Part shown: positions 1 to 64,000 of the stretch, one piece after another
Layout: each line of letters begins with the position of its first letter
Numbering within the stretch: the first letter of the stretch is position 1
Source of the DNA: Arcticibacterium luteifluviistationis
Lineage (GTDB): Bacteria > Bacteroidota > Bacteroidia > Cytophagales > Spirosomataceae
Assembly (NCBI RefSeq): GCF_003258705.1
Contig: NZ_CP029480.1
Span: 2,666,001-2,730,000, forward strand
Length of the DNA: 64,000 bases
Direction: 5' to 3'
Notes under the pieces: model-generated
The model's input: only the letters and a program-made list of their open reading frames with translations
Database searches by the model: none
Told to the model about the DNA's origin: nothing
Made by a program: the position numbers and the translations under genes

Positions 1-276
1 ATGAGCTGCAAATCCAGCAAAGACAGCAGCCATTCCCGATGCCGTAGCAAAACCTACTTCTAGGCCTTCCAACATACAAACCTTATCAATAAACTCCTGA
101 ACTGATGGATTTGAGTATCTTGAATAAATATTCCCTTCTACTTCATTATTAAAAAGGGCCTTACCGTGACCCGCATCTTCAAAAGTAAAACTAGACGTCA
201 AAAACATTGGCGTAGAGTGTTCTCCATGCTGTGTTCTTTCTGTTTGAATTTTGATTGATTTGGTGATGTCTTTCAT
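1..276 (-). CDS. metZ: Trans-sulfuration enzyme, probable O-succinylhomoserine sulfhydrylase (N-terminal part only)
   Basis: The first 92 residues of a PLP-dependent Cys/Met-metabolism enzyme; the rest lies beyond the left edge. Seen: an opening with RTQHGEHSTPMFLTSSF, then NIYSRYSNP and FATASGMAA. These are characteristic of the cystathionine gamma-synthase/MetZ fold (substrate and PLP-phosphate region); the catalytic lysine is not in the window. Enzymes of this family add sulfide or cysteine to activated homoserine in methionine synthesis. The ATG at 276 is the first one after an in-frame TAG about 27 bases upstream. The choice of MetZ over MetB or MetY is an inference from the N-terminal wording and is not secure. 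Confidence 0.8.
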   Translation of the reverse strand, partial: MKDITKSIKIQTERTQHGEHSTPMFLTSSFTFEDAGHGKALFNNEVEGNIYSRYSNPSVQEFIDKVCMLEGLEVGFATASGMAAVFAGFAAH

Positions 277-341
277 TTCTTCTGTTACCAAAGCCTTAAG
301 CTATTGTTCTTAAGACTTGCTTAAAATTGTTCTATTATTAA

Positions 342-905
342 TTATTTGGCAAATATGCCATTCTCATAATTTGTTATCCAGTCCTTATTGACCCTATTAA
401 TTGTCTTAAAGAATGGTACAAAATACATCTGCATGTCCTTTTCAAAATCGCCAGTCGGCATAAAAGGTTCACTAATTATTACTTCTTTCTTCTTAAAGTC
501 AAAGCCTACAGGAAGAATAGGAATTTCACCTCCCACTGCCATGTAATAAAAGCCTGTCCTCAGCTTACTTACATTTTTTCTAGTTCCTTCTGGAGCTATT
601 GCAAAAAGCATGTCTTTCGTATTCTTAATAGTAAGGGCATAACTTTCTACCATATTAAGATTCTTAGACCTTACCACAGGAGTTCCGCCCAACCATTTAA
701 AAAGAAAGCCAACCGGTGAATTAAACAACTCTGCTTTTCCTAAATAGCCAATTTTACGCCTCATAGCTCCCCTAGCCATTAGCCCAATAGGAAAATCAAT
801 CCATGTATTATGAGGACATACCGCTAAAACCCCTTTTTTTAGGTCTGTAGGAATTTCACCAACAAGTTTCCATCCAAATAGGGCAAATAAGAATCTAGCT
901 ATCAC
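342..905 (-). CDS. Lysophospholipid acyltransferase family protein (PlsC-like)
   Basis: 187 residues. The acyltransferase HX4D motif is present as H32-NTWI-D37 and the second conserved block as PEGTR at 105-109. Both define the glycerol-3-phosphate/1-acylglycerol-3-phosphate acyltransferase superfamily, which transfers acyl chains to lysophospholipids or related acceptors at the inner membrane face. The protein is shorter than canonical PlsC (about 240 residues) and lacks a long N-terminal anchor, so it may be an acyltransferase for another acceptor (ornithine lipid or other lipid) rather than the main PlsC. It lies 4 nt downstream of the M50 protease gene on the same strand, suggesting one transcript. 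Confidence 0.85.
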   Translation of the reverse strand: MIARFLFALFGWKLVGEIPTDLKKGVLAVCPHNTWIDFPIGLMARGAMRRKIGYLGKAELFNSPVGFLFKWLGGTPVVRSKNLNMVESYALTIKNTKDMLFAIAPEGTRKNVSKLRTGFYYMAVGGEIPILPVGFDFKKKEVIISEPFMPTGDFEKDMQMYFVPFFKTINRVNKDWITNYENGIFAK

Positions 906-909
906 TGAT

Positions 910-2082
910 TTAATAAAATGGGTAAGGACTAAAACAAAGGATAAAAATAAGAAGACTTATCCAACCTACTATCACCCTAGTCATATTCAATGGCTTTTTA
1001 TCAATTACTGGAGGATGATAAATACCCAAAAACCTTCCAATAAGCACCGAAAATGCTAAGAATCCTGAATACCCTTCCACATTTGGAAATAAATAGGAAA
1101 CGCAAAACTGCAAGAGTATTACAGAAAGTGCTATTATCAAGTTTGTCTTAATACTTTTAGTCACCCTGCTAAAGCATACATAGATTGCTAGCACGTAAAT
1201 CAAAAAGTTCCACAATGCTGAAAAGCCTTCTTTATAAAAAAGCTCTTGAAGTTCATGAACTTTATAAAAACCTAATCCAGCAAAAAACACAAAGCAAGTA
1301 AATAAAATGGGCGAGACTTTATTGAAATTCTTTTCTCCTATCAATGAAAATAAAATATGTCCTCCGTCTAATTGCCCAATGGGCATCAAATTTAAAGCAG
1401 TAAAAAACAAGCCTAGAAAACCAGCTAAAATAAACGGATAATGAGCTAGTTCATTTGGATGAGGTAATAGTTTTTCATCAGCAAAAGTATCTTTAATCCA
1501 ATTGCTTAAAATACTATCTCCCAGCTTAAATGAGCTCACTTCTATCACCTGCGTACTGTCTACTTCCCCGAAGGCGTTTTCTGCGTAAATCGGTTGATAG
1601 GCATACTCTCCATAGTTTTCTCCGAATTGTTCATACTCTGGATGAATATCAAAAACGAAATCTTTATCTGGTAAGTTGGCATAGCCGTAAGCTAAAAAAC
1701 CAAAAGCAGCTACAAAACCAGCAAGTGGCCCTGCAACGCCAATATCAAAATAGTTAATCTTAGTTTTTATCTCTTCTTTAATTCGAATCAAAGCTCCCAT
1801 GGTCCCGAATGATATCCCAGGAATCCACATTGGAATATAATATGGCAAGGTCACTTTTACTTTACGCCATTTAGCCATAAAATAATGACCAAACTCATGT
1901 ACTGTAAGAAAACCAAGAAAAGGAAAAGCATACCAAAGAAAACCTTTCCCTAAAAGTTCCCAATCAAAACCTTCAATCAATACAGACCTGCCTGTAACCC
2001 ACTCCATTCCTGCGAAAGTGGTGACCACTACTGTAACTAGAAATAAGACAATTTGAATTATAAGCGTTTTATGCTTCTTCAT
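910..2082 (-). CDS. Site-2 protease family (M50) membrane zinc metalloprotease
   Basis: 390 residues, polytopic. The zinc site HEFGH is at 62-66 and the distal ligand region NLMPIGQLDGG at 231-241, with Asp239 as expected third ligand; both are diagnostic of M50 intramembrane proteases. Between the two membrane blocks sits a hydrophilic stretch (about 136-210, rich in acidic and aromatic residues) that is not a recognisable PDZ domain. The C-terminal third (250-390) adds several further hydrophobic segments. Known M50 enzymes cut membrane-bound substrates such as anti-sigma factors; the substrate here is unknown. The stop abuts the acyltransferase gene, and its start overlaps the HAD gene stop by one base at 2082, suggesting translational coupling. 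Confidence 0.88.
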   Translation of the reverse strand: MKKHKTLIIQIVLFLVTVVVTTFAGMEWVTGRSVLIEGFDWELLGKGFLWYAFPFLGFLTVHEFGHYFMAKWRKVKVTLPYYIPMWIPGISFGTMGALIRIKEEIKTKINYFDIGVAGPLAGFVAAFGFLAYGYANLPDKDFVFDIHPEYEQFGENYGEYAYQPIYAENAFGEVDSTQVIEVSSFKLGDSILSNWIKDTFADEKLLPHPNELAHYPFILAGFLGLFFTALNLMPIGQLDGGHILFSLIGEKNFNKVSPILFTCFVFFAGLGFYKVHELQELFYKEGFSALWNFLIYVLAIYVCFSRVTKSIKTNLIIALSVILLQFCVSYLFPNVEGYSGFLAFSVLIGRFLGIYHPPVIDKKPLNMTRVIVGWISLLIFILCFSPYPFY

Positions 2083-2702
2083 TAAATTTTAAAATGATTG
2101 ATGACGTCGTCGTTTTTGGGGTCCATCAAAATTGTTTGAAAGCCCATTTCTGCTGCCGAAGCTATATTGGCGGCATTGTCATCTATAAACAGTACATCCT
2201 CTGCTTTTTGTTCAATATCTCTTAAAACAGTGTTGTATATTTCTTTATCTGGCTTCCAAAGCCCCATTTCATAGGAGTAAAAAGCTTTTGTGAAAAGAGC
2301 TTTTACATTTGGAATACCAAACTGATCTCTAAAAATCTGATCACACTTTTTAATATGAAGACTGTTAGTATTGCTAAGCAAATAAACAGGGTACTTATCT
2401 TTTAATTCCAGAATCAAACTTATTCTGTAAGGCGGTAAATCTTTCAAAAGAGCATTCCAAGCATCATCCACCTCTTGGTCGCTAAAAGGATAACCTATCG
2501 TTTGACGCACTATCTCTCTAAATTCCTCATCCTCAAAAGTCCCAGTCTCATACCTTCTGTTAAGCTGACTCATTTCCAGTTTGTCTTTCACTCTTGCGAG
2601 TGACTTACCTGAAATTTCAGAAAAAGCCTTTAAGGTAAGTTCAGGGTCAATGTTGATGATGACATTACCGAAATCAAATAGAACAGCCTTGTAATTCCCC
2701 AT
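2082..2702 (-). CDS. HAD-superfamily hydrolase (subfamily IA)
   Basis: 206 residues from the chosen start. HAD motif I is LFDFGNV (nucleophile Asp10), motif II is LLSNTNS, motif III the Lys of WKPDKEIY and motif IV LFIDDNAAN. The DFGNV form (Asn/Gly where many phosphatases have a second Asp) is typical of the YihX/epoxide-hydrolase-like branch acting on small phosphorylated metabolites; the substrate cannot be read from sequence. A longer reading frame begins at 2732 inside accA. The ATG at 2702 puts motif I at the usual distance from the N-terminus and starts 2 nt after the accA stop, so I prefer it. Confidence 0.85.
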   Translation of the reverse strand: MGNYKAVLFDFGNVIINIDPELTLKAFSEISGKSLARVKDKLEMSQLNRRYETGTFEDEEFREIVRQTIGYPFSDQEVDDAWNALLKDLPPYRISLILELKDKYPVYLLSNTNSLHIKKCDQIFRDQFGIPNVKALFTKAFYSYEMGLWKPDKEIYNTVLRDIEQKAEDVLFIDDNAANIASAAEMGFQTILMDPKNDDVINHFKI

Positions 2703-2704
2703 GC

Positions 2705-3658
2705 TTACTCTACCACTACTCCCATGGAGCAAAATTTATCAATTCTTTTATTAACTCTTTCTTCTGGCTTTTGTTTGCTTAAAGCTTTAATCTCAGATAA
2801 GATAGTCTTCTTTAGTGTTTTTCCCATGGTCTCAAAATCAAGATGAGCACCTCCACGTGGCTCTTTAATGATACCATCTACCAAACCAAAACCAAGCATA
2901 TCTTCCGCTGTAAGCTTTAATGCATCAGCAGCTTGTTCTTTAAAGTCCCAGCTTTTCCAAAGAATAGTAGAACAGTTTTCTGGAGAAATAACAGAATACC
3001 ATGAGTTTTCTAACATCAAAACTCTATCTCCTATGCCTATTCCTAATGCCCCACCTGAGGCTCCCTCTCCTATCACTATACAAATAACAGGAACGTTAAG
3101 CGTCATCATTTCTTTAAGATTCCTTGCAATAGCCTCTCCTTGACCACGCTCCTCGGCTTCTAAACCAGGGAAAGCACCAGGAGTGTCGATTAAAGTAACA
3201 ATAGGAATATTAAACTTCTCCGCCATTTTCATCATTCTAAGAGCTTTTCTATAGCCCTCAGGATTTGGCATTCCAAAATTCCTGAATTGTCTTTCTTTAG
3301 TTTTACGACCTTTTTGCTGACCAATAATCATGACAGACTTACCGTCAATATTGGCTAATCCACTCACTATAGCTGGATCATCTTTTACATTTCTATCGCC
3401 ATGTAGCTCGTGAAATTCATCACAAAGCAATTCTATATAGTCTAAAGAGTATGGTCTATCTGGATGACGAGAAAGTTGAACTCGTTGCCACCTCGTCAAA
3501 TTACTAAAAGTGTCTTTTCTCAGTTCTTCTATACTATTTGAAAGGTTTCTAACTGCTGAGCTCACATCTACATTATTTTCAGACGCTAAAGTTTTCATGT
3601 CTTCCAATTTAGATTCTAGCTCGGCTATTGGCTTTTCAAATTCTAATAATGTTCTCAT
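2705..3658 (-). CDS. accA: Acetyl-CoA carboxylase carboxyltransferase subunit alpha
   Basis: 317 residues, the normal family length. Conserved blocks: the N-terminal helix [15 protein letters not shown], then [36 protein letters not shown] and [19 protein letters not shown], which form the crotonase-like CoA-binding core. With AccD it transfers the carboxyl group from biotin on AccB to acetyl-CoA, giving malonyl-CoA for fatty-acid synthesis in the cytoplasm. It heads the run accA - HAD - M50 protease - acyltransferase, all on the minus strand with gaps of 4 nt or less, so a lipid/membrane operon is likely. Confidence 0.97.
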
Positions 3659-3754
3659 TCTTTATTATAAGTTCACTTTATTTCTAAACGCAATTTATGC
3701 ATACAAAGGTTGCTTCAAATACTTTTTAGCAACATTTTGAAAATCAAAATTAAA

Positions 3755-5176
3755 TCAAATTTCAAAGACTTCCCCCTTTTCGGGAATCTGAATATTGTCA
3801 AACCCCTCAGATTCCAACACTGTTTTAAAATTAAGCATGGATTCTAGCTCGCCATGCACCAGAAACACCTTTTTAAGTTTTTCAGGATTTTGCTGCTTCG
3901 CAAAATACGTTAAGTCTTCCAAGTCCCCATGCCCACTAAACACATCCGTACTTCTTATTTTAGCATTTACATCCTTTTTGGCTCCACGTATGGTAAGCTC
4001 AGAAAGTTCTTTATTTCTCAATTTGTGCCCAATAGTACCCTCTGTAGCATAACCAATAAACAATATGGTAGCATATGGATTTTCAATATTCTCGGCAATA
4101 TGATGCTCTATCCTTCCCCCAGTAATCATCCCTGAAGAAGATATGATAATGCAGGCTTCATTATGAAAGGCCACACTTTGAGACTCTTGATTAGTCTTTA
4201 GATAATGTAAGTTTTCAAAATCAAACAGGGTATCGTCTAAACGCTTTATTTCTTTAGCTTCATCATTTAAGTATCTACTGTACTTTTCATGTATTTCCGT
4301 ACTTTTTCTAGCCAACGGGCTATCTGTAAACACTTTGATAGGCTCTATCTCATGTTTATCATAAAGCTTATTTAAAGTATAAAGTAAAGCCTGCGTTCTC
4401 CCTACACTAAAAGTAGGAATAATCAGTCTTCCCGGAACCTCTATGCAGCACTCTTGAATAATTTCTTTAAGGCGTTGCTCTGCTACTTCGTCATCTTCAT
4501 GCTCTCTATTTCCATACGTAGTTTCACATACCAAATAATCTACTTCTGGCACTGGGTATGGGTCGGGTAGTAAAGGATAATTACGCCTTCCTATATCTCC
4601 AGAAAAGCAGATACTTTCCATTTTTCCATTATTTTCTACCTCTATTAGTATATGAGCAGCTCCTAATAAGTGTCCTGCTGGCAAAAATGTTACCCAACCA
4701 TTATCCTTAAATTTGAAACGTTTATTAAAAGCCAATGGAACAAAATTATCCATAGCGTAATTAACTTGGGCTGACAGGTAGTAAGGACCAGACTTTACTG
4801 CTCTTCTTTTTTTAGAATATTTCTTATTTTTCTCTATAGCCTTCAGCTTCCTTTGGTAAAGTGAAGCCGCATCGTAAAGAAGTATTTCGGCAAGTTCTAG
4901 AGTAGGCTCGGTACATAAGACCTGCCCTTCATAACCTTCTCTATAAAGGTTTGGAATTTGACCACTGTGGTCTATGTGAGCATGTGTAAGCAGCACCAAG
5001 TTTACCATACTAGCGTCAAACGGAAATAAACCAAAAGAGTCATCAGGTTCTTCGGTCTTTTCTTTGCCACTTAAATCAGTACCACAATCTATCAAGACAC
5101 GGTAGTCGTCATCCAACTCTAATAAAAAAGTGCTGCCGGTTACCTGTCTAGCTGCTCCAAAAAAGGAAAGTTTCAT
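3755..5176 (-). CDS. MBL-fold/beta-CASP RNA-processing exonuclease family protein
   Basis: 473 residues. The metallo-beta-lactamase zinc motif H65-A-H67-I-D69-H70 is intact. FSGDIGR supplies the next metal Asp, and the second half has the beta-CASP features (SVGRTQALLY, FTDSPLA, ISSSGMITGGR, FSGHGD). Relatives are mRNA 3'-end nucleases of the CPSF73/YSH1 type; bacterial members of this length are usually annotated as RNA-processing exonucleases, but some are uncharacterised. Reading back one codon gives a TTG at 5179, but the ATG at 5176 is the natural start. A good -7 element lies 47-54 nt upstream. Confidence 0.9.
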   Translation of the reverse strand: MKLSFFGAARQVTGSTFLLELDDDYRVLIDCGTDLSGKEKTEEPDDSFGLFPFDASMVNLVLLTHAHIDHSGQIPNLYREGYEGQVLCTEPTLELAEILLYDAASLYQRKLKAIEKNKKYSKKRRAVKSGPYYLSAQVNYAMDNFVPLAFNKRFKFKDNGWVTFLPAGHLLGAAHILIEVENNGKMESICFSGDIGRRNYPLLPDPYPVPEVDYLVCETTYGNREHEDDEVAEQRLKEIIQECCIEVPGRLIIPTFSVGRTQALLYTLNKLYDKHEIEPIKVFTDSPLARKSTEIHEKYSRYLNDEAKEIKRLDDTLFDFENLHYLKTNQESQSVAFHNEACIIISSSGMITGGRIEHHIAENIENPYATILFIGYATEGTIGHKLRNKELSELTIRGAKKDVNAKIRSTDVFSGHGDLEDLTYFAKQQNPEKLKKVFLVHGELESMLNFKTVLESEGFDNIQIPEKGEVFEI

Positions 5177-5222
5177 CAAATTTTATATCGCTTGTTGAAG
5201 GATTACTAAGAAATCAAGAAAG

Positions 5223-5230
5223 CAAAGGTA
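5223..5230 (-). promoter_or_regulatory. Probable Bacteroidota promoter (-7 element) for the beta-CASP gene
   Basis: On the minus strand the sequence reads TACCTTTG, a perfect match to TAnnTTTG. Nineteen to twenty bases upstream is ATTTA, a weak match to the -33 TTTG. Its position gives a leader of roughly 40 nt. Confidence 0.55.
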
Positions 5231-5279
5231 TTGATTTAAGTTTTAGTAAATTATTTATTGAATGAAGTATTATGGGCCG

Positions 5280-5302
5280 ATATCAGCTGAAACAGCGGAT
5301 AT
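5280..5302. promoter_or_regulatory. Imperfect palindrome between divergent genes, possible operator
   Basis: ATATCAGCTG - AAA - CAGCGGATAT: 10-bp arms with one mismatch, between the divergent beta-CASP (minus) and D,D-carboxypeptidase (plus) genes. It has no U-tract in either direction, so an operator is likelier than a terminator. Which gene it serves is unknown. Confidence 0.35.
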
Positions 5303-5376
5303 ATTCATATTTTTTCGTCAGAAGTGGTACTTCACAAGTATATTTAGGCCTATTACAAAGCTTATCAATCTGATAA

Positions 5377-6813
5377 ATGACATTTTTTGCATTAATTCTC
5401 CTTCAATTTTCTGCCATACAAAGTGAACTCCTCACCGACCTCAAAAGGTTTCAGGTGAGCGACGGCATAGAACATGGCACCGTAGCAGCATCCATACACC
5501 GAGTTTCTGACAACAAACCCGTTCTGTCTTTCAATGAGGAAAAAGGCGTTAACTCCGCCAGTACCTTAAAACTCATCACCACCGCCACCATTTTAAATAA
5601 ACTAGGCTCTGGCTTTCGTTATAAAACGGATCTCTTTTATACAGGACAAATAAGTAACAACTCGCTAAATGGTGACCTCCTAATTGAAGGAAATGGAGAC
5701 CCAAGCTTTGGCTCTGAAAGAGGCCGTAACCCCTACGACCAAGTTTTAGATGATATCTATCAAACTTTAAATACATTGGGCATAAAGGAAATAAACGGCA
5801 ACATCATTATTGATGACGAAACTGTTTTTGAATTTGATGCACCAGATTCTTGGATATGGGGAGACATGGGCAATTACTACGGTGCTCTCCCTCATAAATT
5901 CAATATCAATGAAAACTTCTTCCGAGTATATTTTGACCCTGGAAATTCTGTAGGGGCTAATGCTACGGTAAAAAACCTCATTCCTTTTGACCCTGACTGG
6001 CAAATAATAAATTTGGTAAAAACAGGTACATCTAATAGCGGCGATCAAGTTTACATTTATAGTAACCCAAATTCTGAGGTATTAATATTAAAAGGTACTG
6101 TACCTTTAGGAAGGAAAAACTTTCCAGTAAAAGGCTCTATTCCTAATCCAGCGAAACTGTTTAGGGTTGAGCTCCTTAAAATGCTAGAAAAAAAAGGAAT
6201 TGAAGTGGCCGACAGGCACTTAACACCTTTGGCGGCGGACTTGCCAAATTCGCAAACGGAAAGGCATCTTATTAAAAGGTTTCTATCCCAAACACTAGAA
6301 GAACTCAGTCAAGACTGCAACTTCTCCAGTATAAATCTTTACGCTGATGCTTTCCTTCATACCACCTCATTAGCAGATACGGGATTTGAAAACTTTAATG
6401 ATGCCCTGAAGTCTTTGCGTTCTCATTGGGAAGAAAGAGTCTCCGACCTTGCTGGATTTAACCCAAAAGATGGCAGTGGCTTATCCCCGTCAGGTTACAT
6501 TACAGCCAGCAACATGACAAATATTTTATCTGCTATGAGCAAAGAGGTGGAATATGAGTCTTTTCTAAATACCATACCTGTTTTAGGTCAAGAGGGTAGT
6601 GTCCGTTACAAAGACCGCCAAAAAAGAACTGATGGAAGGGTTAAAGCTAAAAGTGGTTCCATAGAAAGTACCAGAGCTTTTGCAGGATATTTTACAGACA
6701 AACAAGGTACTGATTATGCCTTTATGGTGGCTGTAAATCGGTATGAGCCAGATGCTTCTTCTAAGGTTCGAAGTTTTCTCGATAATTTTTTAGTTAAAAT
6801 GGGCACTAAATAG
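5377..6813 (+). CDS. dacB: D-alanyl-D-alanine carboxypeptidase/endopeptidase (PBP4, peptidase S13)
   Basis: 478 residues with a short N-terminal hydrophobic signal (MTFFALILLQFSAIQS), so periplasmic. All three penicillin-binding motifs are seen: S62-TLK65 (SxxK with the acylated serine), S318-IN (SxN) and K425-SG (KTG-like). The long insertion between the first two motifs is the hallmark of the S13 family. It trims or cuts D-Ala cross-links in peptidoglycan during remodelling. It stands alone between a divergent neighbour and putA; a -7-like TATATTTA lies about 30 nt upstream of the start. The gene symbol follows the S13 family convention. Confidence 0.92.
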   Translation: MTFFALILLQFSAIQSELLTDLKRFQVSDGIEHGTVAASIHRVSDNKPVLSFNEEKGVNSASTLKLITTATILNKLGSGFRYKTDLFYTGQISNNSLNGDLLIEGNGDPSFGSERGRNPYDQVLDDIYQTLNTLGIKEINGNIIIDDETVFEFDAPDSWIWGDMGNYYGALPHKFNINENFFRVYFDPGNSVGANATVKNLIPFDPDWQIINLVKTGTSNSGDQVYIYSNPNSEVLILKGTVPLGRKNFPVKGSIPNPAKLFRVELLKMLEKKGIEVADRHLTPLAADLPNSQTERHLIKRFLSQTLEELSQDCNFSSINLYADAFLHTTSLADTGFENFNDALKSLRSHWEERVSDLAGFNPKDGSGLSPSGYITASNMTNILSAMSKEVEYESFLNTIPVLGQEGSVRYKDRQKRTDGRVKAKSGSIESTRAFAGYFTDKQGTDYAFMVAVNRYEPDASSKVRSFLDNFLVKMGTK

Positions 6814-6945
6814 AAAATTCTACTGCCTAAAGCGATATTTCTTCCGATCCCTTAAGCATAAAATCAAAAGAAATAATATAGCTTTACGTTTTATTATAAT
6901 TCATCAATAAGGCACCACCTATTCAGGTGCAAGCTGTTTCATAAA

Positions 6946-9900
6946 ATGCTCAGTAACAAAGAAATGCAAGAGGTGCTTCTTTTAGCAGAAGACCTTCAAA
7001 ATGGTTCTATTTCAACGGTGAAAAATGATTTTGCTGACAGAATGGAACCCATCATTAAGTCACCATCATCAAAACATTTTCTTATTCGTTTGATGGATGT
7101 AGCCTTTCGATCAAATAATAACCAAAGAGTTTCTGATTATGTATTAGGACTTTTCAACACTGGAAATGAGCATAAAGGCCTTTTTAATGCCTTTGAAAGT
7201 ATTCTAGTAAAGCTATATCGTAGTATTGGCCATTACTTCCCGTCCATTAGTGTGCCATTAATGCTTTCGCAAATTCAACAAGTAACCAACTCCATTGTTT
7301 TCTTTGTGGGCAAAAGTAAATTTACGGCACACGCTGCTCAAAGAAAAAGCGAAGGTATACGTCTTAACGTCAATCTTATTGGCGAAGCTTTGATAGGTGA
7401 AAAAGAAGCAGCCGAGAGAATCCAACAGTACAAAGATTTACTACGTCAAAGCGATGTAGACTATATCTCTATAAAAATTTCTACTATTTACTCTCAAATT
7501 ACGTCATTGGCGTATGAGCATTCTGTTGCCCTTTTGGTAGAAAAACTTTCTTCCATTTATGATGAAATCTATTTGATTCATCAAGAAACTGGTATATGGA
7601 AGTTTGTCAATTTAGACATGGAGGAGTATCGCGACCTTCAAATGACCGTTGACACGTTTACAAGAACACTTTCTTTAGAAAAATATAAAAATCTAAGAGC
7701 TGGAATTGTATTACAGGCATATCTTCCTGACACATTTGATGAGTTGGTAAAACTTCAAAACTGGGCTACTGAAAGAGTAAAACAAGGTGGTTCACCTGTA
7801 AAAGTAAGATTAGTAAAAGGTGCCAACATGGAAATGGAAATGACCGAAGCTTCTCTAGAAGATTGGGAAGTGGCTCCATACACCCAGAAAGTACATACTG
7901 ATGCTAATTTCAAAAAACTACTTCTACAAGCTCTATCTCTGGATAAACTAAAAGCTTTAAACTTAGGTATTGCTTCACACAATATTTTTGACCTTGCTTT
8001 TGGACTTCACTTTGTTCAAAAAAACAACCTTTACGATTATGTAGAGTTTGAAATGCTAGAAGGCATGGCAAACGAAACCGTAAGAAGTTTGGCCTCCCAA
8101 AAAGCTCATATTCTTCTTTACACACCTATTGTCAAGAAAGAGAATTACAACTCTGCCATGGCTTATCTGGTACGCAGATTGGACGAAGGAACACAAGACG
8201 GCAACTTCCTGAAAGAAGGGTTTGGACTTCAGGTTGATTCTGACAAATGGAATGAAATTAAAAGGCAGTTCTTAAGCTCCGTAGAACTAATTGAAACGGT
8301 TTCTACCACAACAAAGAGAGAACAAAACAGAAATACAGAAACCTTTATTCCCCAGGAGAGTTTTTATAACGTTGCCAACACTGACTGGACTTTACAAGTA
8401 AATAGAGACTGGATAGAAGGTGTAAGAACTAACTGGCATGAAAACCTTCCTAGCCTAATTCCTGTGGTACCAAAGAGTGACAGTAATGACACCGTTCAGC
8501 TTGAAGGTTGGAATGGAATGCCGAATTGGTCATATCAAATGGCATCAGAAAATGATTACCATGATTTTCTAAAAACAGAAACCAACTGGCATAATGAGTC
8601 TGTTCAAAAAAGAGCAGAAATATTACGTAACGTGGCGGTGGAAATAGAAAAAAATCGTGGATTACTAATCTCTGTAGCAATAGCCGAACTTGGAAAAACT
8701 ACCGCAGAGGTGGATGTAGAAGTTTCCGAGGCAGTGGACTTTGCTAATTATTACGCAGAATCTATTCTAAAGCTTTCTGATGAAATTGAAATCACCCATA
8801 AAGAGGGAGTCAATCTAATTCTATCTCCTTGGAACTTCCCAGTGGCTATTCCCATAGGTGGAGTTTTGGCTTCTTTAGCAGCTGGTAAAAGAGCAATTCT
8901 TAAACCTTCTTCTAATGCTACGGCCACTGCCTATTTGACAAGTAAATGTTTATTTGACGCTGGCATCTCTACTGATATTTTTGCCTTTCTACCTACCGAA
9001 GAAAGAAATCTGGACCCGTTCCTAGCAAGTGGAAACACTTTTGACGCAGTCATACTTACAGGAAGCACAGACACTGCTCAGTTTCTATTAAATCGCAATC
9101 CAACGCTTAACCTTTTTGCTGAAACTGGGGGTAAAAACAGCACCATAGTATCTGCATTGGCAGATAGAGAGCAAGCCATTAAAAATGTGGTTCAAAGTGC
9201 TTTTGGAAATGCAGGTCAAAAATGCTCCGCCACTTCGTTATTGATTTTAGAAGATGAGATTTTTGAGGATGAACACTTCAAAGCCCTTTTAAAAGATGCC
9301 GCAGAAAGTAAGTTTCATGGCAACCCTTGGAATTTAGAGACGCAAATCGGTCCATTGGCCGTTCCTATTCCAGAGAAGATTCTACATGTTCTTGAAAATA
9401 CTGCAGATGAAGATTGGCTAGTAAAACCAGTTAGAAAAGGGGATTTCTTTTTAAGTCCTGGCATCAAATGGGGTATTACTACAGAAAGCTATGAATATCA
9501 AAATGAGCTTTTCGGGCCTATTCTTTCTGTAATGAAAGCTAAGAACTTAGAAGAAGCTATTGCCCTAGTAAATGGTGTAGACTACGGCTTAACCTCTGGA
9601 CTAGAGTCTCTAGACAAAAACGAGGTAGCCATTTGGAAAAGTAAGATAAAAGCAGGTAACCTTTATGTAAACAGACCTACCACTGGTGCCATAGTAGAAA
9701 GGCAGCCATTTGGGGGAATGAAAGCTTCTAACTTCGGTTTTGGAATGAAAGCAGGTGGGCTAAACTATGTGCTACAGTTTTTAACTCCTGCCAAGAAAGA
9801 AGCAACTTTGGCCGAAGCAGAGAATAGTTATAAAAAATGGGCAACTGAGCTATTTGAAAAGGAAATAGACTACGCCAAACTAAGAGGTCAGTATAACCTA

Positions 9901-10242
9901 AACAGCTATATGAAACCTGAAAAGGTTCTAATTTTGACTGATGCAAAAACTAGCGATCATGATTTAGAATTGGTCAAAACAGCATGTAAGGTTCTTGGTT
10001 TAAAGCAGGAAACTAAGGCTCCTTATGACCTTTCTAAAAATGAAATAAATCATGATACGGTTATCCGTTCTTTGGCTACAGAAAACATGGACGAACTAAG
10101 ATTATTATGTCATGAAAAATCTGTTCAAATTTATGAAGTAACCCCAAGTCCAAATGGAAGAATTGAGCTTTTAAACTATCTGACAGAGCAAAATTTCTCT
10201 TTTAATTTTCACAGATATGGTAATTTATTGGGCGAAGCATAA
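6946..10242 (+). CDS. putA: Bifunctional proline dehydrogenase / L-glutamate-gamma-semialdehyde dehydrogenase
   Basis: 1098 residues. The N-terminal FAD-dependent proline dehydrogenase barrel (about 80-430) contains the flavin-site strand VRLVKGANMEMEM near 287-299. The NAD-dependent aldehyde dehydrogenase (about 540-1000) has SPWNFPVAIPIGG near 628, the catalytic base region ETGGKN at 726 and the catalytic Cys760 in AGQKCSATS. Together they oxidise proline to glutamate with channelled pyrroline-5-carboxylate. There is no N-terminal ribbon-helix-helix DNA-binding domain, so it should not be a self-repressing trifunctional PutA. The last 100 residues are a poorly conserved tail. The 132-nt upstream gap holds no clear promoter match. 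Confidence 0.95.
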   Translation: MLSNKEMQEVLLLAEDLQNGSISTVKNDFADRMEPIIKSPSSKHFLIRLMDVAFRSNNNQRVSDYVLGLFNTGNEHKGLFNAFESILVKLYRSIGHYFPSISVPLMLSQIQQVTNSIVFFVGKSKFTAHAAQRKSEGIRLNVNLIGEALIGEKEAAERIQQYKDLLRQSDVDYISIKISTIYSQITSLAYEHSVALLVEKLSSIYDEIYLIHQETGIWKFVNLDMEEYRDLQMTVDTFTRTLSLEKYKNLRAGIVLQAYLPDTFDELVKLQNWATERVKQGGSPVKVRLVKGANMEMEMTEASLEDWEVAPYTQKVHTDANFKKLLLQALSLDKLKALNLGIASHNIFDLAFGLHFVQKNNLYDYVEFEMLEGMANETVRSLASQKAHILLYTPIVKKENYNSAMAYLVRRLDEGTQDGNFLKEGFGLQVDSDKWNEIKRQFLSSVELIETVSTTTKREQNRNTETFIPQESFYNVANTDWTLQVNRDWIEGVRTNWHENLPSLIPVVPKSDSNDTVQLEGWNGMPNWSYQMASENDYHDFLKTETNWHNESVQKRAEILRNVAVEIEKNRGLLISVAIAELGKTTAEVDVEVSEAVDFANYYAESILKLSDEIEITHKEGVNLILSPWNFPVAIPIGGVLASLAAGKRAILKPSSNATATAYLTSKCLFDAGISTDIFAFLPTEERNLDPFLASGNTFDAVILTGSTDTAQFLLNRNPTLNLFAETGGKNSTIVSALADREQAIKNVVQSAFGNAGQKCSATSLLILEDEIFEDEHFKALLKDAAESKFHGNPWNLETQIGPLAVPIPEKILHVLENTADEDWLVKPVRKGDFFLSPGIKWGITTESYEYQNELFGPILSVMKAKNLEEAIALVNGVDYGLTSGLESLDKNEVAIWKSKIKAGNLYVNRPTTGAIVERQPFGGMKASNFGFGMKAGGLNYVLQFLTPAKKEATLAEAENSYKKWATELFEKEIDYAKLRGQYNLNSYMKPEKVLILTDAKTSDHDLELVKTACKVLGLKQETKAPYDLSKNEINHDTVIRSLATENMDELRLLCHEKSVQIYEVTPSPNGRIELLNYLTEQNFSFNFHRYGNLLGEA

Positions 10243-10293
10243 TAAGTACCTCGCCAAAAATGATAAATTGCAGAATAAACAATAAAGTCAAGC

Positions 10294-11043
10294 ATGCAGT
10301 TATTTGGAATTGATGTAGGAGGTTCGGGAATTAAAGGTGCACCTGTGAACTTAGAAACGGGTGAATTAATGGAAGAAAGATTTAGAGTAGAAACTCCCAG
10401 ACCAGCACTTCCAGGAACTATGGCATTGGCTGTAAAAGAGGTTCTTGACCATTTTAATTGGAAAGGACCCGTTGGTGTTGGCTTCCCAACCATTGTGGCC
10501 AATGGTCAATGTAAATCACAAAGTAACCTCCACAAAGACTGGGTTAACGTACACATTGACAAGCTTTTTAAAGAAGTTTGTGGAAACAACTTTAAAGTTA
10601 TTAATGATGCTGATGCAGCGGGTTTAGCAGAAATGCAATATGGGTCAGGAAAAGGCCAAAAAGGATTAGTAGTAACCGTGACCTTAGGAACTGGAATAGG
10701 TTCTGGTGTTTTTTATAATGGTCAACTTATTCCAAACTTCGAACTAGGTCATTTACGATATAAGAAAAATACGCCTGTAGAAAAGTACGCTGCGGATTCT
10801 GTAAGAAAAAACAAAAACCTTAGTAATGACGAGTGGGCTGAACGCTTAAATTACTTTTTTAAATACGTAAAAAGAGTTTGCTCACCTGATTTAATAATTG
10901 TTGGTGGTGGAGCAAGTAAAAAATGGGATAAACTCTATCCTCATTTCTCTGACGATATAAACTTGGTAGTAGCTGAAACCAGAAATGAAGCAGGTATTAT
11001 AGGTGCTGCAATGGCCTCTATAGGTATGGCTAAAGACGCTTAA
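10294..11043 (+). CDS. ppgK: ROK-family sugar kinase, probable polyphosphate glucokinase
   Basis: 249 residues. [16 protein letters not shown] is the phosphate-1 loop in the exact form seen in polyphosphate/ATP glucokinases. The catalytic Asp105 lies in [11 protein letters not shown], the phosphate-2 loop is [11 protein letters not shown], and ELGHLRYK and [11 protein letters not shown] complete the fold. Such enzymes phosphorylate glucose to glucose-6-phosphate using polyphosphate and/or ATP. Length and wording match PpgK better than general ROK repressors, and no helix-turn-helix is present. The 3' end overlaps the convergent HEAT-like gene by 14 nt. The phosphoryl donor is an inference from family resemblance. 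Confidence 0.82.
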
Positions 11044-11545
11044 GTATTTTAGTGCTCCTGCTTCTTATAGCAGGAGACTCTTCTCCATATTTCAGAAGCA
11101 TCTCTTCTAGAACCAGTTTAAATTCTTGTTTGAGTTCAGGATATTTCTTAACCAATCTTTGGCAAGCGTACATTGCATGTGCTTTGATTCCAATAGACGA
11201 TTTATCTTGAAGGTAGTTCAGGCATAAATCATACACCTTCCCTTCTATAACTTCTGTATAACCATAATCTCCCCAGTGTCGGCAAATAGCCCTAACCACG
11301 GCATCATGAAGGTCTGGTTCCTTTAATTTCTCAAGAAAGTCTTCCTGATAAACCTTAACTATTTCTGGCGTTTCGTCGGTAATAAAATGTAATACCCAAG
11401 CCGCTTTTTGACTTAAAACAATATCATCACTAAAGAAACAGTCTGCCCATTCTTGGCACCTATCCGCGTCATGACCTATATAAGCCACTATTCTTGCACA
11501 GGTAGCTTTTGACCTATCTCGCAGCAAAGTTCCCCTAATGTTCAT
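11030..11545 (-). CDS. Small alpha-helical (HEAT-like) protein of unknown function
   Basis: 171 residues, almost entirely helical. Repeating amphipathic helices ([52 protein letters not shown]) look like a short HEAT-type solenoid. No catalytic motif or signal peptide is seen. It starts only 1 nt after the stop of the tyrosine phosphatase gene, so the two are surely cotranscribed; a protein-interaction role is conceivable but unproven. Its 3' end overlaps ppgK by 14 nt on the opposite strand. HEAT assignment is by eye. Confidence 0.75.
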
Positions 11546-11546
11546 T

Positions 11547-12062
11547 CTATTCTTCCTCGTCGGATGGCTCCTCTATATTATGAAGGTCCATTAAATGTTC
11601 TAAAAGGGCTTCATTACTTCGCCAAAGAATCTTATAGACTTCTTGAAATGCTTCATGAGACTCATAATAAGGGTCTGGAACCTCTTGAACACCTCTTACC
11701 TCAGGGTCAAAGTCTCTAATCAAAAAGAGTTTTTCTGCCGGTGGTGGCATATTTTTAGCTTTATGATACATGTTATGCACATATTCAAAATTGGCCTCAT
11801 CCATAACAGCAATATGGTCAAAGCCATCAAAGTCTTCTTCCGAAAGTTTACGACCAATATGGTTTGTCACCAAGTCATTCTCTTCTAAGACCTCCAAACT
11901 CCTCCTATCAGGACTTTTACCTATATGATAACCGGCTGTTCCCGCAGAATCGACCTCAAAAGAATCTGAAAGTCCTCTTCTTCTCACTATTTCTCTGAAA
12001 GACGCTTCCCCTAAAGGTGACCTACAGATATTCCCCAAACACACGAAAAGTACTTTTACCAT
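11547..12062 (-). CDS. Low-molecular-weight protein-tyrosine phosphatase
   Basis: 171 residues. The P-loop CX5R(S) is C8-LGNIC-R14-S15 close to the N-terminus, and the general-acid Asp130 lies in VPDPYYES, the DPY loop of this family. The enzyme hydrolyses phosphotyrosine (or acid-labile small phosphates); in bacteria many members act in polysaccharide export control, but no capsule genes flank this one. The C-terminus (IEEPSDEEE) is unusually acidic. It forms a two-gene unit with the HEAT-like gene downstream. Confidence 0.92.
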   Translation of the reverse strand: MVKVLFVCLGNICRSPLGEASFREIVRRRGLSDSFEVDSAGTAGYHIGKSPDRRSLEVLEENDLVTNHIGRKLSEEDFDGFDHIAVMDEANFEYVHNMYHKAKNMPPPAEKLFLIRDFDPEVRGVQEVPDPYYESHEAFQEVYKILWRSNEALLEHLMDLHNIEEPSDEEE

Positions 12063-12114
12063 AATTGAAATTTAATCTTGAAATTAAAGATAAGCTTATG
12101 CTTTCTAAAAAGTA

Positions 12115-12155
12115 AAGCCTTGTCAAATGAAATCAAAAGATTCCAGACAAGGCTT
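12115..12155 (-). terminator. Terminator-like hairpin downstream of ftsB
   Basis: Perfect 10-bp arms AAGCCTTGTC and GACAAGGCTT with a 21-nt loop. On the minus strand it is followed by TTTACTTTTT, so it probably ends the ftsB transcript. The long loop makes it weaker than the other terminators here. Confidence 0.55.
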
Positions 12156-12184
12156 ATAAATTCTTTATATAAATCGTCGATTAA

Positions 12185-12508
12185 CTACTCCACTTCTTCC
12201 ATCAGTTTTCCATCTCCATCCACTAGAACAAAAACAGTTTCGCCCTCTTTCTTCATCAAATATTTTTCACGACCGAACTTCTCAAGGGCATCCAAGTTAT
12301 TTAAAATACCTTTTTCCTTAGCTTTCACTTTAACCAGCTCATCATTATAATACTCAATTTGGCTTTCGTAGCTCCTTAGCTTTTGCCAATATTTGAATTG
12401 TGTAATCAGATTGGCACCATCAAAAAAGGTAAGCCAAACCAACAAAAAGCCGAGGCTGTAAACGTAGAAACTGTTCTTTTTAAAGAATTCTGGAAGCTGG
12501 AAATTCAT
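12185..12508 (-). CDS. Septum formation initiator family protein (FtsB/DivIC-like)
   Basis: 107 residues: one N-terminal membrane segment (about 14-31) followed by a predicted coiled coil (QKLRSYESQIEYYNDELVKVKAKEKG) and the family block LEKFGREKYLMKKEGETVFV. This is the single-pass FtsB/DivIC layout; it joins FtsL and FtsQ in the divisome. The gene lies just downstream of enolase on the same strand, an arrangement seen in many bacteria, but a strong terminator lies between. A -7-like TAAATTTG (minus strand, 12533-12540) suggests its own promoter. Confidence 0.88.
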   Translation of the reverse strand: MNFQLPEFFKKNSFYVYSLGFLLVWLTFFDGANLITQFKYWQKLRSYESQIEYYNDELVKVKAKEKGILNNLDALEKFGREKYLMKKEGETVFVLVDGDGKLMEEVE

Positions 12509-12532
12509 TGCACGTATTTTTTATTAGGAAAC

Positions 12533-12540
12533 CAAATTTA
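12533..12540 (-). promoter_or_regulatory. Probable -7 element for ftsB-like gene
   Basis: Minus strand TAAATTTG matches TAnnTTTG exactly, 25 nt upstream of the start codon. No good -33 element is visible at the usual 19-nt spacing. Confidence 0.45.
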
Positions 12541-12713
12541 CGTAAAGAATAACAAATGCGTAAAAGCACCTTATTTAATTTCAAGTCAATCTTCCTGTCG
12601 AACGAAATCAACGACATATTTCTCCTGATAACCTATGTTAAAGTTCTTTAGAAATTGGAGCTATTCTATTTTGAAGGTCTTCTTGACGTGATGTTCGTCT
12701 TGGTTTTGGGCAC

Positions 12714-12745
12714 AAAAAAACCATCTGATTTCTCAGATGGTTTTT
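12714..12745 (-). terminator. Rho-independent terminator of eno
   Basis: AACCATCTGA - TTTC - TCAGATGGTT, a perfect 10-bp stem. On the minus strand it is followed by seven T, 35 nt after the enolase stop. It also has T on the plus strand and may work in both directions. Confidence 0.9.
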
Positions 12746-12779
12746 CTATCAATTTGGATTTGTAATTCGTTTACACGAA

Positions 12780-14078
<1,299 letters not shown>

Positions 14079-14221
14079 TTAACAAATACTAGTTAATATT
14101 GGAAAACTTCTACTTAAAGAAGCCTTCTCCCTAAATCAGCACAAAGTAAATAAATAATTATTAATGAACATTACATAATAAGAATTCAAGAGCTTTGTTG
14201 TTAATAATTTAATAGTAACAA

Positions 14222-14926
14222 ATGAAATATATAATCATTCTAACCTTACTAAGCTTAAACACTTTCGGTCAAGACTTAAGTGGATTGAACATTTCTATTT
14301 TTGAAAAAGCTTTGAGAGAGCATTCGCTCCCTTCTCTTTTAGACCTTCGTTCTGAAGAACAATTTCATAGAGGCCATATCAAAAAAGCAATAAACTTAGA
14401 CTATAACGACTTAGACTTTGAGACACTTATAATCAACCAAATAGACAAGAACCAAGCAGTCTTTTTGTATTCTAACACCACCTTAGAAGCCAATAACGCG
14501 TCTATATTTTTAAAAGGCCTAGGCTATAAGGAAGTTTACTACCTCATGAACGGTTTCTCTAATTGGACTGCATCCAGCAAACCTTACGTTTCTTCTCGCC
14601 CAGACACCAAGCCCATAGCCGCCTATACCATAGAAAACCTCATGCAAGTTATCAATAGCAACAAGAAGGTTTTTGTCTTTTTAAGTGCTCCATGGTGTAG
14701 CCACTGTAAGGTAATGGAGCCTATTATTAGAAAAAACACTGGGAGAGCTAGCGGTATTAAACTTCTCAAAATTGACATCAGCAAAGAAGTGGCCATTGCA
14801 GAATACTTCGAAGCTACAGAAACACCAACCTTGCTCTATTTTAAGAATAGCAAACAAGTCTGGAAATATACAGGCGAAATAGAGGAAAATTCTCTTCAAA
14901 AGGTCTTGTTTAATCAAGCTAGATAA
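14222..14926 (+). CDS. Exported rhodanese-like/thioredoxin fusion protein
   Basis: 234 residues with a signal peptide (MKYIIILTLLSLNTFG), so periplasmic. Domain 1 (about 25-118) is rhodanese-like (LLDLRSEEQFHRGHIKKAINL, LKGLGYKEVYYLMNGFSNW), but the active-site Cys expected after the central strand is Ser84 (FLYSNTTLEA), so it should lack sulfurtransferase activity. Domain 2 (about 133-232) is a thioredoxin fold with an intact CxxC, W-C159-SH-C162, and the cis-Pro loop ETPTLLYF. A disulfide-exchange role in the envelope, with the dead rhodanese as a binding module, is an inference. Confidence 0.88.
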   Translation: MKYIIILTLLSLNTFGQDLSGLNISIFEKALREHSLPSLLDLRSEEQFHRGHIKKAINLDYNDLDFETLIINQIDKNQAVFLYSNTTLEANNASIFLKGLGYKEVYYLMNGFSNWTASSKPYVSSRPDTKPIAAYTIENLMQVINSNKKVFVFLSAPWCSHCKVMEPIIRKNTGRASGIKLLKIDISKEVAIAEYFEATETPTLLYFKNSKQVWKYTGEIEENSLQKVLFNQAR

Positions 14927-14944
14927 TTGACCTTACATTTTCAT

Positions 14945-14952
14945 TATATTTG
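14945..14952 (+). promoter_or_regulatory. Probable -7 element for ruvA
   Basis: TATATTTG matches TAnnTTTG, 24 nt upstream of the ruvA ATG. A TTGA lies 14 nt further upstream, closer than the usual 19 nt, so the -33 part is doubtful. Confidence 0.45.
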
Positions 14953-14976
14953 TGTTTTACACATTAACCGCTATAA

Positions 14977-15570
14977 ATGATTGCTTTCCTAAAAGGTCGC
15001 TTGGCACATAAAGACCCCACACATGTTTTAATTGATGTTGGGGGAGTTGGTTATTTTGTCAAAATCTCATTGCAGACCTATTCCGCTTTAAAAGATACGG
15101 ATGAACTGGTAAAACTTCATACCCTTTTAATAGTTAGAGAAGACTCGCATACACTCTTTGGTTTTTCCAAACAAGAAGAAAAAGAGCTGTTTGAGCATTT
15201 GATTTCCGTTTCCGGCATAGGACCGAGCATAGCTATTGTAATGCTATCCTCTTTATCGTCCGAAGAAATCATTCAGGCTATTGTTTCTGAAGACGTACCA
15301 ACTATTCAAGGAGTAAAAGGTATAGGAGCCAAAACAGCTCAAAGAGCCATTATAGAACTAAAAGATAAATTAAAGAAAGAGCTAGTTGCAGGCGGTGTTA
15401 ACCCTACAGTTTTTGCTTCTCAAAATCTAACTTTAAGAAGTGAGGCCTTAACTGCATTAGTAACATTAGGCATTCCGAAAAATGCTGCTGAGAAAAATAT
15501 TGACACCATTTTACGTAGAACGGGTGGAGACGTTTCGCTCGAAGAGCTAATAAAACTTGCCCTTAGATAA
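14977..15570 (+). CDS. ruvA: Holliday junction branch migration protein RuvA
   Basis: 197 residues. The N-terminal OB-fold (MIAFLKGRLAHKDPTHVLIDVGGVGYFVKIS), the acidic-pin/HhH region (FEHLISVSGIGPSIAIVMLS and IQGVKGIGAKTAQRAIIELKDKL) and the C-terminal RuvB-binding three-helix domain (SEALTALVTLGIPKNAAEKNI) are all complete. The tetramer holds the four-way junction while RuvB drives branch migration. It lies directly upstream of sprA, an adjacency that recurs in Bacteroidota. Confidence 0.97.
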   Translation: MIAFLKGRLAHKDPTHVLIDVGGVGYFVKISLQTYSALKDTDELVKLHTLLIVREDSHTLFGFSKQEEKELFEHLISVSGIGPSIAIVMLSSLSSEEIIQAIVSEDVPTIQGVKGIGAKTAQRAIIELKDKLKKELVAGGVNPTVFASQNLTLRSEALTALVTLGIPKNAAEKNIDTILRRTGGDVSLEELIKLALR

Positions 15571-15658
15571 AAAACGATAGCAAAAGTGTCATTTGAAAAG
15601 AATAATGGCAGGATTTTAGTCGTTTAAACACAAAACATAGCAGGCTGACCATTTCTGT

Positions 15659-18600
15659 ATGCTCAAAAACTTTACTTTTTTAATAAAATACTTATTCACC
15701 CTACTGGTAATATTGGCTTTAGGTAATTCTGCTTTCTCTCAGCAGATAAACCGAAGCCCGGCTGCTGCAGACACCAGTATCTACAACACAGGTACTAAGC
15801 CAGCCTTTCGGTGGAAAGACAGTTATCTTGACAGGTTTAATTTTGACCTTCCTAGGTCACCTTTATTTAACCTTTATCCCTCCGCATTAGAAACCTCTGT
15901 TATCTATGAACCAGAGAATGATAAAATCAATGTTGATGAAAAATTAGGGGACGACATAACAGCAAAAATCCCGACCTCCATGACTTTCAATGAATACTCT
16001 AGTATTCAGAATGCCATGGTGCGGAAAAGTATTTTAAGAGATTACGAAAGACTCCAAGATGGCAATAGCAATACCAGTGGTAGAGGCTTATCCCCTCTTT
16101 TGAAAAAATCTCCTTTGGTAGATAAACTATTCGGAGGAAAAGTACCCGAGTTTAAACCTAATGGTTTCATTTCTGTCGATTTAAGAGCTGGTAGCCAATT
16201 TCTGAATAATCCAGAAACACCGCTATATCTCCGAAAGAGACCAATTTTTGATTTTGACCAACAGATTTCCATCAACTTTAATAATAATGCCAACGAAGGC
16301 GAGAATGACCTTCAAGGAGGACAAGGCGGTTTTGGAGGAAACAACCAAGGGGGTGGACTAAGTGAACTAAAAAAACTTACTCAAAGCTCTAGTGCCCTAG
16401 AAAATAGAGACCCATATCGAGAAAAAATGGGTATCTTAGGAAACTTTGACACCAAGTCTGCTTTTAATTTTGAAAATCAGTTTAAACTTAACTTTAAATC
16501 TGACCCAGAAGATATTTTACAATCTCTAGAAGCAGGAAATGTCAGTTTCCCTATCAGTAGTCAATTAATTCCTGGTGTAGAAAACCTATTTGGCGTAAAA
16601 GCGGGATTGCGTTTTGGTAAGTTAAACGTATCTACCGTGGTAGCACAGCAGCGTTCTCGTACCGAATCTATTACAATTAGCGGTGGGGCTCAAAACAGGC
16701 CATTTGAAATTCGCTCTGATGAATACGACGAAAACCGTCACTTTTTCCTCTCACATTATTTCAGAGACCGTTACGAGGCTAGTTTAAAATCGTTACCAAT
16801 GGTAACTTCTCAAGTTTTAATAACCAGAGTAGAAGTTTACGTAACTAACAGAACCAACTCTGTCAACAGTAATAGAAACCTAGTAGGTGTTACAGACTTA
16901 GGAGAAACAGACCCATACAACAAGGCAGCGGTTAGCCCTACCGGTGTGAATGTTGCCTCAAACAAAGCAAATTCATTAAACGAGCTTTTAAGTGTAGAGG
17001 ATGGCGACTTCCGTCAAATAGATAACACGAATACGGCATTAGAATCAAGAAATTTAAAAAAAGGTGTTGACTTTGAAATACTTAGAGGTGCCAAAAGACT
17101 TACGGATAGAGAGTTTGACTTCAATCAACAGTTGGGTTATGTATCACTTTTAACTCCTTTAAGAAACGACGAAATTTTAGCGGTTTCGTACGAGTACACT
17201 ATTAACGGTGAAAGATATCAAGTAGGTGAACTAACGGAAGATTATTCTATCAGAAAAGAAGACGACGTCATCATGATGAAACTTCTTAAATCATCCACTA
17301 TTAGAAACAAACTGGACCATCCAATGTGGGATTTGATGATGAAAAACGTCTATTCCCTTTCTCAAGGTCAGATTGCCCGTGAGGGTTTTGAACTAAGAAT
17401 AATTTATAAGGATGATGTCACAGGAATGGATGTTCCTAACCTACAAGAAGGCGAAAACCTGAAAGACAAGCCGCTTATCGCTGTTTTTGGTTTAGATAAA
17501 CTAAATTATAATAATGACCAACAGTATGATGGCAACTTCGACTATGTAGAGGGTATTACCATTAATGAAAGTCGTGGAACTATATTTTTCCCTGTTTTAG
17601 AACCGTTTGGTTCATACCTAGCCAGCCAATTTAACGACGCCACGGAATCAACTTTAAAACAAAAATATGTTTTTAGTGAGCTATATGACAAAACTATCTC
17701 GGATGCTCAACAAGTAAACACCAAAAACAAGTTTTATATAGCGGGTTCTGTTCAGAGCGAAAGCAGTGAGATACCATTACCTCTAGGAGCATCTGGAGCA
17801 TCAGTAAGGGTCTATTCTGGTGGAACAGAATTACAGCAGGGAACAGACTACATAGTAGACTCTCAAATAGGTAGAATCAGAATAGTGAACCCTAGTATTT
17901 TGGCATCTGGTAGGTCTATAAGGATTGATTACGAACGCCCAGATTTGTTCCAATCTCAAATCAGAAGGTTATTTGGTTTAAGGTTAGATTATTCGGTGAG
18001 CAAATCCTTAAGACTGGGAGCCACCATGATGGATCTTAAGGAAAGTACTCCCGGCTTCCTAACCAGAACTTCTATAGGAAATGAACCTGTTAATAATACA
18101 CTTTGGGGTTTTGATGTCAACTTCAAAAAAGAAGGGAACGGCTTCACTAGGCTACTAGACAAACTTCCACTTATTCAAACCAAAGAGCCTTCTTCTATAA
18201 TTCTTAGTGCGGAGTTTGCTCAACTAATTCCTGGAGTAAACAATAAAAAAATCGATGGCAATGCCATGATTGATGATTTTGAAGCTGCCAGAAACATTAA
18301 TGATTTAACCAGACAGCCTAGAAAATGGCGACTAGGCTCTACGCCAGATAAGTTTAAAGACCTTACTGTTCCTACATATGGTTATAACTATAAGAGAGCT
18401 AAGATGTCGGTGTACACCATTGACCAGTCTACCTTTATTACCTCAGGCTTTGGTGGTGGAAATGGCATAGTTCCTGAAGAAATTACCGCCGCAGCTCAAA
18501 ACAACCTGTACGAGCGTTCTTTTGTTATTCAAGACATTTTCCCTGGTCGTTCTACACCTGTATTAGGGCAAAACTTACCTTCCGCTATTCTAGATGTATC

Positions 18601-21600
18601 TTACTTTCCTGAAGAAAGAGGAATGTATAATTACAACCCAAACTTAACATCTGATGGACTGCTTCAAAAGCCTGAAGATAATTTTGGAGCAGTAATGCGA
18701 GGAATCACTTTTGACGCTGATTTTGACAATTCAAATGTAGAATATTTAGAGTTTTGGCTTTTAAATCCTTTCCAAGACGCTGTAAGAGACGGTAGAAAAA
18801 CCGACGGCAATACCAACCAAACCGGTGGTGTTTTAAGTATACAGTTGGGTGATATTTCTGAAGATGTTATTCCCGATAGCCGTTTCAATTTTGAAAATGG
18901 AATTCCAACATTCTCTGAAACTGCTTCCCAACCAGATATTACCAACTGGGGAAAAGCACCTACCATCCAGTTTTTAACCGACGCCTTTGATAACTCTACT
19001 GCTGATGAGAACAGTTTAAGAAAACAGGATGTTGGCCTTGACGGCTTAAGTAATGAGGAAGAAAGGAACTTTGAACATATCAAAGAATACTTAGACAAAG
19101 TCAAAATTAATGTTACCAATCAAGAAGCTTTAAATGAAATCATAAATGACCCATCAGGTGATGATTTTAAATTTTTCTTAGATAATGGCTACGGCACAGA
19201 CCAATTTATAGTAGAGCGTTTTAAAAACTACCTTGGTATGGAGAATAATTCTCCCTCCATTAATGAAACGGACGTGATTACGCCTTCCTCATCTGCTGTG
19301 GCAGACAAAGAAGACCTTAACCAAGATAACACCATTAGTGATGTGGAAAGCTACTGGAACTATGATATTCCTCTAGCAAACGACGGTTTATCGGTAGGTA
19401 ATGGTTACATCATTGACAAAGTATCCTCAGGAAATGCCGATTGGTATCTATTCAGAGTTCCATTAAGGTCAGATTCTACCAAGGCTCAAGCCGTGGGTGG
19501 CATTACCGGCTTTAAGTCTGTTAGGTTTATGCGAATGGTGATGTCTGAATGGAAAGAGCCTGTAGTCTTACGTTTTGCGGCATTACAGTTAGTCTCTAAC
19601 TCTTATCGTGCATACACCGAAGACTTAAACAATAATTCTTTTGTGACCATTCCTGAGCCAAACAGCAATACCACAGGATTTAAAGTAAGTACCGTTTCTA
19701 TTGAAGAAAATGGCTGTACAGAAGATGGCGATTGTAACATTAAAGATGGACAAACGCCATACGTAGTTCCTCCAGGTTTTCAAAGAGACCGTGACTTTTC
19801 ACAGCAAACTTTCCGTCAGTTTAATGAGCAGTCTGTTAGTTTAGCGGTAGAAGCACTAGAACCAGGTGACAAAAGAGCCATCTTCAAAAACACCGACTTA
19901 GACCTTAACATGTACAAGCGAGTTCAGATGTTTGTACATGCAGAAAACGAGCAAAACCAAGATAACTACGCTGGTGCTTTCATGCGATTGGGTACAGATA
20001 GCAAAACCAATTACTACGAAGTAGAAATTGAAAATCTCAAAGCTACACCTATAGGCTCCACCATACCTGAAGATGTTTGGCCTGCCATTAATGATTTTGA
20101 TATCCCTATTGACGAATTTAGAAACTTAAAAGTAAGACGAAACTCAAAATTGGGTTCTGACCCAGATGTGGCTTTAGATAAACCTTATTGGGAATATGTT
20201 ACCGTAAATAGCTTACCAACCGATGCTGGAGAAATAATCCCAAGAACTTATAAGATTACCGTAGTCGGAAATCCAGATTTAAGCAATGTTTTGGTGACTA
20301 TGCTTGGAATTAGTAATCCTTTAGATTCAAACAAAATAGAACAACCAGCCAAGTTCACTGTTTGGATGAATGAATTAAGAGCCAATGGATTTGATGATAC
20401 TAAAGGAGAAGCAGCAGTTTTAGCCGCTGATATTAAACTAGCAGATATTGGAACCATCTCTGTTAGTGCAAACATCAACACTTTTGGTTTTGGTGGTGTG
20501 CAAGATAGAATTTCTAGCCGTTCGCAAGAAACTTCACAGGGTTTTGGAATTGCATCATCGTTAGAGCTTGATAAGTTTTTCCCACAAAGTTGGGGCTTAA
20601 GCATTCCTCTTTTCATGAATTATGATATCCAAGAAGTGGTACCCTATTTTGACCCATTAGACCCTGACATAGTTCTTGATAACGCACTGGCACAATTTTC
20701 AGAGGCAGAGGCAAAGGCATATAAAGATTTAGTAATTGACAGGAACGTAAATAAAGGTTTTAATCTTTCTAACGTTCGAAAAACAAAAACAGATCCGAAC
20801 GCTAAAAGCCACATTTATGATGTTGAAAATTTTAGCGTCTCCTATGCTCAAAGCAGTATTAGCCGAAGCAATATCCTTATAGATGAATATTTGGCTGAAC
20901 GAAAAACGGGAGCACTAACTTATCAATTCCAACCTAAGACTACACTTTGGGAACCCTTTAAAGAAAAAGAAAGTCTAGCAAATCCAAAATTGGCTTGGCT
21001 AAAAGCATTAAACTTCTCTCCTATCCCTAATCTAATTGCCTTCCGAACAGATTTTAATAGAAGTTTTACCAAAACAGCTTACCGAAGTGCTGAACAAACT
21101 GACAGTCCCGGAGAAGTATTACCGAAGTTAGATCCTAACTATATCAAATACTTCTTAACCAATAGGTATTATGATTTACAATGGGATTTGACCAAGTCAA
21201 TTTCCATGACTTATAATGCTCAAATGAACTCTATCATTGACGAAGAGTATGGCGATGCTCAAGAGAGCATTTGGCAAGGAATATTCTCCTCAGGAAGAGC
21301 AAAAAACTATTCTCAAGGACTTCAGCTAACATATAAATTACCCCTTGACAAGTTCTTCTTACTCGATTGGATCAACGCCAATAGTAGATTTAATACCGAC
21401 TATCAATACCGAGCTAACTCATTTGATTATGCAAACAATGAAAGCTTAGCAGACATTAATGGCGACTCTTATGGAAACTTCATTGAAAATGGTAGAGAGT
21501 TGGCTATTCAGGGTAGAATTGACCTAGTTAAGCTTTATAACAAATTGAAATATTTGAAGTTTGCTAATTCTCCTAATCAGCCAAGAGAACGTTTCACTAG

Positions 21601-23065
21601 AGCTCCTGGTGATGATGAAGAAATTGTTTTACCTACTTCGGATATATTAAAAACTTTTACACGTCTGTTAATGACAGTGCGTGGCATAAACTTTAATTAC
21701 TCCATAGTAGAAACTACCATCTTACCCGGTTTCTTACCTTCGGTAAACTTGATGGGACTTTCTAACATGAACTCTGCTCCAGGCCTTCCTTTTGCTTTAC
21801 TTGGAAGTCAAAACAGAACCATTCACAACACAGCAGGCACCGCAGGATGGCTATCTAAAAGTGCCGTAAGAAATGACCCGTTTACACAAACCCGTCAAAA
21901 GAAATTTGATTTTAGCACTAACCTAGAACCTTTCAAAGGTTTTAGAATGCAAATACGAGGTAACTATAGCAAAGGAGACTCTTACCAAGAAATTTACCGT
22001 CCTAAAGAAGCGGGTGAAGACTTTGAAGCATTAAATCCTTTCAGAAACGGTACTTTCAGCATGTCTTTCTGGTCTTTCAAAACTGGCTTTACCAAAATGA
22101 GTAAAGATCCTGAAGATAATTACAAGTATGACATCTTTGACAAGATGGTGGCCTATCGTGATTCAGTTATCATAAAACTACAAGATTTAAACACCTCCGG
22201 CGAAACAGGTAAATGGGACCAAAATTCACAAGATGTTCTTATACCTGCCTTCTTTGCAGCATACAGCGGTAAAGACATCGACAAGCTTTTTGAAAAGGTT
22301 ACAAAAAAAGGAAGGTCGACATTTAACCCATTCTTACAATTCCCAATGCCCAACTGGCGAATAGATTATACAGGTTTAGAAAAGCTTCCATTATTTAATA
22401 AAGTCTTTAGTAGCATTACGCTAAGTCATAGTTACTCTTCCACTTATAGTGTAGGTAACTTTACCAGTTCCTTATTATATGATAATGAAAACGGTATCAT
22501 TGGATTAGACAACAATGAATATACGCTAGGAAATAGCCTATCACCTTATAATTATTTCTCTCCAGTCTTCATCATGAGCAGCATTACCATGGAAGAGCGT
22601 TTCTCTCCATTAATTGGTATTCAGTTTACCACTAAGGCAAATATTAGCGGAAGGCTAGACTTTAACCGAGAAAGAAGGGCAGCTCTTAACCTAGCAAACG
22701 CACAGGTGGCAGAGTATAATTCTAACGATGTAGTCATGGGTTTTGGCTTTAAGAAAAATAACGTCAAACTTCCGTTCAAAGGGCGAGATGGCAATAATAT
22801 CATACTTACGAATGACCTTAATTTCCGTTTTGATGTAACCATAAGAGATGTAACATCACTTCAAAGAAGACTAGATGGAGACGCGGTTCCTATTCAAGGT
22901 AATTACAACCTTCAAATAAAACCTCAGGTGCAATACCAGTTTAATAAGAAACTGAGCATGGGCTTCTATTTCGAGCGATTTGTTAACAAACCATTTACTT
23001 CACTTTCTTACGAAACCAGAAGAACAGTGGGTGGTTTAAATATGAAGTTCAATCTAGCCGATTGA
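15659..23065 (+). CDS. sprA: Cell surface protein SprA, type IX secretion outer-membrane translocon
   Basis: 2468 residues with an N-terminal signal peptide ending near NSAFSQQ. The enormous length, beta-strand-rich texture with many aromatic-ended strands, and motifs such as NRKIDGNAMIDDFEAARN-like NKKIDGNAMIDDFE (near residue 860) identify SprA (Sov in Porphyromonas), the very large 36-strand barrel that exports folded cargo across the outer membrane. The frame is intact with no stop or frameshift. Its neighbours ruvA and gcvH match the usual Bacteroidota context. It should work with the plug protein encoded at 33.6-34.9 kb and with sorting-domain cargo encoded at 34.9 and 53.1 kb. Confidence 0.96.
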   Translation: MLKNFTFLIKYLFTLLVILALGNSAFSQQINRSPAAADTSIYNTGTKPAFRWKDSYLDRFNFDLPRSPLFNLYPSALETSVIYEPENDKINVDEKLGDDITAKIPTSMTFNEYSSIQNAMVRKSILRDYERLQDGNSNTSGRGLSPLLKKSPLVDKLFGGKVPEFKPNGFISVDLRAGSQFLNNPETPLYLRKRPIFDFDQQISINFNNNANEGENDLQGGQGGFGGNNQGGGLSELKKLTQSSSALENRDPYREKMGILGNFDTKSAFNFENQFKLNFKSDPEDILQSLEAGNVSFPISSQLIPGVENLFGVKAGLRFGKLNVSTVVAQQRSRTESITISGGAQNRPFEIRSDEYDENRHFFLSHYFRDRYEASLKSLPMVTSQVLITRVEVYVTNRTNSVNSNRNLVGVTDLGETDPYNKAAVSPTGVNVASNKANSLNELLSVEDGDFRQIDNTNTALESRNLKKGVDFEILRGAKRLTDREFDFNQQLGYVSLLTPLRNDEILAVSYEYTINGERYQVGELTEDYSIRKEDDVIMMKLLKSSTIRNKLDHPMWDLMMKNVYSLSQGQIAREGFELRIIYKDDVTGMDVPNLQEGENLKDKPLIAVFGLDKLNYNNDQQYDGNFDYVEGITINESRGTIFFPVLEPFGSYLASQFNDATESTLKQKYVFSELYDKTISDAQQVNTKNKFYIAGSVQSESSEIPLPLGASGASVRVYSGGTELQQGTDYIVDSQIGRIRIVNPSILASGRSIRIDYERPDLFQSQIRRLFGLRLDYSVSKSLRLGATMMDLKESTPGFLTRTSIGNEPVNNTLWGFDVNFKKEGNGFTRLLDKLPLIQTKEPSSIILSAEFAQLIPGVNNKKIDGNAMIDDFEAARNINDLTRQPRKWRLGSTPDKFKDLTVPTYGYNYKRAKMSVYTIDQSTFITSGFGGGNGIVPEEITAAAQNNLYERSFVIQDIFPGRSTPVLGQNLPSAILDVSYFPEERGMYNYNPNLTSDGLLQKPEDNFGAVMRGITFDADFDNSNVEYLEFWLLNPFQDAVRDGRKTDGNTNQTGGVLSIQLGDISEDVIPDSRFNFENGIPTFSETASQPDITNWGKAPTIQFLTDAFDNSTADENSLRKQDVGLDGLSNEEERNFEHIKEYLDKVKINVTNQEALNEIINDPSGDDFKFFLDNGYGTDQFIVERFKNYLGMENNSPSINETDVITPSSSAVADKEDLNQDNTISDVESYWNYDIPLANDGLSVGNGYIIDKVSSGNADWYLFRVPLRSDSTKAQAVGGITGFKSVRFMRMVMSEWKEPVVLRFAALQLVSNSYRAYTEDLNNNSFVTIPEPNSNTTGFKVSTVSIEENGCTEDGDCNIKDGQTPYVVPPGFQRDRDFSQQTFRQFNEQSVSLAVEALEPGDKRAIFKNTDLDLNMYKRVQMFVHAENEQNQDNYAGAFMRLGTDSKTNYYEVEIENLKATPIGSTIPEDVWPAINDFDIPIDEFRNLKVRRNSKLGSDPDVALDKPYWEYVTVNSLPTDAGEIIPRTYKITVVGNPDLSNVLVTMLGISNPLDSNKIEQPAKFTVWMNELRANGFDDTKGEAAVLAADIKLADIGTISVSANINTFGFGGVQDRISSRSQETSQGFGIASSLELDKFFPQSWGLSIPLFMNYDIQEVVPYFDPLDPDIVLDNALAQFSEAEAKAYKDLVIDRNVNKGFNLSNVRKTKTDPNAKSHIYDVENFSVSYAQSSISRSNILIDEYLAERKTGALTYQFQPKTTLWEPFKEKESLANPKLAWLKALNFSPIPNLIAFRTDFNRSFTKTAYRSAEQTDSPGEVLPKLDPNYIKYFLTNRYYDLQWDLTKSISMTYNAQMNSIIDEEYGDAQESIWQGIFSSGRAKNYSQGLQLTYKLPLDKFFLLDWINANSRFNTDYQYRANSFDYANNESLADINGDSYGNFIENGRELAIQGRIDLVKLYNKLKYLKFANSPNQPRERFTRAPGDDEEIVLPTSDILKTFTRLLMTVRGINFNYSIVETTILPGFLPSVNLMGLSNMNSAPGLPFALLGSQNRTIHNTAGTAGWLSKSAVRNDPFTQTRQKKFDFSTNLEPFKGFRMQIRGNYSKGDSYQEIYRPKEAGEDFEALNPFRNGTFSMSFWSFKTGFTKMSKDPEDNYKYDIFDKMVAYRDSVIIKLQDLNTSGETGKWDQNSQDVLIPAFFAAYSGKDIDKLFEKVTKKGRSTFNPFLQFPMPNWRIDYTGLEKLPLFNKVFSSITLSHSYSSTYSVGNFTSSLLYDNENGIIGLDNNEYTLGNSLSPYNYFSPVFIMSSITMEERFSPLIGIQFTTKANISGRLDFNRERRAALNLANAQVAEYNSNDVVMGFGFKKNNVKLPFKGRDGNNIILTNDLNFRFDVTIRDVTSLQRRLDGDAVPIQGNYNLQIKPQVQYQFNKKLSMGFYFERFVNKPFTSLSYETRRTVGGLNMKFNLAD

Positions 23066-23155
23066 TAGGCGTAGCAAGACTATTTCATTTGCCTTAAATT
23101 TAGAATAAACCTGTGTTTTTTATGCTAGCCTTCAATAGAAGAGCGGTAATGTATA

Positions 23156-23235
23156 CCACGAGTTCACCCATGGCTACCTATGTTATGCCTCTAAGGGGCA
23201 TGTAATTAAAAAACTTTATCATGTCCCGTAGGGAC
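23156..23235. repeat. REP-like hairpin cluster
   Basis: Three consecutive small palindromes: a degenerate CCACG...CATGG (23156-23173), ATGCCTC-TAA-GGGGCAT (23185-23201, one G-T pair) and GTCCC-GTA-GGGAC (23223-23235). This wording (GGGGCAT and GTCCC...GGGAC boxes in AT-rich linkers) resembles dispersed intergenic repeats common in Bacteroidota genomes and often tied to REP-associated tyrosine transposases. Only one copy is in the window, so dispersal is inferred. Confidence 0.5.
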
Positions 23236-23333
23236 TATACATTGGTAAAAAAAGCTAGACCAACTACAATCCGTTTTGGCGTTTTTTTCCTTTGCAAAAA
23301 ACATGACTAAACACCTCGGCATATGCCCTTCCA

Positions 23334-23358
23334 TTTTGCATCTTATTAAGATGCAAAA
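23334..23358. repeat. 25-base perfect palindrome
   Basis: Arms TTTTGCATCTTA and TAAGATGCAAAA around a single central T. There is no U-tract outside the arms beyond the palindrome itself. It could be a relic transposon end, part of the REP-like unit, or a protein-binding site. Confidence 0.55.
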
Positions 23359-23444
23359 ACCTTTGTCTAGGGAAAACTCACAGGCTCTTAACAAGATTCA
23401 TTTATTCCCTCCCCTATTCCTTAAGATTTAAACTTTAAAACTCT

Positions 23445-23474
23445 TTTGCTCAAAACAGGAATTGACGTAAATTG
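23445..23474 (+). promoter_or_regulatory. Probable promoter of gcvH
   Basis: TTTG (23445-23448), exactly 19 nt, then TAAATTG (23468-23474), a near-match to TAnnTTTG. The start codon is 30 nt further downstream. The spacing fits the Bacteroidota -33/-7 architecture. Confidence 0.5.
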
Positions 23475-23503
23475 CGACACAAAATTTATATCAACAGAAT
23501 TAT

Positions 23504-23887
23504 ATGGAATTCCCATCGGAACTGAAATACACGAAAGACCACGAATGGATTAAAATTGAAGAAGGTAATGTTGCCAAAATTGGTATTACCGAATTTGCCC
23601 AAGGAGAACTTGGTGATATCGTTTTTGTGGAAGTAGAGACTGTTGGTGAAGAACTAGCTGCCGAAGAAGTTTTTGGAACTATTGAAGCTGTAAAAACAGT
23701 TTCTGACTTATTCCTACCCGCTGACGGAAAGATTATTGAATTTAATCAACTTTTGGAAGACGAGCCAGAAAAGATAAACGAAGACCCTTATGAAGATGGT
23801 TGGATTATCAAAATGGAATTAAAAGATGTTTCTGACTTGGACAGTTTACTGGACAGCGAAACATATAAAAAATTAATTGGTCAATAA
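23504..23887 (+). CDS. gcvH: Glycine cleavage system H protein
   Basis: 127 residues. The lipoyl-attachment lysine is Lys64 in GTIEAVKTVSD, with the family opening ELKYTKDHEWI and the ending NEDPYEDGWIIKM. It shuttles the aminomethyl group from the P-protein to the T- and L-proteins during glycine breakdown, and lipoylated H proteins can also donate lipoate to other complexes. No other gcv gene is nearby. It has its own probable promoter and a clear terminator, so it is likely a single-gene transcript. Confidence 0.97.
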   Translation: MEFPSELKYTKDHEWIKIEEGNVAKIGITEFAQGELGDIVFVEVETVGEELAAEEVFGTIEAVKTVSDLFLPADGKIIEFNQLLEDEPEKINEDPYEDGWIIKMELKDVSDLDSLLDSETYKKLIGQ

Positions 23888-23894
23888 ATCATTT

Positions 23895-23916
23895 AGCCCT
23901 TCAGGGCTTTTTTTTT
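23895..23916 (+). terminator. Terminator of gcvH
   Basis: AGCCC-TTCA-GGGCT followed by an unbroken run of eight T. It ends only 9 nt before the next start codon, so the following gene depends on read-through or on a promoter overlapping this hairpin. Confidence 0.88.
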
Positions 23917-23924
23917 GAAGTGGT

Positions 23925-25196
23925 ATGAAGGTTTTAATTAAAAAAGCCAAAGTAATAGCTCCAAATTCTGCTTATCACCAAAAGGTGGTTGATATTCTTA
24001 TTGACAAAGGTGTGATTAAGGAAATTGGCGATATTAGCAGCACTGTTAGTAAAACTATTGATGCCAAAGGCTTATATGTTTCTACAGGTTTTATGGATAT
24101 GCGGGCTTTCAGTATGGAGCCTGGTTTTGAATCCATGGAAAGTCTGGAGAGTCTTGCAGCGGCCGCGGCCAAAGGTGGTTTTACAGAGGTGGCCATAATG
24201 CCAAACACCAAACCTATCATTCAAAGCAAGGAGTCTGTCAAATATTTCCAGCATTTTTCTCAAGGAAGTCTGACCAGTTTACTGCCAACAGCCGCAGTAA
24301 CAAAAGACACAGCAGGAGAAGATTTTACTGAGATGTGGGACTTATTAGCGGCAGGTGTAACAGCATTTACAGATGGCTCTAAGCCACTTTGGAACTCCGA
24401 CATTCTTTACAAAACGCTGCAATACCTGTATCCAAAGAAAGCTCTATTAATGAACAGAGCTGAAGAGCCTACTTTAGCAGCTTTTGGTCAAATGCATGAG
24501 GGAATCACCAGTACCATGATGGGTACAAAAGGAATTCCGTCTGAAGCTGAAGAACTCATGGTGATGAGAGATTTAAAGCTCTTAGAATATGCTAATTTAG
24601 AGCATGACAATTCACTGCTTCATTTTTCTTGTATATCTACAGCTGCAGCGGTAAGACTAATCAGAAGAGCCAAACAAAAAGGCCTAGCAGTTAGCTGCGA
24701 TATAGCGGCACATCAACTGGCTTTTATAGATGAAGACTTGGCTGGATTTGATACCAATTTAAAAGTCAACCCACCTTTCAGGTCAAAGAAAGATATTAAA
24801 GCACTTCAAAAAGGTTTGGCAGACGGCACGATTGATGCCATAGTTTCTGACCATCATCCTCTTGATGAAGAACATAAAAACATGGAGTTTGATTTAGCAG
24901 ACTTTGGTGTAATAGGCCTGCAGACCGCTTTTGCAGCCGCTCTTACTCACTCCGAACAAAACTTAGAAACCATCATAGCCTGCTTTACAGAAAACCCAAG
25001 AAAACTGCTCAACAAAACGCAGCCTAAAATAGAGGAAGGAGAATTAGCGAATTTGACAGTTTTTAATCCTGAAGAAAAAATAAACTTTGAGTTGAAAGAC
25101 ATTATTTCAAAATCAAAGAACTCGCCTTTTATTGGCAAAGAGCTTAAAGGGAAAATATACGCTACCTTCCATAAAGGCTTCTCAGAAATCTTTTAA
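23925..25196 (+). CDS. Dihydroorotase-like amidohydrolase lacking the HxH metal motif
   Basis: 423 residues with clear similarity to class I dihydroorotases (KVLIKKAKVIAPNS, AAAKGGFTEVAIMPNTKP, DGTIDAIVSDHHPLDEEHK). The usual DxHxH metal motif is D58-M-R-A-F62, so both histidines are gone, and the later H-x-E-D region reads NRAEEP with Asn in place of His. His233 and Asp309, equivalent to the remaining conserved residues, are kept. It may be an inactive PyrC paralogue, perhaps a partner of aspartate carbamoyltransferase as pseudo-dihydroorotases are in other bacteria, or a metal-independent enzyme. Annotation as active PyrC would be unsafe. It heads a run with two DUF4199 genes, gldF and phzF. 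Confidence 0.85.
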   Translation: MKVLIKKAKVIAPNSAYHQKVVDILIDKGVIKEIGDISSTVSKTIDAKGLYVSTGFMDMRAFSMEPGFESMESLESLAAAAAKGGFTEVAIMPNTKPIIQSKESVKYFQHFSQGSLTSLLPTAAVTKDTAGEDFTEMWDLLAAGVTAFTDGSKPLWNSDILYKTLQYLYPKKALLMNRAEEPTLAAFGQMHEGITSTMMGTKGIPSEAEELMVMRDLKLLEYANLEHDNSLLHFSCISTAAAVRLIRRAKQKGLAVSCDIAAHQLAFIDEDLAGFDTNLKVNPPFRSKKDIKALQKGLADGTIDAIVSDHHPLDEEHKNMEFDLADFGVIGLQTAFAAALTHSEQNLETIIACFTENPRKLLNKTQPKIEEGELANLTVFNPEEKINFELKDIISKSKNSPFIGKELKGKIYATFHKGFSEIF

Positions 25197-25207
25197 CACT
25201 AAAGCAC

Positions 25208-25726
25208 TTGAATAAAAAAGTATACCTATTCAGTCTAATTTTCGGCCTAGCTGCCGGAATATTATGCTTCCTATTTTTCTTAATGCTTTATGCTGGAGAG
25301 GTAAATCCTCTTCAAAACAGAAGGCCTGATATTGTGATTAATATCTTAATAATTTTCTTAGCTACTTGGTTTTACAAAAGTAGAAATGGAGGTTTCATCC
25401 ACTTTTATGAGGGTTTTACCATAGGTTTTTTAACAAATATAATTGCAGCACTTACTACAGGTTTGGCTATTTATTTTTTCATAAAATGGATAGACCCTAC
25501 TCCTTTTGAAAGTTGGATTACAGGTGGAAAGGAATTTTTAATTGAGCGGAAAGAAGAGCTAAGCAAATTTTTGAACGAAGAAAGTTATAAATTGCAATTA
25601 GAATCATTTGATAAAGCTAAACCTTATCAAGTTATTCTAGACGACTTGATGTTCAAACAGTTTGCTATAGTAGCTATCATGCTTATATCTATGGCACTAA
25701 GAAAACAACGAGACGCCGTTTCTTAA
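25208..25726 (+). CDS. DUF4199 family membrane protein
   Basis: 172 residues, four hydrophobic segments (about 5-28, 38-52, 72-95 and 150-165) with a charged loop (RKEELSKFLNEES) before the last. The layout and the FYEGFTIGFLTN region match DUF4199, a Bacteroidota family of unknown function. The start is probably TTG at 25208: no ATG occurs between the upstream gene stop and the first membrane segment. A paralogue follows directly, and the pair lies between the dihydroorotase-like gene and gldF. Confidence 0.8.
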   Translation: MNKKVYLFSLIFGLAAGILCFLFFLMLYAGEVNPLQNRRPDIVINILIIFLATWFYKSRNGGFIHFYEGFTIGFLTNIIAALTTGLAIYFFIKWIDPTPFESWITGGKEFLIERKEELSKFLNEESYKLQLESFDKAKPYQVILDDLMFKQFAIVAIMLISMALRKQRDAVS

Positions 25727-25748
25727 ACCCTTTAAAACCTTTTTAGAC

Positions 25749-26261
25749 ATGGAACAACAACCTTCTTCTGCGAGAATTGCCCTTAAATGGGGAGTAATTT
25801 GTGCTCTAGCCACCATTATATTAAGCACTATCATTAATGTTACAGGAATGTGGAAAAGCACTGGTGCTTCTTTTCTTTCCATAATTCCTTTAGTTGCTTT
25901 CTTGGTATTAGCCATGAAAGAATACCGCGAAGCCAATGGTGAATTTATGACTTATGGCGAAGGACTTAGCGTAGGAATGCTAACCGGAGCTATTTCTGCC
26001 CTTATTAGTTCTTTGTGGGGTATGCTTTATACCACCATCATTGACCCAACGTTCTTAGGTCAAGTAAGAGACTTTCAAATAGAAAAAATGGAAGAGTCGG
26101 GCTTAGATGAAGCTCAGATAGACCAAGCCCTTCAAATGACTGAAAAGTTTACTGGCGGTGGTATGATGTTTATCATGGGCGTTTTGGGCTCTATCTTTTT
26201 TGCGTTTATTGTATCGTTAGTAGTAGCGGCCATCATGAAAAAAAACAAACCAGTTTTTTAA
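25749..26261 (+). CDS. DUF4199 family membrane protein, second copy
   Basis: 170 residues, four membrane segments, with GEFMTYGEGLSVGMLTGAISAL aligning with the same region of the preceding gene, then a charged stretch (IEKMEESGLDEAQIDQAL) and a final membrane helix ending in lysines. Function unknown. The spacing of 22 nt upstream and 3 nt to gldF suggests cotranscription. The two copies have diverged strongly, so the duplication is old. Confidence 0.85.
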   Translation: MEQQPSSARIALKWGVICALATIILSTIINVTGMWKSTGASFLSIIPLVAFLVLAMKEYREANGEFMTYGEGLSVGMLTGAISALISSLWGMLYTTIIDPTFLGQVRDFQIEKMEESGLDEAQIDQALQMTEKFTGGGMMFIMGVLGSIFFAFIVSLVVAAIMKKNKPVF

Positions 26262-26264
26262 TTT

Positions 26265-26984
26265 ATGTTTTCAATCTTCAAAAAAGAGCTCAATGGCTAT
26301 CTAAATTCGCTTATAGCGTACATAGTCATTGTGCTTTTTTTAATTTTCACAGGGCTAATTCTTTGGGTATTTCCCGATTCCAATATTTTGGATTACGGTT
26401 ATGCTGAAATGGGTTCTTTCTTTAATCTTACACCCTATATTTTAGCCATATTAGTACCAGCCATTACCATGCGTACCTTCTCTGAAGAGTACAAAACAGG
26501 TACTATAGAATTTCTAATGACCAAGCCTTTGAGCAGACTAGATATAGTACTAGGAAAGTTTTTGGCCGCTTGGGTATTAATCATTCTTGCCATTTTACCT
26601 ACCCTCGTTTATTATTTCTCAATCTCTAATTTGGGCAGCCCACTGGGCAATATTGACACAGGTGCCGTTATGGGTTCTTATTTCGGTTTGATACTACTAG
26701 CGGGAGTTTTTACAGCCATTGGACTAGCTATTTCCTCATTTACAGAAAACCAAGTAATAGCTTTTATCATTGGTGCGTTTCTTTGCTATTTTTTATATGA
26801 TGGCATTCATCAATTATCTCAATTATTGAGAGGCACCACCCAATACTTTGTTGACTTCATTAGCCTACAGTTTCACTATGCCTCACTGGGTAGAGGCGTT
26901 ATTGACTCTAGAAATGTGATATACTTATGCTCGTTAGGTGCTTTAATGATTTTCATTACCGCTTTTAACCTCAGAAGGAAATGA
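26265..26984 (+). CDS. gldF: ABC transporter permease, GldF-type
   Basis: 239 residues with six hydrophobic segments. MFSIFKKELNGYLNSLIAYIVI, ILVPAITMRTFSEEYKTGTIEFLMTKPLS and GKFLAAW match the gliding-motility ABC permease GldF (ABC-2 family). In gliding Bacteroidota GldF pairs with GldG and the ATPase GldA. Here the gene that follows is phzF, overlapping by 4 nt, and no gldG is in the window. It could therefore be GldF with its partner elsewhere, or a related ABC-2 permease; gliding cannot be inferred from it alone. Confidence 0.85.
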   Translation: MFSIFKKELNGYLNSLIAYIVIVLFLIFTGLILWVFPDSNILDYGYAEMGSFFNLTPYILAILVPAITMRTFSEEYKTGTIEFLMTKPLSRLDIVLGKFLAAWVLIILAILPTLVYYFSISNLGSPLGNIDTGAVMGSYFGLILLAGVFTAIGLAISSFTENQVIAFIIGAFLCYFLYDGIHQLSQLLRGTTQYFVDFISLQFHYASLGRGVIDSRNVIYLCSLGALMIFITAFNLRRK

Positions 26985-27763
26985 CTTTGGACATCTACCA
27001 GGTTGATGCTTTTAGTGCTAAACTTTTTGGTGGAAATCCAGCAGCTATAATCCCACTTGAAGCTTGGCTTTCTGATGATATTATGCAACAGATAGCCCAA
27101 GAAAATAACCTTTCTGAAACAGCTTACTTTGTGAAAGAAGGTGAACACTTTCATATCAGATGGTTTACACCAGCAGTGGAAGTGGCACTATGCGGGCATG
27201 CTACTTTAGCAACTGCTCATGTTATTTATGAGCACCTTGGTTTTAAAGAAGACCAAATAAAATTCATGTCAAAAAGTGGAGAGCTAGTCGTGAAAAAGAG
27301 AGATGGGCTTTTAGAAATGAACTTCCCGGCCACATCACTTTCTAAAACAGAAATACCAGCGGGTTTCTTAGACCAATTTAATATTAAACCTAGTGAAACA
27401 CTTAAGGCAGGAGAAGATTTCTTCCTTATTTTTGATTCAGAAGAGCAAATCAAAGCCTTAGTCCCTAACTTCTCTGCGTTAAAGAAAATTAAGTCAAGAG
27501 GTATTATTTGCACCGCACCTGGTACTAAAGCCGACTTTGTAAGTAGATTTTTTGCTCCGGCGGCAGGCATTGATGAAGACCCCGTAACAGGTTCCGCTCA
27601 TACTTCCCTTATACCCTATTGGGCTAAAAAACTAGCTAAGAACAGTTTATATGCAGAGCAAATTTCAAAAAGAAAGGGAGAGCTGCATTGTCAATTAATT
27701 GGCGATAGAGTTTTAATTGCTGGAGAGGCTATCTCATACCTTCAGGGCAAAATAAACATCTAA
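26981..27763 (+). CDS. PhzF-family isomerase/epimerase
   Basis: 260 residues. The PhzF signature is complete: YQVDAFSAKLFGGNPAAI, the catalytic Glu46 in NNLSETAYF, RWFTPAVEVALCGHATLA and DEDPVTGSAHTSLIPYW. The fold resembles diaminopimelate epimerase, and family members isomerise small acids; only some make phenazines. No other phenazine genes are here, so that pathway is not implied. Start ATGA overlaps the gldF stop, indicating translational coupling. Confidence 0.92.
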   Translation: MTLDIYQVDAFSAKLFGGNPAAIIPLEAWLSDDIMQQIAQENNLSETAYFVKEGEHFHIRWFTPAVEVALCGHATLATAHVIYEHLGFKEDQIKFMSKSGELVVKKRDGLLEMNFPATSLSKTEIPAGFLDQFNIKPSETLKAGEDFFLIFDSEEQIKALVPNFSALKKIKSRGIICTAPGTKADFVSRFFAPAAGIDEDPVTGSAHTSLIPYWAKKLAKNSLYAEQISKRKGELHCQLIGDRVLIAGEAISYLQGKINI

Positions 27764-27815
27764 TTCATTTCTTCAAACTTTATTCTTCATTTTTGGATTA
27801 AATATAGCCTTTTCC

Positions 27816-27847
27816 TTGACAACGGCTATTCCGATATCGTACCTTTG
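27816..27847 (+). promoter_or_regulatory. Promoter of queA
   Basis: TTGAC at 27816-27820, then 19 nt, then TACCTTTG at 27840-27847, a perfect -7 element. This is one of the best promoter matches in the window and predicts a leader of roughly 50-75 nt, depending on which queA start is used. Confidence 0.7.
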
Positions 27848-27906
27848 CACGCTGATTATTAAAACAGTAGTACCTCTGGCAATCCAGATTAAACTTATAT
27901 ATAAGA

Positions 27907-28983
27907 ATGACTATGTCCAATGTAACGCGAATGAAACTTTCGCAATTCAAATTTGATCTTCCTCAAAACCTTATTGCGATGCATCCTGGCGAAGAAAGAG
28001 ATGGAGCAAAAATGATGGTAGTTCATAGGGACAGTGGTAAAATAGAGCACAAAATGTTCAAGGACATTGTTGACTATTTTGGCGAAGGAGATGTCATGGT
28101 TACAAATAACACCAAGGTTTTCCCTGCTAGATTATATGGTTCTAAAGAAAAAACTGGAGCTAAAATTGAAGTTTTCCTTCTTCGTGAGCTAAACAGAGAA
28201 ATGAGACTTTGGGACGTTTTAGTAGATCCTGCAAGAAAAATAAGAGTTGGTAATAAACTTTATTTTGGGGAGAGTGATTTAGTAGCCGAGGTTATTGATA
28301 ACACTACATCAAGAGGCCGTACCATTCGCTTCTTATTTGATGGCGACCATGAAGAAATGATGCAAACCATACATGAATTGGGCGAAACGCCAATTCCTAA
28401 AGAGGTTATAGACAGAGACGTTACAGAACTAGATAGAGAGCGTTTCCAAACTATATTTGCAGAAGAGGAAGGGGCAATATCTGCTCCTACTGCTGGTATG
28501 CACTTTACCAAAAATGTAATGCGTAGAATGGAAATTGAAGGTGTTACCTTCACTCCTATTACACTACACATTGGTATTGGAACATTTAGAGGTGTTGATG
28601 TTGAAGATTTAACAAAACACAAAACTGATTCTGAGAATTTCGCTATTCCACAAAAGACTTGTGATATAGTGAACGAAGCTTTAGATAACAACAAGAGAAT
28701 ATGTGCTATTGGAAGTACCGCTCTTAAGAGTTTAGAGTCTTCGGTGTCGGCTAAAGACAGGTTAAACCCAGTAGATAACGGCTGGACTGATAAATTTATC
28801 TTCCCTCCGTTTGATTTCAAAATAGGAAATGCAGTACTGACAAACTTCCACTTACCTCAGTCTATTGTTCTTATGTCTGCCTGTGCGTTTGGTGGCTATG
28901 ACTTAATTACTAGGGCTTACCAAGAAGCTATAAAAGAAGAATACAAATTCTTTACTTATGGTGATGTAATGTTGATTCTTTAA
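27907..28983 (+). CDS. queA: tRNA preQ1(34) S-adenosylmethionine ribosyltransferase-isomerase
   Basis: 358 residues as listed. [29 protein letters not shown], the E-V-F-LLR block, [10 protein letters not shown] and [10 protein letters not shown] are all QueA signatures. It moves the ribosyl part of SAM onto preQ1 in tRNA to form epoxyqueuosine. Three in-frame ATGs (27907, 27913, 27931) compete; QueA proteins normally begin at or just before MKLSQF, so 27931 is a serious alternative. It has its own promoter and terminator. Confidence 0.96.
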
Positions 28984-29005
28984 GAAGATTTTCTTTTTAT
29001 ATTTG

Positions 29006-29039
29006 ATAGCCTGCTTTTTACGAGCAGGCTATTTTTTTT
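29006..29039 (+). terminator. Terminator of queA
   Basis: ATAGCCTGCT - 7-nt loop - AGCAGGCTAT, a perfect 10-bp stem followed by seven T, 22 nt after the queA stop and 8 nt before the ispD start. Confidence 0.92.
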
Positions 29040-29047
29040 ACACAAAA

Positions 29048-29740
29048 ATGAGCAAATCTATATTTTCGGTCATTGTAGCAGGTGGTTCTGGCAGCAGAAT
29101 GAAGAGCGTTATTGCCAAACAATTTCTGCCTTTGTTTGACAAACCTATATTATCGCACACTATTGAGAAGTTTCTGCAGATACCAGATAATAACATTATA
29201 GTGGTACTACCAGAAAGTGATATGTTTTTTTGGGAGGACATTATCCAAAGCAATGAGACTTTGCTAGCAGCGGTAAATACTGGTCAAATAAAAAGTGTAG
29301 TAGGTGGTGTAACCAGATTCCAATCTGTCAATAATGGCTTAAACGCTATAGCTGAAACCACAGGCCTAGTAGCCATACATGATGGCGTTAGACCTCTTAT
29401 CTCTGTAGAAAAAATCAAGGACTCTTTCGCCCAAGCTCAAACCTCCGACTCTTCCATTTTAGCGGTAGCCGTTAAAGACTCCGTAAGAGTAGTAAAAGAA
29501 AACGGCGATAGTAAAATCATTGATAGAAGTGAACTAAGACTAATCCAAACACCGCAAACATTTAACCTGAAACTAATAAAGGACGCCTACGCTTTAGGTG
29601 AATTACCACACTTCACGGATGATGCTTCCGTTTTTGAGCAAGCTGGCCATAAAGTCAACTTAATGGAAGGTGAATACAAAAACATCAAAATCACCACGCC
29701 TGAAGACCTAGCCGTGGCAGAAGCCCTTTTAAACAAATGA
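29048..29740 (+). CDS. ispD: 2-C-methyl-D-erythritol 4-phosphate cytidylyltransferase
   Basis: 230 residues from ATG 29048. The CTP-binding loop VIVAGGSGSRMK, the Lys of AKQFLPL, AIHDGVRPL, DSVRVV, RLIQTPQTF and TDDASVFEQAG are all present. It makes CDP-methylerythritol in the non-mevalonate isoprenoid pathway. An in-frame TTG 45 nt upstream would extend the frame, but it lies inside the queA terminator, so ATG 29048 is the start. The stop overlaps the next gene by 4 nt. Confidence 0.94.
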   Translation: MSKSIFSVIVAGGSGSRMKSVIAKQFLPLFDKPILSHTIEKFLQIPDNNIIVVLPESDMFFWEDIIQSNETLLAAVNTGQIKSVVGGVTRFQSVNNGLNAIAETTGLVAIHDGVRPLISVEKIKDSFAQAQTSDSSILAVAVKDSVRVVKENGDSKIIDRSELRLIQTPQTFNLKLIKDAYALGELPHFTDDASVFEQAGHKVNLMEGEYKNIKITTPEDLAVAEALLNK

Positions 29741-30261
29741 AAGTAATAGTAGCCTCTAAAAACCCTGTTAAAATATCAGCCGCAAGAAAAGGATTTGAAT
29801 TAAGTTTCCCCGGGGAGAACATTAATTTCGAAGGTGTTTCTGTTCCTTCTGGTGTTCCAGACCAACCTATGGGCTCTCAGGAAACTTACGATGGTGCCTA
29901 TAATAGAGCCGTAGCAGCTAGAAAGCTAAACCCTGAAGCAGATTACTGGATTGGCCTAGAGGGTGGCAACATAGCCCACGGGGAGGAAATGGAAGTGATG
30001 GCATGGATAGTTATTTTATCTAAAGACAAACTTGGTAAAGGAAGAACTGCAGGCTTTTTCCTTCCTCAAAAAACTATTGACCTGGTAAAACAAGGTTATG
30101 AATTAGGTAAGGCAGACGAACTAGTCCACGGCATTCAAAATAGTAAGCAAAAAATGGGAAGTTCGGGTTTGCTTACCGACAACCTAATTGACCGTGAGGC
30201 CTTCTATGTTCCTGCCGTTATTTTTGCTTTAATTCCGTTTAAGAAGGTGGATTTGTATTGA
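29737..30261 (+). CDS. yjjX: Inosine/xanthosine triphosphatase (YjjX/DUF84 family)
   Basis: 174 residues. MKVIVASKNPVKISAA is the substrate-binding start of the YjjX/Maf-like house-cleaning NTPases, followed by SGVPDQPMGSQETYDGAYNRA, YWIGLEGG and GSSGLLTDNLIDRE, all strongly family-specific. The enzyme removes non-canonical purine triphosphates (ITP/XTP) before they enter nucleic acids. It is coupled to ispD by an ATGA overlap, although the two functions are unrelated. Confidence 0.88.
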   Translation: MKVIVASKNPVKISAARKGFELSFPGENINFEGVSVPSGVPDQPMGSQETYDGAYNRAVAARKLNPEADYWIGLEGGNIAHGEEMEVMAWIVILSKDKLGKGRTAGFFLPQKTIDLVKQGYELGKADELVHGIQNSKQKMGSSGLLTDNLIDREAFYVPAVIFALIPFKKVDLY

Positions 30262-30290
30262 AATGAGAATTTATAGCCGAGTAAAGAAAA

Positions 30291-31091
30291 ATGACGGAAA
30301 AAGAAATTGACCATTCTATCGCATCAATGAAAGTTTCCTTAAATGACGCGGAAAAGTTTGAGTATTGGTTGAATCTGGTTTCCCTAATGTTCTTTTTAGG
30401 AATGACATTGATAGTTGATATACAATCTGAAGTATCTAATGGAGAATTTCCAATTTCAGGAATAATAGTAATAATTGTGTTTTTACTTCTTTTTCGGCAC
30501 AAATTAATAAGCCCTAAGTTAGCCGTTTATCATTCAAACTTAACTGAAGAACAGTTCATTCAAGCGAATCAAGCAGCGGCGACTTTAAATGAATGGGTTA
30601 TCTTGTCGAATCAGAAAAATCATTTTTCAGCGATTAAGCGAACGGGTTGGCAATGGGAAGGTATTAGAATATCGGCAATTTTAAAAAATGGAAAGCTCTA
30701 TTTGAACAGTATGGTAAATCCGTCAATACGTTCAAATCCATTTACCTTTGGATTAAATAAAAAGAACAAATCAGACTTGATTAGACAATATCAATTAGTC
30801 TTACTAAAGAAAAATTTAATCGAGTTAGCCAACAGAGAAATACAAAAAAGAGAGGAGGAATTTTGGCAAGAACCAGAAGGAAGTTTTAAAAATGTTCTTA
30901 TAAGAATTGTTGGATACGGAATTTCAATTCTTTTTATAGGCTTGGGAGTTTGGCTCATTACGTTCGGTGAATTAAAGGCAATTGGAATGGGAATAATGCT
31001 AATAGGACTCTGTGCGTCCTATATTTACCAAGGCATTAAAATAATAAGTGAAAAGAGTAAAAGAAAAAAGTCTAGCTATTCTAAGGAATAG
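30291..31091 (+). CDS. Unknown membrane protein
   Basis: 266 residues that I do not recognise. Membrane segments are seen in two pairs: about 27-44 and 54-70, then about 204-222 and 229-246. A hydrophilic middle (75-195) contains AIKRTGWQWEGIRISA and a lysine-rich stretch; the C-terminus (EKSKRKKSSYSKE) is very basic. There is no signal peptide or enzyme motif. It lies 29 nt after the NTPase gene and may be on the same transcript. Its wording is more AT-rich and low in conserved motifs than its neighbours, so it may be lineage-specific. Confidence 0.7.
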   Translation: MTEKEIDHSIASMKVSLNDAEKFEYWLNLVSLMFFLGMTLIVDIQSEVSNGEFPISGIIVIIVFLLLFRHKLISPKLAVYHSNLTEEQFIQANQAAATLNEWVILSNQKNHFSAIKRTGWQWEGIRISAILKNGKLYLNSMVNPSIRSNPFTFGLNKKNKSDLIRQYQLVLLKKNLIELANREIQKREEEFWQEPEGSFKNVLIRIVGYGISILFIGLGVWLITFGELKAIGMGIMLIGLCASYIYQGIKIISEKSKRKKSSYSKE

Positions 31092-31150
31092 CTGACCACC
31101 CATCCGCAACCACAGTTAACGAACCTCTATTAAACACTCCCTTTTTTTCG

Positions 31151-31158
31151 TACTTTTG
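31151..31158 (+). promoter_or_regulatory. Probable -7 element for the MMPL transporter gene
   Basis: TACTTTTG, a perfect TAnnTTTG, 32 nt upstream of the start codon and followed by CAGCC. The -33 position (TATT) is a weak match. Confidence 0.55.
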
Positions 31159-31190
31159 CAGCCCTTTAGAAAACTAACCATGGTGTTTGC

Positions 31191-33578
31191 ATGTCTTCAA
31201 AAAAGAGATTCCCTTTTCTTCAAAACTTTTGGGAGAAAGTAGCTGATGTAATTCTTAAAAACAGAATTGCTTGGATAGTAGTAATAAGTATTATCACCGG
31301 CTTCATGGTCTATATGACCACCCAACTACAGCTCTCTTACGAGCTGCCAAAAATACTTCCGCAGTCTGACGAGCATTATCAGCGATATGAGGCTTTTAAG
31401 GACCGATATGGCGAAGATGGCAACGTGATGGTAATTGCCATTAAAACAGATGACATTTACAGCCTAGATACCTATAACAAGTGGTTTGACTTAGGGCAAG
31501 ACCTCAAAAAAATTGACGGAATTAAGAACATTGCGTCCATTTGTAACCTTTTTGAGATTAGACCAGATGAAGTCCAGAAGAAATTCAACTTCATTCCTAT
31601 TTCTCCAGAAAAGCCAAACACTCAGGCAGAAGTTGATACTATAAAATCTAAGATTAATAAATACCCCTTTTATAAAGGTTTTCTTTTCAGTGATGATGGC
31701 ACTGCACACTTAATGGCAGTGACTTTTGACCAAGAAAAGATGAACTCGAAAAGTAGGATGTCTATCACGCAAGGCGTTGAAGACCTTGCTCAGGCTTTTG
31801 GTGAAAGTACTGGCATAAAACCGCATTACTCCGGAATGCCATTTGTCAGAACTAACTTCATGTCAAAGGTCAGTTTAGAAGTTGCCAAATTTATGATTCT
31901 GGCATTTTTAGTAACCGCCATTATCCTATTCCTCTTTTTTAGATCTTTCCGTGTTGTGTTTTTTGCACTTCTTGTTATTGCCATTTCAGTTCTTTGGTCG
32001 GTTGGTTTAATTCAAATTTTTGGATACAAAATCACCTTACTCACAGGGCTGGTTCCTTCCATTATTGTGGTTATTGGTATTCCAAATTCCATTTTCTTGA
32101 TTAATAAATATCAAGAAGAGTACCTCAAATGCAAGAATCAGATAAAGGCATTAAAGATATCGATTGAGAAGATTGGTAAAACAACCTTTATTGCCAATCT
32201 GACTACCTTCATCGGCTTTTTTGTATTCTATTTTACTGGAAGCCCATTACTTTTAGAATTTGGTTTAGTGGCTTCAATAGCTGTTATGGCCACTTGGGCA
32301 TTGTCGTTAATTTTAATTCCAATAATTTTCTCTTACAATCCTAAGCCTAAAGCGAAGCATGTAAGGCATTTGGATAATAAGAACATTAGTAAGTTTTTAG
32401 AGAAAGTTGACTTCATCGTGCATAACAGAAGAAGTATGCTTTACTGGATTATTGGAGTCCTTATAGTTCTGTCGGTTTTTGGTATGACTAAAATCAAAAG
32501 CATTGGGCATTTGGTAGATGACTTACCTGCGAATGACCCTGTTTTTACTGACTTAAAATTCATTGAAGAAAACTTTAAGGGAATAGTACCAATTGAAGTA
32601 AGTATTGACACTAAAACCGAAAATGGTGCTTTAGACCCTGAAGTACTTACTAAAATCAGACTAGTACAGCGTGAGTTTGCCAAATATCCTGAACTCACCA
32701 AACCTATATCGATTGTAGAAGCCATTAAATTTGTATATCAAGGTTACCGTGGTGGTGATGAAAAATATTACAGACTGCCGGGTGCCTTAGAGTTAAACAA
32801 ATTGGCAGCATATTCAGGCATGGTAGATGGCAACGAGAAGCTCATGAGCTCTTTCATGGACAGTACCAGAAGATACACTAGAATTAGCTATCAAAGTGGT
32901 GATGTAGGGACAGTAAGAATGGGCGAAATGATAGCTGCTCTTCAGGCGAAAACAGATACCATTTTCAATTATGATTCGGAGTTCGAAGAATGGCTAGCAG
33001 AAGAAGAACAAATTGACGCCAAACTTACAGGAAATGGTGTAGTATTCACCAAAGGAAACGACTACCTATTAAGTAACCTTAGAGACAGTACCATTTTGGC
33101 TATTATTCTGGTGAGTTTAGTCATGGCTACGCAATTCTTAAATGCTAGGACCGTATTGATTTCTACCATTCCGAGTATTATCCCTTTAATAATTACAGCT
33201 GGTATAATGGGGTTTTTCGCTATTCCACTTAAACCTACCACCATTCTAATTTTCAGTATAGCTTTTGGAATAGCCTCCGACGGTACCATCTATTTCTTAA
33301 CAAAGTATAAGGAGGAAATTGAAAGTGGAAAAACTATATCAGAAGCAGTTAGTGAAACCATCAAACTTTCTGGAATAAGTATGTTCTACACAGCCATCAT
33401 CCTTTTCTTTGGTTTTGGTATTTATGTAGTTTCAGGCTTTAAAGGAACTGTATTCTTAGGTTTACTAGTATCAATGACCTTGCTTATTGGTATGATTTCG
33501 AACCTAATACTACTACCTTCCTTCTTGATGACATTAGATAATCGTCAAAGTAAGAAGCTTGACAAAGCTGTAAAATAA
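31191..33578 (+). CDS. RND/MMPL-family transporter
   Basis: 795 residues with the twelve-helix pseudo-duplicated RND plan: one helix (about 25-43), a large extracytoplasmic loop, five helices (235-385), then a repeat of the same order (415-432, loop, 630-785). The motifs GLVPSIIVVIGIPNSIFLINKYQEE and the matching IAFGIASDGTIYFLTKYKEE are the two copies of the proton-relay helix region seen in MMPL/SSD exporters. Related proteins move lipids, hopanoids or pigments across the envelope; the cargo is not evident. No periplasmic adaptor or outer-membrane channel gene flanks it, consistent with the MMPL rather than AcrB type. Confidence 0.88.
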   Translation: MSSKKRFPFLQNFWEKVADVILKNRIAWIVVISIITGFMVYMTTQLQLSYELPKILPQSDEHYQRYEAFKDRYGEDGNVMVIAIKTDDIYSLDTYNKWFDLGQDLKKIDGIKNIASICNLFEIRPDEVQKKFNFIPISPEKPNTQAEVDTIKSKINKYPFYKGFLFSDDGTAHLMAVTFDQEKMNSKSRMSITQGVEDLAQAFGESTGIKPHYSGMPFVRTNFMSKVSLEVAKFMILAFLVTAIILFLFFRSFRVVFFALLVIAISVLWSVGLIQIFGYKITLLTGLVPSIIVVIGIPNSIFLINKYQEEYLKCKNQIKALKISIEKIGKTTFIANLTTFIGFFVFYFTGSPLLLEFGLVASIAVMATWALSLILIPIIFSYNPKPKAKHVRHLDNKNISKFLEKVDFIVHNRRSMLYWIIGVLIVLSVFGMTKIKSIGHLVDDLPANDPVFTDLKFIEENFKGIVPIEVSIDTKTENGALDPEVLTKIRLVQREFAKYPELTKPISIVEAIKFVYQGYRGGDEKYYRLPGALELNKLAAYSGMVDGNEKLMSSFMDSTRRYTRISYQSGDVGTVRMGEMIAALQAKTDTIFNYDSEFEEWLAEEEQIDAKLTGNGVVFTKGNDYLLSNLRDSTILAIILVSLVMATQFLNARTVLISTIPSIIPLIITAGIMGFFAIPLKPTTILIFSIAFGIASDGTIYFLTKYKEEIESGKTISEAVSETIKLSGISMFYTAIILFFGFGIYVVSGFKGTVFLGLLVSMTLLIGMISNLILLPSFLMTLDNRQSKKLDKAVK

Positions 33579-33602
33579 GACGGAAACTTCGCTAACATTT
33601 TT

Positions 33603-33633
33603 AGAAGACTAGGTAATAAATACCTATTCTTCT
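33603..33633. terminator. Hairpin between convergent genes
   Basis: AGAAGA-C-TAGGTA, 5-nt loop, TACCTA-T-TCTTCT: 13-bp arms with one mismatch, covering the end of the plug-protein gene and the 3' side of the transporter gene. A U-tract is lacking on the downstream side in both directions, so it may protect mRNA ends rather than terminate alone. Confidence 0.45.
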
Positions 33634-34889
33634 ATTACGGTATAACCCACTAATAACTCTGATTTAGCCCCTGGTGGTTTGTGATAGACAAAGATTTCAT
33701 AACTATTTTTTGTATTCGAAAAATCACCTTCAAATACCGAGAAATCAGCTTTACCCAATTGGTCGACTAATGCAAACTGGAAATCATACATTCCTTGTTT
33801 TAACATAAATGTAGTTTCATAGGCATCAATTTCAGCATTGTAAAATAATTCTCCTCCGTTATTACAATCGAACTGGTTAAAACCTCCCAAAAGGCACACT
33901 TTCTCATTCGTTCTTAATTTTTCTAAATTAAAAGCAGCGTGAACGTGCATATAATCTGCATTTATAGAAGGTTCGTCCCCATCTAACGTTTGAATAACAA
34001 ACCTGCCATTCAAGTCTACAGACTCCAAGTAAGTAAGTTGTGCCCTACTCCTTTGCGGTATTAACCAAACATTATCTTCGTAACCTTGTTGAATTTCGGC
34101 AATGTTACCTCCTTTATTAAAGTTACTTCGCAAATCAACATATCTAAATTCGTTACCTGCAGGAAAGACATTCTCATTATCAAAAAACCTGTATGACAGC
34201 GTTCTTCTACCTGCATTTACTGAACTTGCTTTAAAGCCAGCCTTAGTAGTTTCCAGTCTATAGTTTTGACGTATGAAAATTTGGAAATCATTTCTAGGAT
34301 TACTAACCTGATAATTTCCATAAGACAACTCAAAGTCAACTTGTTCATGAGTTTGCCACAAAGCAGGGTCTTGAGCCCTTTGAATGTTAGCTGAAATACC
34401 AACCTGAGGATTTACCACCGAAAAATGTAAACTAGCTAAAGGCGAATCTGAAAGATAATCTTCATACAATAACAGCGTATAATTTCCCGATATCTTCAGC
34501 TGTGGTAAAATAAAACCATAATGGAAATATGGAATCTTAGTATTCTGAGATATCTGATAGTCGTTTATTATGAAATCATTAAATTCTGTCAAATACTCTA
34601 GAGCACTTAGCCTTGATTCCGTCCAGTCTAAATTACAGTGCTGTATTTTGACATGGAACTGCCTATAAGAGCCTCTCAAGTCGTCAAACTCTAAAACCAT
34701 CCTATCATTACTATTCAAACTTAATACCCTTGAACTTAAACCCGGTACTTGAGCCCCATTACCAAAGGCATATAACTGAACCGTTTTTATATCGGTATCA
34801 TAAACCTTATTGTCTGTACGCTCGTATGTTTGGCTAAATGCCTGAAAACCTATAATTTTAAGTATTAGTACTATGAGTATTTTCTTCAT
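33624..34889 (-). CDS. Type IX secretion system plug protein (DUF5103)
   Basis: 421 residues with a signal peptide (MKKILIVLILKIIGFQAFSQ). The order of conserved blocks (KTVQLYAFGNGAQVPGLSSRVLSLNSNDRMVLEFDDL-type start, HCNLDWTESRL, the LSYRFFDNENVFPAGNEFRYVDLRS centre and the Ig-like C-terminus ending in DFSNTKNSYEIFVYHK) matches DUF5103. In Flavobacterium the homologous protein seals the periplasmic end of the SprA channel. Its presence alongside sprA in this window supports a working type IX system. It is divergent from the next gene with only 24 nt between start codons. Confidence 0.9.
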   Translation of the reverse strand: MKKILIVLILKIIGFQAFSQTYERTDNKVYDTDIKTVQLYAFGNGAQVPGLSSRVLSLNSNDRMVLEFDDLRGSYRQFHVKIQHCNLDWTESRLSALEYLTEFNDFIINDYQISQNTKIPYFHYGFILPQLKISGNYTLLLYEDYLSDSPLASLHFSVVNPQVGISANIQRAQDPALWQTHEQVDFELSYGNYQVSNPRNDFQIFIRQNYRLETTKAGFKASSVNAGRRTLSYRFFDNENVFPAGNEFRYVDLRSNFNKGGNIAEIQQGYEDNVWLIPQRSRAQLTYLESVDLNGRFVIQTLDGDEPSINADYMHVHAAFNLEKLRTNEKVCLLGGFNQFDCNNGGELFYNAEIDAYETTFMLKQGMYDFQFALVDQLGKADFSVFEGDFSNTKNSYEIFVYHKPPGAKSELLVGYTVIEE

Positions 34890-34913
34890 ATTGCTATTAA
34901 AACCCCATTATTT

Positions 34914-36062
34914 ATGAAAAAGTGCTTTTTCTTATTTATTCTTTTATGCTCCTTTTCCTTTAGAGTTAGTGCTCAAATGGACTGGAGTACAGACACGCCA
35001 GCATATCCCGATGCTGCTACTAGCCATACCTATACAAATGTCAACGGTCTTTCACCCGCTCGTTCTGTAAGTGTTTCTGTCTCTAATGGTTCTACAATGG
35101 CATTCTCGGCCAACTATCCTAGGGTGGTAGGTAGTGATTTAAGCTGGGGGGTCAATGCAAGCACTAATTCTACAGCTACTTCTACCTCTACATACACCAT
35201 AATATTTTCTCATCCTGCATGTGGTTTAACTTTTGATTTATCTGACATAGATTTAGGTGGGTCTAGCCCTGGTTATGATTTTGTAGATGAAGTCGTTATA
35301 TCAGCAACCAATAGTGCATCTGCTCCTATTGCTAATCCTACAATTTCTGTTGCTACAGAAAATTCTGTAGTCGGGAATGTAATTACTGGAACATCTTCAG
35401 GTTCGCCTACTAATACTATAACATTTGGCGGTGCCAGTGCTAGTGATTGTGTAAAAACACTAACACTTATTTTCCGAACAGGGGCTGATGTGAAATCCAA
35501 TCCAAATGCTCAACAAATAGCAATTGGGCCAATGACAAGTGCAACTGGTGGAGCCCCATTCGCCGTTAATTACACATCTTTTGACGGTAAGGCTAGAACA
35601 GGTGCCATCAGCCTAAACTGGCAAACATCTTCAGAAACTAACAACCAAGGTTTTGAAGTACAAAAAAGTAGAAATGCTGTGAGTTTTGAAACTATTTCAA
35701 GAATAGATGGAGCTGGAGATTCTCAGGATTTAAACAGTTATAATTTCACTGATGAGCAACCATTTACTGGTTCAAACTACTATAGACTAAAGCAAAAGGA
35801 TTTTGACGGAACGGTAGACTACTCTAAGATTATTCAGGTGTATTTTGATGTTAATGGTAGCTTTGTAAGCTTGCATCCTAATCCATTATCAGCCGGACAG
35901 GCTTTGAACATACAAAAGAGTGAGTCGCTTGAACTAAATAGTATTAGAAATGTAATGGGACAAAATTTCCCAGCCTCGTCAAATTTGAAAGAAGGCCTAT
36001 ACTTTTTGCAATTCACTAGTTCAAACGGAGAGAAAATAACAAAAAAGTTGGTGGTAAATTAA
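34914..36062 (+). CDS. Secreted protein with type IX (type A) C-terminal sorting domain
   Basis: 382 residues: a signal peptide (MKKCFFLFILLCSFSFRVSAQ), a Ser/Thr-rich beta region (25-215) of no known family, a second beta domain (about 218-305, TSFDGKARTGAISLNWQTSSETNNQGFEVQKS) of a type common in Bacteroidota exoproteins, and a C-terminal sorting domain (about 313-382: LHPNPLSAGQAL, GLYFLQFTSSNGEKITKKLVVN). It should cross the outer membrane through SprA. The function of the N-terminal domain is unknown. Its end overlaps the convergent ABC-F gene by 4 nt. Confidence 0.88.
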   Translation: MKKCFFLFILLCSFSFRVSAQMDWSTDTPAYPDAATSHTYTNVNGLSPARSVSVSVSNGSTMAFSANYPRVVGSDLSWGVNASTNSTATSTSTYTIIFSHPACGLTFDLSDIDLGGSSPGYDFVDEVVISATNSASAPIANPTISVATENSVVGNVITGTSSGSPTNTITFGGASASDCVKTLTLIFRTGADVKSNPNAQQIAIGPMTSATGGAPFAVNYTSFDGKARTGAISLNWQTSSETNNQGFEVQKSRNAVSFETISRIDGAGDSQDLNSYNFTDEQPFTGSNYYRLKQKDFDGTVDYSKIIQVYFDVNGSFVSLHPNPLSAGQALNIQKSESLELNSIRNVMGQNFPASSNLKEGLYFLQFTSSNGEKITKKLVVN

Positions 36063-37963
36063 TCCTCCAACTCTAACATTTTAGCCTCCCAATTCTCATT
36101 AGTCTGTTTCAGGTTAAACTTAACCTTATCATACTTCTTGTTTTCTTGAGCCAATTTATCTGGATTGCTAAAAACATCTTTAGTGGCTAAGTTTGCCTCT
36201 ATTTTTTTCTTTTGTAGTTCTAAACTCTCTATTTTTTCTTCTAGGGCTTCTACTTCCTTTTCTATTTTCTTGATATCGTCTTTTGACTTATCTCTGTGAG
36301 AGCTCTTCTTCTTTGACAGCTCAGATTTTATCTCGGTAGCTGTTGGCTCTGAAACGATACCATTTGCTTCCCTTTCTGCTATCCATTGATTATACTCTGC
36401 TAATGTGCCAGGGTACACTTTAATTTCATTTTCATCAATGTACCAAATCTTATTGGCCACTTGTGAAACAAAGTGTCTATCGTGAGAAACCACTACATAA
36501 GTTCCTTCATATTGACCCAAAGCCTGTACCAAAATATTCACCGACTGCATGTCAAGGTGGTTGGTAGGCTCATCTAATAAAAGAAAATTGGCTTCAGATA
36601 TTAATACTTTTGCCAAAGCTACCCTAGATTTCTCTCCACCAGATAGCACTTTTATCTTTTTAAATACGTCTTCTCCTCCAAATAAGAAACACCCTAAAAC
36701 CGACCTCAACTCCGTCTCAGACTTAGATGGGTCAGCATATTTAAGCTCTTCCAGCATGCTTTCATTAACATGAAGCGACTCTAATTGATGCTGAGCATAA
36801 AAAGAGAAATTGACATTATGACCAAGAATTCTTTTGCCATCATGCTCTTCAGTACCAGCAATAATTCTTAATAATGTAGACTTACCTTTTCCGTTGGCAC
36901 CAATAAGTGCAATCTTATCTCCTCTTTCAATATGAGCAGTGGTGTTTTTCAGAATAACCTTATCTCCATACGATTTAGAAATATCATCTAAACGCATGAC
37001 ATGTCTGCCAGGCTGTGTACCAAACTTGAACCTGAAATGTACTTTGGCGTCATCACTTAGTACTTCGTCAATCACATCCATTCTTGCAAGAGCTTTCACT
37101 CTTGACTGTACTTGCCTTGATTTGGTAGCTTTAGCTTTAAACCTTTCAATAAAACGCTCCGTTTGTCTTATTTGAGATTGTTGATTTTCATAAGCTCCTT
37201 GCTGAATCTCATTTCTAAGCTCTTTTTCTTCCAAGAAGAAGGAATAATTTCCTGGGTAAGGAATTAGTTTAGCTTGTGAAACCTCTACAGTGCTGGTGGT
37301 AACATTATCCAAAAATGCTCTATCATGTGAAACCACAACAACCGCATTCTCATAATTTAATATATATTTCTCAATCCACTCAATAGTAGGCAAGTCCAAG
37401 TGGTTGGTAGGCTCATCTAAAAGAAGTACAGACGGCTTTTGTAAAAGAAGCTTTGCTAACATTACACGCATTCTCCACCCTCCAGAAAACTCTTTAAGTG
37501 GTTTATTTAACTCTGCTGTTTTAAAGCCTAAACCCTCTAAAATGGCCTCTGCTCTTGCATGAATAGTATAACCTCCTAGTATGTCAAACTCTTCTTGTAA
37601 ATCGCCTAACTTTTCTACTAACTTATCAGAATAATTAACCTCCATTTCATGAAGAGTTTCGTCAATCTGCCCTTGAAGTTCTAATTCTCGTCCAAAACCC
37701 TGCATGGCTACTAGTAAGATAGACTCCTCTGATTCGTAGGACAACAAGTCCTGATTCAAAAAGCCAAAAGTGACATCGCCAGCTTTTGATATGCTTCCTG
37801 CATCTGGTTGATACTCTCCTACTATGAGTTTTAGTAATGTGGACTTGCCTTTTCCGTTAAGACCAATCAAACCTATTTTGTCCTTAGGTTTAACTTGTAA
37901 ACTTGCATCTTCAAAGATGGCACGTCCTCCGAAATAAAAAGAGAGATTGTGAATGGTTAACAT
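36059..37963 (-). CDS. ABC-F family ATPase
   Basis: 634 residues with two ATP-binding cassettes and no membrane segments. Walker A motifs are GLNGKGKST (34-42) and GANGKGKST (about 354); signatures are FSGGWRMR and LSGGEKSR; Walker B regions are VLLLDEPTNHLD and FLLLDEPTNHLD. The linker between cassettes is the basic ABC-F arm (RFIERFKAKATKSRQVQSRVKAL), and the C-terminus (about 540-634) is a charged coiled coil. ABC-F proteins bind the ribosomal E site to relieve stalling; some protect from antibiotics. The subtype cannot be settled by eye, and YheS/Uup-like is the nearest guess. Confidence 0.93.
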   Translation of the reverse strand: MLTIHNLSFYFGGRAIFEDASLQVKPKDKIGLIGLNGKGKSTLLKLIVGEYQPDAGSISKAGDVTFGFLNQDLLSYESEESILLVAMQGFGRELELQGQIDETLHEMEVNYSDKLVEKLGDLQEEFDILGGYTIHARAEAILEGLGFKTAELNKPLKEFSGGWRMRVMLAKLLLQKPSVLLLDEPTNHLDLPTIEWIEKYILNYENAVVVVSHDRAFLDNVTTSTVEVSQAKLIPYPGNYSFFLEEKELRNEIQQGAYENQQSQIRQTERFIERFKAKATKSRQVQSRVKALARMDVIDEVLSDDAKVHFRFKFGTQPGRHVMRLDDISKSYGDKVILKNTTAHIERGDKIALIGANGKGKSTLLRIIAGTEEHDGKRILGHNVNFSFYAQHQLESLHVNESMLEELKYADPSKSETELRSVLGCFLFGGEDVFKKIKVLSGGEKSRVALAKVLISEANFLLLDEPTNHLDMQSVNILVQALGQYEGTYVVVSHDRHFVSQVANKIWYIDENEIKVYPGTLAEYNQWIAEREANGIVSEPTATEIKSELSKKKSSHRDKSKDDIKKIEKEVEALEEKIESLELQKKKIEANLATKDVFSNPDKLAQENKKYDKVKFNLKQTNENWEAKMLELED

Positions 37964-37991
37964 TCGCTAGTATTTTTTTGAAATGAGGGTG

Positions 37992-38022
37992 CAAAAGTAG
38001 GTATACAGAGCTGTAATAAAAA
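37992..38022 (-). promoter_or_regulatory. Promoter of the ABC-F gene
   Basis: Minus strand TACTTTTG (37999-37992), a perfect -7 element, with TTTT 19 nt upstream at the -33 position. It lies 29 nt before the start codon. Confidence 0.6.
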
Positions 38023-38055
38023 GCTCTGCTCATTTTTCACCCATTAATAGCCCCC

Positions 38056-39369
38056 TTATTCGTTAACTTTAGTAGGTGTATATAGGCCAATAACACCAGG
38101 AAAGCTATCATTTGTATTTATTTCCACCTCTGGATATAAAAAACGCTGCGGAATATTGGGAGCAACACTACTTTTTACCGGTACACCCACTAAATTATTA
38201 GTTCTTCTTAGGTCATTATATACCTGAGGAGAACCCACCATGGTAATATATTTTTCCTCCAGAATTACCCTTAAAAGCGTATTGCCTCCTATTGAAATCT
38301 CAGGGAAACTAGCGTTATATTTTGTAGCTAATTGACGCCTTACAGCATTAAAAGCCACTTTAGCTGCATCTTCATTACCTAACCTATATTCAGCCTCTGC
38401 CAAAATCAACTTATTCTCATACCAATCAACGATTGGATAAGAAGCATCTTTCGCAAAATATCCACCTTCATTATAATTCAATTCATTACCTGAAAAATAA
38501 TGAGCAGTTCTAGCTTCTTCTCCTGGTGTATACAGAACACGGTCTACCGAAATGTCTGAAAGATTAATGAGTTTTCTTAAATAAGACCTTGTGGCTGTCA
38601 AATAACCTCCACGTTGCTCTATCCCAAACTGATAATAAAGGTTTTCTTGCCCAGAAATATCAGAATGGAATGATAATAGACTGCGGTCATTGGTAGATAT
38701 TCCCAATTTGGCCTCATCACGTGCCGCTGCATAGTTCTTTGTAATTAGATAATACCTCGCTTTTAAAGTATGAGCCACCTCAGCCCAAGTAGCATTATTC
38801 TCTACAAATATTGGACTACCATAAAAGTCACTCACCTTGGCATTCCCTACATTTTCAATCCCAAGGGAAAGTAATTCCTGAGCTGCCTCAAAAACAGCCA
38901 ATTGATTATCAAAAGCTGGATGTGGAAACTCAACAGGTTTTGCACTTTGAGAAAATGGCACATCTCCAAACAAAGCAGCCAAATCAGCTCCCATTACGGC
39001 TTCCACTATCTGAGAAACACCTAACAAACTATTATTACCAGCTTCAATAGCTTTTTCTTGAACAATTCTGGTTTGTGCTATTCCTCCAGCATAATTATTA
39101 CCCCACATTCCATCAAAATCTGATGACTTAACATCATAGACGTTAAAATTGACGAACTGATTACTAAAACCTGTGAATTGGTCAGAAAAAATACCTGTCA
39201 TTCTGGAAGCCTCCCCTTCGGTAATTAGTACCCAAGTAAGGTTGGCTTGTCCAATTATTGATTCACCAGGTGCATCGGTAAAGTTATTCGGGTCAATGTT
39301 TAAACCTTCCGAATACTTCTCACACGAAAAAGTAAATAAACTTAATATTACTGCTATAAATTTCTTCAT
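38056..39369 (-). CDS. SusD/RagB-family outer-membrane lipoprotein
   Basis: 437 residues with a lipoprotein signal ending in FTFSC16. DPNNFTDAPGESIIGQANLT and ADLAALFGDVPFSQSAKPVEFPHPAFDNQLAVFEAA mark the SusD-like_2 branch, and the helical TPR-like body and the ending VILEEKYITMVGSPQVYNDLRRT are typical. It forms the lid of the SusC channel and binds the substrate on the cell surface. It lies 3 nt downstream of susC. No glycoside hydrolase, peptidase or regulator flanks the pair, so the nutrient is unknown; SusD-like_2 proteins often accompany peptide or other non-starch uptake. Confidence 0.92.
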   Translation of the reverse strand: MKKFIAVILSLFTFSCEKYSEGLNIDPNNFTDAPGESIIGQANLTWVLITEGEASRMTGIFSDQFTGFSNQFVNFNVYDVKSSDFDGMWGNNYAGGIAQTRIVQEKAIEAGNNSLLGVSQIVEAVMGADLAALFGDVPFSQSAKPVEFPHPAFDNQLAVFEAAQELLSLGIENVGNAKVSDFYGSPIFVENNATWAEVAHTLKARYYLITKNYAAARDEAKLGISTNDRSLLSFHSDISGQENLYYQFGIEQRGGYLTATRSYLRKLINLSDISVDRVLYTPGEEARTAHYFSGNELNYNEGGYFAKDASYPIVDWYENKLILAEAEYRLGNEDAAKVAFNAVRRQLATKYNASFPEISIGGNTLLRVILEEKYITMVGSPQVYNDLRRTNNLVGVPVKSSVAPNIPQRFLYPEVEINTNDSFPGVIGLYTPTKVNE

Positions 39370-39372
39370 CGC

Positions 39373-42300
39373 TTAAACTCCTAATTTTAATGATATGATA
39401 TAAGAACCTGTCCCAGGGTTGGTAAAGTACTCTAAACCTCTTCCTTTTGAACTACCCGTTAGGTTCACTTCTGGGTCCACATATTGTAATGGCGACCAAA
39501 TAAATAAATTTCTTCCTGAGATAGAGAGTGACGCTCTACTCAACTTAGCTTTCGAAATCAAATTCTGTGGCAAGTCATAAGCAAGTGTAACTTCTCTCAA
39601 TTTTGTCCAGCTGCCATCTACTATAAATGGTTCGGAAACTGTTCCAAAACCTCCTCCAACACCTGTGTACCACTCCGAATCAAGTAAAACATTACCTGCA
39701 CCAAAGTCGGCTACGTTTCCTCTTACCAAAGTTCCTGCTGCCACTATTCTACCATCTACCGTTCTCATTTCAGTTTCTGTAAAAAACTCATTGGCCGTTT
39801 CTGGATGAACACCAAAGTATTTCAAGATACTCTCCGTTCCAGCCCAAATGTCGTTTCCTTGGAATGTTTCAAACTGAAACGACAAGCTCAAACCCTTCCA
39901 GCTGATGTTGGACCCTAATCCTCCTTTCCATTTCGGATTTGGGTCACCAATCACGCCCTCTTCCTCCGCCACTTCTGGAAAGCCGTTAGAGTTTAGAATA
40001 AGATTGCCTCTATCATCTCTAGCCCATTTCCCGCCCCAAAGTGCCGCAAATGGTTCTCCCTCTACTACTCTAGATGATGTTCCAGTAAACCCATTTAAAG
40101 TAACCGATTTCACGCCGCTAAGAGATTCCACCATGTTTTGGTTGGTTGAAAAGTTGGCGTCAATTCGCCATTCGATATCTTTAAATTTGGCAATTCTGAA
40201 ACCCATGTCAACCTCCAAACCTTTATTTGATATTACAGCTGCATTATCCCAAACACTGGTAAAGCCAGTAGATGGAGCTAAATCGACAGCCAAAAGAGCT
40301 TTATCTGTTTTTCTGTTATAATACGTTACTCCAAGTGAAACCTTGTCATTAAAAAAACGAACATCTGTTCCCACTTCATACTCTCTTACTCTTTCAGGCG
40401 TTAAGCCAGGGTTCCCTGAACTTGGACTACGTCCAAAAGGATTACCATAAACAGCTGCCGAGAGGGCGTCACCCCAAGAACTTCCTCTATCAAAAGCTCC
40501 ATACGAAGTTTGGTTAGCGTAAGAGATTGGTTCTATCCCAACCTCTCCATAAGAAGCTCTTACCTTACCAAAGGTTACTAAATTACTCTCAAACTGTTCT
40601 GTAAATACCCAGCCCAAAGATGCACTCGGGTAAAACACTGGAGCTGTTAACGTAGAAGGTAATTCATAACGACCTGTCAATTCAAAATAAAACTGATTTT
40701 TAAACTCTGAGTTTAGCACAGCATACACACCAGACTTTCGTTGCCTTAATCTAGTCAAACTAGGCGTTTCATTAGCGGCTTCTGCATTCCCAAAGGTTCT
40801 TAAGTCTCCCACAAAAGGGTTAGTAAAATTAGTGGAATTCCCACCAAAGCTGGTATAGAACCCATCTTCAAATTGCACTCCAGTAATCCAAGAAAAGTTA
40901 AAATCCGAGTTAACTACATGCGTACCATTCAAGAAAGCATTCACAGAAGTATTTCTTTCTGTGGTCTCGCTTCTTCCGTAAGAACCCTGAAACAAGTCTC
41001 CTGAAGAGTTTACAGGAAACCAAGAATCTCTCGTTTGATTATAATAATCAAAGCCATACCTAGCTGTAAAATTAATGTCCTTCATGATATTCCAGTTAAA
41101 CTCTGGATTGAACAAAAAGCGGTGAAGTTCACTAGGGTTTTCTTGTTGATTAATCACCCATCCTGGATTAGGATAAAAAGGAGCACCTTCTCCTAGGTAA
41201 GTAAGGTTTCTATCATTACCGATATAAGAACGATGAGCATTTTGAGTAGCCGCACCGCCATTATCATAATATGTTCCTATATAATCACTATTGTCAAAAT
41301 CAGCGGGCGTTCTTAGATAACCTAAATAAAAACCATTCAAATTAGACCCTTGTTGAATTCTATTTGACTTTGAATGTGTAACACTTGAATTTACTCTAAT
41401 TTTAATATTCTCAGAAATTTTGGTCTCATTATTAAGTCTAGCTGTGGTTCTTGTATAATCTGAATTAGCCTTTAGAATTCCTTTTTGGTCCCAATTAGAA
41501 AAACTCATGAATGTAGAACCCGAATTACCATTGAAATTTAAGCTCAACGATTTGTTCCAAGTAAAACCGGTTTGAAAAACTTGGTCTCTGTTTGACTCAG
41601 AAAATGTTTCATTAGAGTTCTTAGTCAGGATTGGATAATACACAGAACCGTCCGCAGCTTCAAAACGCTTATTGCCTACTCTAACATCATCTTCTCCACC
41701 TACTCTATCCCTTATTCTATCTCCCCAAGATAATCTTGAAGTCGGGTTCCATATATATGTATAAGCATCACTTGCTCTTCCTGTTTCGTGCAATAAAGGA
41801 TTCCCTTGACCAAATTTCTCTTGTCTTTCAAACTCTCTATTGATTACATCAAAGCTAGTCATGTTAGTAAAATCTACGCTAACCTTTTTCCCTCTCGGGT
41901 TTCCTCTTTTTGTTTGAATTACAATTACTCCATTTGCAGCTCCGGTACCCCAAACTGCTGCAGCTGCCGCTCCTTTTAATACTGTCACATTGGCGATATC
42001 GTCAGGGTTAATATCATTTAACCTCGACTGACCTACTACGCCGTCTATTCCGCCGCCTGAGCTGCTATTTGAAATAGGAACACCATCTAAAATAATTAAA
42101 GGAGAAGAACTACCAGAAATCGTATTTTGACCTCTTATTTGAATATAAGCCCCTGCTCCTGGATCACCCGAGTTTCTCACAATAGTAAGTCCTGAAGTTT
42201 TTCCTGAAAGACCTTGAATCACCCCTGATTCACCTGATCTTTTTATGGCCTCAGCATCTATCAAGGTAGATGAACTTAAGTCGTCATCTTTTTTCCGTTC

Positions 42301-42630
42301 CAAACCAAGAGCAGTCAAAACTACCACCTCGTTTAATTGATTAGCCTGCTCATTAAGAATTACATTAATTATGCTTTGATTCTCTACCAAAACTTCCTTT
42401 TTCTCCATTCCAATAAAAGAGAATACTAGGCTTTCCCCTTTACTCGCCATAATTTGATACTTACCTTCAGCATCAGTTTGTGTACCCGTAAGGGAACCTT
42501 TTACCTGCACCGTAACACCTGGCAAGCCAAACTCATCTCCTTCTCCTTGAACAGTCCCTGAAACCTTTGTTTGCCCATATAGTTGGCAAAACGGTAGAAC
42601 CAAAAAGCTTAGTAAAAGTTTATAATTCAT
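39373..42630 (-). CDS. SusC/RagA-family TonB-linked outer-membrane transporter
   Basis: 1085 residues: a signal peptide (to about 19), a carboxypeptidase-D regulatory-like domain (about 23-95, KVSGTVQGEGDEFGLPGVTVQVKGS), the plug domain (about 110-240, with IQIRGQNTISGSSSPLIILDGVPI) and a 22-strand barrel ending in GTGSYIISLKLGV. The LEVDMGFR and RASYGEVGIEP-type strands are standard for SusC. It takes up oligomers in a TonB-dependent way with the SusD partner encoded 3 nt downstream. Frame and length are intact. No anti-sigma/ECF pair is nearby, so its regulation is not obvious. Confidence 0.94.
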   Translation of the reverse strand: MNYKLLLSFLVLPFCQLYGQTKVSGTVQGEGDEFGLPGVTVQVKGSLTGTQTDAEGKYQIMASKGESLVFSFIGMEKKEVLVENQSIINVILNEQANQLNEVVVLTALGLERKKDDDLSSSTLIDAEAIKRSGESGVIQGLSGKTSGLTIVRNSGDPGAGAYIQIRGQNTISGSSSPLIILDGVPISNSSSGGGIDGVVGQSRLNDINPDDIANVTVLKGAAAAAVWGTGAANGVIVIQTKRGNPRGKKVSVDFTNMTSFDVINREFERQEKFGQGNPLLHETGRASDAYTYIWNPTSRLSWGDRIRDRVGGEDDVRVGNKRFEAADGSVYYPILTKNSNETFSESNRDQVFQTGFTWNKSLSLNFNGNSGSTFMSFSNWDQKGILKANSDYTRTTARLNNETKISENIKIRVNSSVTHSKSNRIQQGSNLNGFYLGYLRTPADFDNSDYIGTYYDNGGAATQNAHRSYIGNDRNLTYLGEGAPFYPNPGWVINQQENPSELHRFLFNPEFNWNIMKDINFTARYGFDYYNQTRDSWFPVNSSGDLFQGSYGRSETTERNTSVNAFLNGTHVVNSDFNFSWITGVQFEDGFYTSFGGNSTNFTNPFVGDLRTFGNAEAANETPSLTRLRQRKSGVYAVLNSEFKNQFYFELTGRYELPSTLTAPVFYPSASLGWVFTEQFESNLVTFGKVRASYGEVGIEPISYANQTSYGAFDRGSSWGDALSAAVYGNPFGRSPSSGNPGLTPERVREYEVGTDVRFFNDKVSLGVTYYNRKTDKALLAVDLAPSTGFTSVWDNAAVISNKGLEVDMGFRIAKFKDIEWRIDANFSTNQNMVESLSGVKSVTLNGFTGTSSRVVEGEPFAALWGGKWARDDRGNLILNSNGFPEVAEEEGVIGDPNPKWKGGLGSNISWKGLSLSFQFETFQGNDIWAGTESILKYFGVHPETANEFFTETEMRTVDGRIVAAGTLVRGNVADFGAGNVLLDSEWYTGVGGGFGTVSEPFIVDGSWTKLREVTLAYDLPQNLISKAKLSRASLSISGRNLFIWSPLQYVDPEVNLTGSSKGRGLEYFTNPGTGSYIISLKLGV

Positions 42631-42776
42631 AGTTTATAGTTAGTAAATAGTCCTTAAAAGTACGTAGGAGTGTTAAAAAAAGCTGTATCCACTTCTACCT
42701 TTTTTGAAATTAGCTTTTCCTAATAGCTTTTTTGTTCCCCTTTTCAACCTTTCGCACAATAATTAGGTTGTATAGA

Positions 42777-42791
42777 CTGACATTCTGTCAG
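42777..42791. promoter_or_regulatory. Perfect palindrome in the miaB promoter
   Basis: CTGACA-TTC-TGTCAG, 6-bp perfect arms, placed between the expected -33 and the -7 element of miaB (8 nt upstream of the latter). The position is that of an operator. The TGACA/TGTCA half-sites recur upstream of groES. Confidence 0.5.
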
Positions 42792-42798
42792 CTGTTTG

Positions 42799-42806
42799 TA
42801 TCTTTG
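42799..42806 (+). promoter_or_regulatory. -7 element of the miaB promoter
   Basis: TATCTTTG, a perfect TAnnTTTG, 27 nt upstream of the miaB start. The -33 position falls at CTGAC, within the palindrome, and is a weak match. Confidence 0.6.
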
Positions 42807-42832
42807 TATTTGAATTTGGAACAGAAGGATAA

Positions 42833-44272
42833 ATGGAAGATTTAAAAGGTAAAATGAAGGAGCTCTCTGCTGAAGAAAAGGCTGATTTAGATCAGGCTAG
42901 AATTACTGCGGATGAAGAAACTGTAGGGACTAAAAAGCTCTTTATAGAAAGTTATGGCTGTGCCATGAACTTTGCAGACAGCGAAGTAGTAACCTCTATC
43001 TTAAGAGATGAAGGATACTCTACCACGTCAAAAGAATACGAAGCATCTTTAATTTTATTAAACACATGCTCCATTAGAGATAATGCAGAGCAAAAAGTAA
43101 GAAAAAGACTTGCTCTTATAAATGCGAGAAATAAAGGCCGCAAGGGAGTAAAAGTGGGTGTTTTGGGCTGTATGGCTGAAAGGTTAAAAACACAATTACT
43201 TGAAGAAGAAAAAATAGTGGATATGGTGGTAGGTCCTGATGCCTATCGTGATTTGCCTAATTTAATTAAAGAGGTAGAGGGTGGTCAAAAAGCCGTCAAT
43301 GTCTTCTTATCTAGAGAAGAAACCTATGCCGACATCACTCCTGTTAGACTTGGCTCCAATGGCGTTACTGCCTTTGTATCCATTATGCGTGGCTGTGATA
43401 ATATGTGCAGCTTCTGTGTAGTACCATATACTAGAGGACGAGAAAGAAGCCGAAGTGCCAGCACTATTGTGGCAGAAGCCCAGGACCTTTTTGACAAAGG
43501 ATACCGTGAAGTAACCCTATTAGGTCAAAATGTAGATTCTTATAAATGGAAAAATGAGGCCGGTGAAATAGAAACGAACTTTGCCCAGTTATTGGCATTG
43601 GTGGCAGATATTAACCCATTATTAAGAGTACGATTCTCTACCTCGCATCCAAAAGACATTACAGATGAGGTTTTACATACTATAAAGAAGTATGAAAACG
43701 TGTGTAACTATATCCATTTGCCAGCTCAAAGTGGTAGCAACAGGATATTAGAGTTAATGAACAGAACTTATACCAGGGAGTGGTACATTAATAGAATTGA
43801 TAAAATTCGTGAAATTCTAGGCGAAGATTGCGGTATTTCTCATGATATGATTGCTGGCTTTTGTACAGAAACGGAAGAAGACCATCAAGAAACATTGAGC
43901 CTAATGGATTATGTCAAATATGACTATGGCTACATGTATTATTATTCTGAAAGGCCTGGTACACCGGCGGCCAAAAAATTTGAAGACGACGTTACCCTTG
44001 AAATTAAGAAAAAGAGACTTGACGATATTATTCAAAAACAACGCGGACACGCTCTAGAGAGGAATAACCTTTCCATAGGCACTATTAAAAAAGTTTTAAT
44101 AGAAGGTGTCAGTAAGCGTTCTGATGACTTTTTGCAAGGCCGAACAGATGACAACAAAATGGTTATTATACCAAAAGACAAGCACAAAAAAGGTGATTAT
44201 GTACAGGTTAAAATAACAGAGTGCACTTCTGCCACATTAAAAGGCATAGCACTCGCTGAAGAACTAGCTTAA
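42833..44272 (+). CDS. miaB: tRNA-2-methylthio-N6-dimethylallyladenosine synthase
   Basis: 479 residues. The N-terminal methylthiotransferase domain carries the auxiliary-cluster cysteines Cys43, Cys79 and Cys113; the radical-SAM cluster is C188-DNM-C192-SF-C195; and a C-terminal TRAM domain (about 405-475) binds t[18 protein letters not shown] and [26 protein letters not shown] are MiaB-type. It adds the methylthio group to i6A37 of tRNAs. It is the first gene of the run miaB - sigma54 activator - lptE - orphan gene, with 2 nt to the next start. Confidence 0.96.
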
Positions 44273-44274
44273 AT

Positions 44275-45576
44275 ATGACTAACAGTACAGAAATACAAGC
44301 TGTTAAAAACAGATTTGGAATTATAGGGAATGCCGCTCCACTTAACTATGCCCTGAATATTGCGATTCAGGTGGCCCCTACTGACTTAACGGTTTTGATT
44401 AGTGGAGAAAGTGGAAGTGGTAAAGAGTCTTTTTCCAAAATTATTCATGGCCTAAGCCCAAGAAAACATGGGCCTTTTATAGCTATAAACTGTGGTGCCA
44501 TTCCGGAAGGCACCATTGACTCAGAACTTTTTGGTCATACCAAAGGAGCCTTCACAGGAGCTTTAGATGATAGGAAAGGTTACTTTGAAACTACAGATTC
44601 AGGCACCATATTTCTTGATGAAATAGGAGAAATGCCACTGGGTACGCAGTCTAGGCTTTTAAGAGTTTTAGAAAATGGCGAGTTTATTCAAGTAGGTTCT
44701 TCCAAAGTCAAAAAGACAAATGTACGTGTGGTGGCCGCTACTAATGTCAATTTAATAGAAGCAGTAGATAGAGGTAAATTTAGAGAAGACCTTTATTACA
44801 GGCTTAATACAGTTCCCATTTCGGTACCTCCTTTGCGTGACAGAGGTTTTGACATGGAATTACTTTTCATAAAGTTTACTTCTGACTTTGCCGAAAAAAA
44901 TAGAAGCGAGCCTGTAGAATTAACAGAAGCCGCTAGAAAGGTGCTCACCTCTTTTCGGTTTCCAGGTAATATCCGTCAATTAAAGAACATTGCGGAGCAA
45001 ATAACACTTTTGGAACCTTCTCGCGTTGTAAATGCAGAGGCCTTAGAAAAATACATTCCAAAAAATCAATCTAGTCGTTTACCTGCCTTAATTAGGCAAT
45101 TTGGAGGTCAAGATAGCAGCGACATCTCAGAAAGAGAAATACTATATAAAGTACTTTTTGACATGCGTAAAGACGTTACTGAGCTTAAAAAATTGGTTTT
45201 AGGAATGCTAAAAGGTGGGCACGTGAGCGATGAATTTGTTCACGAAAACTCCCGACTATTCCAAGACCTTCAGAGTGATGGCTCCGGCCTATCTTCTGAA
45301 ATAGATGAAGAAAATTCTTACCCAATTTATACTAAGGAAGACGATAAAACCGTAGTCACTATTGACAACCTTCAAGGGAAGCGTGATAATGTGGAAGACA
45401 TTACTCACGAAATGGAAGAGGAGTCGCTTTCTTTAGAAAAAAATGAGAACGAAATGATTTTAAAGGCATTACGTAAAAATAATTTCAAAAGGAAATACGC
45501 TGCCATGGATCTAGGTATTTCTGAAAGAACACTTTATCGTAAAATAAAACAGTATGATATTGAGGATGAAAAATAG
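44275..45576 (+). CDS. Sigma54-dependent transcriptional activator (enhancer-binding protein)
   Basis: 433 residues. There is almost no N-terminal sensory domain: the AAA+ core starts at about residue 12, with Walker A GESGSGKE (44-51), the sigma54-contact loop GAFTGA (91-96), Walker B GTIFLDEIGEM (110-120) and the arginine-finger region FREDLYYRLNT. A hydrophilic linker (about 265-390) leads to a Fis-type helix-turn-helix (about 397-430, KRKYAAMDLGISERTLYRKIKQY). It should hydrolyse ATP to open sigma54 promoters, with control by the linker or by expression level rather than phosphorylation. Its targets are not known; see the groES upstream region. Confidence 0.93.
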   Translation: MTNSTEIQAVKNRFGIIGNAAPLNYALNIAIQVAPTDLTVLISGESGSGKESFSKIIHGLSPRKHGPFIAINCGAIPEGTIDSELFGHTKGAFTGALDDRKGYFETTDSGTIFLDEIGEMPLGTQSRLLRVLENGEFIQVGSSKVKKTNVRVVAATNVNLIEAVDRGKFREDLYYRLNTVPISVPPLRDRGFDMELLFIKFTSDFAEKNRSEPVELTEAARKVLTSFRFPGNIRQLKNIAEQITLLEPSRVVNAEALEKYIPKNQSSRLPALIRQFGGQDSSDISEREILYKVLFDMRKDVTELKKLVLGMLKGGHVSDEFVHENSRLFQDLQSDGSGLSSEIDEENSYPIYTKEDDKTVVTIDNLQGKRDNVEDITHEMEEESLSLEKNENEMILKALRKNNFKRKYAAMDLGISERTLYRKIKQYDIEDEK

Positions 45577-46099
45577 CAAAGCTAAAGTGTCAAAACTGTC
45601 AATGCCAAATATTAGTTTAATCTTTCTTTTCGCTTTTTGTTTGCAAAGCTGTGGGATCTACTCTTTCACTGGAACCTCTTTATCTCCTGATTTAGAAACT
45701 ATAACTATTCAAAATTTCGGTGTTGCTACGGCGGGTGGGCCTCAAAATCTAGCCATCGATTTCAACGAGGCATTAAAAGAATATTATCAGCGAAACACCA
45801 ATCTCAAATTAGTCCCTAACGATGGAGATTTATTTTTGGCTGGCTCCATTATTACTTATGAAATGACACCTGTAGCCACAAGTGCTAGTGACCAGGCCGC
45901 CTCAAATAGGCTTACAGTTTCGGTGGAAGTTACTTTTCAAAACACGCAAAACGAAGATGATAGTTTTGACAAAGAGTTTTCGTTTTATCAGGATTTTCCG
46001 CAGGAACAGTCACTTACTGATGTAGAGAAACGTCTTGTACCTACTATTATAGACCAACTCGTTCTTAACATATTTAATGACACGGCGGCACAATGGTAA
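45554..46099 (+). CDS. lptE: LptE-family LPS-assembly lipoprotein
   Basis: 181 residues with a lipobox LQSC33 after a hydrophobic stretch (SLIFLFAFC). YSFTGTSLSPDLETITIQNF and the FNEALKEYYQRNTNLKLVPNDGDLFLAGSIITYE strand-helix order match the Bacteroidota LptE family, the plug partner of LptD that places LPS in the outer leaflet. The ATG at 45554 overlaps the end of the activator gene; a second ATG at 45566, overlapping that gene's stop, is an equally good start and gives a shorter n-region. It is likely translated by coupling. Confidence 0.88.
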   Translation: MILRMKNSKAKVSKLSMPNISLIFLFAFCLQSCGIYSFTGTSLSPDLETITIQNFGVATAGGPQNLAIDFNEALKEYYQRNTNLKLVPNDGDLFLAGSIITYEMTPVATSASDQAASNRLTVSVEVTFQNTQNEDDSFDKEFSFYQDFPQEQSLTDVEKRLVPTIIDQLVLNIFNDTAAQW

Positions 46100-46428
46100 A
46101 CAGTAACGAGATAGAATTCCTCATAAATCTGTGCCAAAATCCTGAAAAGGCTACGCCACTAGATTTTGAAAAACTGGCTGAGTTACTAGACCAGCATCCT
46201 GATTTTGATCTCTTAAGGAAGGCATTCATTTTAGTCGGTGAACAATTTGGAGCTAGTGGTCAAAACTTTGAAAAAGAAAAAGCAATCTGGAATACAAAAA
46301 AAGCTTTTTACGAACCAGCTCCTATAAAACCGAAATCAGTGAATAGAGAAAGGCTTGACACCTACTCTATAGAAGAAAAAATCAACTTGTTTATACAGAA
46401 TTATCAAGCTGTATATTCACCATCTTAA
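46093..46428 (+). CDS. Small conserved-looking protein of unknown function
   Basis: 111 residues, acidic and helical at the start (LDFEKLAELLDQHPDFDLLRKAFILVGEQFG) with a Pro/Lys-rich middle (YEPAPIKPKSVNRERL) and a final helix. No signal, membrane segment or known motif. It overlaps lptE by 7 nt, so the two are coupled, and the codon texture is that of its neighbours, which argues for a real gene. The position between lptE and secG hints at an envelope-linked role but nothing in the sequence shows it. Confidence 0.7.
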   Translation: MVNSNEIEFLINLCQNPEKATPLDFEKLAELLDQHPDFDLLRKAFILVGEQFGASGQNFEKEKAIWNTKKAFYEPAPIKPKSVNRERLDTYSIEEKINLFIQNYQAVYSPS

Positions 46429-46531
46429 ACCATTTCACATAAATATGACTCAGGTGTAATGCTTTTGTGAGAAAAAAGTATTTATTTTGCAGCCAGTTTT
46501 AGAAAAACGAGAACTATAATTTTACGAATTC

Positions 46532-46891
46532 ATGATAAATACAATCTTAATATTAATGGTCATTGCAGCTTTATTGCTGATAGTGGTAATTTTAGTTCAA
46601 AACCCAAAAGGTGGTGGATTATCAAGTGAGTTTGGTGGCGGTGCTACTTCTCAGATGTTTGGTGTTCAAAAAACCGGTGATATCTTAGAAAAACTAACTT
46701 GGGGTTTCTTCACTTTTATAATTGTGGGGTCACTTTTTACAGGTTTGTATTTGAAAAATGCTCAAAGCTCAACAGGCAATAGTTTATTGGATGTAGAAAG
46801 TTCGCAAGCTGCTCCAGCTACGGCTCCTTCTTTACCTAGTACTTCTCCTGCTCCAGGCTTAACAGCTCCAATAGAAGTTCCGGCTGAATAG
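46532..46891 (+). CDS. secG: Preprotein translocase subunit SecG
   Basis: 119 residues: two membrane segments (about 5-22 and 53-73) joined by the SecG loop NPKGGGLSSEFGGGATSQMFGVQ, which is diagnostic. The C-terminal tail (about 75-119) is Ser/Ala/Pro-rich and low in complexity, longer than in E. coli but common in this phylum. SecG assists SecYE in protein export. It has a strong terminator 21 nt after its stop. Confidence 0.95.
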   Translation: MINTILILMVIAALLLIVVILVQNPKGGGLSSEFGGGATSQMFGVQKTGDILEKLTWGFFTFIIVGSLFTGLYLKNAQSSTGNSLLDVESSQAAPATAPSLPSTSPAPGLTAPIEVPAE

Positions 46892-46911
46892 TCAAACAAA
46901 AATATTTCATG

Positions 46912-46944
46912 AATAGCCCAAGTTACACTTGGGCTATTTTTTTT
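46912..46944 (+). terminator. Terminator of secG
   Basis: AATAGCCCAAG - TTACA - CTTGGGCTATT, a perfect 11-bp stem, followed by a T-run. Strong, and it separates secG from the groESL control region. Confidence 0.93.
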
Positions 46945-46973
46945 GTCATATCTCTACTCAAAATATGACAAAA
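46941..46973. promoter_or_regulatory. Long palindrome upstream of groES, candidate activator site
   Basis: TTTTGTCATAT, 11-nt spacer, ATATGACAAAA: perfect 11-bp arms. It touches the T-tract of the secG terminator but is a separate structure. Its centre is about 120 nt upstream of the -24-like element at 47076, the usual distance for a sigma54 enhancer site. Confidence 0.5.
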
Positions 46974-47075
46974 TAGCATGACGTAAGCTCATCAAAAGAA
47001 AGGCTGTCAGGTCAATTTTAACAAAGAAAGTACCCAACCTGAAAAAATGGCAGGAATATACACCTTTGTCACCCT

Positions 47076-47091
47076 TTGGCAGATAGTTTGT
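47076..47091 (+). promoter_or_regulatory. Candidate sigma54-type (-24/-12) promoter of groESL
   Basis: TTGGCA, 6 nt, TTGT: the -24 GG and -12 TG are 10 nt apart as sigma54 requires, with T in place of the last C of the -12 TTGC. A TAGTTTG inside the same stretch (47084-47090) is one base short of a housekeeping -7 element, so either sigma factor could use it. No CIRCE/HrcA inverted repeat is present. Confidence 0.4.
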
Positions 47092-47145
47092 GCATCTGTT
47101 GATGTGTTTATAACCGATAAAACAATTTAAAATTTAATAAAAACT

Positions 47146-47421
47146 ATGTCAGTAAACGTGAAACCCTTAGCGGACAGAGTATTAGTAGAAGCTTCGGCTG
47201 CTGAAGAAAAAACAGCATTCGGAATCATCATACCTGATACTGCAAAAGAAAAACCTCAAAAAGGAATTGTAGTGGCTGTAGGCCCAGGAAAAAAAGATGA
47301 ACCAGTTACTGTAAAAGTTGGTGATAATGTACTTTATGGCAAATATTCTGGCACAGAGCTTACTGTAGAAGGAAAGGAGTATTTGATCATGCGTGAATCA
47401 GATATTTTCGCAATAGTATAA
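47146..47421 (+). CDS. groES: Co-chaperonin GroES
   Basis: 91 residues. [11 protein letters not shown], the mobile loop [21 protein letters not shown] and VGPGKKD are standard; the heptamer caps GroEL. The start is 255 nt after secG, behind a separate control region. It is followed by groEL after 106 nt, so the two form the usual operon. Confidence 0.98.
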
Positions 47422-47527
47422 GGTTTAGACACCGTTATAACCTGACCCAAAGGAAAGGAATGAAAAGTCAACCTAGTTTATAGACTAGGAAACTAAATTA
47501 TTCAAAACATAAAATTTTAAAGAAATC

Positions 47528-49162
47528 ATGGCAAAACAAATTCACTTCGATACCGAAGCTAGAGATAGAATGAAAAAGGGAATTGACACCCTTGCCAATG
47601 CTGTCAAAGTAACATTAGGACCAAAAGGAAGAAATGTTATCATAGATAAAAAATTTGGTTCTCCTGCTATCACTAAAGATGGTGTTACAGTAGCCAAAGA
47701 AATTGAGCTTAAAGATGTTATTGAAAACATGGGAGCTCAGTTAGTTAAAGAAGTTGCTTCTAAAACTGCTGACCAAGCTGGTGACGGTACTACTACTGCT
47801 ACTGTATTGGCTCAAGCCATTTACACTATTGGTGCTAAAAACGTAGCAGCTGGTGCAAACCCAATGGATCTTAAAAGAGGTATTGACAAAGCCGTAACTG
47901 CTGTAGTAGCTAGTTTGGCAAAGCAGTCAAATGCTATCTCTACTTCTAAAGAAGTAACTCAAGTAGCTTCTATTTCTGCAAACAACGACATCGAAATCGG
48001 TCAAATGATTTCTGATGCAATGGATAAAGTAGGAAAAGAAGGTGTAATTACTGTAGAGGAAGCTCGTGGAACTGAAACCGAAGTAAAAACGGTAGAAGGA
48101 ATGCAGTTTGACAGAGGTTACCTTTCTCCATACTTTGTAACTAATGCAGAGAAAATGGATGCTGAAATGGAGAACCCATTCATCCTTATTTCTGAGAAGA
48201 AAGTTTCTTCAATGAAAGAACTTCTTCCAGTATTAGAGGCGGTTGCTCAAACTTCTCGTCCTTTAATGATTATTGCAGAAGATGTTGACGGTGAAGCTCT
48301 TGCTACACTTGTAGTTAACAAAATCCGTGGTTCATTGAAAATCTGTGCTGTTAAGGCTCCAGGTTTTGGTGACAGAAGAAAAGCAATGTTAGAAGACATC
48401 GCTGTTTTAACTGGCGGAACTGTAATCTCTGAAGAAAGAGGATTCAAATTAGAAAATGCTGACATCACATTATTGGGTCAAGCAGAAAAAATCATCGTAG
48501 ACAAAGACAATACAACTATTGTTAATGGAAGTGGTGATAAAGAAGCTATCTCTGGAAGAGTTAATCAAATCAAAGCACAGATTGAAACTACTACATCTGA
48601 CTATGATAGAGAGAAACTTCAAGAGCGTTTAGCTAAACTTTCTGGTGGTGTTGCCATTATTTATATTGGTGCTGCTACAGAGGTTGAAATGAAAGAGAAG
48701 AAAGATAGAGTAGACGATGCTCTTCATGCTACCCGTGCGGCAGTAGAAGAAGGTATTGTAGCTGGTGGTGGGGTTGCCCTTATCAGAGCTCAAGCTGCTC
48801 TTGAAGGTCTTGAAGGTGCTAATGCCGATGAAAAAACTGGTATTGCAATCATCAGACAAGCTATCGAATCTCCATTAAGAACTATCGTTGCTAACTGTGG
48901 CGGAGAAGGTTCTGTAGTGGTTATGGAAGTTAAAAACGGTATAGGAGCTTATGGCTACAATGCTCGTGAAGACAAATACGAAGATCTTATTAAGGCGGGT
49001 ATTATTGACCCAACTAAAGTAACTCGTTTGGCTCTTGAAAACGCAGCATCTATTTCTGGTATGTTATTAACTACAGAAGCTGTAGTTTCTGATATTCCTG
49101 AAGAGAAATCAGATATGGGTGGTCATGGTCATCCAGGTGGCGGAATGGGCGGAATGATGTAA
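47528..49162 (+). CDS. groEL: Chaperonin GroEL
   Basis: 544 residues. [36 protein letters not shown], the ATP-site [13 protein letters not shown] with its catalytic Asp, and the Gly/Met-rich tail ending GGGMGGMM are all present; the His/Gly tail (GGHGHPGG) is typical of the phylum. It folds cytoplasmic proteins with GroES. Codon use is strongly biased, as expected for a highly expressed gene. A terminator lies just after the stop. Confidence 0.99.
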
Positions 49163-49186
49163 TTCATTCTCAATTCTGAGACTTAT

Positions 49187-49225
49187 AAAAAAAGGGGTTG
49201 GCCAATATTGGTCAACCTCTTTTTT
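49187..49225 (+). terminator. Terminator of groESL
   Basis: A 12-bp stem (GGGGTTGGCCAA and TTGGTCAACCTC, with two G-T pairs) flanked by A-runs upstream and six T downstream, 31 nt after the groEL stop. Confidence 0.9.
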
Positions 49226-49268
49226 GTTTTCGTGTACTTTAGCACAATATTTGTATATAAACTTGACG

Positions 49269-50108
49269 ATGAAAAAGGAACACTTGTTTACAATGTATAA
49301 ACCGCTTTTATTTTCAATACTTATCTTCTCTGTTGGCTGCAATAAAGTAGTTGATTTGAATATCATCCCTTTTGATGGAGAAGATGATCAGGCCGTAGTA
49401 ATTAGTAACGATTGTAAAATCAAGACCCTTGAGAGTTCCGATGGTTTGACATTTGCGGTAGAATACGATGATGACAAACCACTCACTATTAAGGGTAATT
49501 TACCTAGCTTTGACAAATTCTTATATAATGGAAATCTCCTGACTGGGGCTCAACTTTCTGTTGACCCAAGCTCTCAAATCATTTTCACCTTTGACGGAAA
49601 AGGAAATTTATCTAGAATAAACTTCAAAGGTTCTGACGCTAGAGGTCCATTTGACTACCCTACCACAATGACCTACGATGCCAAAAACAGATTAACAGCA
49701 CTATCGCTTAGTCTTCCTATTTTTAATCAGCCGGCTGATGTAGAATTAGAATATAATGCCGATGATAACATTACTAAAGTAGTTAGGAAAACAGACTTCT
49801 TTGACGAGACACTACTAGTCAATCATACTTTTGATGACAAAAAAAGCCCATTTTTAGACCAAAGATTGGGGCAAATACTCTCTTACTTTATGGTATACAC
49901 CTTAATTCAAGGTGATAACAACTACACTAACTTTCTTAATAAGAATAATGTAACCTCTTCCACCATTACAAATGACAATGGCAAAACAGAATTGTCTACT
50001 GAATACACCTATGACCAAAACGACTACCCTACTCAGGCAGACATTGTAAAGGTTTTTCAAGGTAGAATCAGACAGGCGTCAGGAAGTTATACTTATAAGT
50101 GTAATTAG
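49269..50108 (+). CDS. Lipoprotein with YD-like motifs, unknown function
   Basis: 279 residues from ATG 49269; a lipobox SVGC24 follows a hydrophobic run, so it is an outer-membrane or periplasmic lipoprotein. The body repeats a short pattern like YDAKNRLTALS, YNADDNITKVV and YTYDQNDYPTQAD that recalls YD/RHS repeats and several Bacteroidota DUF lipoproteins. No enzyme motif. The frame can be extended upstream to a TTG at 49224, but that lies in the groEL terminator; ATG 49293 is another possible start. It lies in a monocistronic position between two terminators. Confidence 0.75.
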   Translation: MKKEHLFTMYKPLLFSILIFSVGCNKVVDLNIIPFDGEDDQAVVISNDCKIKTLESSDGLTFAVEYDDDKPLTIKGNLPSFDKFLYNGNLLTGAQLSVDPSSQIIFTFDGKGNLSRINFKGSDARGPFDYPTTMTYDAKNRLTALSLSLPIFNQPADVELEYNADDNITKVVRKTDFFDETLLVNHTFDDKKSPFLDQRLGQILSYFMVYTLIQGDNNYTNFLNKNNVTSSTITNDNGKTELSTEYTYDQNDYPTQADIVKVFQGRIRQASGSYTYKCN

Positions 50109-50159
50109 ACAGGTGCGGCTTCAGCTTAATTATAAGTACATTTTTTCTGTACTACCTAG

Positions 50160-50211
50160 ACAGAACTTTTAAAAGGACTAATTCTAACCTCCTTTTAAAA
50201 CTTCTGTTTTT
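50160..50211 (+). terminator. Large terminator hairpin downstream of the lipoprotein gene
   Basis: 18-nt arms (left ACAGAACTTTTAAAAGGA, right TCCTTTTAAAACTTCTGT) with one mismatch and a 12-nt loop, followed by four T. Unusually long for a simple terminator. Confidence 0.75.
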
Positions 50212-50281
50212 AACTAAATAGAATATAAGAATTGGCTTTCTGCTACCGAGTAGGAATATATTAGTAGCGAGAGTTCTCCGT

Positions 50282-50303
50282 AAAAAGCTTACAGCTTTTT
50301 TTC
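50282..50303 (+). terminator. Second terminator-like hairpin upstream of pyrG
   Basis: AAAAAGCT - TAC - AGCTTTTT continuing into T. It could be a back-up terminator for the lipoprotein transcript or a leader structure if transcription starts upstream of it. Confidence 0.5.
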
Positions 50304-50543
50304 ATTTTAGTGAAAAACTAAAACCATGACAACCGCTCCATAAAAAATATCACTGCCTTTAGATATTTCCTTTATATCGAAGTCAGATTAAAGAAAAAAA
50401 AACTCAGATTAATATTTTCTAACATACCCTACCCCATTGACCTTCAAGCTTAATACACCCACTGACGGTAGTATAAATCTGGACTTTGAGTTTTTATATT
50501 CCTATTTCCTTAAATAATTCAAGCCTTTTTCAACAAAAACGAC

Positions 50544-50551
50544 TACTTTTG
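50544..50551 (+). promoter_or_regulatory. Probable -7 element of pyrG
   Basis: TACTTTTG, a perfect TAnnTTTG, 37 nt upstream of the pyrG start. No good -33 box is visible. The short C/T-poor leader shows no obvious attenuator. Confidence 0.5.
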
Positions 50552-50570
50552 TATCCCGTAATCAGACTAA

Positions 50571-52220
<1,650 letters not shown>

Positions 52221-52438
52221 GAGAATAGTTTTTCAAAGTTGCTGATATACTTTGTTAAACTTTTAAAGATAATTGGGATAAAGAAATCGACTTCAAATTA
52301 CTGACTTAGATATGAGTATGGGCACAAGAAACAATAATGGTGCTAATTCTTCCATTGAAATAAAAGGAATTCGTGCTTATCATTGTGCCATGCAACCCTT
52401 ACTTATATCTTTAGTTATAAATCTTTGAAATATGGAAT

Positions 52439-52675
52439 ATGGAGCACGAACTTAAAATATTACCACAGTACTTTGAAGAAGTAAAGAATAGAAACAAAAC
52501 CTTTGAATTAAGGGAAGATCATAGGAATTATAAAGTAGGTGATACCCTCAGACTGCTTGAATTTGATAATGACCAATATACAGGCCGAGCATGTAACAGA
52601 ACAATCTTATACATACTAAAAGATGTTGAACAGTACGGTCTTAAAAAAGGTTTTGTGATACTGGCTATGAAATAG
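52439..52675 (+). CDS. DUF3850 (ASCH/PUA-like) small protein
   Basis: 78 residues covering the whole domain: HELKILPQYFEEVKNRNKTFELREDHRNYKVGDTLRLLEF and a final strand KKGFVILAMK. DUF3850 is a PUA-like RNA-binding fold, frequent in phages and mobile elements. The gene is isolated in a 0.9-kb gene-poor stretch, so it may be a leftover of an acquired element. The role is unknown; nucleic-acid binding follows only from the fold. Confidence 0.85.
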   Translation: MEHELKILPQYFEEVKNRNKTFELREDHRNYKVGDTLRLLEFDNDQYTGRACNRTILYILKDVEQYGLKKGFVILAMK

Positions 52676-53098
52676 TATTATATTTTTTACAACATTTGAG
52701 TTTCTGCTAGCAATTGGAATTTTAATCTTGATAGGACTTTATCTATGTACTACAAGTTTATATCTAAGTGGTTCTAAAGCAAATTTGAATTCCATTGGGT
52801 TTGACTGGCTAAACCGTTATTGTGTCTTAGGCATTTAATTTTCACGACATATCACTACATAATGACGACCACCTCAAACATATTTGGATCGTTTGTTGTA
52901 ATTAATATAATAGGGGAGTTTATAAAAGTAAATAAATGCTTCTTTGGGTGGGGATTATCTCATCGAATTATAGACTTACCTATAAAAACGTGCTATGTTA
53001 AAGGTTTTGGCTTTTAGCGTAAAAAAAAAGAAAATTTTGGGTCGATTAGCGGAAATGCATTTAATGTTTTAAACCACTAATCATTTTAATCCTAGCAA
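52676..53098. other. 423-base AT-rich gap with possible decayed small genes
   Basis: No complete convincing gene. One frame from about 52695 to 52838 reads as a hydrophobic helix followed by NSIGFDWLNRY and a stop, but has no ATG. A second, 52862-53017, starts with ATG and encodes about 51 residues (INIIGEFIKVNKCFFGWGL inside) with no known relatives. Both may be remnants of an element that also brought the DUF3850 gene. Confidence 0.4.
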
Positions 53099-55717
53099 AT
53101 GAGAAATTTCCTAATAATACTAAGTGCTTTAGTTTTTACAAATACCCAACTTTATTCGCAAAATATCAGTATTGAGCGTCCTGGTTCTCCATTGTGCAAT
53201 GGTCAAAAGACTTATATTCACTTTGACACCACTGGGGTATTTGACGCTAGCGAAGAGTTTATTTTATTTAGCTTAAACTTTTCTGGCGAAAGAACCGAGA
53301 TTGGCAGAACGCAGCTTGACAGCATAGCTGTTACAGCTACATTTTCGTCCGATATTTTTGTACAGTCTTCTGTTACCGCAATATCTTCGGATACCATAAA
53401 CCTAAGTGTTGACTCATTTACAGGTTTGTTTATGACCTATGCCATAGAACCCGTTTGTGAAGGATACTCGAATACACTGGAAATATATACTGGATTAGTG
53501 GCTGGCGATGACATTACATGGAGAAAAGACAATCAAGTAATAGCCAATGCTAAAGAAAACATATACCTAGCAAAAGAGTCTGGCACATATACAGCAAAAG
53601 TTCAACGTGGGAAATGTACCTATGAAGTTGGTGGAACTGCAAAAATAGAAATTGGCAGAATAAGGAAGGCTAATTTAAGCTCTACCTATGCCGCCGAAGT
53701 CTGTGATGGGTATTCTGTCAATATTAATGGAGATGTACCAAATATAGACAATCTTAGTTTTCAATGGCTTTATGAAGGTTTACCTATTGTAGGAGCTACT
53801 ACCAAAAACTATGCTGCCAAAGAAACAGGAAATTACCAATTAAGCACTACACAAGGTAGCTGTACCAGTGTATCTGATAATTTTAAAGTAAGAGTAGGCG
53901 GCTTAAGAGCAGGAAGTATCGTTACGCAGCCTATTGCTGCTGAAAATGGCGTCTTGTCTGTTTGCCATGACTTAAATGCAAACCTGAGCATTTCAAATTA
54001 TTTACAAAACAATGATGTATCGGTTTCTTGGTTAAAAGATGGTATTAAGGTGGCTTCAGGAAAAAGCATTTTTGTAAAAACGCCAGGAGAGTATCGATAC
54101 CGCTTAGAGCAAGGAAGCTGCGAAGTACTATCCATGCCCTTAAAAATTCAAAATACCGCAAAAATGCGTGCTTTTGATTTATTAACGTTCTCTGGTTCCA
54201 ACACTTGTGAAGGTCAAACTGCCAGCCTTTATGTCAAATCCAGAAACAGCACCATCAGTCAAAGCTCTTTTAACTTCAAACTCTATAAAGACAATGAGTT
54301 ACTAAACACAGTCCCCTTTCTGTTGGACGTACTTAGTATTTCTGAAAGTGGAAACTATCATTTAGAAGGTAGTTTTGGTGTAGAAACCTGCATTGTATCT
54401 TCTGACACACTTACTGTTAATATTTCAGGAGATACCATTCCTTTTGACATCTACCCTAACATTAGCGAAATCAAAACCTGCTCAGACTCTACTTTAATTG
54501 CAAACAACCTAAATCTTACAGGTATTGACGGGCCAACGGTAATTTATACTTGGAAAAAAGACGGTCAAGTGATTGGCAATTCCAACCAAAAAGCTTTGCT
54601 GGTCAAATCCAGCGGAAACTATAGCCTAACGGTTGAAGTAGATGGTGCTTGTACTTATCAGTCAAACCCATTGAAAGTAAGTCTTAATTCGCTGGATGCT
54701 AAAGTTATAACACCAGAGAACGGTTTGTGTGCTGAAAACTTAAACATTCTTAATGTCCAAATTGGCGAGAATGATGTCAGAACACAGAATGCCTATGGCA
54801 ATTTATTATTCAGCTCTGACATTAGTTATCAATGGTTTTTTGACCAGACAGCTTTGGGTACAAAAGCAACACAAACCATCAATAAGTCTGGCAATTATAA
54901 GCTAAGTTTAAAACATCAATCTTGTGAAATAGAAACCGCCCCTGTAAGCATTCAGCTTCTACAAATTAATAAAAGGCTTCTTCCTTTAGCTGACACCCTT
55001 AGTATTTGCCCGAATGGTGGTGTGACCTATATCTCTGCAGCTGCTATAGTGGATAGTTATCAATGGGTTAATGATAGTTTAAATGCTAGTTCAAACGCCT
55101 TTGAAATTTTGGCAGATAAAGTGGGTTCCTATAAAGTTTGGTTAGAAAAAGACGGTTGCGGTACGTTTTCAGATATCAAAACGATTAAAGCTACAAACGA
55201 AATTCCAACAGCTACTTTAAGCGGAGGAGAAACTATTCAAATAGGTAAAACATCTCAACTAGAAATCAACTTTACGGGCTCAGCCCCATGGACTTTAAGT
55301 ACCTCTGTGGGCGAAAACATCAACGTTAACAAATCACCCTACTTCTGGGAAGTTACTCCCTTAGAGACTACTGTTTATGATTTGACTACGGTTACAAATC
55401 CATGTGGCTTAGGCCAAACTTTTGGTAATGCCACTATCACGGTTTTGGTACTAGGGAATGAAGAGAATAAGATGGAAGGCTTGCTGGTTTATCCTAACCC
55501 GAGTAAAGACCACGTTCGTATAGAATTGAACCAAAAACCTAAGCAGCAGCCTGTGGTTAACCTCTTTAATATGAAAGGAGAGTTGTTAAAAACTGGGCTT
55601 ATTGCTGACAAAACTTTGGACATAGATATCAGCCATTTGAATGAAGGAAATTACCTCATCCGAGTAGTGTCTGAAAATCAGGTTATGACCAGAAAGATTA
55701 TCAAAAGAGGTTTTTAA
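53099..55717 (+). CDS. Large secreted Ig-like repeat protein with type IX sorting domain
   Basis: 872 residues: a signal peptide (MRNFLIILSALVFTNTQLYSQ) and about seven Ig-like repeats of 80-95 residues, each with a W-x-K/x-D-x strand, an SG-x-Y strand and a single Cys near the end (for example ITWRKDNQVIANAKEN..GTYTAKVQRGKC, VIYTWKKDGQVIGNS..GNYSLTVEVDGAC, SYQWVNDSLNASS..GSYKVWLEKDGC). The C-terminal sorting domain is VYPNPSKDHVRIELN...NEGNYLIRVVSENQVMTRKIIKRGF. It should be exported by the type IX system and attached to or released from the cell surface, as an adhesin or scaffold (inference). Its end overlaps mscS by 4 nt. Confidence 0.88.
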   Translation: MRNFLIILSALVFTNTQLYSQNISIERPGSPLCNGQKTYIHFDTTGVFDASEEFILFSLNFSGERTEIGRTQLDSIAVTATFSSDIFVQSSVTAISSDTINLSVDSFTGLFMTYAIEPVCEGYSNTLEIYTGLVAGDDITWRKDNQVIANAKENIYLAKESGTYTAKVQRGKCTYEVGGTAKIEIGRIRKANLSSTYAAEVCDGYSVNINGDVPNIDNLSFQWLYEGLPIVGATTKNYAAKETGNYQLSTTQGSCTSVSDNFKVRVGGLRAGSIVTQPIAAENGVLSVCHDLNANLSISNYLQNNDVSVSWLKDGIKVASGKSIFVKTPGEYRYRLEQGSCEVLSMPLKIQNTAKMRAFDLLTFSGSNTCEGQTASLYVKSRNSTISQSSFNFKLYKDNELLNTVPFLLDVLSISESGNYHLEGSFGVETCIVSSDTLTVNISGDTIPFDIYPNISEIKTCSDSTLIANNLNLTGIDGPTVIYTWKKDGQVIGNSNQKALLVKSSGNYSLTVEVDGACTYQSNPLKVSLNSLDAKVITPENGLCAENLNILNVQIGENDVRTQNAYGNLLFSSDISYQWFFDQTALGTKATQTINKSGNYKLSLKHQSCEIETAPVSIQLLQINKRLLPLADTLSICPNGGVTYISAAAIVDSYQWVNDSLNASSNAFEILADKVGSYKVWLEKDGCGTFSDIKTIKATNEIPTATLSGGETIQIGKTSQLEINFTGSAPWTLSTSVGENINVNKSPYFWEVTPLETTVYDLTTVTNPCGLGQTFGNATITVLVLGNEENKMEGLLVYPNPSKDHVRIELNQKPKQQPVVNLFNMKGELLKTGLIADKTLDIDISHLNEGNYLIRVVSENQVMTRKIIKRGF

Positions 55718-56535
55718 TTACCTATCTTGCCCAATTGTACACCTTCTGAATAAGCCATTTTTACATCATTTTCACTAAATGCTTTCTTAATTTCTTTGTT
55801 CAGATCGTAAGTTACTTCCCAGTAATCGTCAGGGTTAACAAAGGGCTTTACTCCTACCACCACAAAATGTGTTTCGTATTTTTCAATACCCACTAAAGGT
55901 GCCGGTTCTCGTATTATTTTGTCATTCTTTAACATCACTCCCTGTATTATTCCCTCTATTTTAGGGAAACTCTCTTCATAAGGCATGCTTACCTCTAACT
56001 CTAGGCGTATAGCTCCTTTCTTTGAAAAGTTGGTCACCACATTCTCTGTTATTTGACCATTAGGTATAATTAACGTCTTTTTCCCAGGTGTCCCTAAAAG
56101 GGTATTGAATATTTGTATTTCTTCTACCTTACCAAACTTCCCATCCAAGTCAATCCAGTCACCCACTTTATATGGCTTAAAAACCAAGATAATTATGCCC
56201 GAGGCAAAATTCCCTAGTCCGCCCTGCAAAGCCAAGCCTATTGCAAAACCAGCTGCCGCCAAAATGCCAACCAAGGCAGAAGTATCAAAACCTGCAATAC
56301 CGGCAGCAAAAAGAATAACAGACACTTTAAGAACCATGTCAAACATGGAAATCAAAAAAGTGGTAATTTCTGGCGAAAGTGTAGAATTTTCTAATCCGGA
56401 GTTAGCTATTTTTGAAATTTTCTTAATCACCCAAAAACCTATAAATAAGACCAGTATACCACCTATTAAACTTGGTGCATATTTTATGACTGTATCTGTA
56501 GCCATAGAAAGGTACTCCTTAATATCAATACTCAT
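55714..56535 (-). CDS. mscS: Small-conductance mechanosensitive channel family protein
   Basis: 273 residues. Three N-terminal helices (about 18-40, 62-84 and the pore helix 90-118 with GFAIGLALQGGLGNFASGIIILVFKPYKVGDWI) and the C-terminal beta domain with LIIPNGQI are typical of short MscS proteins. It releases solutes when membrane tension rises. The Gly/Ala packing pattern of the pore helix is intact. It faces away from the ceramidase-like gene, with 78 nt between starts. Confidence 0.94.
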   Translation of the reverse strand: MSIDIKEYLSMATDTVIKYAPSLIGGILVLFIGFWVIKKISKIANSGLENSTLSPEITTFLISMFDMVLKVSVILFAAGIAGFDTSALVGILAAAGFAIGLALQGGLGNFASGIIILVFKPYKVGDWIDLDGKFGKVEEIQIFNTLLGTPGKKTLIIPNGQITENVVTNFSKKGAIRLELEVSMPYEESFPKIEGIIQGVMLKNDKIIREPAPLVGIEKYETHFVVVGVKPFVNPDDYWEVTYDLNKEIKKAFSENDVKMAYSEGVQLGKIGN

Positions 56536-56613
56536 TATTGCTTTGTAATTTTGTAACCGATCTCTAAAATAACAAATTGTTGGTCAAGAAACTCAACAAT
56601 TTTAATAGCACTT

Positions 56614-57966
56614 ATGAAAATATTAAAAACTGTTTCCAAAATACTTCTTGGTCTGATTGCCTTTTTATTAGTGGTGGTACTTTCTATGGTCACCTATATT
56701 GACCGTACTCCTTACCAAGAAATGCCCTATTACAAGGCTTGGAAACAGAACTTGATCGACTTAGACATTAGTCAGGAAAGTTCTAATGATTCTTTAAAAG
56801 TAGGATGGGCTAAAATTAACATTACACCGAAAGACCCTATTCCGCTAGCTGGTTATGGAAAAAGAAGAGGTGCCTCCTATAGCTCCGTACATGATTCGGT
56901 CTTTGTAAGAACTATATTACTAGAAAAAGCTGGTGTTAAAACAGCTATGATAGCTGCAGATTTATTAATAGTACCACCTACTGTTAGTGAGTTAGTAAAA
57001 AACAAACTCACTAAAACAGGATTGAGTTTTGACCATATTTATTTTGGAGCCACTCATAGCCATAATAGCCTTGGTGCTTGGTATAACACTTTAGTAGGAA
57101 CTCTATTTGCAGGTAAATATGATTCAGAAATAGAGGAAATGATTGCTGACGAAATGGTCAATTCCATTTTAGCGGCGGACAAACAAATGGCAACAGCCAC
57201 TGTTACTTTTGAGAAAGATTTAGACAACCACGATATAAGAAACAGGATAATAGATGGCGGAAAAATTGAACCTTACATTCGCTCTTTAAGGTTCAAAACA
57301 AAGGATAAAACTGCTTTTTTAGCTACATACGCAGCTCATTCTACCGTTTTAAATGCTAGTACCGTTGACCTATCAAGAGATTACCCTGGCGTTTTGGTAG
57401 ACTCTTTAGAGAAAGGTTCTTTTGATTTTGCCATGTACATGGCTGGGGCGGTAGGAAGTATGGGGCCTATGGAAAAAGGGAAAACCGATTTTGACGAAGT
57501 CAATAACCAAGCATTAGGAGTGCTAGAAGAAATCTACTCTGAAAACGAGTTTGAATCAGTCTCTGAAAACCCTGAAGTGCTTTCTTTCCAAATTTCACTT
57601 CCTTTAAGAAAACCATCAGCAAGACTTACAGAAAATCTAGCTTTTAGGCCATGGGTTTTTAAATGGTTATTTGGAGATGCACCAAGTTTTATCAAAGTTC
57701 TTAAAATAGGAGATAATTTGATGATAGGTATGCCTTGTGACTTTTCGGGAGAACTTATGGAAAGTCTTGACAGCTATGCTAAAGCAAAGGGCTTAAATCT
57801 TATTATCACAAGCTTTAATGGCACCTATGCTGGTTATATCACAGCTGACGAACACTTTGACACAGAAACTTATGAAACATTTACCATGAGTTGGTTTGGC
57901 CCATATAATGGCGATTACTTTTCAGAAGCAACCAAAGACATCATTGACTTAGTGAGTAGCAAATAA
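56614..57966 (+). CDS. Neutral/alkaline non-lysosomal ceramidase-like membrane-anchored hydrolase
   Basis: 450 residues with an N-terminal anchor or signal (about 7-28, KILLGLIAFLLVVVLSMV). VGWAKINITPKDPIPLAGYGKRRG and the zinc-site GATHSHNS (His148, His150), then AYAAHSTVL and MYMAGAVGSMGP, match the N-terminal domain of neutral ceramidases (PF04734). It lacks the long C-terminal domain of full ceramidases (about 650-700 residues). Substrate may be a ceramide, since sphingolipids occur in Bacteroidota, or another N-acyl compound; not proven. Confidence 0.88.
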   Translation: MKILKTVSKILLGLIAFLLVVVLSMVTYIDRTPYQEMPYYKAWKQNLIDLDISQESSNDSLKVGWAKINITPKDPIPLAGYGKRRGASYSSVHDSVFVRTILLEKAGVKTAMIAADLLIVPPTVSELVKNKLTKTGLSFDHIYFGATHSHNSLGAWYNTLVGTLFAGKYDSEIEEMIADEMVNSILAADKQMATATVTFEKDLDNHDIRNRIIDGGKIEPYIRSLRFKTKDKTAFLATYAAHSTVLNASTVDLSRDYPGVLVDSLEKGSFDFAMYMAGAVGSMGPMEKGKTDFDEVNNQALGVLEEIYSENEFESVSENPEVLSFQISLPLRKPSARLTENLAFRPWVFKWLFGDAPSFIKVLKIGDNLMIGMPCDFSGELMESLDSYAKAKGLNLIITSFNGTYAGYITADEHFDTETYETFTMSWFGPYNGDYFSEATKDIIDLVSSK

Positions 57967-57977
57967 TTTTGTTACTC

Positions 57978-58409
57978 CTATTCTTTCAGGAAAGCAAAAT
58001 CAATGCTCATTTGATCGTTAGAAATCTCAGCTTTTAGCGTATCACCCGCCATAAAGTATTTTATCGCTTTAGGGAATTCATTTGCTGGATTTTCGCAAGT
58101 AAAGAAATTAGCACCTTGTTCCGTAAATTTGAAAACGGTTGGGGCGTCATTGACACTTGATACCACTAAAGCCCAGTTATCGTCTATTTTTTCAAGAGCC
58201 ATATTTTCATTGAAAACTGTATCTCCCTCACTAATGGTTAAACCTACTCCTTTATAAAGACCGTTTACTTCCTCCCATTGCTCAAAAGTCTCTCGGTTTA
58301 TTTGCTCATTTATTCTAACCCAATCTCCTTCTAGCCAAGAAAAGTCCTCTTGGTTTTGACAAGAACTTAGAAATATAACAAATACTATAAATGGTAATAC
58401 TAACTTCAT
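57978..58409 (-). CDS. Small lipoprotein, DUF6265-like
   Basis: 143 residues with lipobox LSSC17. FSWLEGDWVRINEQINRETFEQWEEVNGLYKGVGLTISEGDTVFNENMALEKI has the WL-G-W and W-x-x-x-x-G-x-x-x-G pattern of DUF6265, a lipocalin-like fold of unknown ligand. It overlaps the histidine kinase gene by 4 nt and is its last operon partner; a sensory accessory role is possible but only a guess. Confidence 0.75.
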   Translation of the reverse strand: MKLVLPFIVFVIFLSSCQNQEDFSWLEGDWVRINEQINRETFEQWEEVNGLYKGVGLTISEGDTVFNENMALEKIDDNWALVVSSVNDAPTVFKFTEQGANFFTCENPANEFPKAIKYFMAGDTLKAEISNDQMSIDFAFLKE

Positions 58410-60343
58410 GCTGATTTCACCTTCAGAGGCATTTTAAGTACAATTTTAGTACCACAGGCTTCCCCTTTAATGTCTGACAAATCTACAATTTCTAGGGAAT
58501 GTTCCTTCTCTGAATCTTTAAAATAGTTATCTAGTCGCTGTTTTGTCAAATCCAAACCAATGGATTTGTTATTCAATGTTTTGTTTGCCTTTATTTCTTT
58601 AGACTTTTCACGCCCTATTCCGTTATCTTCTATCTCTATCAAAAACTCCTTATTAGAATATCGGCTTACTTTCATTTTGATAATTTTCAAACCCTCTTTG
58701 GAAGACAGACCATGCCAAATAGAGTTTTCAATAAATGGTTGCAATATTAAAGAAGGCACCCTAATTCCGGTGGTTTCAATACCGTCCTCCACTTTCATTT
58801 CAAACTTAATCTTATTAGAAAACCGGATATTTTCAATATTTAAATAAAGCTCCATAGTATCTAACTCTTCCTGCAGCGTGATATCCTTTTCTTTGGAAGT
58901 TGCTAAGATGGTTCTAATCAATTTTGAGAACTTATTTAGGTAGTAAACCGCCTTATCTTTTTCGTTATTAATAATGTATAACTTAATGGAGTTAAGCGAG
59001 TTAAATATAAAGTGTGGATTCATCTGAGAACGCATCATTTTCTGCTCTAAGGCTAAAAACTCCTTCTCTCTTCTAAGCCTATTTTGACGATACACAAAGA
59101 AAAATATCCCGGCTAAAACCGACAAACATATAGCCGCAATAATGAAAATCTTTTGATTGTCTGCTAATTTCAAATTAGCTATTTCATTTTCCTTTTCAAG
59201 AATGCCAATTTGGTTTTTCTTACGTTCAGAATCATATTTTAAAATTAGATCGGCTACATATTGCTGATTCGCTTCGTTCAGGTATTTCTCTTCGCTTTCA
59301 CTATGCTTTTTAGAATAGTTTAATGCTTCTTTATAATCCCCTCTCTTCTCGCTTATCTCAGCAAGAACACGATAAGATTCGGCCTCAAAGTAGCCCATAT
59401 TTCTTTCTTTGGATTGCCCCAAAGCCCTCATTACAAATTTTCTACTCTCTTCTATATTCCCTTCCTCTAAAAGAGCCCAGCCATAGTTCAGATTTGCCAT
59501 GGCTACATAGTACTGATCACCTATTTCTTCTGCATCTTTAATGGTTGGTTTTATTATCCCTAACGCTTCCTTAAATCGTTTTTGTTTAATAAAAACCTGC
59601 CCAATGCTATTGTTACAGATAACCTTTCCGAGTTTGGAATTAATCTTAATGTTATAGTCTCTCGATGTTCTGTAAAAGAGCAAGGCCGAGTCAAGACTTC
59701 CCCTTTCTTCATAAATACTGCCTAGGTTTTGATAATTGATAGCTAAGCCTAAATCATTACTAGTCTTTTTTTCAATTTTCATTGATTCTACAAACTCCTT
59801 TTCGGCTAATTCTGGCTGCCTGAGCGATATATAAATATTCCCGATGCTATTCCTTGCTACAGCAATATTCCTCATACCCGTTTTGGTAGCACTTCCCTTG
59901 GTTTCTGCTAACTCCAAGGCTTGTTTATGATAATCTAAGGCTTCTCTAACTTCTTCCATTCGCCTATGCACCACGCCCATCATATTAAGAGCTATTACCG
60001 TAAAGTCAACATTCTCACAGCGTTCTGCATATTCTATAGCTAGATTTAAACTCTCAAGAGCCTCCGGATACTCCGACACGTTTCTATGTGCTAGACCTTC
60101 CTGAATAAAGGCATAAGTCAAACCTTCGTAATAGTTAACCTTTTTAGCTTCTAAAATAAACTTATCCATGGCAGCTTCATCCCTTCTGATTGGACGAAGT
60201 AAACTATCTATCTCTGCATAATCTTTTGCGTTAATTTGAATAACAGCCGCCATGTCAAACTCCTGCTGTCCAAACAAGACAAAGGGCAAAACTGAAAACA
60301 GTAATACCGATAAATACTTTAATATTTTGATGCTAATAGCCAC
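58406..60343 (-). CDS. TPR-domain sensor histidine kinase (LytS/His_kinase type)
   Basis: 645 residues: a signal peptide (to about 26), an N-terminal periplasmic array of tetratricopeptide repeats (about 70-360, with repeats such as LNMMGVVHRRMEEVREALDYHKQALELAE), a coiled linker, one membrane helix (about 399-418) and a His_kinase domain with His444 in SQMNPHFIFNSLNSIKLYI. The ATP-lid parts are PSLILQPFIENSIWHG and DNGIGREKSKEI. This layout is common in Bacteroidota. The partner is the LytTR regulator, whose stop shares a base with this start. Confidence 0.93.
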   Translation of the reverse strand: MAISIKILKYLSVLLFSVLPFVLFGQQEFDMAAVIQINAKDYAEIDSLLRPIRRDEAAMDKFILEAKKVNYYEGLTYAFIQEGLAHRNVSEYPEALESLNLAIEYAERCENVDFTVIALNMMGVVHRRMEEVREALDYHKQALELAETKGSATKTGMRNIAVARNSIGNIYISLRQPELAEKEFVESMKIEKKTSNDLGLAINYQNLGSIYEERGSLDSALLFYRTSRDYNIKINSKLGKVICNNSIGQVFIKQKRFKEALGIIKPTIKDAEEIGDQYYVAMANLNYGWALLEEGNIEESRKFVMRALGQSKERNMGYFEAESYRVLAEISEKRGDYKEALNYSKKHSESEEKYLNEANQQYVADLILKYDSERKKNQIGILEKENEIANLKLADNQKIFIIAAICLSVLAGIFFFVYRQNRLRREKEFLALEQKMMRSQMNPHFIFNSLNSIKLYIINNEKDKAVYYLNKFSKLIRTILATSKEKDITLQEELDTMELYLNIENIRFSNKIKFEMKVEDGIETTGIRVPSLILQPFIENSIWHGLSSKEGLKIIKMKVSRYSNKEFLIEIEDNGIGREKSKEIKANKTLNNKSIGLDLTKQRLDNYFKDSEKEHSLEIVDLSDIKGEACGTKIVLKMPLKVKSA

Positions 60344-61086
60344 TAAAATTTGTCAAGAAATTCGGCCTTTCTATTTCTAGATACAGGTATATGCTTTCCA
60401 TCTTCCATGATGATATAGGCATCTGTCTTCAAGTACTCCTTAACTTTTGAAAGGTTGATTATAAATGAGTTATGAACCCTAAAGAATTCAGTTTCACTTA
60501 ATTTATCGCTAAGTTTCTTTAAGGTCTGGGTAATAAAAAGCTTTTCGCCGTCGGCTAAATAAATGGAAGTATAGTTTCCATCGCCTTCGCAGTAGAGTAC
60601 CTCATCTGATTTAAGAAATACTATTTTACCATCAATATTAATACCTATTCGCTTATTTCCACCTGTAGACTTTGACATCACAGCCATAAGAGTTTCTTCA
60701 AACTTGTCTTTGATGGAGTGCTCTTTCTGAAACTCTTTCACCTTATTACAGGCTTCCATGAGATCGTCAGAATCAATAGGTTTTAGTAAATAATCTAAGG
60801 CTCTTTCTTTGATGGCATTAATGCCATATTGGTCATAGGCAGTAGTGATAATCACTGCAAAATTTCTTTCTGGAAGCTGATCTAAAAATCGAAAGCCATC
60901 CATTTGGGGCATTTCAATATCAAGAAAAACACAATCGATGTCATGTTCATCTTCAAAATAAATCAAACCCTTTCTAGGGTCGGTAAAAGTGTTTACCACT
61001 TCTACCTCCGGACAGAAATTTTCCAATTCCCACTTTAGACCTTCAATAGCCTTAGGCTCATCGTCAATTATTACAACTTTTATCAT
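60343..61086 (-). CDS. LytTR-family response regulator
   Basis: 247 residues: a receiver domain with Asp8/Asp9, the phosphorylated Asp56 in VFLDIEMP, Thr81 and Lys102 (LLKPID), and a LytTR DNA-binding domain (about 145-245: IVFLKSDEVLYCEGDGNYTSIYLADGE, HNSFIINLSKVKEY). It pairs with the TPR kinase in one operon. Targets are unknown; LytTR proteins usually bind pairs of 9-12-bp direct repeats, which I did not identify near the operon. Confidence 0.95.
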   Translation of the reverse strand: MIKVVIIDDEPKAIEGLKWELENFCPEVEVVNTFTDPRKGLIYFEDEHDIDCVFLDIEMPQMDGFRFLDQLPERNFAVIITTAYDQYGINAIKERALDYLLKPIDSDDLMEACNKVKEFQKEHSIKDKFEETLMAVMSKSTGGNKRIGINIDGKIVFLKSDEVLYCEGDGNYTSIYLADGEKLFITQTLKKLSDKLSETEFFRVHNSFIINLSKVKEYLKTDAYIIMEDGKHIPVSRNRKAEFLDKF

Positions 61087-61114
61087 GGTAGAATGCTAAG
61101 TCCACAATTTACGC

Positions 61115-61122
61115 CAAAGCTA
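61115..61122 (-). promoter_or_regulatory. Probable -7 element for the regulator/kinase operon
   Basis: Minus strand TAGCTTTG matches TAnnTTTG, 28 nt upstream of the regulator ATG. No -33 box is obvious. Confidence 0.45.
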
Positions 61123-61203
61123 TCAATTACATAGAAAAAGTGTGTACTTGGTAGTATTTTCTTAGTAACTGGTCAATAAAACCCTACCTAGCCAGCATTG
61201 AGA

Positions 61204-63099
61204 CTACTTCAAACTTACCTTTTCTACAATTTCATCAACTACAGATGGGTCTAGTAATGTAGAAATATCCCCTAAATTTGACGTATCACCCTCCGCTACT
61301 TTTCTTAAAATTCGACGCATAATTTTACCAGATCTAGTCTTTGGCAATCCACTAACAAAAAGTATTTCATCAGGTTTTGCTATTGGTCCAATAATACGTG
61401 TAACCGTGGCTAAAATATCACGTTTGGTTAAGTCTTCATCGTGAAGAAGGCTTTCCATGATGATATAGGCGAAAATCCCCTGGCCTTTAATCTCATGTGG
61501 GTAACCCACTACTGCAGATTCTATTACTCCAGTATGAGAATTAAGAGCGTCTTCTACCTCCGCTGTACCTATTCTATGACCTGAAACATTTATCACATCA
61601 TCTACACGACCTGTAATACGATAATATCCGTCTTCATCACGCATACAGCCATCTCCTGTAAAGTACCTATTTGGGTATGTTGAAAAATAGACTTGCTTAC
61701 AGCGGTCATGGTCTCCCCATGTGGTTCTAATAATAGATGGCCAAGGAAATTTGATCACTAGGTTTCCGTTTACGCCATTTCCTTCAATCACTTCTCCATT
61801 TTCATCAACTAGCTCAGGTTGAATACCTGGTAATGGTAGCGTGGCAAAAGTTGGTTTTGTAGGTGTAATATTGGCCAAAGGCGAAATCATTATTCCTCCA
61901 GTTTCTGTTTGCCACCAGCTATCGCAAATAGTGCAATTGCCCTTACCTATATTCTCATTATACCAGTGCCATGCTTCTTCATTGATAGGTTCACCTACTG
62001 AACCTAAGACTTTTAATGAGCTTAGGTCTTTGTTCTCCCAAAATTCTTTTCCGAAACCCATTAATGAACGAATTGCTGTAGGGGCGGTATAAAAAATATT
62101 CACTTTATGACGCTCCACAATATCCCAAAAACGGCCAGCATCAGGATAAGTAGGTACACCTTCAAACAGTACCGATGTAGCTCCTGCCGCTAAAGGGCCA
62201 TAAATTATATACGAGTGCCCCGTAATCCAACCTATATCTGCCGTACAGAAATAAACATCGCCAGGGTTATATTGAAATACGTTAGTAAAAGTATATGTAG
62301 TATAAACCATGTAGCCGCCACAGGTATGCACCACACCTTTTGGCTTACCAGTAGAACCAGAGGTATACAGAATAAATAATGGATCTTCTGAATCCATTTC
62401 AGTTGCTGGGCAGTCTGCACTTACTTTTTTAACTTCTTCTTCCCACCAATAGTCACGTCCTTTTATCATGGAAATAGGAGTCCGTGTACGAGTAGCCACA
62501 ATTACTTTTTCTACCATCGGACAACCTATCAAAGCGTCGTCCACTGTCTCTTTCATAGGTAGTTTTTTCTTACCTCTATAAGCTCCATCCGTGGTTATAA
62601 CCATTTTACAATTGGCATCATTAACCCTATCTGCTATAGATTTAGCCGAGAAACCACCGAAAACTACGGAATGAATAGCACCAATTCTGGCACACGCTAA
62701 AACAGCTATGGCTAATTCTGGAATCATTGGCATATAAATGCAAATACGATCTCCCTTTTCTACTCCATGACTTTTTAAAACGTTTGCAAAACGACTCACA
62801 CGCTCATGCAAAACCTTATAGGTAAGGGTTACGCTTTCATCATCTTTGTCATTAGGCTCCCATACTATGGCTGGTTGATTTGGCCTTTCACGTACATGGC
62901 GATCCAAAAGATTTTCTGTGATATTCATTTTGCCCCCCACAAACCACTTAACATTGGGTTCCTCAAAATTCCAATCGAGTACTTTAGTCCAAGGTTTTTT
63001 CCACTCAAATTTTTGAGCTACTTCACCCCAGAATCCTTCTGGATCTTCTACACTTTTTTTATAGGCAATTTCGTATTCTTCGAATGTATTAATTCTCAT
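61204..63099 (-). CDS. acs: Acetyl-CoA synthetase
   Basis: 631 residues. Adenylate-forming core motifs: YTSGSTGKPKGVVH, VGEPINEEAWHWY, CDSWWQTETGG, and the hinge-plus-catalytic Lys in LPKTRSGKIMRR (the residue controlled by acetylation in other bacteria). N-terminal WFVGGKMNITENLLDRH is Acs-type. It makes acetyl-CoA from acetate and ATP via acetyl-AMP. No acetylase/deacetylase gene is next to it. Confidence 0.96.
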   Translation of the reverse strand: MRINTFEEYEIAYKKSVEDPEGFWGEVAQKFEWKKPWTKVLDWNFEEPNVKWFVGGKMNITENLLDRHVRERPNQPAIVWEPNDKDDESVTLTYKVLHERVSRFANVLKSHGVEKGDRICIYMPMIPELAIAVLACARIGAIHSVVFGGFSAKSIADRVNDANCKMVITTDGAYRGKKKLPMKETVDDALIGCPMVEKVIVATRTRTPISMIKGRDYWWEEEVKKVSADCPATEMDSEDPLFILYTSGSTGKPKGVVHTCGGYMVYTTYTFTNVFQYNPGDVYFCTADIGWITGHSYIIYGPLAAGATSVLFEGVPTYPDAGRFWDIVERHKVNIFYTAPTAIRSLMGFGKEFWENKDLSSLKVLGSVGEPINEEAWHWYNENIGKGNCTICDSWWQTETGGIMISPLANITPTKPTFATLPLPGIQPELVDENGEVIEGNGVNGNLVIKFPWPSIIRTTWGDHDRCKQVYFSTYPNRYFTGDGCMRDEDGYYRITGRVDDVINVSGHRIGTAEVEDALNSHTGVIESAVVGYPHEIKGQGIFAYIIMESLLHDEDLTKRDILATVTRIIGPIAKPDEILFVSGLPKTRSGKIMRRILRKVAEGDTSNLGDISTLLDPSVVDEIVEKVSLK

Positions 63100-63270
63100 T
63101 TCAATGGGTCGAGTCTAAAATTATATTGGTCTGTAAATATAGCGAATATGTACTTTTAAGCTACAAAAAGACAGGAAAATGGCACAATTAAGACAAATGT
63201 ACAATCCTTCACTAGACACCTTGGAAGCCTAAAACTGTTCTTCTAAAATTGATAATCAATAAGATGGAGG

Positions 63271-64000
63271 TTATTTAGTGGTAGGTATGTACCATAAATC
63301 TTTTTCGAGGTCAATACCTCCACCTAGCTCTTCTTGCACTACACGGTCAATCACATAAATACCTTTCTTGGCCATATTGGGTATAGAGTCAATACCATTA
63401 TTTGGAAAACCTACACGGGTTCTATGAATATTAAACTTGTCGGCAAACTTTCTTCCAAAAGCCTCTTCTACACCGTCTTTTCCTATCATAAAACCTATTA
63501 AACCACCCCAAGTAGCTGTAGGATTATCAGAATCCCAGCCAGCAAGAGATCCAATTTTGATGGTTTCTTTAAGGTCGCCCTCTCCATAATAAAGACTCAC
63601 GATACTCGCTGCAAAATTTATTCCGGCAGCGAAACAAGCATTGCAGTATATGTTTCTTGATGTCATGTCATAGCCATCTTCTTGATTTACTTGATAACGT
63701 TCATAAACGGCATCCCTAGCTTCTTCCCAAGTTTTACCTGCCTGGTATTGGGCTTTAACAAAATCATACATTTTTGCCGAATATGTTTCATTTGGCAGGT
63801 GCTTCCTAGCTTCCTCTGCCATCCACTTAATATTATCCGCTATTGGTTTAGAGGCGTCAATACTTGAGGCCAAAGAATACATAATTACATTAAACTCCGA
63901 AATTAGTTGAGCATTTTCTCTTGCCACTGTCTGAATTGGCAACAACGACAGCTTCATGGCAACATCGGGTCTTGCAGGAGCATAAAATCCAAATATCTCT
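63271..64000 (-). CDS. ADP-ribosylglycohydrolase family protein (C-terminal part)
   Basis: About 243 residues visible; the N-terminus lies beyond the right edge, and an in-frame Met at 63957 is internal (IFGFYAPARPDVA precedes it). The metal/ADP-ribose block AGWDSDNPTATWGGLIGFMIG, with paired aspartates, is the C-terminal signature of the DraG/ARH family. Members remove ADP-ribose from proteins or hydrolyse related glycosidic bonds, and many distant members act on other substrates. It is on the same strand as acs, with a 171-nt gap and no clear promoter between. Confidence 0.8.
   Translation of the reverse strand, partial: EIFGFYAPARPDVAMKLSLLPIQTVARENAQLISEFNVIMYSLASSIDASKPIADNIKWMAEEARKHLPNETYSAKMYDFVKAQYQAGKTWEEARDAVYERYQVNQEDGYDMTSRNIYCNACFAAGINFAASIVSLYYGEGDLKETIKIGSLAGWDSDNPTATWGGLIGFMIGKDGVEEAFGRKFADKFNIHRTRVGFPNNGIDSIPNMAKKGIYVIDRVVQEELGGGIDLEKDLWYIPTTK

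Follow-up and report, generated by a model that had tools for sequence, protein, structure and literature searches.

The groESL operon of Arcticibacterium luteifluviistationis appears to be transcribed from a sigma54 promoter through a sigma54-interacting activator encoded at 44275-45576, with an enhancer, activation of grpE and probable self-repression by the activator, and we put the probability of this whole explanation at about 0.85. The case is built on sequence comparison, namely on the promoter, the enhancer and their phasing, on co-conservation, on one joint absence and on an operator at the activator's own operon.

Enrichment of sigma54 promoters at the GroES, GroEL, GrpE, DnaJ, DnaK and IbpA families of Bacteroidota and Planctomycetota is described in the accessible part of a 2025 PSSM study (PMC12316311), and the sigma54-groES link itself is therefore not new. 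As far as that part goes, the study, which cites a Blattabacterium genome paper for groES of B. thetaiotaomicron, names no activator or enhancer for this regulon and deals with neither phasing nor autoregulation nor symbiont retention, while the accessible part of PMC3162934 covers no Bacteroidota. A literature search with thin coverage of subscription papers brought up nothing on the activator or the enhancer, nor on the enhancer's phasing, an operator before the activator's own operon or a link to symbiont RpoN.

Materials and methods

The window is the whole stretch of DNA analysed, 64,000 nt of A. luteifluviistationis (NZ_CP029480.1, positions 2,666,001-2,730,000, forward strand), and its own genome (5.4 Mb) is designated G000. 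The main locus set comprised 80 Bacteroidota groES loci plus the window, 81 in total. One locus from a record titled Streptomyces (L073) was kept and taken as a mislabelled MAG because its groES matches the query like those of the other loci. Within this named set, the nearest relative of the window by groES identity is L004, a Leadbetterella MAG. The relatives' set consisted of 19 whole genomes from the family and order of the window, its own genome included.

The enhancer pattern CTGAMA-N3-TKTCAG was derived from the main locus set, of which one member (L006) is identical to a locus of the relatives (L173). A strict composite pattern was defined as TGNCA-N3-TGNCA located 5-110 nt before TGGCAYR-N5-[TCG]G[AC]. 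The motif before the miaB-activator operon was counted in 31 loci over 180 nt, leaving out L247 (no miaB match) and L048 (less than 100 nt upstream; motif present) and scoring L246 as a miss, though only ~30 nt could be read there.

The symbiont genomes belong to one family, with 38 genomes of ~0.6 Mb and two of ~0.3 Mb (G424 and G600). The 0.6-Mb genus was taken as Blattabacterium on the basis of plasmid matches: one of these genomes has a plasmid contig with 100% identity to the Blattabacterium clevelandi plasmid, and Blattabacterium is the source of all 11 plasmids matched.

Results

The groESL locus and the neighbouring activator gene

The genes of the locus follow the order miaB-activator-lptE-orf-secG-groES-groEL, the activator ending ~1.5 kb before groES (Table 1), and the sequences named by the initial annotation are all present at the positions it gave. 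The arrangement activator-lptE-secG-groES-groEL is met again in loci under the titles Cytophagaceae, Flavobacteriales, Bacteroidales and Sphingobacterium, and miaB often precedes it. The 111-aa ORF between lptE and secG (46093-46428) has no Pfam or NCBIfam match, and the lptE-secG gap is longer in many other loci (~0.8-1 kb). A second, divergent GroES-like match is located at G000:C1:5371106-5371414 and has counterparts in many relatives. An Rfam search of positions 44000-50000 gave no match.

Table 1. Features of the groESL region, in window coordinates
Feature	Position	Strand	Remark
Full match to the enhancer motif, CTGACATTCTGTCAG, before the miaB-activator operon; probable autoregulatory operator	42777..42791	+	
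TATCTTTG, probable housekeeping -7 element of the miaB-activator operon	42799..42806	+	Presumed consensus
miaB	42833..44272	+	
Activator (bEBP), sensorless, 433 aa, GAFTGA loop and Fis-type HTH	44275..45576	+	
lptE	45554..46099	+	Overlaps activator 3' end
secG	46532..46891	+	
secG terminator hairpin AATAGCCCAAG-TTACA-CTTGGGCTATT, then T run	46912..46944	+	Read from sequence
Palindrome TTTTGTCATAT (46941-46951) / ATATGACAAAA (46963-46973), 11-nt spacer	46941..46973	.	
Candidate enhancer CTGAAAAAATGGCAG	47039..47053	+	23 nt before TGGCA
Sigma54-type -24/-12 promoter of groESL, TTGGCAGATAGTTTGT	47076..47091	+	
groES	47146..47421	+	
groEL	47528..49162	+	Sole Cpn60 match in genome

The initial annotation had described the product of 44275-45576 as a sigma54 activator devoid of a receiver or sensor N-terminus, and domain searches bear this out: the protein is a sigma54-interacting AAA+ protein whose Sigma54_activat match begins at residue 16, which leaves no room for such a domain, and a C-terminal Fis-type HTH (PF02954) occupies residues 387-427. 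The loop that reads GAFTGA in the window activator is mostly GSFTGA in relatives, the HTH core LGISERTL.RK is invariant across 18 activator sequences, and the linker of relatives shows a strongly conserved motif around EREILYKVLFDM. Across the order of genome G039 (taken as Flavobacteriales), an activator match at E<=1e-60 was obtained in 237 of 246 genomes, and in 189 of the 192 of good quality; G436 and G491 gave only weak matches, which may be paralogues.

The activator gene lies upstream of groES in 34 of the 64 loci with at least 4.6 kb of upstream sequence, L004 being among the 30 without it. These 30 loci carry TGGCA-N8-G in 27 cases (28 with the TGGCT of L004) and the enhancer in 18, compared with 48 and 41, respectively, among the other 50 loci; shuffled sequences gave 4.1 enhancers per 81 loci. 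The persistence of TGGCA-N8-G in 27 of 30 activator-distant loci indicates that the element is not a by-product of the neighbourhood.

A conserved sigma54-type promoter before groES

The TTGGCA-N6-TTG noticed at 47076-47090 by the initial annotation is the only exact match in the 64 kb, and it combines GG at -24 with the G of the -12 GC at the fixed spacing. Allowing one mismatch, the window contains 19 matches against 21.7 expected by composition; such matches being no commoner than chance, single-site statistics were discarded as support for the promoter, and conservation had to decide.

The -24 GG, on whose conservation the initial annotation had staked its promoter, is kept before all 19 main groES copies of the relatives' set (as TGGCA-N7-[CT]G within 300 nt), at 78 of the 81 Bacteroidota loci (as TGGCA at -160 to -35 of groES, with sigma54-type spacing) and in 38 of 38 Blattabacterium genomes. 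Three of the 81 loci (L064, L065 and L073) have no TGGCA in this interval, and L058 has TGGCA with the G missing. The density of TGGCA reaches 10.7 per kb at -160 to -35 versus 0.74 per kb at -400 to -200, and its 108 occurrences in the proximal interval compare with 39 of the other-strand word TGCCA. The base located 13 nt after the T is a G in 76% of all 108 unselected occurrences. The best sites of the 78 loci yield the consensus TTGGCAYRNNNNNTG, chosen with a score that favours G at +13, and the base following the -12 G is A, C or T at frequencies of 0.51, 0.23 and 0.23. The window promoter reads TGGCAG where the consensus has TGGCAY, and the last base of its -12 box departs from the consensus, as the initial annotation had remarked, with GT for GC; GT is also found in L004, which keeps the promoter as TTGGCTTAGTAATTGT.

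RpoN is encoded in 388 of the 395 genomes of the phylum sample. In the own genome of the window, rpoN is matched at four places (G000:C1:2215477, 4983597, 1672269 and 4766139): three of the matches are uninterrupted, and the other is a fragment that contains two in-frame TAA codons.

An enhancer motif in helical phase with the promoter

The alignment of the secG-groES interval between the window and L004 reveals two clearly kept blocks, the promoter and, 23 nt ahead, CTGAAAAAATG(G/T)CAG, so that L004 retains both the 47039-47053 site and its distance. This site, CTGAAAAAATGGCAG, differs by one mismatch from CTGAMA-N3-TKTCAG and is probably where the activator binds. With up to two mismatches, the motif precedes 45 of the 78 promoters (mean of 1.8 and maximum of 4 in 40 shuffles), and half-site spacers other than 3 nt give 5 to 21 instead of 45; the remaining 33 promoters have no enhancer within two mismatches in 110 nt.

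Because the pattern had been read off these same loci, evidence that had not been used in finding it was sought in its placement. The distances from the motif to the -24 box cluster at ~11, 21, 32, 42, 53, 63, 74 and 84 nt; a free scan returned a period of 10.55 bp and a Rayleigh test at 10.5 bp gave R=0.78 (p=3e-16, n=58), while control motifs gave R=0.44 (p=0.04, n=17), 0.39 (p=0.03, n=23) and 0.43 (p=0.28, n=7). As related loci are not independent, similar promoters were merged into 46 clusters, with R=0.93 (p=4e-10, n=25). The phasing of bare TGTCA or TGACA half-sites exceeded all 5000 random-shift nulls. With phases fixed beforehand, 18 loci of relatives, among them L173 with its identity to L006, repeated the phasing (p=1.5e-5 and 2.1e-6).

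The strict composite matched 20 times on both strands of the 710,902 bp of the 80 loci, all 20 matches being at groES. A second version of the composite, run on the 19 whole genomes, gave eight matches, six of them before groES, against none for reversed-pattern controls; it had no match in 12 of the 19 genomes, and the window site was its sole match in the own 5.4-Mb genome.

The motif at grpE and at the activator's own operon

Upstream of grpE, TGNCA-N3-TGNCA is found 11-13 nt before a -24-like box in 18 of 30 genomes (raw count). A pattern requiring TGGCAY returned no promoter upstream of grpE, and its relaxed form returned sites of the TGGCAA type. In the own genome, the enhancer before grpE is accompanied by a weak -24 (ATGGTTTAATTATTGA).

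The motif also precedes the operon that encodes the activator, which ties the one to the other. Exact TGNCA-N3-TGNCA was found before miaB in 20 of 31 loci, versus at most one in 60 shuffles, with 19 of 23 non-symbionts positive and 7 of 8 symbiont-family genomes lacking it; the copy at 42777-42791 is the only exact one in the window. TAnnTTTG, which we take to be the Bacteroidota housekeeping -7 consensus, with the -33 element as its partner region, occurs 5-19 nt downstream of the motif in 18 of the 19 non-symbiont cases (raw count), so that the motif lies over the -33 region, where a repressor would sit. This arrangement suggests that the activator represses its own miaB operon. The direction of regulation cannot be read from sequence, and the site might instead activate (positive autoregulation); we consider this unlikely, since no -24/-12 element was seen on reading the DNA that follows the miaB site of the window, and since the downstream TAnnTTTG places the site over the -33 region.

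Co-retention and joint absence in insect symbionts

In each of the 38 Blattabacterium genomes, rpoN and groES are present once, and this activator is matched once. Any other enhancer-binding protein would probably have passed E<=1e-60 there, as paralogues do in larger genomes. The groES region carries the exact 17-mer TTTGGCATGTTTTTGGC in 37 of them and the variant TATGGCATATTTTTAGC in the last, and TGNCA-N3-TGNCA stands upstream of groES in 37 of the 38. Among 37 symbiont loci measured (36 from Blattabacterium plus that of G424), the enhancer was present in 36, at 23, 32-35 or 42-46 nt; since these genomes are closely related, the 36 loci should not be counted as independent. Of the two 0.3-Mb genomes, G424 has retained rpoN and the activator, together with the enhancer and a promoter-like element.

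A search for TGGCANNNNNNTKGC in 12 Blattabacterium genomes matched groES in 11, all but the genome with the variant, and grpE likewise in 11, the 12 grpE sites (two in G552) all having an enhancer at 11-13 nt. The seven other non-rRNA sites had none; among the matches of this search, an enhancer was seen only at groES and grpE. The enhancer-promoter block occurs twice before grpE in G552, at C1:87588 and 88221 (L224 and L232), 633 bp apart. The recurrent symbiont match TGGCACGGAGTTTGC (and TGGCACRGAGTTAGC) was rejected as a candidate site, being 16S rRNA on the other strand in four of the five loci checked; the fifth, L136 of G600, held no 16S rRNA. Another recurrent match, TGGCATANNGAATGC, was likewise rejected, being located within open stretches of ~500 codons and without an enhancer in the three loci checked.

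In G600 (0.3 Mb, 8 contigs, 96% complete), neither rpoN nor the activator was detected, no TGGC occurs within 235 nt of groES, and no element was found before grpE. Elsewhere in this genome, however, 11 and 7 sigma54-like matches were obtained, a higher number than in any of the Blattabacterium genomes searched; six sigma54-like matches are packed in 12 kb (C1:7976-19558), perhaps foreign DNA in the assembly. Further candidates for joint loss proved unusable: G334, from another class of the phylum, keeps the consensus promoter TTGGTACGAGTTTTGC before groES (L086), so that the failure to find rpoN in its assembly may reflect an assembly gap; the groES of G459 lies at the beginning of its contig; no groES was matched in G501 or G571; and in G401 the groES match is only partial or divergent.

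The initial annotation had proposed the activator encoded 1.5 kb upstream as the regulator of groESL, a proposal now supported by the neighbourhood, by a motif that the activator's own operon has in common with groES and grpE, and by the joint absence in one symbiont. The promoter could be of the sigma54 type with TGNCA-N3-TGNCA bound by another regulator, the neighbouring activator acting elsewhere: the link between activator and site is drawn from sequence, and the activator gene is missing upstream in 30 of 64 loci. We regard this as distinctly improbable, given that the motif precedes the activator's own operon in most non-symbionts, that it persists in Blattabacterium, where this activator is the only one found at E<=1e-60, that it is absent from both groES and grpE of G600, where no activator was detected, and that helical phasing against the -24 box is what an enhancer-binding activator requires.

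Other elements and regulators considered at groES

The initial annotation had singled out the perfect palindrome at 46941-46973, whose symmetry and 11-nt spacer we confirm, and whose core pattern has one match in the window and none in 100 shuffles. Its arms contain the half-sites TGTCA (46944-46948) and TGACA (46966-46970), 22 nt apart, and a similar outward pair, TTGTCA-N8-24-TGACAA, is present in 5 of the other 99 upstream regions (101 in total, two of which are the window site). We give little credence to the palindrome as the main enhancer: it is absent from L004, where the 47039-47053 site and its distance are kept, it is located ~106-128 nt from the -24 box, and the conserved site is that at 47039-47053. 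Beside this enhancer, the palindrome is perhaps an auxiliary site. In L018 and L019, a hairpin before groES, probably the secG terminator, has the stems TGTCAG/CTGACA, i.e. the enhancer half-site.

The overlap with a housekeeping -7 element pointed out by the initial annotation stands insofar as TAGTTTG at 47084-47090 resembles the presumed Bacteroidota consensus TAnnTTTG, but this word is one base short of it and the aligned columns of the 78 sites show TGGCA and G at +13 rather than TAnnTTTG, which makes transcription of groESL by the housekeeping sigma factor, with an incidental sigma54 likeness, very improbable. Control by HrcA/CIRCE was rejected: in keeping with the initial annotation, the 81 groES upstream regions contain no exact CIRCE match, the best locus being off at 5 of 18 positions, and HrcA was found in none of the 30 Bacteroidota genomes searched (7 of 14 controls).

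Discussion

In the mechanism that we propose, RNA polymerase-sigma54 would wait in a closed complex at 47076-47091. The activator would bind, presumably as a dimer, the 47039-47053 site and, on the same helical face, related sites of the form TGNCA-N3-TGNCA; hexamer formation is known for its family, and the hexamer would open the promoter with ATP. The same activator probably turns on grpE, and by binding the operator within the housekeeping promoter that serves its own miaB operon it probably represses itself. That it is this activator that binds the sites is our inference, as are the direction of its autoregulation and a dependence on stress; the alternative heat-shock circuit put forward by the initial annotation stays conjectural.

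The scheme bears on a puzzle of reduced genomes. That Walczuchella, Uzinura and Blattabacterium have kept RpoN was called unusual in the accessible part of PMC3971599, where a possible nitrogen role was tentatively suggested. Chaperone control fits the present symbiont data better than a nitrogen role, and the circuit offers a testable answer for all three genera. More tentatively, one may picture a third chaperone-control circuit besides sigma32 and HrcA. Its sigma54 activator, which lacks a sensor and represses itself, would be dedicated to groESL and grpE and gated in trans by the folding machinery (e.g. free GroEL or misfolded clients), and this one circuit would account for the persistence of rpoN in the 0.3-0.6-Mb genomes of Blattabacterium and some related insect symbionts; we regard this wider reading as possible, at well below the confidence given to the circuit itself. 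The analysis names a regulator, a binding site and a small target set for chaperonin control in a phylum where HrcA (0/30) and CIRCE (0/81) were not found. The enhancer additionally lends itself to a simple reporter and could help to approach the signal by which a sensorless sigma54 activator is gated.

Among known systems, HrcA/CIRCE resembles the proposed circuit in having a palindromic element before groESL that controls chaperonin genes, but it represses whereas the Bacteroidota circuit would activate. Sigma32 (RpoH) places groESL and grpE under one regulator, a point in common with the circuit proposed here, which differs by using another sigma family and an ATP-driven activator. A further likeness is to PspF and the psp operon of Escherichia coli, where an activator that likewise lacks an N-terminal sensor and carries GAFTGA acts from an enhancer near a sigma54 promoter. 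The AAA+ domain of PspF can be aligned to that of the window activator (PspF chains, E about 2e-53). PspF represses its own synthesis, and the activator site at its own housekeeping promoter suggests a similar self-repression here. The two systems nevertheless diverge: the window activator scores 243.8 bits against a cut-off of 443.55 bits for the NCBIfam PspF equivalog, no PspA-like partner was identified, and, unlike PspF, the activator has a long linker with the conserved EREILYKVLFDM motif and would target the chaperonin and grpE genes instead of psp.
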